From positions 77,849 to 141,848 of the forward strand of contig FN647684.1 of NCBI GenBank assembly GCA_000310025.1: a DNA stretch of 64,000 nucleotides, read 5' to 3'. The notes below the pieces were generated by a model. It was not told where the DNA came from. It did no database searches and saw only the letters and a program-made list of their open reading frames with translations. The position numbers were made by a program, and so were the translations under genes. This document shows, piece by piece, positions 1 through 64,000 of the stretch (the first letter of the stretch is position 1; each line of letters opens with the position of its first letter). This DNA comes from Ectocarpus siliculosus. Its lineage: Eukaryota > Sar > Phaeophyceae > Ectocarpales > Ectocarpaceae.

Positions 1-3000
1 GGCCCGTCCACCGGTTCGGCGTGCCGTGTCGCAAGATGGGGCACCAACGGCGGACAGCATCCGCAGCTGGATGGGGGATATGTCCGGCATCGACGTCGTC
101 GGGAAGCATGCCGCTAGGCTCGGCCAGAGCCTAAGCTCGACGACGTCCACCGTCGAAGTGCCCCCAGCCTTGTGAGAAATATTGATCGAACGAAATATTA
201 TGAATTGTTCTCTATTGGTCCAAACAACGCCTGCTACCCAATTTTTCCGCACTTTACGCTTAGGAATGTTTTAGCAAAACAATGATCGTGAAATGACATA
301 AATTAGGGCAGCTTAATGGGCCCATACGACTGGTGGCCATCCGTATTTGGTCAGCCTTCTAAATGGTGCAGCAACGCGATTGGTCAACGTGACCGCCCAT
401 CCGTCCCTCACAGGAAGAAGCTGGTGCCCGACAAGAAGGCCGGGCCTTACGAGTTCACCGATGGTTGTGGGATGATGTCGGAAGGTCTTGCCAGGTAAGC
501 ACTACGGATAGCAGCACGGTCAACTAGCTCTCCCCCCACTCGAGGTCAATGATCTAACGACTACGGCATGCACGACTATGAGTACACACACCCCCACCCC
601 CACTCCTTCCCCCCTCCAGTGTTTGCCATCGGGGTTCGGTTTTTGTCGCTTGGCAACGACGTTGTAAAACAAGCCGATCACTTCGTGAGCCCGGCAACCA
701 GGTTCCCGCTTTTTTTGTTGCCTTTTTTGTTTTTTGCGATAACCATAGTGGTGGTCGAGTAGATAATGTTGGGCGGGGTCGAGAACCCTCACTCCGTGCA
801 AAGGGGATAATCGCACCACGTTGTGTTAAATTGGTCAAGCACCCTCGAGGCAGTTACACAGTGCTTACAACTGTCTCTGGAAGTCATGGTAAGCACCAGA
901 AAATAAAATAAATCATACGCAGCTGCCATTTGTACGCAAGCAAGCAAGCACAAGATGCCGAACACCCTTAGCAGGATGCAGCGCACCCTTCATGCGACTC
1001 GTCGAATACCTCACGGTGCTTCGCGCTTGGTGATGTGAGAGCCTGGTCCGGTGAGAACCCGGCGTGCTCCGTCCCGGCTTTGTAGGGATGCCAGGTCAAT
1101 GATCTAACGACAACGGCATGCACGACTATGAGTACACCCCCCCCCCACTCCTCAGCAAGACTCCAGATTACACACAATTAAAGTCCTTTCAGTTTCCCAC
1201 GAGCTTGATGTCATTTCGTTTATCTATTTGAACCTGGGGAACTCGTATTAATGCACACGGTTAGGGTTCTGTCTCGTGGAGAAACAGAGAAGGAGAGCAA
1301 ACTTTCGGATAACAGTAGCGGCGCGCTGCTGCCCTTTGGTATTCGACATACAACACAGTTCGCTTGAAATACACGACTCATACGCTCCAAATTCAGCAGT
1401 GAATATTGCACACCGGGTTTGCTGCTGCATGTGGTTTCACTTGCTGCAGGATTCTGGAGCCGTACTCGGATTGTGCATGGTTGTATGCGATCGATCGCCC
1501 TCCCACCGCGCCTTTCATCATCCCGCTGCCATTGATTGTCGTTGCAAATTCGACATGGTACATGTCAGGGAGGTCGCGGACGTCTTGGGCCACAGCGTGA
1601 GCCAACCCCCGCCGAGCGCGTTCCAGGTGATCATGCTGATGAGAAGACAACGTGCACAACCGTGACAACAGTAACGACCACAACAACAAAAAGAACAGAG
1701 GAACCAACCAAACCTTGGTGATGCAAGTCAAATCCAGTCTCCCGCTGGAGCCCCTTGACTGCTGTGTGAGTAATCCACCAGGACCTCTGGACGGCCATGT
1801 CTCTGGTGGATAGGTGCCAACGAAGTATTACCCACACGGAAAACCTTGCTCCGTTCGCCGAGTAACACCACAACCTCGTCAACCTACTGCTGTTCCGCGG
1901 TTGCCGCAACCGCATGTTAAGATCCGGATGGGAGGGTGCAAGGGAATGCTGGCTGTTTGGCCAGACTCGGTAATGAGAAGCGTGTCCGGGAGGGGCGGGT
2001 ACAAGGTGCTGGTGCGCCCGTCCATGCAGAAGTTTCCGTCAGAGCGGAACACTCTAGAAGTGAACTTTAAAATGCGGGAATGATTTACGGCATTGCGTTG
2101 AGAGTGGAAGAACAGAGGCACGCAACGCGACCCAAGGAGAAACTCTTCGTCGCGGCCAACTATAGCCAGTATAGTAGTAACGGGATTTTCTCGTGGCTGT
2201 CAGTTCTACAATATATGTGGAAACCAGGATATAGGTATCTTCCCAGGAGTAGGGACGCACACACAACCGTATAGATCCGTGACCCCCAGGAACGACGTTC
2301 TTGAGGTCTGAAGATCTTTACAACGAAAAGACCCTCCGTCTGCTGTGACCAGCCGGAGGGTAGAAGCGATCCCTGAAGCTCACTCTCACCTTTCACCCTA
2401 GCAAGGCTGACTAACGTCTGCCACGCTTGGCCATTCCTTGCCACACTGCAATAAGAGCGAAATTACCTCCGTTGGTGAACGGTTATTCACCACTTCAGGG
2501 ACCTTTGCTCATAACAGAGCAAGGGTATTCTCATATAGTGATGTCCTAAAAATTGTTCGTGGAGACCGCCGGCCAAAGTGTTGCCCCTTTTTGTGTTCAG
2601 TTTGTTTTGAAATCGACATAGACAAAAGGCACGGCCATTCCCCGTAACGGCTTCTGGCCTAGGACTCGCCAGCACCACTGCGTAAATGCCCTGTTGACGT
2701 CTGTGTCTTTACACAGCATGAGCTGTGCAGAGATTCTTACAAACATGTTGTTCCATCTACAAACGCCCTTGACTCTACAACAACACCTGCAGCAATGTCG
2801 TACGCCACAGCTTTGCTCGAGCACTCCACGTCCGTTCACGATTGATTTTTGAGGGGGGTATAGAGGAAAGCAGATCGGCTCGCCCACGTTTTGCTCGAAT
2901 TTCGGTAAATAGTTATTCAAGGTTGACATCACGTTGTTTCTGATCGAGCTCTCACTTTGGGGCGGGAGGCACCAGAGGCGGCGATGTCATCCCCTTTCCG

Positions 3001-6000
3001 CACGCACACACGCCCATGCAGGTGATCCAGTACGCGCGCCAACTCCCGTGCTACCTGAACCGGCAGTTCATAACCCTGCTGGGTACACTAGGTGTGCCCG
3101 ACAAGGTCATCGAAGAGCGCTACAGCGCGATGGTCTCTACGCTCGACAAGGTACTACGGACGGTGAAATGGCGCCCCTCAAAACGATCAACTCTAACTCC
3201 AACTTTTGAAGTCTTCTCCCAGCGGTCGATCGTTGAGCGTCTTGTCGTCCTTCGATGAAACAGGATGCTACGGGCAGTTGGTTTGAGCGCTTTCCGAGAG
3301 AAGGCAGCCACCGGAGTCTTGTCTATTCTGAAGAAACGAATAAGGAGCGTCCATTGCCCCCTCAATACTCCCCCAATCATAGGGCACCTCATTTCTCGCG
3401 CTCGGTTGACTGCAGATCAGCCCCGGGAAATTGTTTCCCAACCAAGCTGGATCTTGCTTATGTTGCTACCAAAGTTCACATCTTGGCCTAGAGTAAGAAT
3501 GTGGAGGTAGGTGTGACGAGAGCTCACAATGAGTTTTCGGCAAAGACAACGTCAAAAACACGATGTTAAAGTACCACCTCGACAAGGCCGAAATGAACCA
3601 TTCTGTAACCACCGTGGACACGATACAAACTGAACAGGAGCCGACAGGCCCACCTTCCAACCCCCGCTCCTCATATCTGGTTCCTTCGGAACGGGTACGT
3701 TGCTATTCCTCACGCTCAACATCCAAAATCTTGAACTTTGTTGTTTGTCACGTTACCAAGATGCTTTCCGATCCCGCCGAGGCCGAGATGGCTCTGGTGC
3801 GCTACTACAACATCACCTCGGGGGGTAAAACGGGGAGGAAGCAGGTCGGTCCCCTTTGGGAGGCGTTGGCCATGGTGAGGGCGGGTATCAACATCCGGAC
3901 AGAACCCTTCCTGCAGGTGAAGTACGTGTATGGTTGTCGCCATGGGATCATGACATCGCGGATGCGGGAGACACAGGCCCCTTGCCAGCACGCAGCAACG
4001 TGTATTGTCATGCATGACGTGAAAACGCTCCTGAGAGCACTTTCTCCTAGCGCGAAGTTGGGACCCGGCAGGGCAGTTTGCACCGGGGCAAGCGAGCAGA
4101 AGCTAGTGCGTGCACGACCAGCTTTAGTGCTATAGCACACACGACAATATATTTTCCCCACCTCATCGACGCATCTACACGCAGAGCGTTCTTCACGCTA
4201 CGAGAGACAAAGCAATGATCGACCTTCGCCACCGGACGCGCATCTTTGTCCCCGACGCCTCCTGTCTCCTGGGCATCGTCGATGAGACCGGCTTCCTACA
4301 GCCGGGGCAGGCGAGTGACTCTCTTGGGTGCCGGTCGGTAAACCATTATACCGCAAACCGTGCTTCCATCATGACAAACGCTGACAGATTTGGGCAATGC
4401 ACGCAGGAGGTAGATGGTTGATGGGACATGGGGAGGGGCAGGGGCAGGGGGGGGGGGGTGTCCTCGATGTCATCCATTTGCCGTCGAGCGTTGTCACAAA
4501 CCCTCTCGACAACCCTCCATAGTGGGACCGACCACCCCAAGTTTTCGTTCAGCGGAAGAAGGCACTACACCATCACAAACTGCTCGAGAGGGGAGGCACT
4601 CCGGTTGTCAACATTTTCTCACCTTTTTTTTTTCGGGGAGTGTGCGGAGGAAGGAGCCTGTGGCTAACCAAGCGGCACCCACGTTTTGCTCTCCGTGCGC
4701 TCTCGTAGGTGTACTTCTCGTCGACGCTGCCCGAAGGAACGCCGGTTTTGGTCTGCAGAAACCCCAGCCTGCACCCAGGCAAGCGAGCGAGAGAGATAAG
4801 GAGAGGGAGCAGATCTAACCACACCCCAACCGTTCTGTCCCAACCTTAGCGTATCGGCCGAAGTCCCGATATAGACCTCAACCCTTTGCGTTCCGATTGT
4901 GTTGCCACACAAGCATCTCACCGAACGATGAAGATCGGGCATCACAACCCGCAGCGATTACCTCACCCCATAAACCCCAACAACCCCGGAAATTTTGGCC
5001 CCGTCCCTCCGCCTGCTCCAACCCCCTGCCGCTTCCCGCCTGCCCGCCGCGCACACCGCGCAACACCAGGAGATCTCCGCGTCCTGAAAACGGCAGGAGA
5101 CGTGCCCCAGCTTCGCCACCTCGTCAACGTGGTAGTCTTCTCATGCGAAGGGGAGCGGTAAGTCGTAGCCCCACAATACAGCAGGGAGGGTAAGGTTAAA
5201 TTAGAGCCCGCCCGTTGCTCACGCTGACAACCTAGGTTGACCGGCATCATTGTTGTTATTTAGCCAGCCCATCGACCTATCTTGGGTAGTTGCCATGAAC
5301 TGTTAATGTCGTTTCGCGAGAATCTATTCTCATCGAGTGCGGTGAAAGGGTGTCACTACGTTGAAACCGACCTGCTCGAGACAGCGACCCTCTTTTCTAC
5401 TGCTGCCGAAAGAACTACTACCCTCTTTACGCTGAACGTACAGTAGTCAAAGGGTGCATACAAAGAAAAGCCTACCTCTGGTCAAGATGAAGCAATCGAT
5501 GTGTGACCTGGACGGCACCATGAAAAGACGGAGTTGTGCTGCCCCTTCTCCGGCTCAGGCCGGAGCCCTCAAAGATGAGCGGCGGCGACCTGGACGGCGA
5601 CCTCTACTCCGTCGTCTGGGACCAGGACCTGCTACCCCCTGAACGGGAAGGGGTGGCCGGGGTGCAAGGAGACAGCGAGAATGGGTTCAACTTTCCAGCG
5701 ATGGGCTACGAGCCGCCGGAGAAGCCGAAGACTTCGGCTTCTTCGTCGGGCAAGGGTGTGGACATGAAGGTACATCGGGCACTGTAGGGTTTAGACCTTC
5801 CCGCAGCAGTCGGGGACTCGCCGGCAACATATTGGAACCTACTAGTTCCCTCACACGACAGTAGTGTAGCATGGAGGATCAGGCGAAAATCTGAGCGCCC
5901 TTGGCTTGTTGCTTACGTGATACCACGTGGTTTGTCGCTAAGACGGAGGGGGAACCTCAGCTAGCCCTTCTTGTTTCAGTTCGAGGGCAGCGGGCGCACC

Positions 6001-9000
6001 TCGAGCCTCAAAACAAGTTCTGTTTGGCGATTGTTGCAGAACTTAGTATCACAGAATATTCTTGAACGTAATTTTCTCCGAAGCCCCGGAACGAGCACAT
6101 GATGAATTTTCGTGATAGTGTCCGAAGCCTCAATGTAAGCATCCTCCGACGTTTTGGGTGCCAATAGATCGTAAGGTCGAGAAGTCACAGGTCTTGCTGC
6201 TGGATTCCCGCTAGAGACAGCAGCCTCCTCGAAGGCGTCGTGCTTGACGCTTCTGGTGGTGCTGGGACAAACGAATAGCGCGGGCTTCGTCGGTTGTCTC
6301 GCAAACGTGAACCATTCTAAGTGCAATCCACCAATACGTTGTACTCGTCTCGATCACCCCCATGCCAGGAAATCGCCGACTTCTTCCTCAAGTACATCCA
6401 GAACGACAACCTGGGGAAGATCGCCAACGCTCACCTAGTGCGGGCCGACCTGTCCCCTTTAGGGGCGAGGTGTGATGAGTGCCTCCAGCTGGCAGCATTG
6501 CACTCCAAGGCGGTGGACTTTCCCAAGTCGGGGGTGCCGGCAGTCTTTCCAGACGTGAGGGGGGGATGTGTGTGTTGGGAGGGTGTGGTGGGACAGGGGG
6601 GCATACCCGTCTTGCCTTGGGTTTGATTTCGCAGTAGATTCCTATCGGGGGCCGGGGAGTCCTTCTGGTCTTGCGCAACTTTCCTCGAGGCGGAAAAGGA
6701 AGGAGGAAACACGGTTGCCTCGAAAAATCACTCAGTTCAAGGGGGAAGGATAGCAATACGGGCGACGTGATGACGATACATTCCGCTGCTGCTTCGTGTG
6801 ACCGTCGAAACACTGCGTACCGCACAGGAGCTCAAAGTCGACAGCTACCCGGACTTCATGTGCAAGGAGGACAACATGACGTATCTCTCCAAGAAGGTAA
6901 GAGGCAGGTATCGCAACAATTGAAACACGCCGCGCGATGTCGCTTGAGGCATTAGTTTTTCCTCGTGTAGTGGTGTTGTACCGAGTTAAGCGTCGTGCTG
7001 ACTTTGTCCGGTGTTTTGAGATCCCGTGCTTTCGGACGCAAACAACAATTGACCTCTAATAACAGGCAACGCACAAGGGTGAACACTAGGATGAACAATT
7101 TGTTTTTAAGTCTCAAGTTCTGGTAAGACCCCGCAGAACATCGTCGTCGTAACGCCCCCAAGGTTCTGTTGCTCAATAATTCCAACTCGATAACTAAACC
7201 TTCGTTTTCCCTCAGTACCGCTTCGGCATGCCCGCAGATACCACAACGGTCACCACAAGGCTACACCCAACTCATGCCCGCTGCCTACCTCATGCCTCCA
7301 ACCCTTTCTTGCTACCGGAACCAGCTGATCGGGAGGCTGTTCCGTGATACTCCACCCGCTGGGGCTGCTAACCCGCAGCGGCGGCAGCAGCAGGACGAGA
7401 GGTTCCTTGGCGGCTTCGAGCTGGATCAGTCGCTTCTGGCGCCAGGATACGAGGATTTCCTCGAGGAGGCTGAGGTGTGACGCCATCTCAAGCAAGCCTG
7501 TGATTCGAAACGATGGAATATTATTCTAACTGCTGTGACAGTGTTTTTTGCCACAGTGCTGTCCTTATGATGATGTGTGGCCGGATAGGTTCTTCACCGA
7601 ATCATGCGGCGATACTTTGGCACCAAGCTTCCGGCACTGCAACCCGCTCTCTGTGTTGCTGCTGCTTTCTGCATGCGGAGAAGATGGTCTTTGCGGAGTT
7701 CGCCGAAGACATGCTGTCACTCTCCAACAAGTATGGTGTGTTCGACGAAGGACAGCTAGTCAGCGGCCAGGTGGACTGTTTTACTGTTTTGTTGTTTTTT
7801 CGTCGCCCAGCGGTGTTGGATCGTAATTTGGGTATGTATATCTGGAGTCTAACATCAGTGCATAAAATGAGCACTTTGTTGCGCCGGTTCTGTATCATCT
7901 TTACCCTGAAACCAACAGCATCGTACGAGTAGCTGCGCCGGTATTTGTTGTCATACTTGTATGTCGCCGGTATGGTGTGGTGTAGCGCTTACGTTCGACT
8001 GTATGACATGATAAAGATGCATGACACGTGTAGTCAAGTCTGGGTTTTGACGCACCACCTGTTCAGTGCCGATAAAGCTGTACTGCATGCTGTCCGAACA
8101 GGTGGAGCGTTTTGGAGGTCGGATGCTAAAGAGGACGAAGCTGGAGGATGCCCAGGGCAGGCTGAACTTGGAGTTCGCCCAGGCAAGCACAAGAAAATAG
8201 GACACAATGAGCTAGGAGTGTTCCTGTTCGAGGACCCTCCCCCCCGCTTGTAGCCCGTCGGAAGAAATCACTGTCAGCGATAACAAAAGAGTGTATGCGC
8301 TGCCAGTGAGCACGTTCTATCTTAGTATCAGTGGTATCTGTTCAAAGAGGCGTCGTAAATTACTCAGACTGAAAACGGCGTGGATGCGGGGACCGTTTCG
8401 TGGGTCGCGGACCAGAACGAAAGAACACCAGTTGTTGGTCCACGTACTTCAAGCAATAAAATCCCTCCTTATCATTATAGAGCGGTTGAAGAGTTCCTCC
8501 GTTGAAATACTTTCGCTGGGTCAAGGTTGGGTCGGTACTTTTCTCTCTATCCGACGTTCGCTGGGTGTCGGCGTGAAAGAAATAGGGCGGGCGCGTTAGA
8601 CTCGCCTCCGCTTTCTGTTGCCACAAGGACGACCACAAACTGACAACACCTAACTAAACACATCAACATTATACGACTGACTACTGTAACTGCGTTGGAT
8701 TTATTACGAAAGAAAGTGGTAAATACTTTTCGCCGAGAGGGAAGAAAATGGCAGATCGCTGGTCTGTTGCTTGCTGATGGTATGATGATGACGATGCTAC
8801 AAAAGATCGCAGTATGTTCTCTGCTGGCTGCATGCAGTGTTGCTGTGTGTGGTGCTGTAGCGGGCCGCTCGGCATGCCTTCTGCATTCTCGGTGTTTGGT
8901 CTATCTACTGTGTGTAGATGGTAAGACTGTTCGTTCGGCGCGTAGTAGTTGTTTTACAGTGTGCCGTCGTCATGGAAAACGGCCGACCCCACTTTGAAAT

Positions 9001-10060
9001 AGAACGATACGTTGGTATGAAAACCACGGTAGAGAGAGTCGGTTGTTGTGCCTCCTCGCCTCCTCTGTCCTCCCTCTGTGCCGCGCGCGCGCCCGGGTCG
9101 TTCTTTAAGAGACACGGAGGCTTGTGCATTTTCGTTCGGTAAGGGACGCGCTTTTCGCTGAAGTTTCTTGTAAGTTTCTCGAAAATATAGCCCGGTGCCT
9201 TACTTGTGTAGGTCAAATACTCCTATAGGAAACTTTCTGTAAGTTTCTCGAAAATATAGCCCGGTGTCTTACTTGTGTAGGTCAAATACTCCTATAGGAA
9301 ACTTTGTAAGTTTCTCGAAAATATAGCCCGGTGTCTTACTTGTGTAGGTCAAATACTCCTATAGGAAACTTGTGAAATCGGAGTATGAGTAAATAACGCA
9401 TCGGGGTAACCAACAATAATGTGTTAAAAGCGCTAACCTAGCCATCGCATACACTCCAATTGCGATTTGACTTCTCGCAAAGGGTGCTCCTGTCACAATT
9501 TTTATCATCTCAAGTTACGCATGTTCATGCCGATGCACGCACGAGCGCTGGATGGCAGGGGTAGTGTTTGGGTCTTACCACGCGCCTACCTTCGCGAGCA
9601 GATCAAAGCGAAATTCCGCGCCGAGTTTCGGGGCCACAACCACGACTCCGACTCCGACTCCGACTCCGACTCTAACTACGACTCCGAGGAAGGTTCCGAG
9701 GAATTTTCAGAGGAACACCCGGCGGATCAAGGGTCGAAGGAACGACCCGGTGAGGAGGAAGTGGATGAGGGGAAGGAGGAAGCAAGGGTGGAAGGAAAGG
9801 GGTCTGACTATCACCCGGCGGACGCTCCGGATGGCGTGGAGGTGTACCAGAAGGCATCGGCGTGGTACTTCGTCTCCCACTCGGAGAGCACAAACCCTTA
9901 CATGAGGGAAGCTCGGGAGGAGTGGCGCAAGAAAACTAGACGTGGTGGTGGTGGCGGCAGCGGTGGGCATGGGGCGGAGGCACCGCTAATGTTGTACCTA
10001 AGCTTCGCCTGGATCTCCGCATATGAGCAGCTGTGCCAGATGAGGAACATGCGTCTCTGA
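1..10060 (+). CDS. RDR: RNA-dependent RNA polymerase (RDR family), 5' end outside window
   Basis: Cellular eukaryotic RdRP, which copies single-stranded RNA into double-stranded RNA for Dicer and small-RNA silencing. Exons: <1-171, 414-494, 1569-1626, 1922-2059, 3022-3150, 3761-3916, 4185-4310, 4709-4778, 5070-5157, 5559-5769, 6369-6554, 6828-6896, 7325-7474, 7681-7770, 8102-8182, 9602-10060. All phases agree and give 753 visible residues ending in TGA. Landmarks in family order: the WMGDMSG..AARLGQS block; EFTDGCGMMS; PPSAFQ; CYLNRQFITLLGTLGVPD; RIFVPDASCLLGIVDETG; NPSLHPGDLRVL; the catalytic metal-binding DLDGD (about visible residues 349-353); IANAHLVRADLSPLGA; AVDFPKSGVP; YPDFM; C-terminal KASAWYFVSH and LSFAWISAYEQL. 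Introns after 4310, 4778 and 8182 begin with GC instead of GT. The last exon has an Asp-Ser dipeptide run and an acidic linker. The acceptor of the last exon (9602) is my best phase-0 choice, and the 7681 exon could start at 7684. The N-terminal third lies left of the window. Confidence 0.93.
495..1568. repeat. RDR intron 2 with two copies of a dispersed poly-C-ended repeat
   Basis: This 1,074-bp intron holds two near-identical segments of about 45 bp (about 544-590 and 1095-1145). Each reads GTCAATGATCTAACGAC, then CGGCATGCACGACTATGAG, and runs into a C-rich tract. A third, more diverged copy lies at about 28558-28617 in an intron of the release factor 3 gene, again ending in a long poly-C run. 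No coding potential is visible. The shared body plus a homopolymer end suggests a small dispersed element, but no terminal repeats or target duplications can be assigned. Confidence 0.6.
9171..9372. repeat. Tandem triplication (about 69/67 bp unit) in RDR intron 15
   Basis: Three successive copies start at 9171, 9240 and 9307, each beginning TAAGTTTCTCGAAAATATAG and containing TACTTGTGTAGGTCAAATAC. They differ by one substitution and a 2-bp indel, so the array is young. It lies between the 8102-8182 exon and the last RDR exon. Confidence 0.9.
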
Positions 10061-13000
10061 TCATCTCGACTGGTGTTGCACGACGAACTTTGAAGATGGT
10101 GCTCTGTGCATGCGTCTGTCAATACGTCTATCGAGAACACGCGAGCAATACATCAGAGCCGCATGCAGGCGGCAACGCAGGCTCATTTCATGGGAGCGGT
10201 GGAAGCTAAGTTTTCGCTCCGGGTCTGGCCAATCCGAATAATGTAGCTGACGGGGGAGGGGGCGCGGGGGGGTTCTATGGCTGACTACAAGGTCCTTCAT
10301 TGGTGTTGCGATGCCAACAAAAAAGCCACAGCACTCGCGAGGCCATCAACAATTAGATGCCGTCGTGCGTGCCGTGCCTGTTTTACTTGGCCTCGTAGCC
10401 CAAAAGAAAGCAAAGCAATGCAGAGTGGACTACATGCTCGAACTACGTTCGCTCTCGTCCGAGCAACATTGTCAGTGTCGTATGTTCAGGAAACAGAATA
10501 ATCGATCTCGACCTCGCAGGGTTAACAGCGTTCTACCACCCGTGTACTGTATGTGGGAGGAATAATAGCGCAAGTACACGATGAGCTCGTCGCGATAACT
10601 TTTCTGGTGTTGCGATGCACACGAACATGGTGGTAACATCATGCTAATTTTCATTGGATATGCTTTTTTGTTCACGATATGGTTTGAATTATCAAGAATT
10701 TGTGCCGAACGGTGCAGTTGATATTGGTTGTTGGATCCCTACTATTTAGCACTGCTGTCGAAACTCATGGGGGGAGATAATGCTGATGGCATGATTTTCG
10801 CCGCAGTATAAACAGAGTTTGGTCGTTCATGTTGTTGTACTGTTTTTCGCGTTTTACCTGCGGATAATTAGGGGAAATTCACAATTTTTGTTTGTGCGTT
10901 TCTGCGTTCTATCTTCATGATGTTTGTTTGTTTTCACGTTAGGATTCTCAAGTGTTTCTTGCGTTTACCGTAGGACGACCTAAATTAGACGGATTGAATG
11001 TCCATCAGAGACATGTTGCAGCATGGGGGCTGTCAATCGACATACATATTGCTTGCGATTGAGACGAAGTACTGGAGGGATATTCCATATTTGCTTGTCG
11101 GAACGATGTATTGGAGGAAGGATTTGGCCTAGTTTGGTGGTAAGAGATGGTTGAGGTCTGTGTGCTTCCGAAGCTTACCCGAACTTGGTCAATGAATTGA
11201 AACATGGTTTTGTGTAAGGATTTTGTTCCAAGCAGTATTTGACACGTTTTTCCGGAGTTATCCGTCCCAATCTGACGCGACTCTGATGTAATGTTGATCT
11301 TTGCTGAGTATTTTTCAGACAATAATTCTTTGTTTTGGACTGCTTGAGAATTTGTTGTGCCGAAATGTTTTCAAGAGGGTTGAAAGTTACATGACTTAGT
11401 GAAGTTCCATGCTGGATCAAGGAGAAAGAAATATTCTGAAATCTGAATACTCGATATATCCCGGAGTAGGGATGATTGGCGAAGTTGTTTGTGGATGTGA
11501 ACGATGGATGGTTTTTGGGTTTGAGATTTGGAGTTTGTGCCGTTTTACCTGGCGATCAATATGTACGGCGGGTTTCTTTCGTAGATCGTGTCTCGTACGG
11601 AAGTAGGAGTTTTTTTAGGCAGAATACTGATCTCCGAGATCTCCGGGAGTAACGTGGATCTGATGGGTGTGATGGACTTGACGTGTGAGTTTTCGCTTGG
11701 CCTCGCCCCCGTCTCTCACTCGTTATATTCTCCTGTAAAGGAACTTGAGTCACAATCCTTTCTGTGCAGGAATCCTCTCGACAAGAGCCGCGAGCGTGAT
11801 AACGAAGTACACGCGACAACACACCAACAACGTGAGGTCAACACCAATTATAGAGTACATAATGCACGCGCGTGGAGCAACCTCTGTTCGCTGCGGTACC
11901 CTGTGTCCCTTGTGAGTACAATATACCTTACCAGAACGAGTTTTCGCGATTGATGCGCGAAGCGAATCCATCCCTCCCTCCGATAGGTGTGGCTTTGTCG
12001 CGTGCAACAAGGATGGCGGCACTACTCTGTGGCATCATTGGGAAAATGAGGGATTATGAAGTACTATCAGTGCGGGCAGTGAACCGTGACTATTAGGCAC
12101 CTGATGCTCAAGGCATCACATCCGAGGCATCACGCGGCCGTAAAAAGCTCGCCTGTACAAGGGGCGTATGTGTGGTGCGATTGCTCTGGGTTTTCACTCG
12201 AGCTTACAACACCAACGTCCTCAAAGAATAAATGTTCTCTCCCCCTGGCCAACGAGGTATAGGAACCAGGATTGACGCGGGTATCATTGTACATGTGCCT
12301 AACTAAGGAACATTTTGGTTAAGTTCCGGATTTGCACTCCTCATGAAACCCGTGTCAACCCACTTGTTGTGTTGCCATGCCCCCATCGATCGTGCAAGCA
12401 TACGTTTGTGCCAATTGACAAAATATTGCACCGACGGCAGCACTCGCTCCTCGATGAAGAACGATCTGTCATTTCCCTCATGTTGGCAGACATCTCTGTT
12501 CCCCAATTGGGGTTTCTGCTGCTGCTAAAAAAAAACACTACGAACGCTTCAGGGAAGCAGGGCTTTCGACTCGACGAGGGGTTGACACATCACACGAACA
12601 TAATCGAAAGCAACTGGGGGTCCTTGGAGGCCAATTCCGTGAGCTACTGTGCTGAAACCACCAAACGAAGCTACGTCAACCCGCATCCTAACCAGTTAAG
12701 CCACGCACCACTCGACGTTGTTGCACAAGCTTTCTACCAGATAGGTGGTGCAGGACGTTCAGGGCACGCACCGTCCCATGGCGATCGTCAACCCGCAGCG
12801 AAACCGTATCACAAGGTGCGCTTTTGAAGAACCGGGGCGCCTACTGCAATCAACTCGAGGATAAGCTCGTACGTATGCATACAACACATGAGAATGCAGC
12901 GCACATCCTTCCGCAACCTAAAAACCTGTAAAACAGCAGTGGCCGCCTAGTAAAACCTGACTGCCTATCTGACAAACGCCGACACAAAGCTTTCCCTAAC

Positions 13001-13731
13001 AAAGGCCGGGACTACTCATCATTGCGCCTCTTCCGGGCTGGAGAGTGGTTTCTTCGGCCGAGTTTCTCGCCTGAACGAGGACATTCAAGACATGGGGAAG
13101 CAGGAAAGGTGACGGCGGGGGGTGGGGTAAGCCTGTTTCCCGTTGCACGTGAAACACAATTTTGGCCCATCGCGTACCCGGCACCAGTAGTTACTCGAAC
13201 TTTTTCTGGGGGGACGGACGGGAGTTCGCACGCGGGCAATCTGTTTTTCGGGATCATGTTCCGGGCCATGTTCGGGTTTTCGGGAATTAGCCCTTTGGAA
13301 TTTATACAGAGGAAAGTAAGAGGATAATCAAGATGTGAAGAACATTGCGGGCGCCACCATCTGGTATGTTTTTGGTCTGACCAAAGCCTTTATAGGCGCA
13401 CACGTCTATGTGGCCGCGTGTTTGTTATCCCATCACATACCAGGCCCCACCTCTCGAACCCATTGTAGACAGATCTAGGCTTCCACTTTCAGCGCCGTCG
13501 CTACACTCCCACGAGCGAAAAGCATGCTATGTTGGCACTCGGTACCGGCTTGAACGAACAGGACACAACTGTGGACACAAGATTCTGCAAGAGCGATATA
13601 GACATGTGTGGAACGCAGTAGCCAAGCCCCCGTCATCACTACCCCTCCTCTGTACACCAGCAGATTCGTCTTCATCCTCGTACGCTCGCCGTTTCCTCTC
13701 TGTCACCGTCAACAAAATCCAAAACACAATC
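10061..13731. other. Intergenic region between convergent genes
   Basis: About 3.7 kb between the RDR stop and the stop of the trypsin-fold gene on the other strand. It is more AT-rich than its surroundings around 10600-11500. Open frames here (the longest 12315-12827) show no motif, no convincing splice context and no internal repetition that I can tie to a family. Both 3' UTRs must lie at its edges. I see no RNA gene. Confidence 0.6.
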
Positions 13732-16269
13732 TCACGCGTCTTGTTTGCCGACGTCGCCGCCACTGCCCGCAGCATCACCATCATCCTTGTCGCCCATCGT
13801 AGCCGTCAAGAGCGTGTCCAAGTCCTTCCACTCCACCACGCAAGGCATGCCCTGCAAGGCCCTAACGTGGGCCTCCACCTCCGCCTCGGGGGGAGCCGTC
13901 GGCACCACGCCCTCCACGCACCCGCAGAGCTCAAAATCGCTGTCCAGCACCGCCGCGCCGCACATTCCCGGGTTGAGAGTCGCGTGCTCCGTCCCCACAA
14001 AGGCCTGCATCGCCGTCCGCGCCGCCAAGTCCCCCTTGGCCCGAACTATCATCATCCCGGGATCCTCCCCTTGCCCGAGCCCCCCCGGCTGCTCCCGAAC
14101 CTCGTACCCGACGATGCGGAGAGATTCCGATGGGTCGATCAAGCGTCGGCGCAGGGGTAGCGGGGAGAAAGGGATGCCCTTGGAGCCGACGTCTCGGAGG
14201 AATCGGCTTTCCCCGTCTCCGTCATCGCCGCCTTTGAGGCCGAGCGCGGCCATGTCTCGGGACGGGTGTCTGGCCAGGCTGACGAGCTCGTGTTGGGCTA
14301 GAACAACCCCTGTGAAGGGCTGTTTTGGCGGGGGGGGGGCGCCATGGAGGTGGCGGTATTGGTGATGATGGGACGTGAAACAGGGCGGAGTGTTAGGCGC
14401 GGTCGTTTTGTGCGTCAAAGCCAAAGAGGGGAAGGTGGAGAAGGATTCTGGGAAAAGAGGACGAGACGGAAGCGAGCGCAGAGTAGTGGTCCTACGAATG
14501 AAGGCGAGTGCATCCTCCCGATCCCGATGAATACCGTGCAATTAGTCAAACGAAACGCGTGGTTTGTTCGTGCATTCTGCGCGCGGACATGCGTGCCTCG
14601 CACGGGACTATTTTCAAGCCTCGGCGAACTCACGCATCTTGAGCGTACGTGAGCACTGCTCGCGAAACGAGATGTGTGCGATAATGCACCCAGACTTGGT
14701 GCGAGCTTACAGGCAGAAAACTGCCTGCACATACCTTGCGCCGCGCCTCTGTAATCTGCTGTGATGTCGCGGAACCCTCCTCTTCATTCAAGCCCAGCTC
14801 TCTTTTTACACACATGCAAAAAAAGAAAGAAGTTTCGAATTTTCCTACAAACTGTATTGCAACAACAACTTACATCTCTGAGCTCCGCGTAGTACCGAAC
14901 GTTTGTCTCATCGATAAACTTGAGCCAGGCATGGGACTCGTCGTGGTACCCAGGGAAGGCCCATGGCACTACCGCATGGGCCGCGGCGAGGAAGCGCAGC
15001 GGCGAGGAGGTTGTTTGTCTCACCGGGGTGGCGCTGCACCTGTTGTCATTTGAAAGGACACCAAAATATACTTTGCTTTAGTCGCACAGCAGTAGAGGCC
15101 AAGCTTGGGGCTGATGCATAGAAACTGGACGGAAAGGATCACAGCGCACGTGTCCATGTAGCCCATCGACGCACGCTGTTGTGCCTTGTGCTTGTCGGAG
15201 CGCGGGGAACCGAAGGCCCCTGACGGCCTTCTTCGATAAAGGCAAACCATTACACAGACTATTTGCAGAGTCAACGGCTGACTCTGCAGTCAGCAAGTAA
15301 TCCAACGGCTGAGTCTGCAAGTAGTCTATGTAATGGTTCACCTTTGTGGAAATAAAAGATATACTCTTGGCTCTCAGCCTCCCAGCTGGGCCAGTGGTAG
15401 TAGGCATCTCCGGCATAAAGGCGAACCATCAGACTACTTGCACAGAAGTCAGCGCTTGACTCTGCAAGTAGTCTAATGGTTCGCCACTTATCGAATACGC
15501 CTCTGTTGCAACACGTCAATCTGTCTTTCTCTCGTATCATGCAGTCGGGGTGCCAGGCTCTAGTTGATTTCGGTATAGACTTTGGGCGAGCCGCTCAGGG
15601 TTGCACGGACTATTTTCCTGCTACTGCTGTCTTAGGCCAATGCCTTCAAGTTCTATCACAAGGCAATCGTTCCGTGGCCATGTTTTTCTTCTCCAACTGT
15701 TAAGATCCTAGTCGACACCTGTAGTCTACCTGGTACGTGTGAGGCATATCGCCAGTAGGCACGATCTCTCTCGGATAAAAAAGCAGAAACAATAGCATAA
15801 CAATAAACTGAGCTCTGCGGAACAGATGCTGCAATTTTGCGTTCAGCAGCAGGCTGCTCGGAAGGGCCTGAAGTCGGATCATGGTAAATAAGCACAGGAG
15901 TGCTGCCGAACCTCCACTCTCTCTGGTGGCCAGCTTCCTCAACTTACTCTGTCTGCCGGCGCACTCCTGTACTAACCTGGTTAGTATTTCAGGGGTGTTG
16001 ATGCCCTGGTCCGGGAGTGTGAAAAAAACTCCGAGTGTCGCCATGTACTCGTGGAGACTCGGGCCAGCATCTACGTCTTCATCCCCATCAACCTTGCCAG
16101 GAGTGGCGGGGGAGGAAGACGAAAACAGCGCACCGATAAACTCTCGTTTTCTTCTCCTGCTGCTGCTGCTGCTGCAACCATTTTGACGACCGCTGATCAC
16201 AGCCATCCGCGCTCGAAACTGGCATGGGCGATGCCATCGCAGCAACAGGGGCGCACGCGCCAAAATCAT
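13732..16269 (-). CDS. Trypsin-fold protein with Cys at the nucleophile position
   Basis: Likely exons on the minus strand: 16269-15948, 15219 to about 15150, about 15039-14874, 14319-13732 (about 381 residues). The first and last exons, and the phases at 15948/15219 and 14874/14319, are firm. The donor of exon 2 and acceptor of exon 3 are uncertain. Chymotrypsin-like signature residues appear in order: FLAAAHAVV (catalytic His), HPSRDMAAL (catalytic Asp), then LNPGMCGAAVLD where trypsins have GDSGGP, so Cys replaces Ser. The ELCGCVEGVVP strand after it also fits the fold. The start at 16269 is the first ATG in frame, and the next 30 residues are rich in Arg and Leu without acids, which suggests a mitochondrial presequence (inference). 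Substrate unknown; it could also be an inactive protease homologue. It diverges from the HAD gene. Confidence 0.6.
15235..15494. mobile_element. MITE-like element with two hairpins, family copy 1
   Basis: Lies in intron 1 of the trypsin-fold gene, ending 16 bp from the exon 2 acceptor. Hairpin 1 (about 15238-15346) has arms of about 35 bp around AACCATTACACAGACTA. A spacer (about 15346-15413) contains CTCCCAGCTGGG and ends GGCATCTCCGG. Hairpin 2 (about 15415-15494) has arms around GGCGAACCAT..AGACTACTTGC. The same hairpin-plus-spacer plan recurs at 59430-59562. No ORF, so a non-autonomous element. Confidence 0.7.
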
Positions 16270-16896
16270 GGGGTAGAGATTGCAAGAGAGCACGAGTTTC
16301 AATACCACAGAGCAGCATAGCAGACAGCACCGCAGCTCCTTCACGAGCAGCAGAGCGCGCGGGAGTGTTGCTTTTGTCCCCTGTCAAAACATGCTATATT
16401 TTCTCCACTGCAAAAGAAGAAGATGCGCGTCTCCAACTCTCCGCTCTCAGCTCTCAAGCAGCTGGTGTCGGCACTAAATACACACATTTCCTCATCGTTC
16501 TCCTCCAAGGTATGCCGTAGAAGTCTTCCCTTGACGAAACGAGCGTTAACGTTGGCTCCGAGATGATGCTTGTGGGTTTGCGGGGGCGGAGGTTACGCGC
16601 CCCCGGTTCATGTCATGTACACAACATGCAGCAACGTTACATGCTTCGTCAGCAGTAGTCTAGCTATGTTCCGCGTTCCACATGTTCCTGATCTACAGAG
16701 CTGCACCCGCCCCCCGCTATCCAGTTGCCATAGACGGGATCTTGCCAGCCCAACCTCTTCTCCCCCGTTGCGGATCCCTTGACCGCTGTTCTTATTGCTC
16801 TCCCTCCCTTTCCCATCGGAACGAATAGCGCACAGTTGAGTACACTCCTACGCGACACGAAACAAGACACGTTTGCGTGCGGTTCAACAAGCAAAA
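16270..16896. promoter_or_regulatory. Divergent intergenic region, trypsin-fold gene / HAD gene
   Basis: 627 bp separate the two ATGs, which point away from each other, so both promoters and 5' UTRs must fit here unless upstream non-coding exons exist. A GC-rich inverted motif (GGGGGCG near 16580 and CGCCCCC near 16600) and a short ATGTCATGTACACAACATG palindrome-like segment near 16610 are visible. I cannot identify a TATA box with confidence. Confidence 0.4.
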
Positions 16897-19142
16897 ATGG
16901 AGAAGGCCAAAGCATTCGACAAGATGTCCATCCTCTTCGACTTCGACGGGACGATAGGAGATACCGAGACCCCGGCGATGGAGGTGGCCTTCTGGGAGCT
17001 GGCGCCGTACCTTCCCGACACCAGTGAGTCGCCCCATCCCCAGACAAAACCGCTTCACATATTGCTCGATTCCTCTGCCTCTTCAACTACATATACACTC
17101 TAGGTCCTAAAATATAGTACACTTTTCCTAATGGGTATCGTCTACACATCGCGGTCCCTCAGTAGTGCCGCTACATTCGTTTTATGTGGCAACCAGATTC
17201 GCGGGCACTATACCAGGCACCGGCTCTATGTTAGTCCTGGCCATGAATTGTGCCAATGCCGGCACTACTGAGGATTCGAGGTCCGTGAACTACTGGCATC
17301 CTCTATTGAAGAGGAACTGAAGAGCAGTTGTAGCACGTCACCTACCGGAGTTTGAATGTTAGGTTACAACATGTGTGAGTTTCGCGAAGTGGCGGTGCTC
17401 GAAAACAACTGTGCAACACTGCTTTTTATGCGAGCGCAAAGTTGCGAGAAAAGCTCAAGTGTTTTGGCAACTTTACTTTTGATCGGGAACTTTTGTCAGA
17501 AACACAGGTGTTTGAAAAATACTGGTGGAATGCGGAGGCGTTTTTTGTTTATTGAACAACGGCGAGAAGCAGGGACACCCCTTCATACCACACCGCGAAA
17601 CCGGCCAGAACGTTCAAATGAAGCTTGGAAAACGAGTTGGTGGCACAAGGCGTTGTGCCTTCCAATCGAAGCCAGGAAGACCTCATTCATGCTCACATCC
17701 AACGCAAATTGTTGACGCAGACTCTACCGATACGTATTGTACACAGCTTAGGGCCATCGCAGGCAATTCCAACTCGTCCTTCAATTATTGTGATTTCGCC
17801 GTGCATCTATCGTGTGGATCGTGCGCGTGTATGTGGCGGGAGAAGGTCTACGTGTGTGGTTGGGGCAGGTGGTTGGCGTGGATTGGCGGAAGTCTCGCCG
17901 CGAAACTTTTGGTCGACACTTCAGTCGCGAGAAAACTACACAAACTTTTGCTCCAGATCTCACGATTGTCGTCAATAAATTTAGCATGAGAAAAGTTGCG
18001 AGAAAAGGTTTCCAACTTCCAACTCTTCTTGTAACTTTATGCCCCTCCCATAAGCAGTGAAATCATGAAAAATACACGCGGGCCAGCGGGGACCGGACCA
18101 TCAATGCATTCGCATTGTAGGTCTGCCCCTTTGTCAATGCAACCGTTGCCATCACACAACACGACCAACCATTGTTTCATACAAAGCCAGGGAAGAGCGG
18201 CCTCACGCCTTGTACGAGCTTCTCGAACAGGGAATTCAGCCGACCGACCGTTCTGCCAGCAGGAAGTGAGGGAGGGATTCAATCATGGACCAGTTGTACT
18301 GTAGATCCACAAGCGAAAAATACTACTTGTACTTCTACTTCAATACTCCTAATCCATGCGAAACTCGAGCTCTCATTGCTCGGCACGTGTGTACCATTTA
18401 CATTTTCTCTTCTACAGCTGCACCTACGGCGTTTCGCACGTCTGCGTGTTACTTTTTTCAATCTTACGATGTTGACGGCGTTTCGTGTCTCGACCGACAC
18501 ACGATACGCCAGCCCCGGACAAGCTGGACGGGCTGATGCCGGAGTTCGTGCGCGACAACGCCGGGAAGGCGTTCGAGTTCATGGTGGAGAAGGTCGACGA
18601 GGACCGCAAGGCCGCGGGGCTGAGCACGATCTCGGAGGCGTTCGCAGGTGAGAGGAAAAAAATGTTCCTAGGAATATATGAATGACGAAAACACAACACA
18701 ACACACATACAAGGCCAACGATGTCAAACGTTATTCACGCTGTCTTGTTGGCCTCCTTGCGTACATCATGGTGTGAGCCGGATAGGTTATTTGATTGGTG
18801 TGTTTTGTTTTTGTGTTGGGTGTGTTTTCATTTCCAGTTTTGGGGGCGCGCAATACGCAACAGCAAGGTTTTTAATTTATTCCACGGGTGGCCGGTCCGG
18901 CCTGCCCTCGTTTAGTCTGAGAAAAATCACGGACTAAAGGCGTTCGAATCCACGGCGGGATGAGGCACTGCATTACACCAGGTGGAGTCTTCCTTGCATA
19001 TGCACACCGTATTCTAACCTTTCTAAATGAGTCCAAAAGACCCGGCTGTTTTTTTTTTTGCCCGATCAACACACACCCGACGAGCAGACACAACAGAGAG
19101 AGAGATAAGAGAGAGAGGAAAGGGGCAGAACAGAGAGAGAGC

Positions 19143-19203
<61 letters not shown>

Positions 19204-22200
19204 GAGAGAGCAGGAGCAGCGTAAGGCGAGACCGCCTTGGTTGCTTCGCAATAACCTTGTGTTTTTCTTGTCCGTTGAACGCGTACCAGTGGGCCCCGGC
19301 TGTGGCACGCGTCTTTTTTCGTTTGTTTTCCTGTCTTTTTGCCTGCGTGCGGGAGTCTCTCTGACTGCACGCGAGGGAACTAAGAGCCAAATTTGATTGA
19401 TTCATACAGGGCCAAGTCAACAAGAAATTTCCAATATCCGGCACGCGATAATGTGACAGAGTCTTGCTTACCCAAGATCGATGCGACATTTAGACACTGG
19501 TCAAGTGGTGAGAGCCTTTTTCTTGCTCTGTAAAGGAGTCGGCGTAGGCAAGAACAAAGCAACACTCAAGCCCCCTCATGCTCACAAGCACATTTACGGC
19601 ATATGACACCATGTTTATCGGTGCATTCGTCTTCCTTATGTAGAAGAAGCAGAGGTTTTTGGTTGTAGAAGTTCAAGCTTTTGGGCGACAGCCTTGCTTT
19701 TCTCGACCCCCAAGGGCGGCACAGAGTATATAAGTAGTACGCCATTGTGCTTAGGCCTCCCTCCCCCCTCTGCATCGTCCGCCATTGCTTCTGAACACGC
19801 GCATGCAGCCAAGTCCGAGCCCAAGGAGATGCTTGACGCCGTCGACCCCCACCGGAAAAAGTTCGGGCTCAAGACCTTCGCCGAGCTGCGCGCCCCCGAC
19901 GGCGGCGAGAAGGAGAACCTCCTTATCCAGCAGAAGACGGAGACCGTCGACGCGCTCAGCAAGATCGCTCAGCCGTGCAACGGAGTGCCGGAGGTGCGTG
20001 GGCAGTGCGGCGGGTCTGTGCCATGTGTGACGCTGCCTCAAGCATGTGTGTCGTGGCGAAAGTAGTTTATTTGTGCTGAGTTTTGCGTCGATCGCGTGAT
20101 GTTGTGAGACCGTCCACGTCTCTGTCGTAGCGTCGTTGTCTCTTTCGCTGTTAGTTTGTTTTTTTTTCCCCCGTCTATCCGTCCACCCCCGCCCTTGCGG
20201 TCCGCAGGCACCATTCGGATGGTTTGATGTCGAGCTGGCAGACGACGCTCGTGGACGTACATCGGTCCCCTATCAGTGCGCTATTTTAGCGTCGGTCCCA
20301 TCAGCGCGTTGGTTTGCGCGAGCCCTTCGTGTTGGAACCCTGACACCGCATTGCGTGGTCGCGTCTCCTTTGGCAGCTTGTGCCGGAGCAAGAGGCGTGG
20401 CGATCGATCGGATGACACTTGCCTGTTTCTTCGCCAATCTCGACAGCAGTAACACGTGTCGTGTCGTCGGGCGAACCGCAACCAGGTGCTGGCTGCCCTG
20501 ACGGCCGCCGGAGTAGCGTTCTGCATCTCCACGACGAGCCCCAAGCCGAGGGTGCCGGCGTCCATCACGGCCTGCAAGCTCGACGAGTACTTCCCGGCCG
20601 ACAAGGTGCAGAAACGATCTGGGACAACGTTGATGCCGCTGGTGACTGTTGCGTCCAAGTTTGGTACATGCACATGCCCTCCCGGTCTCAACCCGTGTAA
20701 GCCACAGCCTTAAGATCACCTCTTTCTTGAGTTCCCTCGCTGTGGGGATGGGGCAGGTTTATGCCCTGAAACCTACGATGGCATACATGACCCCCCCCCC
20801 GCACACCCGCACATTTTTCGTTCGGGGAAGGTGCATAGCGGGGAGAGCGACTTCGACCCCCCGCGTTTCAAGCCGAACCCGTCGGTGTACCTCAAGGCCG
20901 CGGAAACGGAGGGCAAGGAGCCCGCCAACTGTATCGCCGTGGAGGACAGCGGCTCCGGCGTTGGTTCGGCATCGAACGCCGGCGTCGGTGAGTATTGTAA
21001 TGATCACGGACTGGACGTCGGTATGTACCTTTCGGCGGTTTTGGGACAAACAGGCAGTGTCGGAGAGAAGAAACATAAGTTTTGGTAGCCTTGGTGCGGC
21101 TAGAGCTTTATTTTGAAACGGCTCACAGCACTCCTTCTCGCGGTGCTGTTTCGTGGCCGCTGATGTCTCGCGCTCGCCATCTGTTTCTCGCTTACCAGCC
21201 GGCATTGTTGTACTTGTAGTGTAGGTGTTGAGGTATCGCGTAGGGGAACACAACATGTGCGACCATCAAGGAGTCCACCTAAGCGCTGGTAGCTGTCATC
21301 GGAGAAATGCACATGGCGCCGCTTCGTCGTGTCTTCCTAGCAGGAGGTCCAGCAAAACCCGGACGACTGTCGAGGCAACAAAAAACACGTGCTTGCTGGT
21401 GTCAACCCCCCTGAAACACCAGCGGTAGTCGTTGGCTTTGGCTTGTGTGTGGCACACGAGCACATAGCGGGCGCGTCGTCATGGCGGCAGGTCTTGTGGC
21501 TCCCGCAGCCCCCAGAGTGCAACAACCTCAACCGCCAACGAAGCCAAAACACTTTCAACGTACTTGTGTCTGCGTCTCCCCCCCCCCAAAAAAAGGACTG
21601 ACGGTGGGATACGTCGGGGCATCGCACATCCCGGACTACAAAAAGGACACGCATGCCGAGATGCTCATGTCTGGGGGGCGTGCCGAGAACGGAAAGGGGG
21701 CGGAGATCGTGATCTCGGACATGACGGACCTGCCCAAGGTTATCGAGTTCTTCGCCGGGGAGAAGATCGCCGGAAAGTCTGCTCCGTTCGACTTCCCAGA
21801 GGTGAGAGACGCAGAGCGTGAGGAAGAACTACATACCTTACGGCAGCGGCGAGGGCTACATACCTTACGGCAGCGGCGAGGATATAAGAGAGGTTGTGTT
21901 GAGAGAAAAAGTACGGATATTTTTAGAGAGTAAGAGTGGCTTGTCCCGCCCATGAGAAATGCATGGGTTATAGTACGGATTAAGAGGAAACCAGATTTCA
22001 TTTTTGAAGAGAGGGTTTTTGGCTCCCGACTCTAGCTTTCTTCCGTAGCCGCTACCGTTGTCTCGTACTGCGTGGCACCACTGTCGCGTTCGGTTGTTCG
22101 GTTGTTGCCAAACCAGAGTGGCCAAACATGGGGTTGGTGTTTGCTTGCCTTGCGCGTCGGTGAGAATCTTCATAGGGATTCAACGTTTTTCGTTGCTCGC

Positions 22201-22360
22201 ACAATGTTTGATGGAGACATCTTGCCTCCACGTTCCGCTAGCCCGAACACTAGTGCTCACACAACACACCTTCGTCCCCGGTCCCCTTCCCCCCACGCCC
22301 CCGCAGGAATTGATTTCTTCCCTGAAGCAGCCCGTGTGGGTCCACAGCACCAAGGCCTAA
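16897..22360 (+). CDS. HAD-superfamily phosphatase/phosphoglucomutase-like hydrolase
   Basis: Seven exons with matching phases: 16897-17023, 18513-18647, 19809-19993, 20486-20605, 20831-20987, 21596-21801, 22307-22360, giving 327 residues. HAD motifs are complete: motif I DFDGT (D15 nucleophile, D17 acid/base), motif II CISTTS (S164), motif III Lys in KPNPSVYL (K203), motif IV VEDSGSG (E227, D228). The alpha-helical cap lies between motifs I and II (about residues 25-145), as in subfamily IA enzymes such as CbbY, beta-phosphoglucomutase and sugar-phosphate phosphatases. The substrate cannot be told. A conserved-looking C-terminal extension (SDMTDLPKVIEFF) follows motif IV. The ATG at 16897 sits in a good context (AAAAATGG), with no signal peptide visible, so probably cytosolic. 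Convergent with RF3. Confidence 0.88.
17152..17285. repeat. Imperfect hairpin (MITE-like) in HAD intron 1
   Basis: CGGTCCCTCAGTAGTGCCG at 17152-17170 faces its near reverse complement at about 17259-17285 (CCGGCACTACTGAGG..GGTCCG), with a loop of about 90 bp. The intron is 1,489 bp and otherwise featureless. No ORF and no clear target duplication. Confidence 0.65.
19082..19211. repeat. (GA)n microsatellite in HAD intron 2
   Basis: A nearly pure AG dinucleotide tract of about 60 bp (about 19147-19202), flanked by imperfect AG-rich sequence. It gives meaningless low-complexity open frames on both strands. It lies in the 1.2 kb intron 18648-19808. Confidence 0.9.
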
Positions 22361-23390
22361 CCTTTTCTCGAGTAGAGGAAGCCTGATTTGTGTTTACAAG
22401 TAAGATCAGTATCTTCGGTTTGGTTTCCCACAGTCCGAGAACAGGCCGTAGTTCATGAGATGTATCTGGAAGCATACGTAGGTTGCAAGCGTTGGGTCTT
22501 CACTGCTTCGTCGTGAAAGATGTGTCGCAGGCCGTCTTCGATCAAAATCGCGTAGTCACGAAACGTACTATTTACAAATGTAGAGGGATGGATCCATTCA
22601 TTTCTTCTCCGTCGGAAACACGGGGAAGCGGCGCCCGAACGTTGACTGACCGGCGCAATTTTTGTGTGGACAACATGTCGAATTTTGGGGAACATTTCGA
22701 CTTTTGGGGGGAGGAACAAGAATGGTTGGGTGTTCTCACGCACGAATGGGCTGAAAATGATGCTGATCGATGATCCCGAAGAGCAACTACCACTACCGTA
22801 GCGAAGGTGGACAAAGAGTTCCGCTGTGAGGCTTCATTTTGTCGGCGAGACGAGAGAAAATCGCAGATGATGTATGCACATCTGTAAGTGAGTGTTGCAG
22901 AAGTAAGAACGCGCATCCGGTCGAAGAACGCGAGGCGACACTAAGGAAGGAAGTTCCGAACATCGGAATAGTAGCGCCAAAGGCGAATATACTTGTCCCG
23001 TCGCAAAGCCACAGAGGGGACAAGGGTGGATTCACCACCCAGCCGTGTAACTATCTTCCTGGTTTCGGCGAGAACCCTACTGCGGAGACGCTACACTGAG
23101 ATAGCACCGGGTTGTGTAGGGTACCCCTAACCCCAATGGTGCGCTTCGTGCGCAGGACGGCGTGTGGCGTGATGTTTCGTTCTTGTTGAATGGGGACTCC
23201 TTTCCAATTGTCCGTCGAAAAACCGACATCTATGTGGAGGCATCCCATCGTTCTCTGGTGGCTCATATCGTGCGTGAAAGACCTTACGAAAAAGACTCTG
23301 TGAAGGAATGTTTCCCGTACCGCAAACACATGCATGAAAATGGCATCCACCACTAGGACAAAGAAAGACTTGTTCTGTTTCTAAGGATCT
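22361..23390. other. Intergenic region between convergent HAD and RF3 genes
   Basis: About 1.0 kb holding both 3' UTRs. Open frames of up to about 100 codons exist on each strand, but none shows a family motif or joins either neighbour in phase. No repeat or RNA gene is apparent. Confidence 0.55.
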
Positions 23391-26300
23391 CTATGTGATG
23401 ATATCCGGTGGACGCGACCACGGGATGAGCTCGAGCTGGGGAAGGTCTCCCTGCACGTTGGCAAGCTTCCACTCGTTGCGGAACAGGAGAACAGGACGCC
23501 CGAACCTATCCTGAGCGGTGAACACTCCGAACAGCTTTCCCGCTTTCTGGACACCAAGACGCAGAAACACAGACAACGGACCGGGGGGCACATCAGCTAT
23601 GTACGAAAACGGAAGAGGTCTGGGCCTGGAAGCAATCAGACGGCGACGTTAACAGTCCGCACGTAGCCTCACCGTACACTACACATGCTTGGTCCCCGTA
23701 CAACACTCGCGACGCTACGGTCATCAGTCTATTTTCGTTTTTTAGCTGTGTTCGTACCGTGGCCTCATCGATGGACTCCCAGCCCCCCTCGGCCCACCGT
23801 GCCGTGTTGTACCCCGACAAAGGCTCCAGTATGGTGTCCACGCCGTACTCGGCCTTCATCCGATGCTGTACCACTGCCGCGAATGACAGGAAGTACAAAA
23901 GAAGGTAGGTGTGGAATATACGAATGACTTCAGGTAAGCGTGATGGCGTGGGCTCTCCGGGCGCGCAAACATGCGCGGGTGCCTTCCTCGAGGCAAAGCT
24001 GCGATACGTGTGTTCACATTGCCACTACGAGCGAGGCGGTTGCCCAATTCATCGTGCCGATACGATGGGGCCGTCTTTCGTGAATCATCTAGACCGCGCG
24101 TCGTAGCGGGCGAAGGGGCAGGCGTGCTTGCGACGTGCGTGCGAATCAGGGGAACCCACCGTCGAACTGAAGAGTGCCTACTGCCGCCAGGATCGGGTTG
24201 CCGTTTCCATCGTCCGACCGCTCCCTCAGCATCTGCACCGCACCCTCGTCAAGTAGCTGCGTAGAAGAGAGGCACGCATGCAATCCGTGCGCTTGTGAGC
24301 CAGGGCTCGCTCGTGGAGGACAACACGGCCAGGGAATGGCAACATCGAAGAAGCTTCTCTGTTCTAGGTACCTCTAATTTCGATATTGGCAAACCGTGGT
24401 GCCCCTTGCAGACGGCATCCTTAAGTCACCAAAGTCGGTGAGAACAACCACAGGTAGGAGGCCGCACCTGGTCTAGCCCCTTTCGGTAGTTCTTGTACTT
24501 GCTCGGGTTAGGGTTTCGCATGTAGGCGAAGCACTCCGGACTGAAAGAAGGGATGCCGGGGAACCGGATCTTATTGCTGCCCGTGAAGATCGTGTCGCCG
24601 ATGGCGAAGTGGCCCGGGTTGTTGATCCCGATGACATCCCCGGGGTAAGCAGCCTGCGAGTATGGGTGTGGGGGAATCGTCGAGAGGTTTGAAGGTGGGT
24701 GAGGCAGGGGAGTGCGTGCTCTAACATCCAGACCGAGCCCTTGACCAATCAGCACCGGTTTTGAAAACCCTCGAATCTATCCAAACCGACTCCATAGCTA
24801 CCCGACACCACTTTTGATCATGTCAAACGCTGGCATTATACCTTATGCAGACCTCATTCTAAAGCAAGCCTCGAAGATGCTACAGCTCAAACTCCACCAT
24901 AAATCATGGAGGAATCGGATCCACGGGGCTCGTCTGATGGGTACCACTCACCAGCACGGTTTCTCGCTCTTGCGCGAACAGCTGCTGGGCGTGGGCCAGG
25001 GTGACTTGCTTCCCCTTCATTCGGCTGTGTTGCACCTGCACAAAAACAGAGGAGGAAGCGCGGACGTGCAACACAACAAAAAAGGACAAGCGTGGACAAT
25101 TTCAGTCTTGGAAGGACGAAAAAGACGACAGTAGCGAGGTACTTCGTAGATGCCTTTTGCCGGGACGAAGCCCATGGGAGCTACGCATACCACCAGCGGC
25201 CGGCCGTCGCTGTCATTTGTGTGCACCACCTTGTAGTGTGATCAATCCCAACTTTTATCGTGCGCCACTCTGTCATTGCTGATCGTTCCGCAGTGAACAA
25301 TTCTGCCAAAAAATTCCATCTCACCTTCATCCCCTTTTCGTAGCGCCCGGAGACCACCCGAACGTAGGCCAGACGGTCCCGGTGACGTGGGTCCAAATTG
25401 GCTTGTAGCTTGAACACGAATCCCGTGAACTCGTTGTAGCCAGGTAAAATCACGTCGGCATTCTTTGCGATAGCATCAGCAAGAGCGTAAACGGGGAGAC
25501 AGAGTGTGGTCGACGCGACCGTCAAAACAACGCAAAGCATCTCGTGTGTATCCAACCGACTCAACACCACAGGTGCCAATCGGCGATGCTTGCAACACGG
25601 ACCACAATATCCCACACAACGGACAGGCGTCTCAACTTATCCGCAAGAGCATCGTGCAAAATGCGAGTGGCTTTCCCCGCTCAAGAGGAGACAAGAAAGT
25701 CAACCACCAACAACATCGTCCTGGTTTCGAGAGCCTACATAACATAGCGATCGGCTTGGTCAACCCGCTTCTAGGAACCAGGCAACCCTGGACTGTTCGA
25801 TCTCACCCCCATTCGTCGAGATGAAGGCTTCTGCCCGATCGTGAGGAAACGCTTCAGGAAGAGCTCCACGCCGAAGTTGGTCATCGCCGACCCGAAGAAC
25901 ATGGGGCTCTGTTCCCCGGTGAGGACGCGCTCCATGTCCAGGGGCTCCACAAGTCTGGCGGGAAACGTCCCATGGCATGCAGAACAACAAAGGGAAAGAG
26001 TGTTGGAAATCGACTCCTCAGCTTGCCCAAAATCGCAACGATCGCGCTGTAGCCGTTGCTTCAAGCCGGTAAGATTCGCTTTGTTTTGTGCTTGTTTGGG
26101 GTCGCTTGCGCAAACGCAGTCCTCGGGGGGCTGTGGGGGACAACGAAGACTAATTAATAAAAAGCAAAACGACGACTGCTTTATGCATAAGGCGACACCA
26201 ATTCTGCCTTTTGAAGCACGACCTCTCTGGCGTTGCAACTCACTCGTCGAGCATCTCCACATCTTCCAGGAGCTGTTCGTGTAGCTCTTCCGTGATCAGC

Positions 26301-29300
26301 TCCGGAAGCTTGGGGTCGTGCAGGTCGAGCTCCGGCATGTCTGTTGCCTTCTTGGTGCGGCCAGCCCTTTCGAACAGGTGCACCGTCTTCGTATCGCGAT
26401 CCAGCACCCCCTGCGAAGCGTCGGAAACGCACGAAACGGTCACGCCGATGGTGTCGTCGTCGCCACTCGGTGGACAAGGCCGGTCCCCCACTGACTTTTA
26501 GTTTGGTGTGCCTCTCTTCATCTACAATAACGGCTTGCCCAGAGGTTTGAAACACGGCCGCAGACACTTCAACCAGGACCGTACGTCAAAATGGCAAGAG
26601 GAAACCTGGTGCCGTAAAGAACATGTTTCGGTCGAACTCGCCTGGCAGGCTGTGAAAGGGCACCGGTGAATTCCCCCCCCCCCCCCCCCCGACATTTTGT
26701 CTCCATCAAAGAGCTTACTTTGAACTCTTCGCCGTCGCCGATAGGCCACAGCACAGGGGCCATCTTCATGCCGAACTCGCGTTCGATTTGGTCCAGCAGC
26801 TCGAACGGACTGAGGCTTGGTCTGTCCAACTTGTTCACAAACGTGAAGATGGGAAGTTCGCGTAGCTTGCACACCTGTCCGAGAACGTACGACACCCGTC
26901 CGGCAGCGAGGGAGAGGGGAACGTATTACTACTGCAAGTGTTTATTAATAATTTATATTCTGCCAACAAAGCCGCACCCCTTAGAGTGGAGGGATGTTTC
27001 CATTGACACCCGCCGATCAAGGATGTACGACAGTGTACGTTCACCGCGTTCCGGCAAAGAGTCTTAAGGCCATGGTCCGAATCTGCAGGTGTTCCAGGTA
27101 AAGAAGCCACGCGCGCTCTCTCGGTCCTCACCTCGAAGAGCTTGCGAGTTTGCGGCTCCAGCCCTTTCGCGGCGTCCACCAACATCACCGCATTGTCGGC
27201 CGCAGCAAGGGTCCTATATGTGTCCTCCGAAAAATCCTGGGGAAGACAAACGAACACCACCACAACACACGTGCGTCCGACGACAGCAGTGACGGCGCGA
27301 TTTTTGTGAATGGCTTCTACTAATAACATACGTTTCGGGCATATGATGTATGAACGGGCTCGCTACGCTCACGCCGGCATGTTGCAAAGCAATTCGGCCC
27401 ACAGACCACACAACAGCTGACACTTGCACGTGTAGCCTATGCAATAAATAAGCTTCGTCGAGAGGCGAGCACTATCAACTATGCCGTGAGTGTCCCGACC
27501 CGTCGCCACGAAATCAGCGACAATGCAACCAACAGCCCATGGTCTCCCCCACGTACTCGAGTATCCACGTGCGCGCACCTGGTGACCAGGCGTGTCGAGC
27601 AGGTTGATGTGGTTCCCGTCGTACTCGAAGGACAGCACGGTCGATGTGATCGAGATTCCCCTCTGTTTCTCCAGCTCCATCCAGTCCGACGTCGCCTTGC
27701 GCTGATCAGACCGTGACCGCACGGCTCCCGCCTATTGCGACCATATCGTACGCGAACGCATTGTGCGTCCATTGTGATCATCACTGAGAATAGATCAAAA
27801 GTTACCAGGAACGGCACACAAACCCAATCTATTTTGTGTGTGCGGCGGCTAACCCGTAGTCTGGCTACAAATGCGCAAGATTTCTCGCAGATCGCCCGCG
27901 GCAACACTACGTTACAAACGACATGTATCGAGCGATTGTACAACTTTGGCCACCATGCCAGGCAAAGACAAAAAACGTCCAAGTTTCGCCCGAACCCCGA
28001 GACAGTCACGAAGGGCAAGGAGCATCGTGATCTCCGTCGTCAAGCGACGGCTGTGTTCTTCCTCGCGATGCTGGCATGGCCGTAACGCGAAGGAGAAGCT
28101 TCGCCGCCTCAAATCCTGGGCTCAAACACGCACGCCGCACACACACATTATGCTGCGGCCGCACTGAGACTGACGTCTTGTCATTGGTCAGCCGGTCAGC
28201 GCGTTCCAATCAAGTAAAGAAAACACACACATACACGCACCTCCTGAATAGCACCACCGTAGAGAAGAAGCTTCTCCGTCAAGGTAGTCTTGCCGGCGTC
28301 GGGGTGCGAGATGATCGCGAAATTTCGCCGCCTGTCGATCTCGAACGGCGTCGCTGCCCACTGCCCTCCCTTGGACGTCGTGGTCGGCGCCACCGGTGCG
28401 AGCTTAGGCTCCTGATGTAGTGGCGGATTAGAAGGCAAAAAAGGGTACGCACGCCCAACCGCGACGCTTAAATAGGGGTGAGTGCGGACGGGAGAGGGTA
28501 CGAGTATGTATATCGAAGTCTAGTCTAATGTCGAATACCCCCCTCGCCGACAGCGGGGTCAATGGTCAACGATAAAGGCATGCACGACAATTTATGAGTA
28601 CCCCCCCCCCCCCCCCCGACAGACGATGGAAGCCAGGTCACACCTCACGTGAAGGACGTACCGTCTTTGGTTCAGTCCCTGGTTCGGCCTCGGCTTCACT
28701 CAGCTCCACCGAGGTGGACTGGCAGGGAGAGCCCTGCGTGAAAAATGCGACAGAGTTGTCAAGCGGGAGAAATGTAGGGCAGTGTCGTCGGATGGTCGGC
28801 AGTCCGTTTCGTGTTCGGTTAAAGTATTGGGCATAGACCACGCCATGTCGCCAGTCCTCTTTGATCCCGCCGGTTGGCTGTCGCCATCAGTTGGAAAACT
28901 TGCTTGCTTTTCGAACTACAGTAGAGTACGTCTCCAAGTGTCTCCATTTCTTCAAGGTTCGGCTCAAATTCCCAGCAGAGCAACGACTTAAACATCAGCT
29001 TGCTCCAGGTTTGGTGTACCACTTGTGTCAGACCCAAAAACAAGCAGTACAGCCCTTGTCAGTGCGATGGGGCTGTGCCACCGCCGTCTTGGCGCGCGCC
29101 AATTGGCTTTTAACTGCTGGGTCAACTAGCCGGACGGCCGTAGCTTGCTCGTCTTTTGCGATTAAGATGTGGTCTTGACTCAGCCATGAAGGGGTGCGCG
29201 GCCAAACGATGGTAGAGCAGTTGGAATGTCTGGTGTTTTACGATAATCCATCCCGTACACGTCCCCCAATCTGCCCCCAACAAACAACATCGTGTCCGCT

Positions 29301-29742
29301 ACTGCTGTACCCGCCACATTATGTGTGGTGCAAACCAAGCAAATTGCTCGTGGGATTGGCGGAGTACCAGTTTTCCAGTGTGTGCCACGGGGTGCCTCAT
29401 GTTGACAGCAGTCACGGGACTGTTACAATTTCATGTTCGAGCACAGAGGGTGCGATGAGATGGCGAAAAGGAGGGACAGAAGTGTGTACACGGAACCCGA
29501 TAACGACACCCTAATCAACGAGAGAACAAACGGGAACCCAGAAGATGAACCACCCACCTAAGGGGAATGCCTTTGTGAGGTATTGCTCTCACCTGTCGCG
29601 GAGCTCGGACTTGGGCGCCCGGTGCCATGAAGCCGTGAGACGTCATCACCAAGCAACTGAGCATCAACACCGACCTTGGACGAATACATCTTCGAGCCAC
29701 AGCTCTCCTGCCACCCACACCAAACCCGTCCAACGGATTCAT
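23391..29742 (-). CDS. prfC: Peptide chain release factor 3 (RF3 GTPase), plastid-targeted
   Basis: Fourteen minus-strand exons, all phases consistent (632 residues): 29742-29593, 28733-28662, 28411-28241, 27731-27579, 27236-27132, 26874-26719, 26410-26244, 25954-25807, 25462-25325, 25035-24952, 24653-24468, 24256-24160, 23873-23758, 23546-23391. RF3 is a bacterial-type translational GTPase that removes RF1/RF2 from the ribosome after termination. GTPase motifs: G1 HPDAGKTT (H110-T117), G2 region RGISITST, G3 DTPGHQ/D (177-183), G4 NKLD (231-234), G5 region [10 protein letters not shown]3-specific blocks: [88 protein letters not shown]. The first 50 residues hold a basic start, a hydrophobic stretch and SHGFMAP, the stramenopile plastid signal with Phe at the cleavage site; plastid location is inferred from that. 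An additional 5' exon is possible. Confidence 0.93.
28558..28617. repeat. Third copy of the dispersed poly-C-ended repeat
   Basis: In RF3 intron 2. GTCAATGGTCAACG..AAGGCATGCACGAC..TATGAGTAC, followed by an uninterrupted run of C. It matches the two copies in RDR intron 2 in order and orientation relative to the + strand, with a few substitutions and small indels. Confidence 0.6.
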
Positions 29743-30633
29743 GTCGCTTAAGCGTCTCCTTCGCTGTAGTGCACACCGCTCGCAAGTCAGCACATATCAA
29801 CCTCGTTGCTGTTGTATGCTCTGCTGTGTCTGTCGCCTCGCTGGTACTAGGAATGCCTCCTCCTATTTTTTCTCCCTACCCCCCCCCCCCTCCCCGCCCC
29901 CAGGCGCACCACAGCACCACAAGCACCACAGCCATAGGGAGGAGCAAGGTCACATAGAGCAAAGTCGGAGAGGGAGCGAAAGGTGTGTAAGACGCCATGC
30001 CTTGTCCATGTTTTCGACTCCACTCCTGACAATACAACCGAAGCGATGGAAGTTATTGACACGATTGGCACCCGGCAGAGCTTGTCGTAGCCCCGGCTGA
30101 ATCCACCCAACAGCAGTACCGCTGCAGAAGAGCCAGTCGGGGTCCTAGTGAGACACGCGCACATAGCCATAGTTTCCGCCTTCGAACTCTGGGTTCGTGC
30201 CGCGCAATTGTACACTAGAGTTATTGATAGTGTAGCGCGCGGCTCAGACTAGGTCAAATAGAGCGGGCGGAGAGACGTCCGGTGACAAGTGACAAGTGCA
30301 TGGATTCCGTCTCTTCTTGGCACGGCAGGGGGCGGCAGACTCGTCTGTCCCTGTGCTCGGTAATTTGACCATTGACCAAGCAGTCCTTTTGAAGGAGGAT
30401 GCGGCTCCTTCTCTAAGGAGGAACAAGCCAACAGTTGGTAGCTCTTTGCGTGTCACCACTATTGTCAATTTTGAGTCCACGCTCACGGCGGTGGCACAAC
30501 AGCACCAGCAGTAAATAGTGTACAGTGGTGCAGAGGATGTTGTTTGTTGGTATTGTTTAGACACTTGTCAACTGGTGCGTCTTCGTCGGCACTTGGTTGA
30601 TTCGCAGTATTTGTCTCCAGCCAACCGCTCAGG
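29743..30633. promoter_or_regulatory. Divergent intergenic region, RF3 / MTR3
   Basis: 891 bp between the two diverging ATGs. It contains a C-rich run near 29880 followed by CACCACAGCACCACAAGCACCACAG-type CA-rich repeats. Both promoters are presumably here. I see no coding exon in it and no clear TATA element. Confidence 0.4.
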
Positions 30634-32651
30634 ATGAACAACTGCTACAAGCCGCTTGCGGCTCCCGCTCAGAACGACGCAAAGAGTAAGCGGAGGGATC
30701 GGGACGGCAAGGCTCCCAACGGCACCGCCACGAAAGAACCAAGCCTCGCAAGCACTACCCGCGAGGATGGGCGTGCGCCGTATGACATGCGTCAGGTATG
30801 AGCGTGCACTCGCACCTTGCGTGATGCATCCTCTTCTTAGACCAACGCGACTCTTGGCGGTACACGCCAACGAGAAGCGTCTGCCCATTGGTAGAAAATG
30901 CCGTGGTACGCAACGTTCTCTGCAGTATTCCCGCCGAGCAACGGTTGTGTTGTGCATCGATTGAATGCGCGTGTAACGCCGCTGACATTTAATTTGACGC
31001 TTGCAACAGGTGTACATGGATGTCGGGGTTGTGGCTCACGCAACGGGGTCGGCATACGTGGAGTTTAACCACACCAAGGTAAGACCCCGCCCCAAAAGCC
31101 AACGAAGCGCATACTGTACACTGTATATCCCGCCTGGCTCACCCAGCGACCAGCTCTTCCACCCCCCCGCGAGCTTGCCACCAGTTCATGGCAGCAGTAG
31201 GGCAGCGTACCCAAACGTGCTACGACGCAGCATTTGGCAGTGTAGCTTTCTTCCAACACCAAAGCCCTCTCCTGGGCTCCTTAACCGTCGTCTCTCCGTC
31301 GCCATCTCGCCGTGGCGAGGTATCCTTGACTCGCTTTCTGCGTACGCAACTGCCTACTATGTAACTGGTAGGTGATATGCGCTGTCTATGGGCCGCACGC
31401 GCAAACCGGAGGGGACAGCGCTTTCAGCGAAGAGGGGCAGCTCCAGTGCGATTTTTCCTACGCGCCGTTTGCGATGCCGGGAGGACGCCGGGAAACCAGG
31501 GGAGGGAAGAAGGACGATGAGCGGGAGCTGTCCACCTTGTTACGACAGACCCTAGAGTCTTCCATTCAGGTGAAACACCGGCTAGCAAAATGGGTCTGCG
31601 TGTCACGTTACCGTATGTCCTTTTTGGCGGCATTTCTTGGGGGGACTGAAGGCGTGAATCACTGCTGGGGCGACGGTTGTCGTCGGGGGGCTCTGGCATT
31701 GCTCTCATGATGGCGAAGCACCAGCAGGTAACTTAGCTCTGTGGCAAGCTGCAGTGTTTGTTCAAGCGTTCAACGATGATGCGAGCAAGCTTGCCGAAAT
31801 TTCGCGCCATGTGTGGCGCCTACTTCTGCTGTGCCCAGGTGCATCGACTCACCAAATCTGTCGTCGGGGTTCACGTCATGGTCCTTCAAGCAGACGGCGG
31901 GGAGCTTGCAGTTGCCACGACGTGCGCTTCAATGGCATTAGCTGACGCAGGGATAGAGCTCTACGATCTTGTGACTGCATGCTCCGTGGGTTACTGTGGG
32001 ACACAAGTGAGACCTTCCTACCCACGGGGATTACCAACTATTGCGGCGTACCCACTTCCCCGAATAACGCGCCTTACTCATGCACAACATTATCCCGCTT
32101 CACGATGCAATTGGCTTGATTTCTTCAGCACCTACGTAGGCAACCATGTCCCGCTCTCTCCGCTCAAGCGGCACCTCACAGTGGTTTGCGTTAGGACCGA
32201 CCTCGGCGCCCGTCTCTGTATCACAGGCCTTAAGTTCGCCTCACTCCACCAGTAGAGCGCACGAAAGGGGAATTTGGTCCTTGGCCCGACGAAACACACC
32301 GGTAGCACGTGTTACCTTATATTCTGCAGTTCTTATCAGGAGGAACTTGGAAGGAACGGCGTGTGTTGTCGACTGCCCTTGGTTGCGATCCATGATGTTC
32401 CGGCACACTTGTCTGCCTGCATCCCACCTCGACAGATGGTCTTGGACCCAACGAAAGAAGAAGAGAAGAGCGGGGCGGGCGTGATGACTATCGCTCTCAT
32501 GCCAGGGTCGCAGCAGGTCACACAGTGGTGGCAGGAAGGACGATTCGACGGACAAAAGGTCGCAGAGGCACTCGAGCTTTGCACAGATGGCTGCGGCTGT
32601 GTCCACAAGATGATGGAGGCCAAGCTCAAAGCTTCCACGACGAAGAAATGA
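30634..32651 (+). CDS. MTR3: Exosome complex component MTR3 (RNase PH-like, EXOSC6 family)
   Basis: Five exons, all phase 0: 30634-30795, 31010-31078, 31372-31569, 31839-32006, 32436-32651, giving 270 residues, the usual length. MTR3 is one of six RNase PH-fold subunits of the ring of the RNA exosome, the 3'-5' RNA-degrading and processing complex of nucleus and cytoplasm. Family blocks in order: DGRAPYDMR, GSAYVEFNHTKVICAVYGP, a variable Gln/Glu segment, QCDFSYAPFA, ERELSTLLRQTLESSI, VMVLQADGGELAVATTCAS with ALADAGIELYDLVTACSV, and the C-terminal LDPTKEEE..GAGVMTIALMP..VTQWWQEG. Eukaryotic ring subunits lack phosphorolytic residues, so a structural role is expected. The N-terminal 45 residues are Lys/Arg-rich and low complexity. 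MTR3 versus RRP41 was decided on the ACSV and WWQEG blocks. Confidence 0.87.
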
Positions 32652-34593
32652 TGCTTAGAAGTGAATCATGTCGTTGTAGTTATTCATTTCGTGTTTGGGC
32701 CGTGTTGCACTACAAGTAATGTAATGAATGTCGTGCGTTTTGTTCAGTGTTGTTTTGATGCCCTCGTTTGCCATACAACGCGGGGTACTTACCAATACCC
32801 CGCTCGTCTTCCCCTTGTCTTATTTTGGGCAAACTCTATGGAGATCAAGTATCAGTCGTGTCTAACGTTCACAACGGCGAAGCCAAACGGGGTCGTCGGC
32901 AAAAGGCCGACCATGCACGAATCTCTACCTGGTGGATTCCCCATTCCTCGAATTGGGTTCCTGTAGCTGAGGTGGAACCCACGATGCCCCCCCCTTGAGT
33001 CACACTAACCCCGCTATGTCAAAAGAAAAATCGTTTGAATCCACTCGGAACTCTATAACCTGAATGGCACGGAAAGCCATTGTTCCAACTGCGTTGGCGG
33101 GTCAAAGCCGTTTCTTCACTGGACCCTCGACTTCATCGGGTAGCGGTTCCTTCATGTCTTGTTTTCGCAACTAAGTCGTTGTGTGCACTTTATGGGCACT
33201 TCGGGCCATGGCAATCATGGTAGATGTATGGATACCTGGGGCTCCGTGGTATGAAAACTCCGTGGTATGAAAACCCTGAGTAGCATCTCTTGCTCGGATG
33301 ACACAAGGGCGCTGACGTCTCTCTTGTCGATTAGTAACCTTTTGTGTTCATCGTTCAAGCCTATCATCCAGATGGGTACATGGACCAATGGCCAATGCTG
33401 GCAAGTCTACTTGTGTCGAGTTGCGTTGGATGTTCCGCACATCGCCAGCTCTGAAGACCCTGCGAAGATCACTTGTTGATTAAACCTCTTTGAGCAGCAG
33501 TCCGTGCTGTTGTCTTGCTCTCTTTGGTAGACTGAACAAGGAAGTGGTAAACTGAACAAAGGGAGTGGTTCCTCCAGCGGCGCGGGGCCTTCTCCTGATA
33601 CGAGTGTAATGCTGTCCTAGGGAATTGCAACTCCTGCCAAAGCCTGTTAACCTTTATCTTTCCCTTGAACTACCCTTCAGATCCCAGTCTAATTTTTCGG
33701 TAACACGTTGTAGCCTGCCCTGGAAACCACCGGATATGACTACGGCAAAGCAAGAATTCGAGAAAATGTATCGAACATACGAAACTCCATAAGGCAACAA
33801 TGCACCCGTTCACACTTCTACATCAGACAGGTGAAAGGACATCCTCGCAAACGTAACTGTGAAAGCACTACTACTACGGTCAAAAGGCACGACCCTGTGA
33901 GGTGTGGGCACTTGCTTTCATTGGCGTACCAGCTACGGCAAAGTGCTTGCGACAATATTCTCCCCTTCTCGTCCACACCAGCTTCAAAAGATGCTAGCTT
34001 CACGCAGGAACGCATGCTTGTCTTCATCACAAACGTCAACAGAGGGTGGGTCACTTGTGTCTAAAGGCCGCAAGGCGGGCGCTCGTTCCCAAAGACGTAA
34101 TTGCTCACAACGGAAACAGAATCTCCAAGCGACACACGTTCTAAACAGGCTCACGAGGATACCTTGAGAGACAAGCCCACCCACCCCCGCGACCATTCCC
34201 AGCACGCAGCACAAAGGGACCAAAACAAACAAAGTCGAATAGCACGCAACGTACGACAGCTTGATTGCCTCTTCTTGCCCCTCTTCCCTCCTCTGCTTCT
34301 TACCAACCAGGCCTTCGCGTCAGCATTTCCCCCATACATATCGTCGAGGCTTTGGGGGGTTGGTTCGAGCTGCTCCCCTCGCCCAAACATTTTCTCTTAT
34401 CGTAAACTCGTCGCTTGGGTGGCTCGCACACACACGTGCACTCTTCGCGTCATCGGTTGCAACACAGCACTCAAATGGCCACCTCTCCCACCCCGCGATT
34501 GCGGTGCTTCGCCCTTCTGGGGTGCCAGCCAGCTTTGGCTGCATATAGTCGCTCAAAAGGGGCTTGGTACATACAAAGACGAAAACAGACGAA
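32652..34593. other. Intergenic region between convergent MTR3 and SREK1IP1-like genes
   Basis: About 1.9 kb. No exon-like segment, tRNA or repeat stands out. A short direct repetition, GGTAGACTGAACAA / GGTAAACTGAACAA, occurs near 33525-33560, and CTCCGTGGTATGAAAA is doubled at 33242-33272. Confidence 0.55.
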
Positions 34594-37500
34594 TCACTTC
34601 TTCCGGCTGCTGTGCTTGCTGTGCTTGCTCTTCTTTTCTCGCTTGTCTTTCTTGGACTTTTTCGAGGACGACTTACGCGATTTTTCCCTGAGACCATCAC
34701 AGCAGCAACAACACAGACAAAACGAGGCACGGCGTCAAAACATTAAAACGACACACGAGATGGAAATGCACGAGGGCAGATAAAAACTTTGCAGTGTCAC
34801 AAGGGCGAAATCGTACATGGAAACGATGTACACTTCGCGATTTGCTGTTCTTTTCGTCGACGCTGCAAGCTCCCCTCTGAAACTAGGCTGGCCTCAATCC
34901 AGTCCCTTCGTGTTTCTCATCGATCTGGGGAGGTACCAGCTTGAAACGAGGCCAGTAACAACAAAACTAGGGATGGGGCAATGAATTAAGCCCAAAACGA
35001 CAACTGACCTCTCCCGGTCCTTCCGCCTCTTTTCCTTTCGCTCCCGCCGCTCCGGCTTGCCCTTATCCTTGGAAGAATCGTCGCCACTGCGCGCTCGCCG
35101 CTTCTTGCTTGACCTTGAGGAAACAGGATTGTCAAGTATTGGGAAACAGCAGAGCAACAAGAAGATGAGCCATACTAACGCCTCTTGAAACCGTTACAAA
35201 CCAACCGTCGTTTTCATCGCTGGCCTAACGCAATGTCACGACACCAAGCCGCCGGAACACCATATGTGGGTTTCATGCATTCGAAACAAGTACATCGACG
35301 ACGCTATCGCGGCACTCTCGCTTTGGAACTATAGGGTAGACAAGAGGAAAAATATTACGTCGTGACCAACAAACTCGAACGTTTCAAATGCGTCACCGGA
35401 GGGCTGGACAAGGGTAGTGCCGTGTGAGCACTTGCTGCAAAATTTCACGCATTCCCGAGGAAGAAGCTTGAGGGACGGTAGACTACAACACGCGCACCCC
35501 ACCGAGATGTTCATTTACCTTAGAGGCCTGACACGTTGGCAACCTCGTCGGGAAAAACCTATAAACCCACTACTGCTTTAGGGAATACCACCATTTCCAA
35601 TACTTGGTTCACAGGCAATGAGTTGTAGGCATCAACACTGCTGTGTTGCACTTAAGTCGTAGTGCCCCCAAGTCGAGATTACAGCCTTGCTGCATCGTCA
35701 ACCATCGCCTCCCCAAAGACTCCCAAATAACAGTAGAAAAGGCGACAATCCAAACAAGTTGTTCTCGAGGGAGCGAAAGCTTCATTCTTGAAGCCCTGCG
35801 TTCCGCATCAATCACAACGCCTCGCCACAGCTCAACAGAGTCCGAGGCAGAAACAAACCAAAAACTCACCCTGAACCCTTGCGACGGACGTCGCTGCCGC
35901 TGTCGCTGTCGTTGCTCCCCTCGTCATCGCTGCTATCCGCCTCCCTCCGCCTTTTTCTCTTGCCCCCCCCGCCGTCCCTGTCCCTGTCCCTGCCCCTGTC
36001 CCTATCCTTGTGGGAGGAAGACGAGGCCCGGCTGCTCTTCTTCTCCTTACCCTTGCTGCCCTTGCTGATTGCGCCGCTCCCGCCGCCACTCTTGCGTCGG
36101 CCCGAGTCCTGTTGGGCATATCAGGCACACAAAACGTGTATCACACAAACGATAGGGGCCGTAAGCTGCAGTAGCTACGATGCGCGACTGACACGTAGGG
36201 AGCTAAGTTTTGACCCCGCCAGCATCTTGCGTGTACCGCATATATGCCACAAGCATCACGACAGAAACGCAGCATCTCCACACAACAGATCAATCACCAA
36301 TCTGAGCACCGTTTGAGGGCTTGCACAACCACTGCACCAATGCACATGATCTGGGCGGGAGGAGGGGCGGGACTCGCAGTCATCCATGGTCCTAGCGTCC
36401 ATACCCTAGACCCAAGTATCCCTGCAAAGCTAGGTCGGGCGGAGAACATCGGAGCTTCACCGACCTGCCTGATTTTGGTTTTGAAGCAAAGCGCGAGTCG
36501 CATCGCCGTGCTGCGTTTAGTTTCTTACGGCGGGGGTTCCCTTCGATGGGTATGTACATGTAGCATGCAGCGTACCTCCCCGTCACTGCTGTCGGACACC
36601 GAAGAGCAAGAGCTGACGTCGTCCGAGTCGGAATCAGACTCCTCCGCAACCGCCTGGCGGGTGCACAACCAGAAATAGGAAAACGACGAGGAACGACGCG
36701 ACAAGAGAAAAAAAAAACAAGGCCGTTGAGTGTGAGCAGTTCCACGCGAGGTGGGTGAAGGGTAGGCATTGGGGGGAGGCGGGGGGGGGAGGCGGTCGTC
36801 ATTAAGGAGAGACGGCCACCAAGAACCGAGAGGGTGTGTGTGAAAACAGACACCGAGGGGTACACGCCCGGATCGGCCAAGCGAGGTACTTGTACACCCA
36901 AAAAAGGCAGAGAGGAAGATGTTCGTTACTTCTGTTGCTACCTATCGTCTTTCCGCTAGTGTGAAGCTAGCTGCAATACTGCTAGAGGAATGATCTTTTC
37001 GGTGTCGATTGTGTCGACATGGACAACGAAGTCTTAACCGAGGTCACCTAAAGGCCTCTCGTTTGTTGCCCGCAACGGCAGTTCAGCAGCAATAGTTCAC
37101 GCGACGTATCCAACTTGGAGACTTCCCGCGACAAGTCGTGGGACCGGTGTCAAGTGCACCATCGCCGTCAAAGGTCGTAATCTCTACGCTTCAGTAGCAC
37201 CATTTCTCAAAAGGAGATGAAACCATCCGACCAAGACGTTCTCACACACAGGAGTTTAGCCGACACCCTCCCGCACCGCGTAAGGTTCCCCCTATCACTC
37301 CGTCGATTGCACCGTTCTCAACTAGAGAAGCTTCCCTCTCCTACGCCGATCCAGCTTTTCTCAACCACAAGAGGACCCCTCTCTAGAGCGTGTTGGTATC
37401 CTCTTACCCCAAGCGTACGCCATCAACCCCGAGTCACTGCTGCCGTACGTACCTGCATGGGCGCGCCCGCGTCGACAGGCTGGATGTGGTTCCGGCATTG

Positions 37501-38310
37501 GAAGGTCAGGTGGCCCACCGATCCGCACTACAGTGACATGAGAGTCAACACGGTTTATGTGTTCGAAACAACCAATTCAACAGAGGTAGGGGGGAAGGAA
37601 GAACGAGGCAGGAAGGGATGGGGAGAGAAGAGGGGGTCAACGAGGGGGGGGGGGACCTCTGAGCAGCGCAGTCTGCGGGTCAGTCGACGTTGCCCGTTGT
37701 CGACAACCCAAACATCACAACATCATCAAGAGTGAGAATTTCCTCGGCTGGTGTCGGAGTACAGCCCCCCTAGAGAAACACGGCCAGCAGCCAGCAGAGG
37801 GTACAGACATATTTCTCTCAACAGGTCATGGCTACAAGAAAAAGTGGTGGCCCCAAGCAGCTGCTACGTCCAATTGCTATTCAATCAAACAAGCCACGCT
37901 CAACATCAACGAGCCGCCCACTCACCTTTTTGCAAGCTCCTCGCTGCTCCGTGACCTGCGCGGAGTACATACGCCGTTCATGATTCGCGGAGGGCAGGCG
38001 GGGGGGCGGAGGAAGCAACGCTATCGATTAAAGGAAAACAAGACTTGCCACGAACGAAGTCCCGACCCAAAAGTCGGGCAACCCCTAAGGCGCGCGGCCG
38101 CGACGGAAGCAATTGCGGTTTGTTGGGCGTCGTATACTACGTGCTTATGTGGTGGCCGGTCGACCCATGTGAAAAGCCATACAAGTATCACTGATCCAAG
38201 AAGAGGCTTGTGTCCAGCTGGGAGGTACTCCAATACTCGATATAGGATCGCTCCAAGCCTCAAGTGTACGTATGTACAGGAGCTGGGTGAATTTCTTGGT
38301 TTTGTACAGC

Positions 38311-38341
<31 letters not shown>

Positions 38342-39044
38342 ACAACAGCAACTACTACTACTCTACATCAAAGAAGCGCGCAACCAGCAAGCCATTGGAT
38401 AGTCGGCGAAGGGGGATCTACAGGTTGTACAGCTCATTGTGGAGGCTCAGGCTTGGTCAAGGAAGTGAACGCGACCAATAGTATCAAGGCCGCTCGACCG
38501 CAGTGTGTATTGAAGGCAAGAAACAACAAACGCATCGCAGGCGAATTTTCTTCTGTGTGATTTCGGGCAGCACTTCTGTTCAGCTAGAGAGGCAAGGCCG
38601 TACGGAGTTAAAAACTGGGAGCAACGGAAGTGTAGTCTACGCTGTGGACAAGGGATGGACAAAGCAGGGTCTCGTCTCCCGGGCCCCTTCTGACATGACG
38701 TAGGATACCACCCCTACTTACCGCACACCCAGACCTACTTTTGCGGCACGTCCACTGCTACTTTCGCGAAAGCTAAAATTACCAATGAATGAGGCAACGC
38801 ACGCGTTGCCTACGGATAGAACTCTCCCACCACTCACTCCCTGGTTCGAAAGCTTCGCCAGCGCCATTAGCCCCTGCGCCTGCTCGAACGCGTTGGCTTC
38901 GTCCTCGGCATCGGCTCCCCCGCCCTCGGCGGCGTACGGGTCATACCCAATGGTGTTGGTCCAGATGCCCGTCATCTTGAGGGCGGAGCTGCTGCTGACG
39001 CGGTTGCCGTGCGGCATGCGCACTCTCCCCGCGGTAGCCGGCAT
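34594..39044 (-). CDS. SREK1IP1-like zinc-knuckle splicing protein with Lys/Arg/Ser tail
   Basis: Seven minus-strand exons with consistent phases (275 residues): 39044-38838, 37955-37926, 37527-37453, 36653-36576, 36108-35870, 35113-35009, 34687-34594. The core is one CCHC zinc knuckle, C77-K-K-C80-GSVG-H85-LTFQ-C90, followed by RNHI. This matches the GCKKCG.xGHLTF.CRN signature of SREK1-interacting protein 1 (p18SRP), a small nuclear splicing regulator. After it come an acidic Ser/Asp stretch (SDSDSDDVSS), an RD/RS-like segment with repeated Arg-Asp, and a Lys-rich end (KKSKKDKREKKSKHSKH). The 69-residue N-terminal part (MPHGNR, TGIWTNTIGYDPY) is absent from the animal protein as I know it. 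Exon 2 is only 30 nt and encodes the first knuckle Cys. Nuclear location inferred. Diverges from the SET gene. Confidence 0.8.
38306..38362. repeat. (CAG/CAA)n trinucleotide tract in SREK1IP1-like intron 1
   Basis: About 55 bp of alternating CAG and CAA units followed by ACT units on the + strand, inside the 882-bp intron between exons 1 and 2. Not in frame with any exon. Confidence 0.85.
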
Positions 39045-39457
39045 GGTGGCGAGTGTTCCCCCTGGTCGAACGCTCGGCTGGAGTCAGTGCGTCGTGTTGG
39101 CCCACACTCTCCTGAGGGGATGCCCTCTTGTACAAAACAATATCTCCAATATTCGTTTCGAGATTGGGCCAGCACAAAGCAACCACCTCTGTTGTAGCTC
39201 TATTTGACCCGCTCGGGCTCCCGTTATTTGCTCAGGTAGCGTAGAGTGTAAACTGCACCTGGGGCGAGCAACCAACACAACACGAGTAAGGACCCCACCG
39301 ACCACGGCCGAGCGGTGTGGATCAGGAGGGCCCACGGAGCGGGATTCCATTCCCGCGTACCCTCCCATACATCCATTTTCGCGAAGCCCCCCAACCACGG
39401 AGTTCCGCCGCTCCCGAACACATTCGACCCAACTCACCATCCTTCCGTCCCGTGGAA
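39045..39457. promoter_or_regulatory. Divergent intergenic region, SREK1IP1-like / SET gene
   Basis: Only 413 bp between diverging ATGs. Contains a nested hairpin at 39325-39365 (outer GGAGGG/CCCTCC, inner GCGGGA/TCCCGC). Preceded by CGGCCGAGCGGT, which looks like a tRNA A box, but no cloverleaf can be built. Both promoters are presumed here. Confidence 0.45.
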
Positions 39458-42400
39458 ATGCCGTTGGTGGAGGCACTAGTAGACTCTTCTTGCAACACCA
39501 CTTCTACCCTTCTGTCCTTTCTTGGTTGGGAAGATGCTGTAGCGTTCGCCATCACTTCCACTCTACTATTTGTTCAAGTCAAGGCCATCATCCAGAAGCA
39601 GTGCGATGACATATCTTGCGGATCGAGCCCGTACCCGATCCCTTGCGACTCGGCACACCGCCCACTGCACGGTGTGCAGCAAGCAACGCCAGGGGGGTCA
39701 TCACATTCGTCGCAAAGTTTCAAGTGGAGTCTAGGTGGGCCTGTTCCGCCCAGTTTCATGTACCTCAACGAAGCAATCCACGCGTTCGACGACAGCGGTG
39801 CGGATGAGCTCGAGGGTTGCGCATGTTTCGGGGGATGTGGGGTGGATGACACCTTGTGTCCGTGCGTGCAGCTGAATGTGGCTGTACAGAGGTGGGCAAC
39901 GTTAATACGCAGCTATTTCCACCCTACACCGATTTATTTTATATGGCGGCCCTGCGGCTAAGTACGGTTGTTCACAGCAAATAGTGGTGTGTGTCGTTCG
40001 TGCGAAAACCTTCGTGTATGGCAGCCTCTCACTACTTCGTTGTTTGAGAGTTCCCTCAGCGCGTTACCAGTGCGGCGCTGGACATGAGACTTTCGGTACC
40101 GATCAGACGCTGTCCTCTCCCCTTCCTGGCACGTCTTTCCCTCCCCAACGACGGCCGTTTCACTCCCTCCACCTCCAACGAAGCGGCCCTGCGCCGCTGT
40201 TCGAGTGTCACACAAGTTGCACTTGCGGGATCGCGTGCCGACTGAGGGCGACACAGAGAGGGGCAGCGAGCAAGGTCCCGCCAATGCTGAGGCTTCGGTA
40301 TATGGGTAAGAAGGGGTGGGGTGCTTATTCTGTTGGCGCCATAGCCGGAGGGACGTATGTCGCGGACTACACTGGAGAGGTGCTGCCTGTGCCCGAGGCG
40401 AGGAGAAGGGTGCACGCGTACGATCGGGACGGGTTGAACTACGTCTTGACCACGCAGGAGTTCTTCCAAGGGGTAAGCGCCTCACCCATCCGTAGGTATG
40501 GCTCCTGATTTCGTACGGAAGTGCGTCAGTGAGGGCGGGGGGTTTGAGGCGTTCTGGGTCATACCTTGTGTGCTGGACGCTCTCCATGTTTGCAATTGTG
40601 GTCTAGGCATGTTTTCCTCTGCATGAGTCGATGCTTCAGATATGCTGGAAAACAAGCTGGACTGAACAACAACGAGGTTTTTATTTATTTATTGATGGCG
40701 GTCTTGTTCTTTAACCCTGTGTTGTTTTCTCCGCCCTGCGTCATGCCGTGGTGTGCGTTCTGTTCGCAGGGGAAACAGGTGTTCCAGACAATCGTCGATG
40801 CCACAACTTGTGGAAACGTGTCAAGGTTCTTCAACCACTCGTGCGAACCAACCCTGTCCGTGTTTGTGGTGAGCGATCGAATAATCTATGGCTTGCGACT
40901 GTGTTTCTTGTCTCGGAAGATCTCGCAACGGTTCCCATACGCACGAGCATGTCCGTATTGCCGGTATGCTCAACGCCTCTGCCAGCATGAACGCGCCTAT
41001 AGCCGTCTTGTGGTCGGCTAGAGGGTTTTTGGGTTGAGGGGGCTATCCCCTAGACCCGGGATAGCCAGAGGTGTTCAATGGTGGACCTCGGGATGCCCTC
41101 CCAAGCTCAAGGTAGTCAACTGAACGACACAAAGTCGATTGGCGCCGGATGCAGCCGGCGCCGGAGGTGGGTGCAGACGAGGCACCAGTCCGACAGCAGA
41201 AGCCAGACAATTCGGTAGACGAGAAGGCTCAGGGGTACGAGTGAGCCAAGCCAACACGGTATAAAGTTGGGGGCGGAGAGCTGGGCAGATCTCTGCGATC
41301 GTAGAAGAGTCCACCCTCTTATCGTACGCTCCTCACACGTCCCGACCGACAGCCCCATTTTTTGGTGCTCGCCACGTAGGTGACCGTGGTGATCGCAACG
41401 TTGATGGGCCGTATTTCTCCCCCTTCCCCGTGTCTAAAGCGGTCAGGAGTCAACTTGTGCTAGGTGTGCGACGGGAGAAGCGGAACTCGTGGAGAACGTG
41501 GGGCCGGTGTGGAACTGTACCCGGTGCCTCTCGAAGAGAGGAGCACTGCTGCGTTATCGCATACATACGACTCCTAGAATATCACCGAACGGCAGGCCTT
41601 CGGAGATGCCAACACCTCCGTTTTTGTTCTTAAGTTCCATGTGCAAGCCGATGTTGCCCATTACTTCGCGCCGTTGTTTATGGTTGGTGACGTCCAGGCC
41701 GTGGTCAGGCGCCTGCACGTCGGGGCCTTTGACCCTCGGGCAGATTCCCATACGGGGCTACGGAGTGCCGTGTGGAAGTCTGCCGGGGGGTCAAAGGGCC
41801 CTACGCACAGGTGCCTGGTTACCGCATGGATGTGGCTAACCACAAACGCCGGCGTGAAATGGTTTCAAGCGGATGTTGTCCATAATTTCGCGCCGTTGTT
41901 TATGGTTTGGCGATGTTCAGGCCGTGGTCAGGCGCCTCCTCGTCGGGGCCTTTGACCCCCGGGCAGATTCCCATACGGCGCGGTAGTGCCGTACGGGGGT
42001 CTGCTGGGGGGTCAAAGAGCCCTACGCACTTGTGCCTGATCATGGCATGGACGCGTGGTGGACAACGTCGGACTGCAGATGGGACTCAAGACGAAAACAG
42101 TCGACAAGCAGAGGTGTTGTCATCTTCGAAGACCTGCCGTTCGGCCTGAATTTAGGAGTCTCCTTTCTGCGACAACTCAGCAGCAGCGCTCTTTCTCCTC
42201 AAGGACGCCAGTTACTTCAAACCGCGCCCGCTTTCTCCGCGAGTTCCGTCTCTCCCGTGGCACACTCAGCACCACGTGGGTCCTGACCACTATGATAACA
42301 GGAAAGCCGGAGAAATGCGGTCATTAACGTGGCGGGGGTGGTCACGGCCACCTGTGTGGGGGAAGCAAAGATGGGCTGCCAGTCGGGACGTGTGAGGAGC

Positions 42401-43213
42401 AAACGAGGGAACGTGGTGGCCTGTTCCCCGATCGTCGCTGTAGAGGTTAACACATGTTCGCCTCATGTTTTCTGCTCGATGGAGTGGTCACCAGAGGAGC
42501 AGGGACAAAGCAATCCATACGTACCCACCGCGCTTGCAGCCACACAGGCGTTGGAGCCGGGAGCGACAGCGTGGGAACATGGGGGGTCGCTGAGGTGGAG
42601 AATGACCGATGCCAGTGAGGCCAAGTTGCCAGGAAGGTTGTGCGTAGAGGCTGGTGCGCAAATATGAGTAATATCAGCGCTGACTGCTTTGGTGTTTCCC
42701 CAGTAACCTAACATATTGTTCTCCGTCACTTTGTCTGCCAACGTTGCGTACAACGGTACGTTGATTCGCGGCCGCGTCACCGCACCTGTGTAGATTCGAC
42801 GAGGTTCGTTCCTGAGACCCCGCTTGGCCTTCTTCGCAAGAGATGACGTGGAGCCAGGCCGCGAGCTGACCTACGACTACGGAGCTGTAGGCGCCGCGGG
42901 TGGAACTGCCGTGTCAAAAACCACAGGGGTTCCGCAACAGGAGCTGAGTTGCAAGCCATCTCCAAGTAGGAGCGCATCGGGACCTGCCGAAAGCGCAAGA
43001 TCTGGAGGGGGTTTATCTCCTGCTTTGTCCTCGGGCGACGGAGGGTTGCATGTGGACAAGACGAAGGAGGAGCTGGCGTCGGCAGTGGATGGTATGCAGC
43101 GCCATGGGGGATGTGACGATGTGCGCTCCCGACCGTTGTCTTCGCGGAGGCGGTGTTTGTGCGGCTCACGACTTTGTCGTGGCCTCCTTCCATGCAACCG
43201 AGCCATCTTGTAG
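39458..43213 (+). CDS. SET-domain histone-lysine N-methyltransferase (SUV39/SETMAR type)
   Basis: Four exons with matching phases: 39458-39891, 40184-40472, 40770-40868, 42794-43213, giving 413 residues. Domains in order: N-terminal region; pre-SET zinc cluster (DISCG, CACFGGCGVDDTLCPC, then CHTSCTCGIAC); SET domain with KKGWGAYSVG and DYTGEVLP; cofactor/active-site FFNHSCEP (N263-P268); ELTYDYG (299-304, catalytic Tyr); post-SET CLCGSRLC (C395, C397, C402). This pre-SET/SET/post-SET order is that of the H3K9-type SUV39/SETMAR/G9a group; the lysine specificity is inferred. About 90 low-complexity residues separate YDYG from the post-SET cysteines, much longer than usual. The start is the first ATG in frame. 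Intron 3 (1.9 kb) holds a large foldback element. Chromatin location expected. Confidence 0.9.
41300..42450. mobile_element. Large foldback (inverted-repeat) element in SET gene intron 3
   Basis: Sequence from about 41300 to 41650 reappears as an imperfect reverse complement from about 42070 to 42445. Paired examples: CTCCTCACACGTCCCGAC with its complement near 42390, GGAACTCGTGGAGAA near 41480 with its complement near 42240, GAACGGCAGGCCTTCGGAGATG near 41588 with its complement near 42125. The centre holds two direct copies (about 41641-41836 and 41871-42060), each itself a hairpin around TTTGACCC..GGGCAGATTCCCATAC. Whole arms are about 350 bp. No transposase frame. Boundaries are approximate. 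Confidence 0.75.
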
Positions 43214-44206
43214 ACACAATCAGCTTACTTGCGTACGGGGATTGCGGGGGGTAGCAGCCAACCACAGCGGTGTCCTTGTGTTATGGGTTGAAGCCGTGCG
43301 GCTTCACCCCATCGGCAGCCCCTCCAGCCGATCTGAACTGGTTCTTCTCTTGTGGCACCCCGAAGTCTGACTGACGTGGAGAGCGCGGGTAAAAGTTCGT
43401 TTGTGCTAGAAAAACAGTAGGTTGCGTCTGCAGCACATGGTCTAAGCGGGGGTGAGGGTAGTTGCCAACCTTTTCATCCATGTCTCAGCTTGTGTATTGG
43501 CTGCGCTCGCGAACGTCGACGCCTCGTTGGCGACGTAGTAACCAGATGGCGAACTTTTTTGCGCCCTCATTTCGACCTCAGCTACGTGGCCGGAGGTGCA
43601 CTGCTGATTTGGTATCGCATGATCGCTTCGGGAGGTATTGTGTGCTTGCTGGGACAATATCATGGTCGACAAACACAATACTAAGCGAACCAGGTGCAAA
43701 CATTCTAGCCGACAGAGCATGATCGGAAGAATGTGATGAGCAAAAAGTTGGGAAATGTGATGAGCAAGGTCTTCTTCTTTATCTAGCCTAGTAGAGGACA
43801 AAGATAGAAAAAGGCGGCTCTCGGGGCTCTCTATTTTCCGCGTTTGAAACGTCTTCATTTTACTTACACGTATTTGCAATTCCGGCGAAACCTCTGTACC
43901 AAAAAAAAGTCCGTGTTTACCTCCTTGCTTGACCCCGGCCTATGCGGCAAGATAAACCGAGGTAGGTGTACTTACTGTAGACTGGCTTCAGAATAGACGG
44001 GGGACGAAAACATACAAAACACAGACAGTATACTATCGACAAAGCAGTAGTCAGTGACCGACACGATAATGTAACAGCATGGCACAGCGGGTTCTATCCT
44101 CGTTGATGTGAGAGCATTGCCACCATCGTTTCGCGAAAGAAACTTACGGCTTTGAAACTCGACCAAGGACTATGGACAAACAGGGAAAAAAACCATCACA
44201 GCAGTA
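43214..44206. other. Intergenic region, SET gene to tyrosine-recombinase element
   Basis: About 1 kb. A 145-codon open frame on the minus strand (43879-43442) shows no recognisable domain. No RNA gene or repeat found. Confidence 0.5.
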
Positions 44207-44444
44207 TTTATTTTGTTTTCTTTCGAATTGCTTCATTATTTCTTCGGTTTCTAGGCTACGTGTTGGGGAGAGAGACGCACGAAACGCTCATCGTCTCTCC
44301 GGCCGCGTTAGCTGCAAAGGCCGGCGTCAACTCTTACAAATCCATCTCTCTCCCCACAAATACTAGCCGGGGGACTACGACTGCAAACGCAGGAGTCCCA
44401 AAACTGACCAAGTCCTCAAATGGTACACACCATTCTACAACACC
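44207..44444 (-). repeat. Split direct repeat B2
   Basis: 238 bp, apparently identical to B1 at 44776-45013. Outer end TTTATTTTGTTTTC; inner end CATTCTACAACACC (+ strand). Confidence 0.92.
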
Positions 44445-44512
44445 TGACTAGATACCGAATATTCCCGAACTTATGCCCCCACCTTCGAAAGAAAAGGGAT
44501 GGGAGGGCGGGA

Positions 44513-44775
44513 TTTTCTAAACTGCCGCCGCTACTGCGTTAGGCGGCTGCTGCTGTCCTTCCGTTGCTTCACGCGCTCTGTAGCTGTCACACGTTACCCG
44601 ACTTTGCTACAGCCCCTGCGTGGACTCGATCACGGAATGACACCCCCAACTATAGACTAATAATTCCAAACACCGTGACCCTGGGTTTCCGGTAGAAAAT
44701 GAAGCCAAATTCTAATTCGACTGTTACAAAATAAACACCAGTTTATTCTATCTGCTTCGACGAACAAACCTTCCT
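44513..44775 (-). repeat. Split direct repeat A2
   Basis: 263 bp, apparently identical to A1 at 50458-50720; starts TTTTCTAAACTGCCGCC and ends GAACAAACCTTCCT on the + strand. Directly joined to B1. Confidence 0.92.
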
Positions 44776-45013
44776 TTTATTTTGTTTTCTTTCGAATTGC
44801 TTCATTATTTCTTCGGTTTCTAGGCTACGTGTTGGGGAGAGAGACGCACGAAACGCTCATCGTCTCTCCGGCCGCGTTAGCTGCAAAGGCCGGCGTCAAC
44901 TCTTACAAATCCATCTCTCTCCCCACAAATACTAGCCGGGGGACTACGACTGCAAACGCAGGAGTCCCAAAACTGACCAAGTCCTCAAATGGTACACACC
45001 ATTCTACAACACC
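44776..45013 (-). repeat. Split direct repeat B1
   Basis: 238 bp copy of B2, 41 bp beyond the recombinase stop codon. Confidence 0.92.
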
Positions 45014-45054
45014 CACATCGAGGTCAGTTTCTGGACGACTACCGAATAAGTCAA

Positions 45055-46137
45055 CTATCCGTTCCCCCAGACGGTCCCCTCCCCCGGCTGTCTCGATACG
45101 ATCCTACTGCCGTCTGTAAGTTTCCGTGACACTCGCCGCGAATCCTCTACATTGTTTCGCGCGTACGGCTTGTATGCATCCGACCTCCACTTCCCTTCTC
45201 TCTGAATCACTCGTTCTGCGATGTCTCCGCCCGATGCAAGAGCCGTCGCGCCTCCAATTCGCAACGAGTGCAACGCGTACTCCTGGGGGTTACGCCCCGA
45301 CCTCGCTACCACTTCTCTGAGTGCACGGAGGGCAGCAGTATACCTCACTACTCTCACTGCTCTTCCACTACGGTACGAAGCCAACGGTGCGGAGTCAGGG
45401 AACGTCGCATGACACGATAACAGCTCCACCACAAGAGCCACCGCGCCACCGCGTGCTCTCACACCTGACTGCGGTCCGGTGACTTCGTCTCGCGTACGAA
45501 CCCGTATGTTTCCTTTCTGCTCTTGATCGGCCTTGTGCCCTCTAAACCTCATTTCGACACGGTCTGCTCTACGATAGTGACTAAAGACTAATTGCGTCTC
45601 GCCAGCAAACAATGCTACGTCCGCCCTCGTAAGACAGTGTGCCTCATGCACCCTGCCCGCATCATTCGCGAACACCTCATCAGACCGTGTGATAAAGAGA
45701 TAGGACAAGCACAGACACAGCCACATCACTCTGCCCCCTTCCCCCCAGTTCTGGCTTGCGCTTTCCCCGTCCAGCAGCATACGCCAAGACACAGGCAGGC
45801 GCACACGGCGTACCGTCCCCACAGCCACGTGGTTCCTCGCAATCCCCCTTAGCGCACATTTCAACATCGGAGACGACAAGTCTAGCTCGACAGAAGCTTC
45901 CAGCCTATGAAAATGTTGTACAGCCGTGAGTTTTCCGGATATTGTACTCGCTAGATTACCCTCAGACTCGAAACACCAGGCTACGAAGTCTATCAACTCC
46001 CACACATGAAGGTCCCCGGCACGTTGCCCTACGAACTTGGGCTTCTCCGTCAGCCTGCGAAACGTGCACCAAGAGTTGAAGCCTGACGTGTAAGTCCTTC
46101 TAGACGAAGACGCAACTGAGTGCTCGACGAGCTGCAT
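45055..46137 (-). CDS. Tyrosine recombinase of the DIRS-like element
   Basis: Single-exon, 360 residues from the first ATG (46137); the frame is open further upstream without an ATG, to 46209 and beyond. It would cut and rejoin DNA to integrate the element's circular intermediate. N-terminal SAM-like core-binding region (SSSRRTYTSGFNSW, about 10-100), then the catalytic domain: R151 in FITRSDEV, H290 and R293 in ALHSLRIGG, W317 in GKWRSD where many family members have His or Trp, and nucleophile Y325 in YKPYAR. The R-H-R-(H/W)-Y set is complete, so the enzyme may be active. The RW/KWxSDAxxxYxR end matches DIRS/Ngaro recombinases better than fungal Cryptons. There are no introns, unlike every neighbouring host gene. 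It ends just before repeat B1. Confidence 0.88.
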   Translation of the reverse strand: MQLVEHSVASSSRRTYTSGFNSWCTFRRLTEKPKFVGQRAGDLHVWELIDFVAWCFESEGNLASTISGKLTAVQHFHRLEASVELDLSSPMLKCALRGIARNHVAVGTVRRVRLPVSWRMLLDGESASQNWGEGGRVMWLCLCLSYLFITRSDEVFANDAGRVHEAHCLTRADVALFAGETQLVFSHYRRADRVEMRFRGHKADQEQKGNIRVRTRDEVTGPQSGVRARGGAVALVVELLSCHATFPDSAPLASYRSGRAVRVVRYTAALRALREVVARSGRNPQEYALHSLRIGGATALASGGDIAERVIQREGKWRSDAYKPYARNNVEDSRRVSRKLTDGSRIVSRQPGEGTVWGNG

Positions 46138-46280
46138 GCCAAGACGTCGGTAACAAAGTCCCGTCCTGCCTGTCCCAGGTCCTGAACCTGCTGATAGCCC
46201 TGGAGCCAACCTCGTGTAGACCGGCGTGCTGCCGTTCGATTTAGCCGCAGGTGCGCTGCCATCCGAGGTAGGCCCCCCCG

Positions 46281-47250
46281 CTACGCGGGAGAGCCCGCAC
46301 CCCTATTTGTCTTTCCCGTGGGTGAAGAAGCCAGCGGCCTTGGGTCTCGCGCCGCCCTCGCCAGCGGCGCGCGCCTCTCCTCCGCGCCCTCCCCCGTTGC
46401 CGTGGCCAACGCCGCGCGCGCCGGTTGCCGGAGTTTCGGACGCTCCGCGCCTAGCGTGGGAAGGGTTCTGGGCGTGGATGTGTGGGCAGTTACGATCATG
46501 GCAACCGGACGACGAGTTGAAGGCGAAGCAGTAACCACGAGCGTGTCGAGCGATGCCGCCACTTTCTCTGTCACCAGGACGCCTTTGCGAAGCAAGGATT
46601 GCCACTCCATCTGCGACAGTTTTGAAACTGCCGGGGGCCGCCCCAGGATGAGCCACGCTTTTACCCGGCGGAGGTCCCCCCACATCCGCGCTCTATCCTT
46701 TGCCGTAGCCTTAGCCGCCTCGGCGCTGGGTGTAGCGGGGGCCCGAGAGGCCGATGGTGGGGCGGTTGTGCCCACAAGTTGCACCCCCCCCCGGAAGGCC
46801 AGGTCCTGCTGCTTGGGTGGCGATCAGGTCGTCGATCGTTGCTTGAAGCTGCTGGCGATCACCGGCAGCCTCATCGCGCTTCCGCTGCAGCTCCTCCCTC
46901 AGGCCGTCCACCAGCCCGCGGAGAGAAGCGAGCTCAGTCTCATCAGCGGGGGGGTCGCCGCGGGTGCCTGTCCCTGGCGCTCGCGAGGAGGATACCGCTC
47001 GACGCCTCGCGGGAGTACGTGATCCGCTGCGCGTCGAGGGGCGAGCCGTCGAGCTCGCCACCGATCGCGCGGTAGACCTCTCGTGCGTGGTGTCGAAGGT
47101 GTCGCCGCCCGACCTCGCCCTGCTTGCCCAGCCGCTGCCCTGCCGCTCCGCGTGGAGGCCCGTGTCGGCATCTGGTCGCGGTTGGAGTCGTATAAGCAGC
47201 GGACCGGCGGCAGGCGGCGGGCGAGCGTCAGGGCGGCGTTGCGGGAACAC
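46281..47250 (-). pseudogene. Gag-like region of the element, broken by frameshifts
   Basis: Three overlapping minus-strand frames share one apparent ancestral ORF. The upstream frame (47250-46711) has Arg/Ser/Pro-rich sequence and a coiled-coil segment (LASLRGLVDGLREELQ..). After a poly-G/C run near 46790 coding character moves to the frame ending at 46281 (DRARMWGDLRRVKAWL..). A CCCH-type zinc finger, CFAFNSSSGCHDRNCPHIH, sits in a third frame (within 46683-46303). This order, coiled coil, helical region, CCCH finger of the CxxFN..GxCxxxxCxxxH kind, is common in gag-like proteins of algal and animal retroelements. The frame breaks could also be assembly errors at homopolymers. No start codon is certain. 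Confidence 0.45.
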
Positions 47251-47573
47251 TTCTTTTCCTCTTCATCGTGGGCGTAGTCGATCGCGCGCCTGGATCTGCA
47301 GTTAGAATGGTCTACAAATCCTATCTTCGGGCGAAACTATCTGACGTGGGTTTTCGTCGGGCCCAGAACGACGCGTTGTTATATCGCGAGCTCGCGTTAG
47401 TTCATTCTCGACGCCTGTGGATTGAATGGAGTGATTATTGCTGCTGACGCTACGGTCACCGGACGTCGACCAATCCCGAATATTTCTCTCTTTGGAACAC
47501 TAGCGATGGTTTCTCTTTTTTTTTTTTTTATATATATATTTTTCTTGGATTCGGTGAACCCCGGTTTCGCCAA

Positions 47574-49303
47574 TCGGCACGGGTGCTTCCACTCATTGGC
47601 GCGTCCCGTGCTGATACGTGTTTTTTTTTTTTCGATGCGTTGGATACGGTGAACTCCACTTGCCAACAGCGCGGGTGCTTCCACTCATTGGCGCGTCCCT
47701 CGCTGAAACTGACAACACATATGCAGCACGGGTGCTTCCACTCATTGGCGCGACCCGCACTGATGATACTTGTACGCAGCGCGGGTGCTTCCACTCATTG
47801 GCGCGTCCCTTGCTGAAACTGACAACACATATGAGCACGGGTGCTTCCACTCATTGGCGCGTCCCGTACTGATACGTGTATGACTTCGTTTTCGATGCGT
47901 GGAGATCGGTTAACTCTACTCGCCCAACAGCACGGGTGCGCCCACTCATTGGCGCGTCCCGTACTGATACGTGTACGGCGTTTTTGTTCTTTCTTTTTGA
48001 GATCGGTTAACTCTACTCGCCAACAGCACTCATTGGCGCGTCCCTTGCTGAAACTGACAACACATATGCAGCACGGGTGCTTCCACTCATTGGCGCGTCC
48101 CGTACTGATACGTGTACGACTTCGTTTTCGATGCGTTGAATTCGGTTAACTCTACTCGCCAACAGCACGGGTGCGTCCACTCATTGGCGCGTCCCGTGCT
48201 AATACGTGTACGGCGTTTTGTTCTTTCTTTTTGAGATCGGTTAACTCTACTCGCCAACAGCACGAGTGCTTCCACTCGTTGGCGCGTCCCGTGCTGAGGC
48301 TGACAACACATATACAGCACGGGTGCTTCCACTCATTGGCGCGTCCCGTACTGATGCATGATTTGTGGTATTTCCTACCGCTGCGTTGAATTCGGTTAAC
48401 TCTACTCGCCAACAGCGCGGGTGCTTCCACTCATTGGTGCGTCCCGTGCTGATACGTGTACGGCGTTTTGTTCTTTCTTTTTGAGATCGGTTAACTCTAC
48501 TCGCCAACAGCACGAGTGCTTCCACTCGTTGGCGCGTCCCGTGCTGAGGCTGACAACACATATGCAGCACGGGTGCTTCCACTCATTGGCGCGTCCCGTA
48601 CTGATGCATGATTTGTGGTATTTCCTACCGCTGCGTTGAATTCGGTTAACTCTACTCGCCAACAGCGCGGGTGCTTCCACTCATTGGCGCGTCCCGTGCT
48701 GATACATGTACGGCGTTTTGTTCTTTCTTTTTGAGATCGGTTAACTCTACTCGCCAACAGCACGAGTGCTTCCACTCATTGGCGCGTCCCGTGCTGAGGC
48801 TGACATCACATATGCAGCACGGGTGCTTCCACTCATTGGCGCGTCCCGTACTGATGCATGATTTGTGGTATTTTTCTACCGCTGCGTTGAATTCGGTTAA
48901 CTCTACTCGCCAACAGCACGGGTGCTTCCACTCATTGGCGCGTCCCGTGCTGATACATGTACGGCGTTTTGTTCTTTCTTTTTGAGATCGGTTAACTCTA
49001 CTCACCAACCGCGACGAGTGCTTCCACTCATTGGCGCGTCCCGTGCTGAGGCTGACATCACATATGCAGCACGGGTGCTTCCACTCATTGGCGCGTCCCG
49101 TACTGATGCATGATTTGTGGTATTTTTCTACCGCTGCGTTGAATTCGGTTAACTCTACTCGCCAACAGCGCGGGTGCTTCCACTCATTGGCGCATCCCGT
49201 GCTGATACATGTATGACTTCGTGTTTCGTTGCGTTGAGATCGGTTAACTTCCACTCGCCAACAGCACGGACGAGTGCTTCCACTATTGGCGCGTCCCGTG
49301 CTG
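47574..49303. repeat. Minisatellite of about 22 hairpin units with 250-bp higher-order repeats
   Basis: The core unit, about 39 bp, is bounded by CAGCACGGG and its exact complement CCCGTGCTG, with loop TGCTTCCACTCATTGGCGCGT, so each unit can fold. Units are separated by alternating spacers (CTGACAACACATATG, TACGGCGTTTTGTTCTTTC, TGATTTGTGGTATTTC, TTCGGTTAACTCTACTCGCC). From about 48231 onward three spacers and units form a block repeated with period 250-251 bp (starts near 48231, 48481, 48731, 48982). One unit near 48025 is truncated. It gives meaningless MSGSTRA-type repetitive frames on the minus strand. Confidence 0.9.
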
Positions 49304-50457
49304 GTGCGTGTCCTTGTTTTTTTTATTTTCATTGAGATCACTTCCGCATAGACAATCCTACGGCAGGTTGACGAGTTTTTGGCATGCATCAATTGCTGTC
49401 CGGGCGTTTTTGGTCGCTTAATCGTCGATGGACGTGACGTATTCTTATAGAAGGTTTGTGTCACGGCGGCAATAAATTTGACGTGATGCCCCTCGAGACC
49501 GTGATGCACTCACATGGACCGCTACCTGACGTTCCTCGCGAGTTCGAACCTCGCGTGTCATATCCACCTCCCCCCCCTATTTTTTTCTCATCTTCTTTTT
49601 CCTTATGCATACAGCACGTAGTTCGCTGTCTCGTTTTTTTTTTCTCGTCTTCATTGTTTTTCAGTCTTTTTCTTTGAGTCTTTCTCTCGCATGCATGTGT
49701 TTTTGCTTTTATCCGTTCCCGTGAATGCTGTTGAATGCACTTTCCGATTACGTATGCGGCCGCTTTGTATGCCATGGGACTTGTCGATACCATCAGTGGG
49801 GACTTGTCAATACCATCCGTGGAGACGATTGCTTACGTGAGTGGGCATATTATCGTCGATTCCTTCAGCTATATGCCCCTCTGTGCGCGGCACAGACAAG
49901 ATTGTACCGGCAAGTAGTCCCTAGTAAGCCGGGGGAAACAGAAAACAAGGCACCTGCCTCATGTGCATAATCGTGACAGCATCATGCCCTACTGCCGCGG
50001 GTCGATTGGTTATGTCCGATGCCGCAGGGTTCCTCCACCCCGTGCAGTACAATGGCTGCTATCAACCGCGACAAGTCAGCGTGCGACCATACAACAGGCC
50101 CCGCTCTTTCTTTTTGCCGTTGAATTTTTTCTTCAGAGAGAGTACGTCTGGTTGGGACGAACCGCATTTTTTTTCTTCAGCGAGAGTACGTCTCGGTTGG
50201 GATGAACCGCATCCCATGTTTGGGAAGGGACCTATCTGAGCGGCGCGGCGAGCGAGACTGCGTTGGCTTGCCGCCGCTTATCTTACTGCACCCTCCCCCC
50301 TCGTGCTAAATGCACGCAGCGGTGAGGTCACAAGAGTAGCGGGACGCGAATAGGAACACGGCCGACACGATGGATGTTGGACACGAGTACACACCTTTAT
50401 ATGGAGAGTCGCGTGCTGGTCACTTCCCCAATGCTTGCGCCGTGTCCCGTCCCGCCC
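49304..50457. other. Non-coding internal part of the element between minisatellite and A1
   Basis: No reverse transcriptase, RNase H or other domain in any frame. Holds a tRNA-like B box with a perfect 5-bp stem (GCGAG TTCGAAC CTCGC at about 49538-49554), a poly-T/C-rich stretch (49560-49680), and a doubled segment of about 45 bp (GAGAGTACGTCTCGGTTGGGA type) at about 50135-50210. Confidence 0.55.
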
Positions 50458-50720
50458 TTTTCTAAACTGCCGCCGCTACTGCGTTAGGCGGCTGCTGCTG
50501 TCCTTCCGTTGCTTCACGCGCTCTGTAGCTGTCACACGTTACCCGACTTTGCTACAGCCCCTGCGTGGACTCGATCACGGAATGACACCCCCAACTATAG
50601 ACTAATAATTCCAAACACCGTGACCCTGGGTTTCCGGTAGAAAATGAAGCCAAATTCTAATTCGACTGTTACAAAATAAACACCAGTTTATTCTATCTGC
50701 TTCGACGAACAAACCTTCCT
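50458..50720 (-). repeat. Split direct repeat A1
   Basis: 263 bp copy of A2. Its outer end (50720) is the 5' boundary of the element on the minus strand. Confidence 0.92.
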
Positions 50721-51261
50721 GTTTCCCTCCGTGTGCGTGCCTGTCATGCAATATCTATTTAGAATTATCCGGGTGTATTGGACATGAAAATCAGATGTAC
50801 GCAGATTCCATCTTCATCTTGACCAAAACGTGGTCCAACCTACAGCTGTTTATTCACGGAGAACACGCGGACAGTAGTTATTGTTCTCCTATCTCGTGCC
50901 CGCGGCGTATATCCTTCAATCGGTAAAAGATTCACCGAAGATGGAAAAAGGTACAACAAAACTGTGTCCTGTGCGGCCTATGTAACAACAACGGCTGGTG
51001 CATCCACCACCTACGCCTAACGGTTGTACCCTGACGTAAACGAGCTTATAACTATACGCTAGGCTCCTGACATGGCACAATAGCACCATGTAGCCAACTG
51101 AGCCAGCAGCCATCAGCAGCCAGAAGCCAGCTGCACCGTGAAACCGAAACCTGACAGTCCCGTGGATTTGAAAGATCCAAGAAAAAAGCCGAGAGCTGTC
51201 CGCTGCTGTCCGCAGCGCACATAACACATAACCCGCTTGCCACGGAACCACCTGACCAAAC
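50721..51261. promoter_or_regulatory. Upstream region of the C19orf44-like gene
   Basis: 541 bp between the element boundary and the next ATG. Repeated CAGCCATCAGCAGCCAGAAGCC-like triplets lie at about 51095-51130, just before the start. The insertion may have displaced more distant promoter sequence. No TATA box assigned. Confidence 0.35.
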
Positions 51262-54200
51262 ATGTTCGCTCGTAGTGGAGGAGGTGGAGATGATGACCCT
51301 TATAACTTCGACATCGCGGATGGATTCAGCGGTGGCGGATCAAAGAAGAAGACAAAAAAATCCAAGCTCGGGAAACTGTCGTTGAACAAGACAGTAGGCG
51401 CTAGCCCCAGTGTTTCTTCCCTCACACCGCAGGTGGGTCGAGTGCACACAGCTGTAGCTGAAACCTAGACTAGACTAGTGGTGTAGGCGGGACACATTGC
51501 ATGACACAACAATTCATAGCATATAATAAGTTGTGCCTTCGGTGTAAGCCTGTCAAACTGAGGTATCGTCATAGCACGTCTACGAGCTCATACAGCAGTA
51601 GGCTACATACAAAAGCTCAGTTGGCTCAGTGACTAAAAATCGCTTGGCAGATAGGTACGTAATACGTACGCTCTGGCTTCACGACTCGCCTCTTTTGATA
51701 GAAGATACTAGTGGATGTATCATCTTGAAACAGCAGTCGACATTGTCAACAACAGTGCAGCCAATTCGTTTTCGCGCACGGTCGCATTTCGGGGCGCCCT
51801 TTCCGTTGTCAATGTACAGGAAGTATCGAGGCCTGTTGCCAATCCCACACCATCGGTCGTCGACCTGAAAGCCCCTCTCCGAGCTTCGGCTCCAGCCGGC
51901 CCGACTTCTGCTCTGGACAAGGCCATGAGTTTTCTAAGCAAATACAAACAAGGGGGTGCTAATGGCGCCAAAACAACGACAGCCGCTACGGGCATGGGTA
52001 CTTTCAGGAAATCGGCGAATGCTCAGAGCACCACCTTCGACCAAGACGAAATGGATTTGTCACTGAGCAGTGACTCCGACGGCGCAGGCGGTGTATCCAG
52101 GCGGAAAACTCCTTCAAGGCTCAAGCCCACCCGAGACAAGCCTTCGATAGAGCCTCAGGAGAACATGGTCAAGGTACGCTCATTGGCCGGCTTGAGCACA
52201 ACGAAGGAACTTGAAGCTAATGATGTGGGAAACCTTGGCCGGCCGAAGGCCGCGATTTCTCCCGTTGGTCTGCAAAGACAAAGTTCTGCAAGTAGAAGTG
52301 CGGCAGATGCGCGACTTCAAGCCGACGCATACTCGCCCTCTGAAGGTCGAACATCCAGCCTGCGTTTGGCTGTCACTATCCCAGGAGATTCTTCGCCGCT
52401 TTCCAGCCTGGTACGCGAGGGGTCTGACAGCGAAGTGGAGTCCATACGTTCGGCGGTGGCTGAGGAACTAGAAGATCAGACTGGGGAAGAGGAGGAAGAG
52501 TTTTCGAGTCCTGATCCAAGAAGTCCAACGTTTGAGCAACAGAGCGGATCTGGCAAAAAAAAGGGAGGTAATGGTATGGTGGAGAGTGGCAGCGGGTTCG
52601 CACGAAGTCATCCAGGTCGCGGCGCTCTGGGCAGTATCATGTCGTTCGACGATCTTGCTAAAGTTTCTGCCCAACAAATCTTGCCAGATCTTGACGACAT
52701 AGGAGACAACACTTCAAACGACGGCGTTGACAGGAAGCGAAGTGCGGGGAACGGTGGGAGTTACACAGCGGAGGATGATGAAGAAGAAGACGACGACTAC
52801 GGCGACGACGACTTCGAAGACCTAGACTTACTGATGGATAGCAACGGCGGAAACTCCTATGGCCAGCAGGTTCTCAACGCGTCTACCTCAAAAGAAGATC
52901 CCCGAACCTCTCCACAGCAGCCGATTTTAGGTACCTCGCCGAATGACGAAAACCAATGTCAGGTAGCGGGGGCGACAGTAGAATGTCGACGGTATCTGGC
53001 TGCCAGCGAGACTGTCGGCGACCCGTTGAACGGGGTCCCTCAACCACCTCGTGAGGCTTGGAGCGTCCCAGCCGCAAATACAGATAAACCTATAACATTG
53101 CCGGCCATGGTTGAGTCAGGCACGAGCCCTGACACCGATGGGAAGGACGACGGTGTGGTGTCCGAAAGAAGCACGAGGGTCGAAGAACGAGCACCATCTG
53201 GCGCGACGGAGGCATGGGGAGAGAGATTAGGCAGTGAACGATTGGCGAAAGTCGGCGACACAATATATTTGGGGGCCTCAGCTACGAAAGACGATGGAAG
53301 GCCTCCATGCGTCTCGAACGCTACCCGGTGCCGAGAAGATCGTGCTGCGGCACGGGAGACGGGTCAGGGGGGGACAAGCATTGGCAGCGTGTCAAAGAGA
53401 GGAATACTGATAGACCGCTCCACTGAAATGCACGATGCGATACAACCGCCCGGCATGGAAGTAAAGGTTCTTGTTCGGACGGAGGCCTTGGCATCCGTCG
53501 AGTACGCGCACGACCCGGAGAGGGGGCTGGATCTCCGCAGCTGCGGCACTCAGGTTTGAAAGTGTCGCGGTTATCTCATAGCAATCCTTTACGAGAAGAG
53601 AAAGGAGCCTTCATAGTTGCTCTCTTGGTGCACCTGGGAGTATCTAAAGTTTCGTGCTATAGGTGACATTGAGGCGGAATTTATATGTGTGTGATATTGG
53701 GTGCCATTGGGCTGTGTCTGCCGCGTGGCCTCACACACGTAATCCAAAACGTGTTCGCTACCATCTCTCCATGTGTAGTACACTCTTGTATTTGAAGAAG
53801 CAGGGCTCGTCGCGCTCCGCTGCACACGGCGACCATTTGGGTGTGCTATAATATCTCCATTCTAGCATCACCCCAATAAAAACACCCCGTCCGCCCTCCG
53901 ACTACAGCAGCGACAATATTTTGTGTCTTCCTTTCCGTACGTGCACGCAGATAGTGGGGAACTCTGCAGCCACACAAGCAAATATTGCTGTCGCGGGTAT
54001 GTCGGGAACGCATTCTGCAGTGGGGAATGGCTTCGGGGCACAGGGCCCGCGCACACCCGGCGTGGGATACCAACCGGGGGAACCGTACGCGAAGTGGGGG
54101 CGATTTGCGTGCGAAATGCCTGTCGGCTCTCGAATCCGCCGAGATCCCGACGTAGGCGGTGGAGCGCCGGTGCGGCGTTCATCCCCGAACTCGCGACGGC

Positions 54201-56142
54201 GCCCACGGTCATCCGGCGGTTCTGGATTTCATGATAGCGTGGGAGGGAGGAACGATTGTACCGGGAGTGGCGCAGGCGCTGCCAACGCTGAAGACGACGG
54301 TGGGGATAGCAGGGCTGCCCAACCATCCGACTCTGAGGTCGAGCCAGAGGAGGGGTACGGCCGCGGCCCTGTGAGGGTGTCGTGTGCCCCTTCAGTTCGA
54401 GGCGGCCCTGCTTACCTTGAGGTGACCATGTGCCAGTTGTTCATGACCCGCCTCGCCGTTGCGCTTGTCATCAGCTTATCGTGCCAATGGTGCACTTTAT
54501 TCAGGAGCGCGATGGACTTCTGTGATCAGATGTACGCACCAACATACTAAGGCGAAAGACTCTGCGTTGTCTTGTTTCTTTCTGATGGTACCAATGCAAT
54601 GCTGCCTGCATTTGTATTTTCCCAGCAGACGTTCTTAGAAATGATGGCGAAATCTGAGGCAGAAAGTTGCCGCATGTGGCAACATGCGCTTGGAGAAAAT
54701 GCGTCCAATCCGCGTGCGTGTCCATCTTCAGGTGAGCGAGGAAAACTGAAATTCTCTCTACTCTGTAGAAAATGGATAATATCTCAGGCCTGTTTCGGTA
54801 CAGATACTTGCAGGGTAGACGGTGGCACGTAGCGTTCGGTCAAGCAAAACGTATCGATGTGAAGTGGTTGTCGATTCAACGGAAAACTTAGCTAAGCCGA
54901 CCATTTCCCATCGATGGCGTATCCATAGCGTGCGGGCCGAGATTAAGGGGTCCGCGGGTCACCCGCACGACGAAACACGGGTCAGCTACCATAGCTAACA
55001 GTAGGTCGCTTGCCACGGTACTGACCCTGCCAACAGAAGCAAGTGCGGGTATCGAAGGATGACACCGAGCATCCTGCAAGGCTTATTTTTCGTACAGTAT
55101 GATGTAGCGCTGGCCTCCATCTTCCATACGAAATACGTCATGTCACCTTTCCATGCTAGCAGTGCATGTACTGATGCCGTATCATGCTTGTGGAATCAAT
55201 CGTTTCTTTCTTTTTTTGCGCTTTCCGACTTCAACTTGCGCTGGGGAAACATTACTGTGGTAAAGGCGAGAACAAACGTTGCGAGGAGGAAAGATATACC
55301 GCAGATGGCGCTGAAGGTGCAGGACCGAGTTTTCGTGATCGAGTCAGGCGTCACCCGCAGGAACAATATGAACGATCAAACGACGTCGATATTGCTCTAG
55401 CCGACATCATGACTGCCACTCAGGACTCGTTTCGGAAGCAGCTAGCTGAAATGCGAGAGAATCTTAACAATGTGAGCTCTGATCACGTTCTGGCACGTTG
55501 AATGCGATATGGGCACCACGCTCTTAAATTCCAACTCTCTGTGTACGCTGATAGCAATTGACGTGACCGTAGTGTCATATACACGAACGAGCGTGTAAGG
55601 TTTCGTGTCGCCTCGTCGGAGATATTTTTTTCGGAGCGTCCAACGTGACTGGATACTTAGAAGCCTTACTAGACTATACTGTATCACTTGGGCTGCACGT
55701 TTTGACGCTTGAACTCCTTTTATGAGGACGAAATGGAGAGGGGGCCCAAAGTGTGTGGGAAGACACGGTCGCACTACAATATGACAACCGACCTCGTGTC
55801 TGTCTCTCCCTATGCATCAATATACAACCTCTTTGCACTTTGTAGATATGCTTGACCCATCGCATCCCCGTGCTTCGAACTTGCAATACTTCTTCTGCTA
55901 CCTACACGTTGGAACAGATACGACACCGAGCAGAGATAGCTGGACGCCAGGGTTATGTCTACAACTACGAGTCGGTGACGGATGTCCGTGATTTTGTGGC
56001 AAAAGCTCGACCTCCAGCCACGAGCCCAGCGGAGGCACTCAGAACGGTCGATCCATCCTTGACTGTGGAGAAAGCCGAGGCCCTGGTGGGGGGTGGTACG
56101 GTCCCATCCTCACCAGTTGAACAACATTCTAGTCGTGCTTGA
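51262..56142 (+). CDS. Long disordered protein related to C19orf44 (DUF4614)
   Basis: Proposed exons: 51262-51432, 51820-53553, 53951-54421, 54629-54731, 55266-55471, 55846-56142 (993 residues, phases consistent). The exon 3 donor and the exon 2 acceptor are the weakest choices. Function unknown. Most of the chain is Ser, Asp, Glu and Gly-rich and probably disordered. Features occur in the same order as I know from human C19orf44: a short ALDKAMSFLSKYKQ helix, DLSLSSDSDG, an SFDDLAKVSAQQ segment, a very acidic YGDDDFEDLDLL block, VKVLVRTEA, AATQAN, a TFLEMM helix, and the C-terminal GYVYNYESVTDVRDFVAKARPP with SPAEAL soon after, which resembles the DUF4614 end. Homology is a by-eye judgement. 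No signal peptide. A C-rich Lys patch (KKKTKKSKLGK) near the N-terminus might be a nuclear signal. Confidence 0.6.
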
Positions 56143-58163
56143 GGCCAGCAAGCAGCAAGCAACATCGAATGCGTTTAACGGGGACCAGACTGCCAACGAA
56201 TCGCATTGTGTTGAGTCGACGTTAGCTACTACTGTGTTACCTATAGAGCGTGCAGGAGGATGCGATTGTACCCACCGCTTATTTTTGGGGTGCAAGACAC
56301 TCCACCCCGAGAGTAACCAAGGCAGTCGATTATCATACTGTAGAGCTATGTACGCCTTTACTGTGTTGAAACGCCCGACAAACTGTTCGTGGTCGCGCTT
56401 CCGGTTGATTGATAAAGTACCATATATTATGAACCTTCGTGCAACCACAACTGCACACATCACAACGGTGCATATGTACGCGTGCTTGGTTGCGCAACGA
56501 ACGGCGAAACGGTGCGAAAAATCCAACGTGCTTTGTCCCGGTTTGCAACGTGGCTCTGGCCTACGGAAAATCCACTCCCCCTCGTCCACATGACACGCGC
56601 GATCCAAGGATTCATTTTAAACACCCCATGCACATAATAATACGTACATCGAAGTATTTTTTGTGCCAGGATTCGTTTTTGAAGACTCTTCTTGTACAAT
56701 GCCCCACCCCCCCCCCCACCCCCCGTGGCATATCGCTCCGTCCCGGCATTGATTGTTGGGATGCGAGGCGAATGATCTACCGACTGCGGTGGCATGGTGC
56801 GTTCACATGATGAGCACCCCCCCACACGATATAACATTGACGTCCGCATTTATTTCTTGTCCACGAGGACGACAAAAACGATCGTCCCCCAACTCGAACC
56901 GACGTTTACTTTTGGGAGAAAGTGCAGTCAGTCCGGTTCGAGCGACAATACAATAGTATAACCATGTAGCAAGGGCTACCTCTCGTTGTTGAGCCCGTGG
57001 CCCTAGCAAATCGCGCAGGGAGGGAGGGGGGCGGGCATACACACGCTGAAATTTTTTGGGTCCTATGACATCACTAATCGTTTGTGTGTGTTAGCTCTTC
57101 CACACCCACCCCTCGTCGGGATATTCAGCAGATGTTTTCAACTACTCAAGATCGAACAATGGATCGTGCCTTTTTTTTTTGCTTTCGTCCCGGTAGCGAC
57201 GTCAGTTGTTGGACTGCGGAAAATAAATGATTATATCTCGAACGGGTTGTAGTCTGTGAGGTTATGTTTACTTTCTAAAAACAAATGGGTTTCCAGGATT
57301 TTTTCTCCCCGGATGTACAATACCTCACCGAAACCGCGAGGCACTCCCGCCAAAACTCGGCAGACAGACATCATACATCCGCTTTATTTAGTCGGGATCG
57401 CGGCCAGTAGGCACCACGTTTCGCGTGGACCGAGCGCGGCATTCATCACTACAATAGCAGCACCGCGCCGCGCGTAGCAACTCGGTTGGCAAAGATCTAC
57501 AGAAAGCGACACGCATGTCTGTTGGATTGATGGCACCCGTGTGCAGTAGCGTCCCGTCAACAGATCCCTCTGTTTGGGAGGGCTGTATGTAGCAGCAGCA
57601 GGTTATTACACAGGTTCGAGGTCTTCGCATAACAGATACGACAGAACCTTCCTTATCTGCTGTTGCGGAGATGCAGGTGAAGCCACGTGCATCTTCGCAA
57701 CACCCAGCAGCAGTGTACACTGCTGCTTGGCTGTTGGCTGTTGGGGGTCGAATGATTTGCGCTCCTTCTACTGTGGTGGTCTCCATATCGGATACGCACC
57801 CCCAGGATCCAGGGCACCAGCACACAGCCTACTGCTGCTGTACCTATACTGCTAACATCCAGACACCATGCTGACCTCACATAAGATGCAAACCGCGTGT
57901 AAGGGACTGCTGCGTGTTGCCGGAACCAACAGTTGCTGTGGTCATGTCGTAAAGTCGCCTCTCGTGCGTTTCATATTTCATATCCAACCCAACAATGATG
58001 ATGATCCGCCTGTTTTGGCCGTTGCCTGGCGGTGTGCAGACTTCCTCTGCGCAACCGAACAGTTTTGCGAACGCCTCCAGCCAGGTGCATGATAAACGCG
58101 CGGCAGCTGCTTGCTCGGTTGCTGTTGTGTTTTTCGCTCGTGCTTTCTAGCACAGCCACCACC
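56143..58163. other. Intergenic region upstream of the translocator gene
   Basis: About 2.0 kb. Contains C runs at about 56702-56724 and a perfect 22-bp palindrome at 57706-57727 (centre GTGTAC|..). It also contains an in-frame alternative ATG at 58089 that would add 25 residues to the translocator. No gene recognised. Confidence 0.5.
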
Positions 58164-61100
58164 ATGATGGCGAAGGCATTGCTGATAATCGGCACGCTAT
58201 GCTCCTTCGCGAGCGTAGGAGCCTTTGTGCCGACATGCCCTAGGATCGCTTCTCCCTCGGCATGCGCCAGGCCGAGCTCCGCGGGTATCATGAGCCGCGC
58301 GTCGGCGCTGGCGGACAACAGGGTACGTATGCAGCAAGAGCTGCCTACGACACCCGCTGGTGGCCGTGCCGCCCGCACTGAGCTGTTCTCGACTCCGGCG
58401 GCTAGTGGTGACAAGGACGCCGCGCCATCGCCTGCCTCAGCCGTGGAGAAGGAGGCCAAGGCTTCTCCGTCTATGGTGAAGGTCACCGCGTACTTTGGTC
58501 TGTGGTACCTCTTCAACATCGGGTACGACCAACCAATTGATTTTCAAATTCGTCGTCGGAGTTATTGACGAGACAGCCTGGATGCATCGGTGTTTAGAAC
58601 GCTCTCTTTCGGTCGGATCGAATCAGCCATGGCAGTCGTATTGGCTGCTCTACCACACCCATCTCTCTGCTCCTGAACCATCATGATGAGTCTTTTCGAG
58701 AGTTTTTCTCGTTTTTTCGGGTTGTCGAAGAATGCACATGATTCAATGACGTCATACATCTCATGAGCGTATTCTACCTCCAAGCCTCCAAAGTTGCTGT
58801 AAACTCGCACCAGAGTCGAAGATCAGATTCATTATTACCACCTTGCCTTCACCTTGCCTTCAACCCTTTCAGAGTGAATTGTTGACGATTATATGGTACA
58901 AAACAACTCCTCTTCTACAGTAAGGCTATATGTAGTCTAGCGCATGGCAGAAGAGCAACACCGCTGGTGCGCGATTCATACAATTCTGAACACCAAACAC
59001 AACACGTATACCACAAGCAGAATCCAACACTAGACAACAGACTACAGACAGGACCGCGAAGTACGGTATGATTCGTACATGCATGTATAGACTATTTAGA
59101 AGTTTGTTCGTCAACAAATGCAGAGGCATCTCGGTTCTTAGGTTGATGCCACGTGGAGGAGTGTGATAAAACCGACCACCACTCGCGATGTGTGACAAAG
59201 CGTAGCCGATCGTATCGGTCAGATCCTGGCCCGCAACATATCTACTTCGGAGGCTCTTTGTTGCCTTTAAAGTTTAGATCAACATTTGCTGGTTGATCTG
59301 CCGGTTGATCTGCCCGTTTGCGCTCCAACTGTTGTTTCAAAAATGCCGAGCGCGACAATAATCCAATCTTCACACAACAGGCACCGTATCGATCGCCGTG
59401 AACAGGGGAACAGGGTGATATCGCTGATAAAGGCTTATCCATTTGACTACTCAGTCAGCGCTGACTGATAGTCTAACAGATAAGCCTTAATCTAATAAAT
59501 GATAAACTCCTGGCTCGTAGACTCCCAGCTTATCAGCGGTAGTACTGTAGGGATCTCCGGGGACGGACCCCTCGCCAGGCGCTGCCGGTGGGTGGGGCAA
59601 AGGCCCTCCGCACCCGGGAGCGCCTGGGGGCAACCTTCCTGCCTACCCCGTCACTCAACAGGGGTACGATGACAGCGCATACCCTCCTCACCCGTACCGC
59701 CCCCGGGGAAAGGAGCTGCCGATACATGCCGCTGACCCACGCAGGGTGACGGGGTAGGCAGGAAGGTTGCTGCCAGGCGCTCCCGGGTGCGGAGGGCCTT
59801 CGCCTCACCCACCGGAAGCGACGCCACGCCCCCCGAGTCTTCCTCCCGCCTGCTGCTGCTGCTGCTACGTCCAGGTCCTCCTCCAGCAAAGCCCCGGCCC
59901 CCACGCTGGGCCCCGTGCCTTCGGCCGTAGCTCACACCTCTGCCGCCCGATGGTACCCCCCAACCTCGCTGCAAACGACATTCCTCGTTGCTGTGAGACG
60001 AGGCGTTGTGGAGGGTACAGAATTAAGTGGCATGGTTGTCGGGCGGGTGCGGCGGCGGGTATACCTGCTGCTGCTGCTGCTGCTGCCGCTGCTGCTGTCA
60101 CGCGGCCGTCCTCTCGTCTTCCCCTATCCCCCGTGTTCCCTCCTCCGCCACCACGGTTGTCACCGCCATTGAGGAGGGCATACGCCCCCACGCTCCGGCG
60201 CGTTCTTACTATTTAGCGGTGATAACCGGTCTGTACCATGAGCCTTACAGCAGTATTACACCGATGGCGCTATTGATAGGGGCAAAGATCGCGTCTCTAA
60301 AAATACCGCGGAATGGAGTGTTGAGTGTGTATGTGTGAGTGTTTGTTCGTCCCATATATTCTGGTCCCGGTTTACAGGCCTTTCGGTGTAATACACTTGA
60401 TGTATCAGCTGGGGTCACACAAGAGGAGGGTCACACAGGAGCTTTTTTAATCTTTTAATTTTGTTTTATGGCCCCACCTTTCCCCCTGCGGTGCTTGCCT
60501 TGGTTTTTATCGCGAGAAGGGTTCAGCCATCCCTTTCCATCGTCGACCGTGAAGCCGAAGCTTGCCTACTCACAAACTAGATCGCTTTCAACCACAGGTT
60601 GCTGGAAATATATCCCGGGAAAAAAAAAAACGGAGAGAGAATCGATCGACCCCACATGCTGCCGCTCGGGAGTCGTGTAGACTGACCACTAGACCACACC
60701 ACCAACCATCAGCAGTATCCACGATACCGACATCCAAACGTGCGTGATTGATGCTCAACGCCCGCAGGAGGTAGAAACACGACAAAAAAACGGTGATTTT
60801 GTGCCTCGTCGGCTGTGAGTGAGTGTGTCGTGGCCAACGTCTTCTTACATGGGTTTTATCGTTTTTATGCGTTCCGACCAGCTAGTGGCATTCACTGAAA
60901 ACTTTCAGCGGAAAATGAAAGTGAGGCCGCGAAGATCCTCGTGCACACGACAATTGATGGAGGTCGGATATGAAGTAAACACCAAGTTTCACCGCGGTTT
61001 CTTCTCTACTGGGGCATTCCGGTGCACCTTGCCTAACAACGTGACCTCTATCTAAACATACACTGTAAAAGCCATGAAGTGTTGTTGTGTTTCTGCATAT

Positions 61101-63915
61101 TGGGAAGCTTCAAGAGAAAGCTCGCTTGCAAGAGCACCCTGACCCTACGAGTTCAGTCGGCAAATTTCTTCCTATTATAGTCCATCGGATAAGCTAATCT
61201 ACGCCCTACTCCACACGAGCTTTTCCTGGTCCATGAGCTCCTTTCAGCTCGGCCGACGCTAGTCGATTTCAGAGGACCTGCGGAAAGAACATCACACAAC
61301 ACTACAAAGTGTATGTGTTCTCGCGATAATTCTCCAAGGAAATGTCTCCATGCAGTTGTTTTATGTTAGGAGAGCGTCGCCTTTGGTTGGGCCTACATGA
61401 GGCCACCTCCCATGCTATGTAAGCATCGATCGCTTTCCGTTGCACTCACGGCGGACCCTCAAGGAGGGCACAAAACAGGCAGCCCACTCTACGCAAAGAC
61501 GCAACTGTTGCTTGCCCATGAAGCAGAAGAAGGCTTTCCTTTCTGGCAGTTCTCTCCTCGAGAGCGGCAAGAAGAACGTGGCTGTGCTGCTTGCGTTGCC
61601 AGCTCCTATGAAGGGACAGCGAGCGGGTCTTTCCGCCGTGCACGGCATTTCGTTGGCTTCTCCGTAGCTGCGCGCTCGTCATCGGAAGGGTGTTCCAAGA
61701 AGATAACATCGTAGATGTGAACCTCTCGTATAGCGGACATGGTAATAGCGACTGCCTCTTGATCCAACAAACACCTCTGAATAATGAAGGAGACACGAAG
61801 GAGGGAGGGCACTCATGCTGATCTTCTCTCGCACGGAACAGGTACAACATCTACAACAAGAGGGTTCTCAACATCCTCCCGATGCCCTGGTTGATGGCGA
61901 GCGCCCAGCTCGGGATCGGGTTGCTGTACGTGTTCCCGCTGTGGCTGACGAAGCTGCGCAAGGCCCCTAAGCTTGCCGACGGTGCCCTCGGACCGCTCAG
62001 GTATGTCGCTTGGTTGGTCTGCATGTTGCCTAGAGGTAGGCTGGCGCATGGGCTGCTGCTTGATATTTGCAAGTGGTTTGCTGTTGATTTCGCTGATTCT
62101 GCTGCTGGTCTTGGCTAACCTGCTTGTATGTACGAGAGAGATCCACGATGTTTTCCCGCAAAACAAGAGGCGATAAGTACACTCCATGTCTTAAGTCGGT
62201 TGGACAGACACGCAACACGCAATCTCTTCTCATGCGTCTTGTCTTCCGTTGGTCACGTGGTACGTTGCAATTCTGCACGTGCGGTCATTCTTAGCACACG
62301 AGTGTGGAAAAAACACTCCGTGCTTCGTTCGTCGCCCGAAGTTCCCCGATGCGACCATGCTGCCACGTACGGCTGGCTGCTGTACTCGTGAAAAGTACGG
62401 AAATCGCTGAGAATTTGTTCCGTCGCCTCCGATACCACACCCATGCGTGTAGGACATGCCTCGACGGCACCCGATCTCATCGTGACTCCTACCTACTAAT
62501 TGTGCTGCTGCGCTACTCCCCCCCCCCCCCCCCCCCCCCCCCCCCTGTCTCCAAACCCCCCCCGAAAACACCCCGGTGGGGGCTCTNNNNNNNNNNNNNN
62601 NNNNNNNNNNNNNNNNNNNNNNNNNNNNNNNNNNNNNNNNNNNNNNNNNNNNNNNNNNNNNNNNNNNNNNNNNNNNNNNNNNNNNNAAACCCCCCCCCCC
62701 CCCCCCCCCGCCCCCCGCTGCTTCCACGTCGTCTCCGGAGAGCAGCCAGCTGGCGGCTCTGCACACGGTGGCGCACGTGACGGCGGTGCTCTCCCTGGGC
62801 GCCGGCGCGGTCTCCTTCACGCACATCGTCAAGGCTGCCGAGCCCGTCTTCACGGCAGGGTTCTCCGCCGCCCTCCTCGGCCAGACCTTCGCCGCCCCGG
62901 TCTACCTGTCCCTCCTACCGATCATCGCGGGAGTGTCCCTGGCGTCCCTCAAGGAGCTCTCCTTCTCCTGGGTGGCGTTCGGCAACGCCATGGGCTCCAA
63001 CACGGCCTCCGCGCTGCGCGGCATCCTGGGCAAGAAGCAGATGGGCAAGCCGGTCGGGGAGAACATGAGCCCGGCCAACCTCTACGCCGTGCTGACCGTG
63101 CTCGCGTTCTGCTTCCTGTCGCCCGTGGCGCTGCTGGTGGAGGGCAGGAAGGCCAAGCCCGCGTGGGACGCGGCCATCGCGGCTGGCGCCACGGCGAAGG
63201 GCTTGTCGTCGACCATCCTGCTGTCCGGCCTCTTCTACTACCTCTACAACGAGGTCGCCTTCCTCGCCTTGGACTCCGTCAACCCCGTCACGGTGAGAGC
63301 ACGACCGGCCGGCCATGGCGGTGGCTGTGGTTCATGGCTATCAGTAGATGGGGGGGGGGGGGGTGCGTATGCTGCTTCGAGTGTGTTCTTTGATTTCGTT
63401 GCCCAATCCTGCGAGGGACGGAGGTCGCGACCCCTTGCCGAGGGCACCAGTTCTGACCTCGTGTGAAAAGCGCGGCCAAGTGCCCACACCATTGGTATGT
63501 ACCGTAAACGAAAAACACACTGTTTTCATCTGAACGCCTTCGACACGAAGCTGCCTCTGTGGTCAAGAGCTGCTGCTGTTGTGCACGAGTCTATCGCTTC
63601 CCGTCGCAATCGCCAACCTGCGGGCCCTCTTAACGCTTGCCGTGACCAGCGCGGTCTCTTTCAATTTTATATGCACTTCACCAGCGTACTAATCTCCCCT
63701 GTCCCCTCCCTCCGCCTCCGCTACGCGTGCTCTTTTTCTCTCCCGGCGCGCAGCACGCGGTGGGCAACACGATCAAGCGCGTGGTTATCATCGTGGCGGC
63801 GTGCATCGCGTTCCGCACGCCTATGACGCCGCTATCCATCGCCGGTTCCACTATCGCGGTGGCCGGCACGCTGCTGTACTCCTTGGTGAAGGCACACTAC
63901 GAGAAGAAGAAGTAG
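58164..63915 (+). CDS. TPT: Plastid triose-phosphate/phosphate translocator
   Basis: Four exons, phases consistent: 58164-58522, 61842-62000, 62746-63292, 63754-63915 (408 residues). A drug/metabolite-transporter-fold antiporter exchanging phosphorylated C3 compounds for phosphate across plastid membranes. The N-terminus is bipartite: signal peptide MMAKALLIIGTLCSFASVGA, Phe right after it (GAFVP, the stramenopile motif), then a Ser/Ala/Arg-rich transit segment to about residue 100. Family blocks: YFGLWYLFNIGYNIYNKRVLN, PWLMASAQLGIG, AVSFTHIVKAAEPVF, LKELSFSWVAF, LLVEG, FYYLYNEVAF, VTHAVGNTIKRVVII, SIAGSTIAVAGTLLYSLVKA. The basic residues of the phosphate site are present (K126, K202, K363/R364 by position in motif). 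TPT versus PEP or pentose-phosphate type is inferred. ATG 58164 chosen for context (CCACCATGATGG) and signal fit; 58089 is an in-frame alternative. Intron 2 contains the assembly gap. Confidence 0.93.
59430..59562. mobile_element. MITE-like element, family copy 2 (TPT intron 1)
   Basis: Hairpin 59430-59488: AAGGCTTATC..CAGTCAGCG against CGCTGACTG..GATAAGCCTT with a 16-bp perfect palindromic centre (CAGTCAGCGCTGACTG). It is followed by a spacer with CTGGCTC..GACTCCCAGCT and ending GGATCTCCGG, which matches the spacer of the element at 15235-15494. Confidence 0.65.
59584..59816. repeat. Inverted repeat with 71-bp arms in TPT intron 1
   Basis: Left arm about 59584-59654 (GCCGGTGGGTGGGGC..CCCCGTCAC) and right arm about 59746-59816 (GTGACGGGG..CACCCACCGG) are reverse complements with only a few mismatches, and the loop is about 91 bp. 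GC-rich. It directly follows the MITE-like copy and may be part of the same larger insertion. Confidence 0.85.
60065..60098. repeat. (CTG)n trinucleotide tract in TPT intron 1
   Basis: About eleven CTG units with one CCG interruption. A shorter CTG run lies at about 59849-59866. Both create poly-Ala/poly-Leu frames that I do not regard as genes. Confidence 0.85.
62587..62686. other. Assembly gap (100 N) in TPT intron 2
   Basis: Exactly 100 N, bounded by a C run of about 26 on the left (62519-62544) and about 19 C on the right (62691-62709). The round number means unknown true size. The exon 3 acceptor (62745) lies 59 bp to the right, so the coding sequence is not interrupted. Confidence 0.97.
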
Positions 63916-64000
63916 ATTTAGAGATGGAAAACCCGGACGGCCGGTTCCTCCTCCCCTGCGTGACCTCTTGACGACGGGGTGTACGCTAGAAAGGAGGGGA

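Follow-up and report, generated by a model that had tools for sequence, protein, structure and literature searches.

A non-autonomous Ngaro-type retrotransposon of Ectocarpus siliculosus whose reverse transcriptase may have been lost as a spliced-out intron

A split-repeat element with an open recombinase frame

The window, a 64,000-nucleotide stretch of Ectocarpus siliculosus DNA, carries on its minus strand a 6.5-kb element (44207–50720) with the order A1, U2, tandem repeats, gag remnant, tyrosine recombinase (YR), B1, A2, spacer and B2. Repeat matching confirmed the layout given in the initial annotation (A1, gag-like, recombinase, B1, A2, B2), and its limits are right to the base, because the core begins with AGGAAGG at 50720 and ends with AAATAAA at 44207. 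The 5' split direct repeat A1 (50458–50720) adjoins a target or junction trinucleotide, AAC (50721–50723); its match to A2 (44513–44778 versus 50458–50723, 266 bp, ungapped) has a sole mismatch, within the first 3 bp. B1 (44776–45013), which overlaps A2 by 3 bp (AAA), and the 3' repeat B2 (44207–44444), which terminates in AAATAAA, are 100% identical over 238 bp, and a 68-bp spacer (44445–44512) runs from A2 to B2. This is the A1-[ORFs]-B1A2B2 order described, in the passages compared, for Ngaro-type YR retrotransposons of Cafeteria burkhardae, the YR of which likewise has H-x-x-R and Tyr (PMC8547959). The repeats flank the recombinase in the copies read, and within each copy A1/A2 and B1/B2 carry matching subfamily variants, an LTR-like behaviour.

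U2 (49346–50457), next to A1, has no long frame of recognised content. It is followed by an array of diverged tandem repeats (47561–49345, ends approximate) with periods of about 95, 156 and 250 bp and an inner CAGCACGGG...CCCGTGCTG inverted repeat. This array (about 47.56–49.35 kb) is noncoding. The region once called gag-like is a gag remnant with broken frames (46303–47340), in which a motif in frame 46303–46692 is what we take to be a CCCH-type zinc finger. A single UAG (46303–46305) separates the gag-tail frame from the pol/YR frame, where a pol leader of 38 codons plus one base is fused in frame to the YR (45055–46302; first internal ATG, 46137) at the seam CAGCAG/GTTCAGG (46187–46188).

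The YR frame is open for 415 codons (45058–46302), and R206, H345, R348, W372 and Y380 are invariant across nine aligned YRs from the genome; the recombinase is intact with a full R-H-R-W-Y set, as first proposed and as in Ngaro elements. A Pfam search with the YR of the window gave no match at E ≤ 1, and PF00589 was matched by two of the nine aligned YRs (best E 3.8e-4, which falls short of the curated cut-off). A PDB sequence search with the YR and a search of phage records for relatives returned no match; in viral contigs 16 stretches fitted a pattern, none of which tblastn confirmed as a relative. Structure prediction for this YR alone was uninformative (mean pLDDT 30.9).

That the 6.5 kb holds no RT-like frame was borne out. 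Nothing was found in the element by tblastn with the reverse transcriptase (RT) of another locus, L012, or by blastn with the RT DNA of the close relatives described below (siblings); the sibling pol protein matched only its own 39-residue leader (46302–46186), its other matches in the window having E 0.22 or worse. These searches also reject an RT concealed within 47.3–50.4 kb, the interval from which the initial annotation had expected it to be missing; the gap lies instead between the gag tail and the YR, at 46187/46188. RT and RNase H, which lie inside Ngaro elements, are absent from this copy and present in siblings L013, L020, L021, L034 and L035, so the element is a non-autonomous derivative and not a full Ngaro member.

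RT-bearing siblings and family size

The element belongs to an RT-less family whose shortened form far outnumbers its complete relatives. With two mismatches allowed, the genome has 108 places with the fused junction (controls, 0); with three allowed, it has 225 with the A-start pattern and 290 with the B-end pattern (reversed-pattern controls, 0), which argues against chance. Eight RT-bearing close relatives were found, and none of these loci has a fused junction among the 100 of the 108 places listed. The initial annotation had set a deletion derivative against a successful RT-less lineage, to be told apart by a genome search for either an RT-bearing relative or many copies of the same RT-less structure. 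Both were found, and both views are partly true: the element derives from elements of the L013/L020/L021/L035 type, and 108 places share its structure. Neither kind of counter-evidence named in the initial annotation turned up: the internal region gave no RT, and the repeats accompany recombinase copies wherever copies were read.

In these four siblings the YR has about 98% DNA identity to that of the window. The sibling RT has YVDD, and of six aligned pols five give an RVT_1 match at E ≤ 1, none of which reaches the cut-off; RNase H-like residues are also seen. A PDB search with the pol profile gave four weak matches (best E 0.042), two of which are RT/RNase H or Ty3 chains (E 0.35 and 0.49). 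Like Ngaro elements, the RT-bearing siblings have gag, RT, RNase H and YR. Ngaro is set apart from DIRS1/PAT by lacking a methyltransferase domain; RVT_1 was the sole Pfam match of the L013 pol at E ≤ 1, and the siblings may lack such a domain. Gag, one UAG and pol are in frame with one another, and the YR is read in a second frame that overlaps the end of RNase H, whereas Ngaro pol and YR frames are said, in the passages compared, to be usually non-overlapping (PMC3266345).

Two other origins were rejected. The DIRS-order elements L010, L011 and L012 are not direct parents, their YR being only about 30–34% identical over 47–58 residues; the pol of L012 and L010 has a C-terminal extension absent from the siblings. 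An RT-less lineage independent from the outset was discarded on reading the RT-bearing L013.

Compared with the RT-bearing siblings, the gag remnant lacks 511 bp (46539/46538) and 84 bp (about 46412/46411), and RT-less intermediates that retain the 511-bp piece were found (L031, L032, L033, L036 and L037). Neither difference is an intron, as judged by eye from the want of a GT-AG register; a different non-GT-AG gag deletion is present in a second RT-less group, S, so ordinary deletions do occur in these elements. A hairpin behind the gag UAG was no stronger than in shuffled sequences (z of -1.72, 0.68, -1.34 and 0.22 in four copies), which leaves the conserved frame as the argument for readthrough.

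The missing segment has intron-like ends

The extra segment of the siblings, 2,054–2,056 bp of RT–RNase H, sits exactly at the seam of the window copy, between 46188 and 46187. It opens with GT and closes with AG (CAG/GTGTGG…GGCAG/G), and its removal joins the pol leader to the YR in frame. The GT…AG ends and in-frame fusion are seen in L013, L020, L021, L035 and L023, and also in L022 and L034, with the same phase-1 arrangement in two diverged families. In L013, L022 and L023 the donor stands exactly 49 codons ahead of the same Met, and L027, L028 and L030 too retain the YR frame and the acceptor CAG. As in a spliceosomal intron, position and phase are thus kept in diverged relatives, the donor in three families and the acceptor in more. 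Because the acceptor lies within the conserved W-Q codons of RNase H, its conservation does not amount to separate proof, and the donor is the stronger signal. The initial annotation had noted the absence of RT but foresaw neither these ends nor their recurrence in separate lineages.

We consider it likely, with a probability of about 0.74, that the element is a non-autonomous Ngaro-type YR retrotransposon that lost its RT as a spliced-out GT-AG intron and is mobilised by the RT of its siblings. An RT-bearing sibling would express gag and pol from one frame, possibly by readthrough of the UAG, and the YR, from another frame, would probably be made from RNA lacking the 2.05-kb RT–RNase H, a putative phase-1 intron, with the leader joined to the YR. 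Occasional packaging of the spliced RNA, copying by RT and insertion by YR would yield an element with gag and YR and no RT. Gag of the window lineage would afterwards have shrunk, first by 84 bp and later by 511 bp, and the lineage would have been amplified using RT, and probably Gag, supplied by siblings in trans. The insertion targets are AAH-like and, as in Ngaro elements, not duplicated, the longest boundary match among 21 chosen insertions being 2 bp; integration there, by YR, would be of the circle type.

The main alternative, which we regard as unlikely, is that RT was lost through ordinary deletion between short direct repeats, by template switching or replication slippage, the GT-AG ends being coincidental and the element mobilised in trans. 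In the window and S lineages the segment ends do have a 6-bp repeat in common, GCAGGT, so a plain deletion can yield the same product, and the gag losses in these elements plainly lack GT-AG ends. In a deletion null drawn from 700 × 350 bp around both segment edges in L020, however, a GT-AG register was possible for 2 of 46 maximal repeats of at least 6 bp (59 of 3,332 of at least 3 bp), and 18 of the 46 were longer (7–10 bp), yet separate lineages have the same seam. In each family, moreover, that seam brings leader and YR into one frame.

Recurrence of the loss

RT was lost at least twice, and probably three times, on each occasion at the same or a homologous point. At 15 of 15 sites that split four groups two-and-two, RT-less S (L002 and L003) goes with RT-bearing L034, apart from the RT-less W/I and RT-bearing F groups (support for S + L034 of 94 with and 100 without outgroup), and the seam is identical in S and W. 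In the most diverged case, L038, gag remains open across 496 codons and RT is absent; this locus belongs to a family whose RT is about 53% identical and whose YR DNA is about 34% different. The L038 seam coincides with the GT-AG joint of L023, an RT-bearing copy to which it is 98.3% identical over the 3' 1,386 bp, and here the segment ends have only 3 bp in common (AGG); the use of homologous donor and acceptor with so short a match also argues against deletion between repeats. Weighing against the splicing reading, L038 occurs just once, has one terminal B and lacks A2, and the pol frame of its comparison copy, L023, meets a stop about 31 codons past the donor.

It is improbable, in our judgement, that RT was lost only once, the seam having spread between S and W by recombination and L038 being an unrelated coincidence or an assembly artefact. 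Co-packaged sibling RNAs could recombine, a short tract may have moved the seam between the two lineages, and W, F and S are poorly rooted: five YR sites unite W + F and one W + S, with all four outgroups agreeing, the S branch is long, and W/I + F has 48% support. Set against this are the uniform placement of S with L034, the divergence of the L038 family and the nearness of the left diagnostic site (CTATCAG versus CAATCAG), about 8 bp from the seam; the nearest on the right is about 165 bp away.

Movement as DNA, with YR excising and inserting circles in the manner of Cryptons and no RNA step, is the least probable alternative: among the matches listed, 44 of the 48 that have ≥96% amino-acid identity and cover practically all of the YR lack a stop, dN/dS between W and L020 is 0.20 and the 3-bp junction is circle-like, but the lineage descends from RT-bearing elements, keeps split repeats matched within copies across subfamilies, as expected if they are rebuilt at each reverse transcription, has RT donors in the genome, and includes S-type copies (81–88% YR identity) that spread although 11 of 15, among the matches listed, contain a YR stop. 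The W–L020 value, as a sign of YR constraint, also favours the splicing reading, against which stand a dN/dS of 0.41 in one of three pairs of window and sibling YRs and drift of the YR between RT-less W/I copies (0.57–0.98, five pairs). Membership of the Cryptons themselves, YR-only DNA transposons with neither split repeats nor RT ancestry, is rejected on the split repeats and RT-bearing siblings.

Returning to splicing, we lean towards the broader proposal that the whole RT–RNase H gene acts as an intron under alternative splicing. RT would come from unspliced RNA and the recombinase from spliced RNA, and the spliced RNA would also replicate as a genome, giving rise again and again to RT-less lineages that can outgrow their parents. 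If so, the element's own gene-expression switch would generate its parasites, in a series from an intact-gag first step (L038) through intermediates (L031–L033, L036, L037) to end products such as the window copy, which offers a concrete, testable route to non-autonomous retroelements. A conserved GT-AG RT intron would also explain, for one clade, how a YR frame overlapping pol is expressed, a matter left unexplained in the passages of the YR-retrotransposon literature compared.

Comparison with known elements

The window lineage differs from Ngaro elements in having no RT or RNase H, and the deletion variants described in the C. burkhardae passages lack ORF1, not RT (PMC8547959). Ectocarpus has 15 Ngaro families (3,893 copies) and five PAT-like families (842 copies); in the passages compared, RT-less YR families are not described among these and the word 'spliced' is absent from the main text (PMC12477816). 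SIRE is likewise a non-autonomous derivative, in which the termini of a YR retrotransposon with split repeats are kept, but the portion of its description consulted gives a short piece from either end and a short internal one and mentions no YR. TOC1 of Chlamydomonas also lacks RT and combines split repeats with internal tandem repeats, and introns in some Ngaro elements may appear in older literature. RT-less YR lineages arising by splicing were not found among titles and abstract openings of the open-access PMC literature.

The closest parallels to a spliced origin are the LTR retrotransposons BARE1/BARE2 and copia, described in passages of a single paper (PMC3735527). BARE RNA is spliced at a CAG/GT site to make one protein, Gag, splicing of copia takes out 2.9 kb of pol sequence, and the parasitic BARE2 is more numerous than its helper; the likeness to the present family lies in one protein made via spliced retrotransposon RNA and in a parasite that outnumbers its helper. 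There, however, spliced RNA yields Gag, DNA copies of the BARE spliced RNA were not amplifiable and the RNA is said to be excluded from replication, whereas here it would yield the recombinase and appears to be a replicating genome. The rule stated in that paper, that retrotransposons must avoid replicating spliced RNA, appears to fail for this RT-less family, which stands at 108 places.

Structure of the window element

The element occupies 50720-44207 on the minus strand and consists of A1, a stretch with no recognised coding, a tandem array, a gag remnant, the tyrosine recombinase (YR), B1, A2, a spacer and B2, bearing out the split-repeat layout with recombinase proposed in the initial annotation. 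The A repeats are identical across a 263-bp core and the B repeats across 238 bp. The A2–B2 spacer is 68 bp, and A2 and B1 share a 3-bp overlap, AAA, that resembles the 3-bp circular junction of DIRS1-type elements as described in the account of PMC3266345. No coding content was recognised in the stretch adjoining A1. Long arrays of diverged tandem repeats lie 5' of gag here (47561-49345) and in a second family (L023:1020-2866; L038:756-2679), with units that are unlike (approximately 95/250 bp versus 122 bp); they are possibly a promoter or packaging region.

The YR is open over 415 codons, and R206, H345, R348, W372 and Y380 are invariant across nine aligned YRs, in line with the earlier claim of an intact recombinase with a full R-H-R-W-Y set. 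The element's claimed lack of reverse transcriptase (RT) also holds: RT searches of the whole element found none, and the sole match of a sibling pol protein within it is that protein's own 39-residue leader. The element works as a Ngaro-type element and derives from one; because the defining RT is absent, it is a non-autonomous derivative. Ngaro elements are described as abundant in Ectocarpus in PMC12477816.

RT-bearing siblings and an intron-like segment

Four loci (L013, L020, L021 and L035) have A, B, gag and YR in common with the window element (YR DNA identity of about 98%) and carry an additional 2054-2056 bp between the pol leader and YR. Aligned to other DIRS-order pols from the same genome, this segment codes for an RT with YVDD and for motifs resembling those of RNase H. 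At E ≤ 1, five of the six aligned pols hit RVT_1, the best at 6.9e-6, none of them reaching the curated cut-off. Among the best 64 of 491 candidates scored, eight loci matched the RT at approximately 92% or more, some partially (on contigs C27, C74, C187, C79, C147, C156, C14 and C85). The fused, RT-less junction was found at 108 genome places (≤2 mismatches; control, 0), and none of the 100 listed coincides with any of those eight loci. Being 3 bases off the pattern, the unfused acceptor is excluded from this count. Two other DIRS-order elements, L012:3585-7411 and L010, are distinct from these and have a pol that extends further at its C terminus; the L012 YR matched an ALOG domain at 7.9e-5 and Phage_integrase at 3.8e-4 (E values), neither match reaching its cut-off.

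Siblings read CTATCAGCAG/GTGTGGATGC...GATATCGACTGGCAG/GTTCAGGACC across this region, and the window reads CTATCAGCAG/GTTCAGGACC at 46188/46187 (the seam); the absent segment starts with GT and ends with AG. Sibling YR overlaps RNase H in a different frame, and removal of the segment puts pol leader and YR in one frame. This arrangement is repeated in the L022 family (RT 68% identical; donor CTCAG/GTGTGG) and the L023 family (53%; CAGCAAG/GTGGGA), with the acceptor TGGCAG/G. The joint is in phase 1 in all three families, and the distance from donor to a shared methionine is 49 codons in L013, L022 and L023. In L023 a stop lies approximately 31 codons 3' of the donor. The YR frames of L023, L028 and L030 have no ATG upstream of the conserved YR start, so some device must join YR to upstream sequence; the window lineage frame has an ATG at codon 56 (46137). 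The more distant L025, L026 and L029 do not show the joint arrangement, and their YR frame is separate. In L024:2-1453, of the L023 family, RNase H and YR are continuous in one open frame of 1112 codons, unlike in its relatives, in which the two frames differ.

The segment would be best explained as a GT-AG intron, with reverse transcription of spliced RNA giving rise to the RT-less derivatives.

Probable repeated loss of the RT at one joint

We compared the gag tail, pol leader, YR and B of the four siblings, the RT-less group of the window copy, the RT-less L002 and L003, and the RT-bearing L034, using two-letter sites uniform within groups. All 15 two-and-two sites joined L002 and L003 with L034 (supported at 94 when an outgroup was included and at 100 when it was not), and 71 others singled out one group; when rooted, the grouping of the window group with the siblings was weak (48). 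If RT is ancestral, the two RT-less groups therefore lost it separately, with an identical seam, and their gag deletions differ, neither being derivable from the other. Barring a transfer of the seam by recombination, this quartet requires two losses under any rooting; group-diagnostic sites come no closer to the seam than approximately 8 bp on its left and 165 bp on its right.

A further case is L038 (L023 family), in which gag is open over 496 codons and RT is absent. Its seam, CAGCAAG/GAACAAC, is the exact donor-to-acceptor joint and was found at a single genome place (≤3 mismatches). At the 3' side L038 stops at the element terminus without poly(A), so it looks YR-inserted, judged on this end, but A2 is missing and B is present only once.

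Ordinary deletion between short repeats, leaving GT-AG ends by chance, has in its favour that other deletions within these same elements are not GT-AG. Yet in a scan of maximal repeats in 700 × 350 bp around both segment edges of L020, GT-AG ends were left by only 2 of the 46 repeats of ≥6 bp, 18 of which are longer than the one used, and by 59 of 3332 of ≥3 bp; moreover, the L038 joint falls at the homologous GT-AG positions although its ends share AGG only. Repeated use of one homologous joint, once on 3 bp of homology, is difficult to attribute to chance.

History of the window lineage

Scoring of all 14 candidates for a 511-bp gag piece gave 12 close matches: six at RT loci, five in fetched RT-less copies and one, on C492, left out. 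Those five copies (L031, L032, L033, L036 and L037) lack RT and an 84-bp piece and keep the 511 bp; RT and the 84 bp were therefore lost first and the 511 bp later, after which the window type spread. Between window and sibling YRs there are 13 synonymous and 8 non-synonymous changes (dN/dS 0.20 against L020 and L013; 0.41 against L035), which points to constraint. Five pairs within the window group give 0.57-0.98, as expected of a YR drifting among RT-less copies.

Family size and targets

In the 189.5-Mb host genome (492 contigs), the A start occurs at 225 places and the B end at 290 (≤3 mismatches; reversed-pattern controls, 0). Among 101 scored of 755 candidates, at least 48 places match the window YR at ≥96% across residues 1-413 or beyond, 44 of them stop-free by hand count. 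For 21 insertions, picked for having both standard end motifs in hand (L003, L005, L007, L009 and others, with an end missing or unfetched, were omitted), target position -2 is invariably A, 17 have A at -3 and none has G at -1, with no boundary duplication longer than 2 bp. Ends were located by 3' AAATAAA and 5' AGGAAGG (AGGAACG in L002), the constancy of which is partly an effect of how the insertions were selected. Adding the left ends of L003 (A at -2) and L005 (T at -2, broken B2) gives A in 22 of 23. L005, L008 and L019 are shorter derivatives with large internal deletions that wholly or partly keep the family ends; gag and the YR start are gone from L008 and L019, whereas L005 is missing the tandem repeats along with most of U2, the region adjoining A1.

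Expression and proposed mechanism

A single UAG separates the gag and pol frames in six matched copies (window, at 46303-46305, L013, L034, L022, L023 and L038; no match in L002). Its retention across three diverged families suggests readthrough. Predicted hairpins 3' of it (-15 to -28 kcal/mol) were no stronger than in shuffled sequence in the four copies tested, and therefore add nothing to that case.

We propose that YR is made from spliced RNA, which RT would sometimes copy; siblings would supply RT and probably Gag, and YR would close the circle at AAA, then recombine with AAH-like targets. Spliced retrotransposon RNA is known from BARE and copia (PMC3735527). According to that paper, replication excludes the spliced BARE RNA, and DNA copies of it could not be amplified, whereas in the window family spliced RNA is putatively copied. 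Our search of open-access papers found no published RT-less YR lineage born by splicing.

Repeats are homogeneous within individual copies. At C12:1576822-1583246, the A/B ends, seen as pattern matches only, with A at 1582113 and 1582682, are spaced as for an extra B–A unit, which looks like the addition of a further set of repeats.
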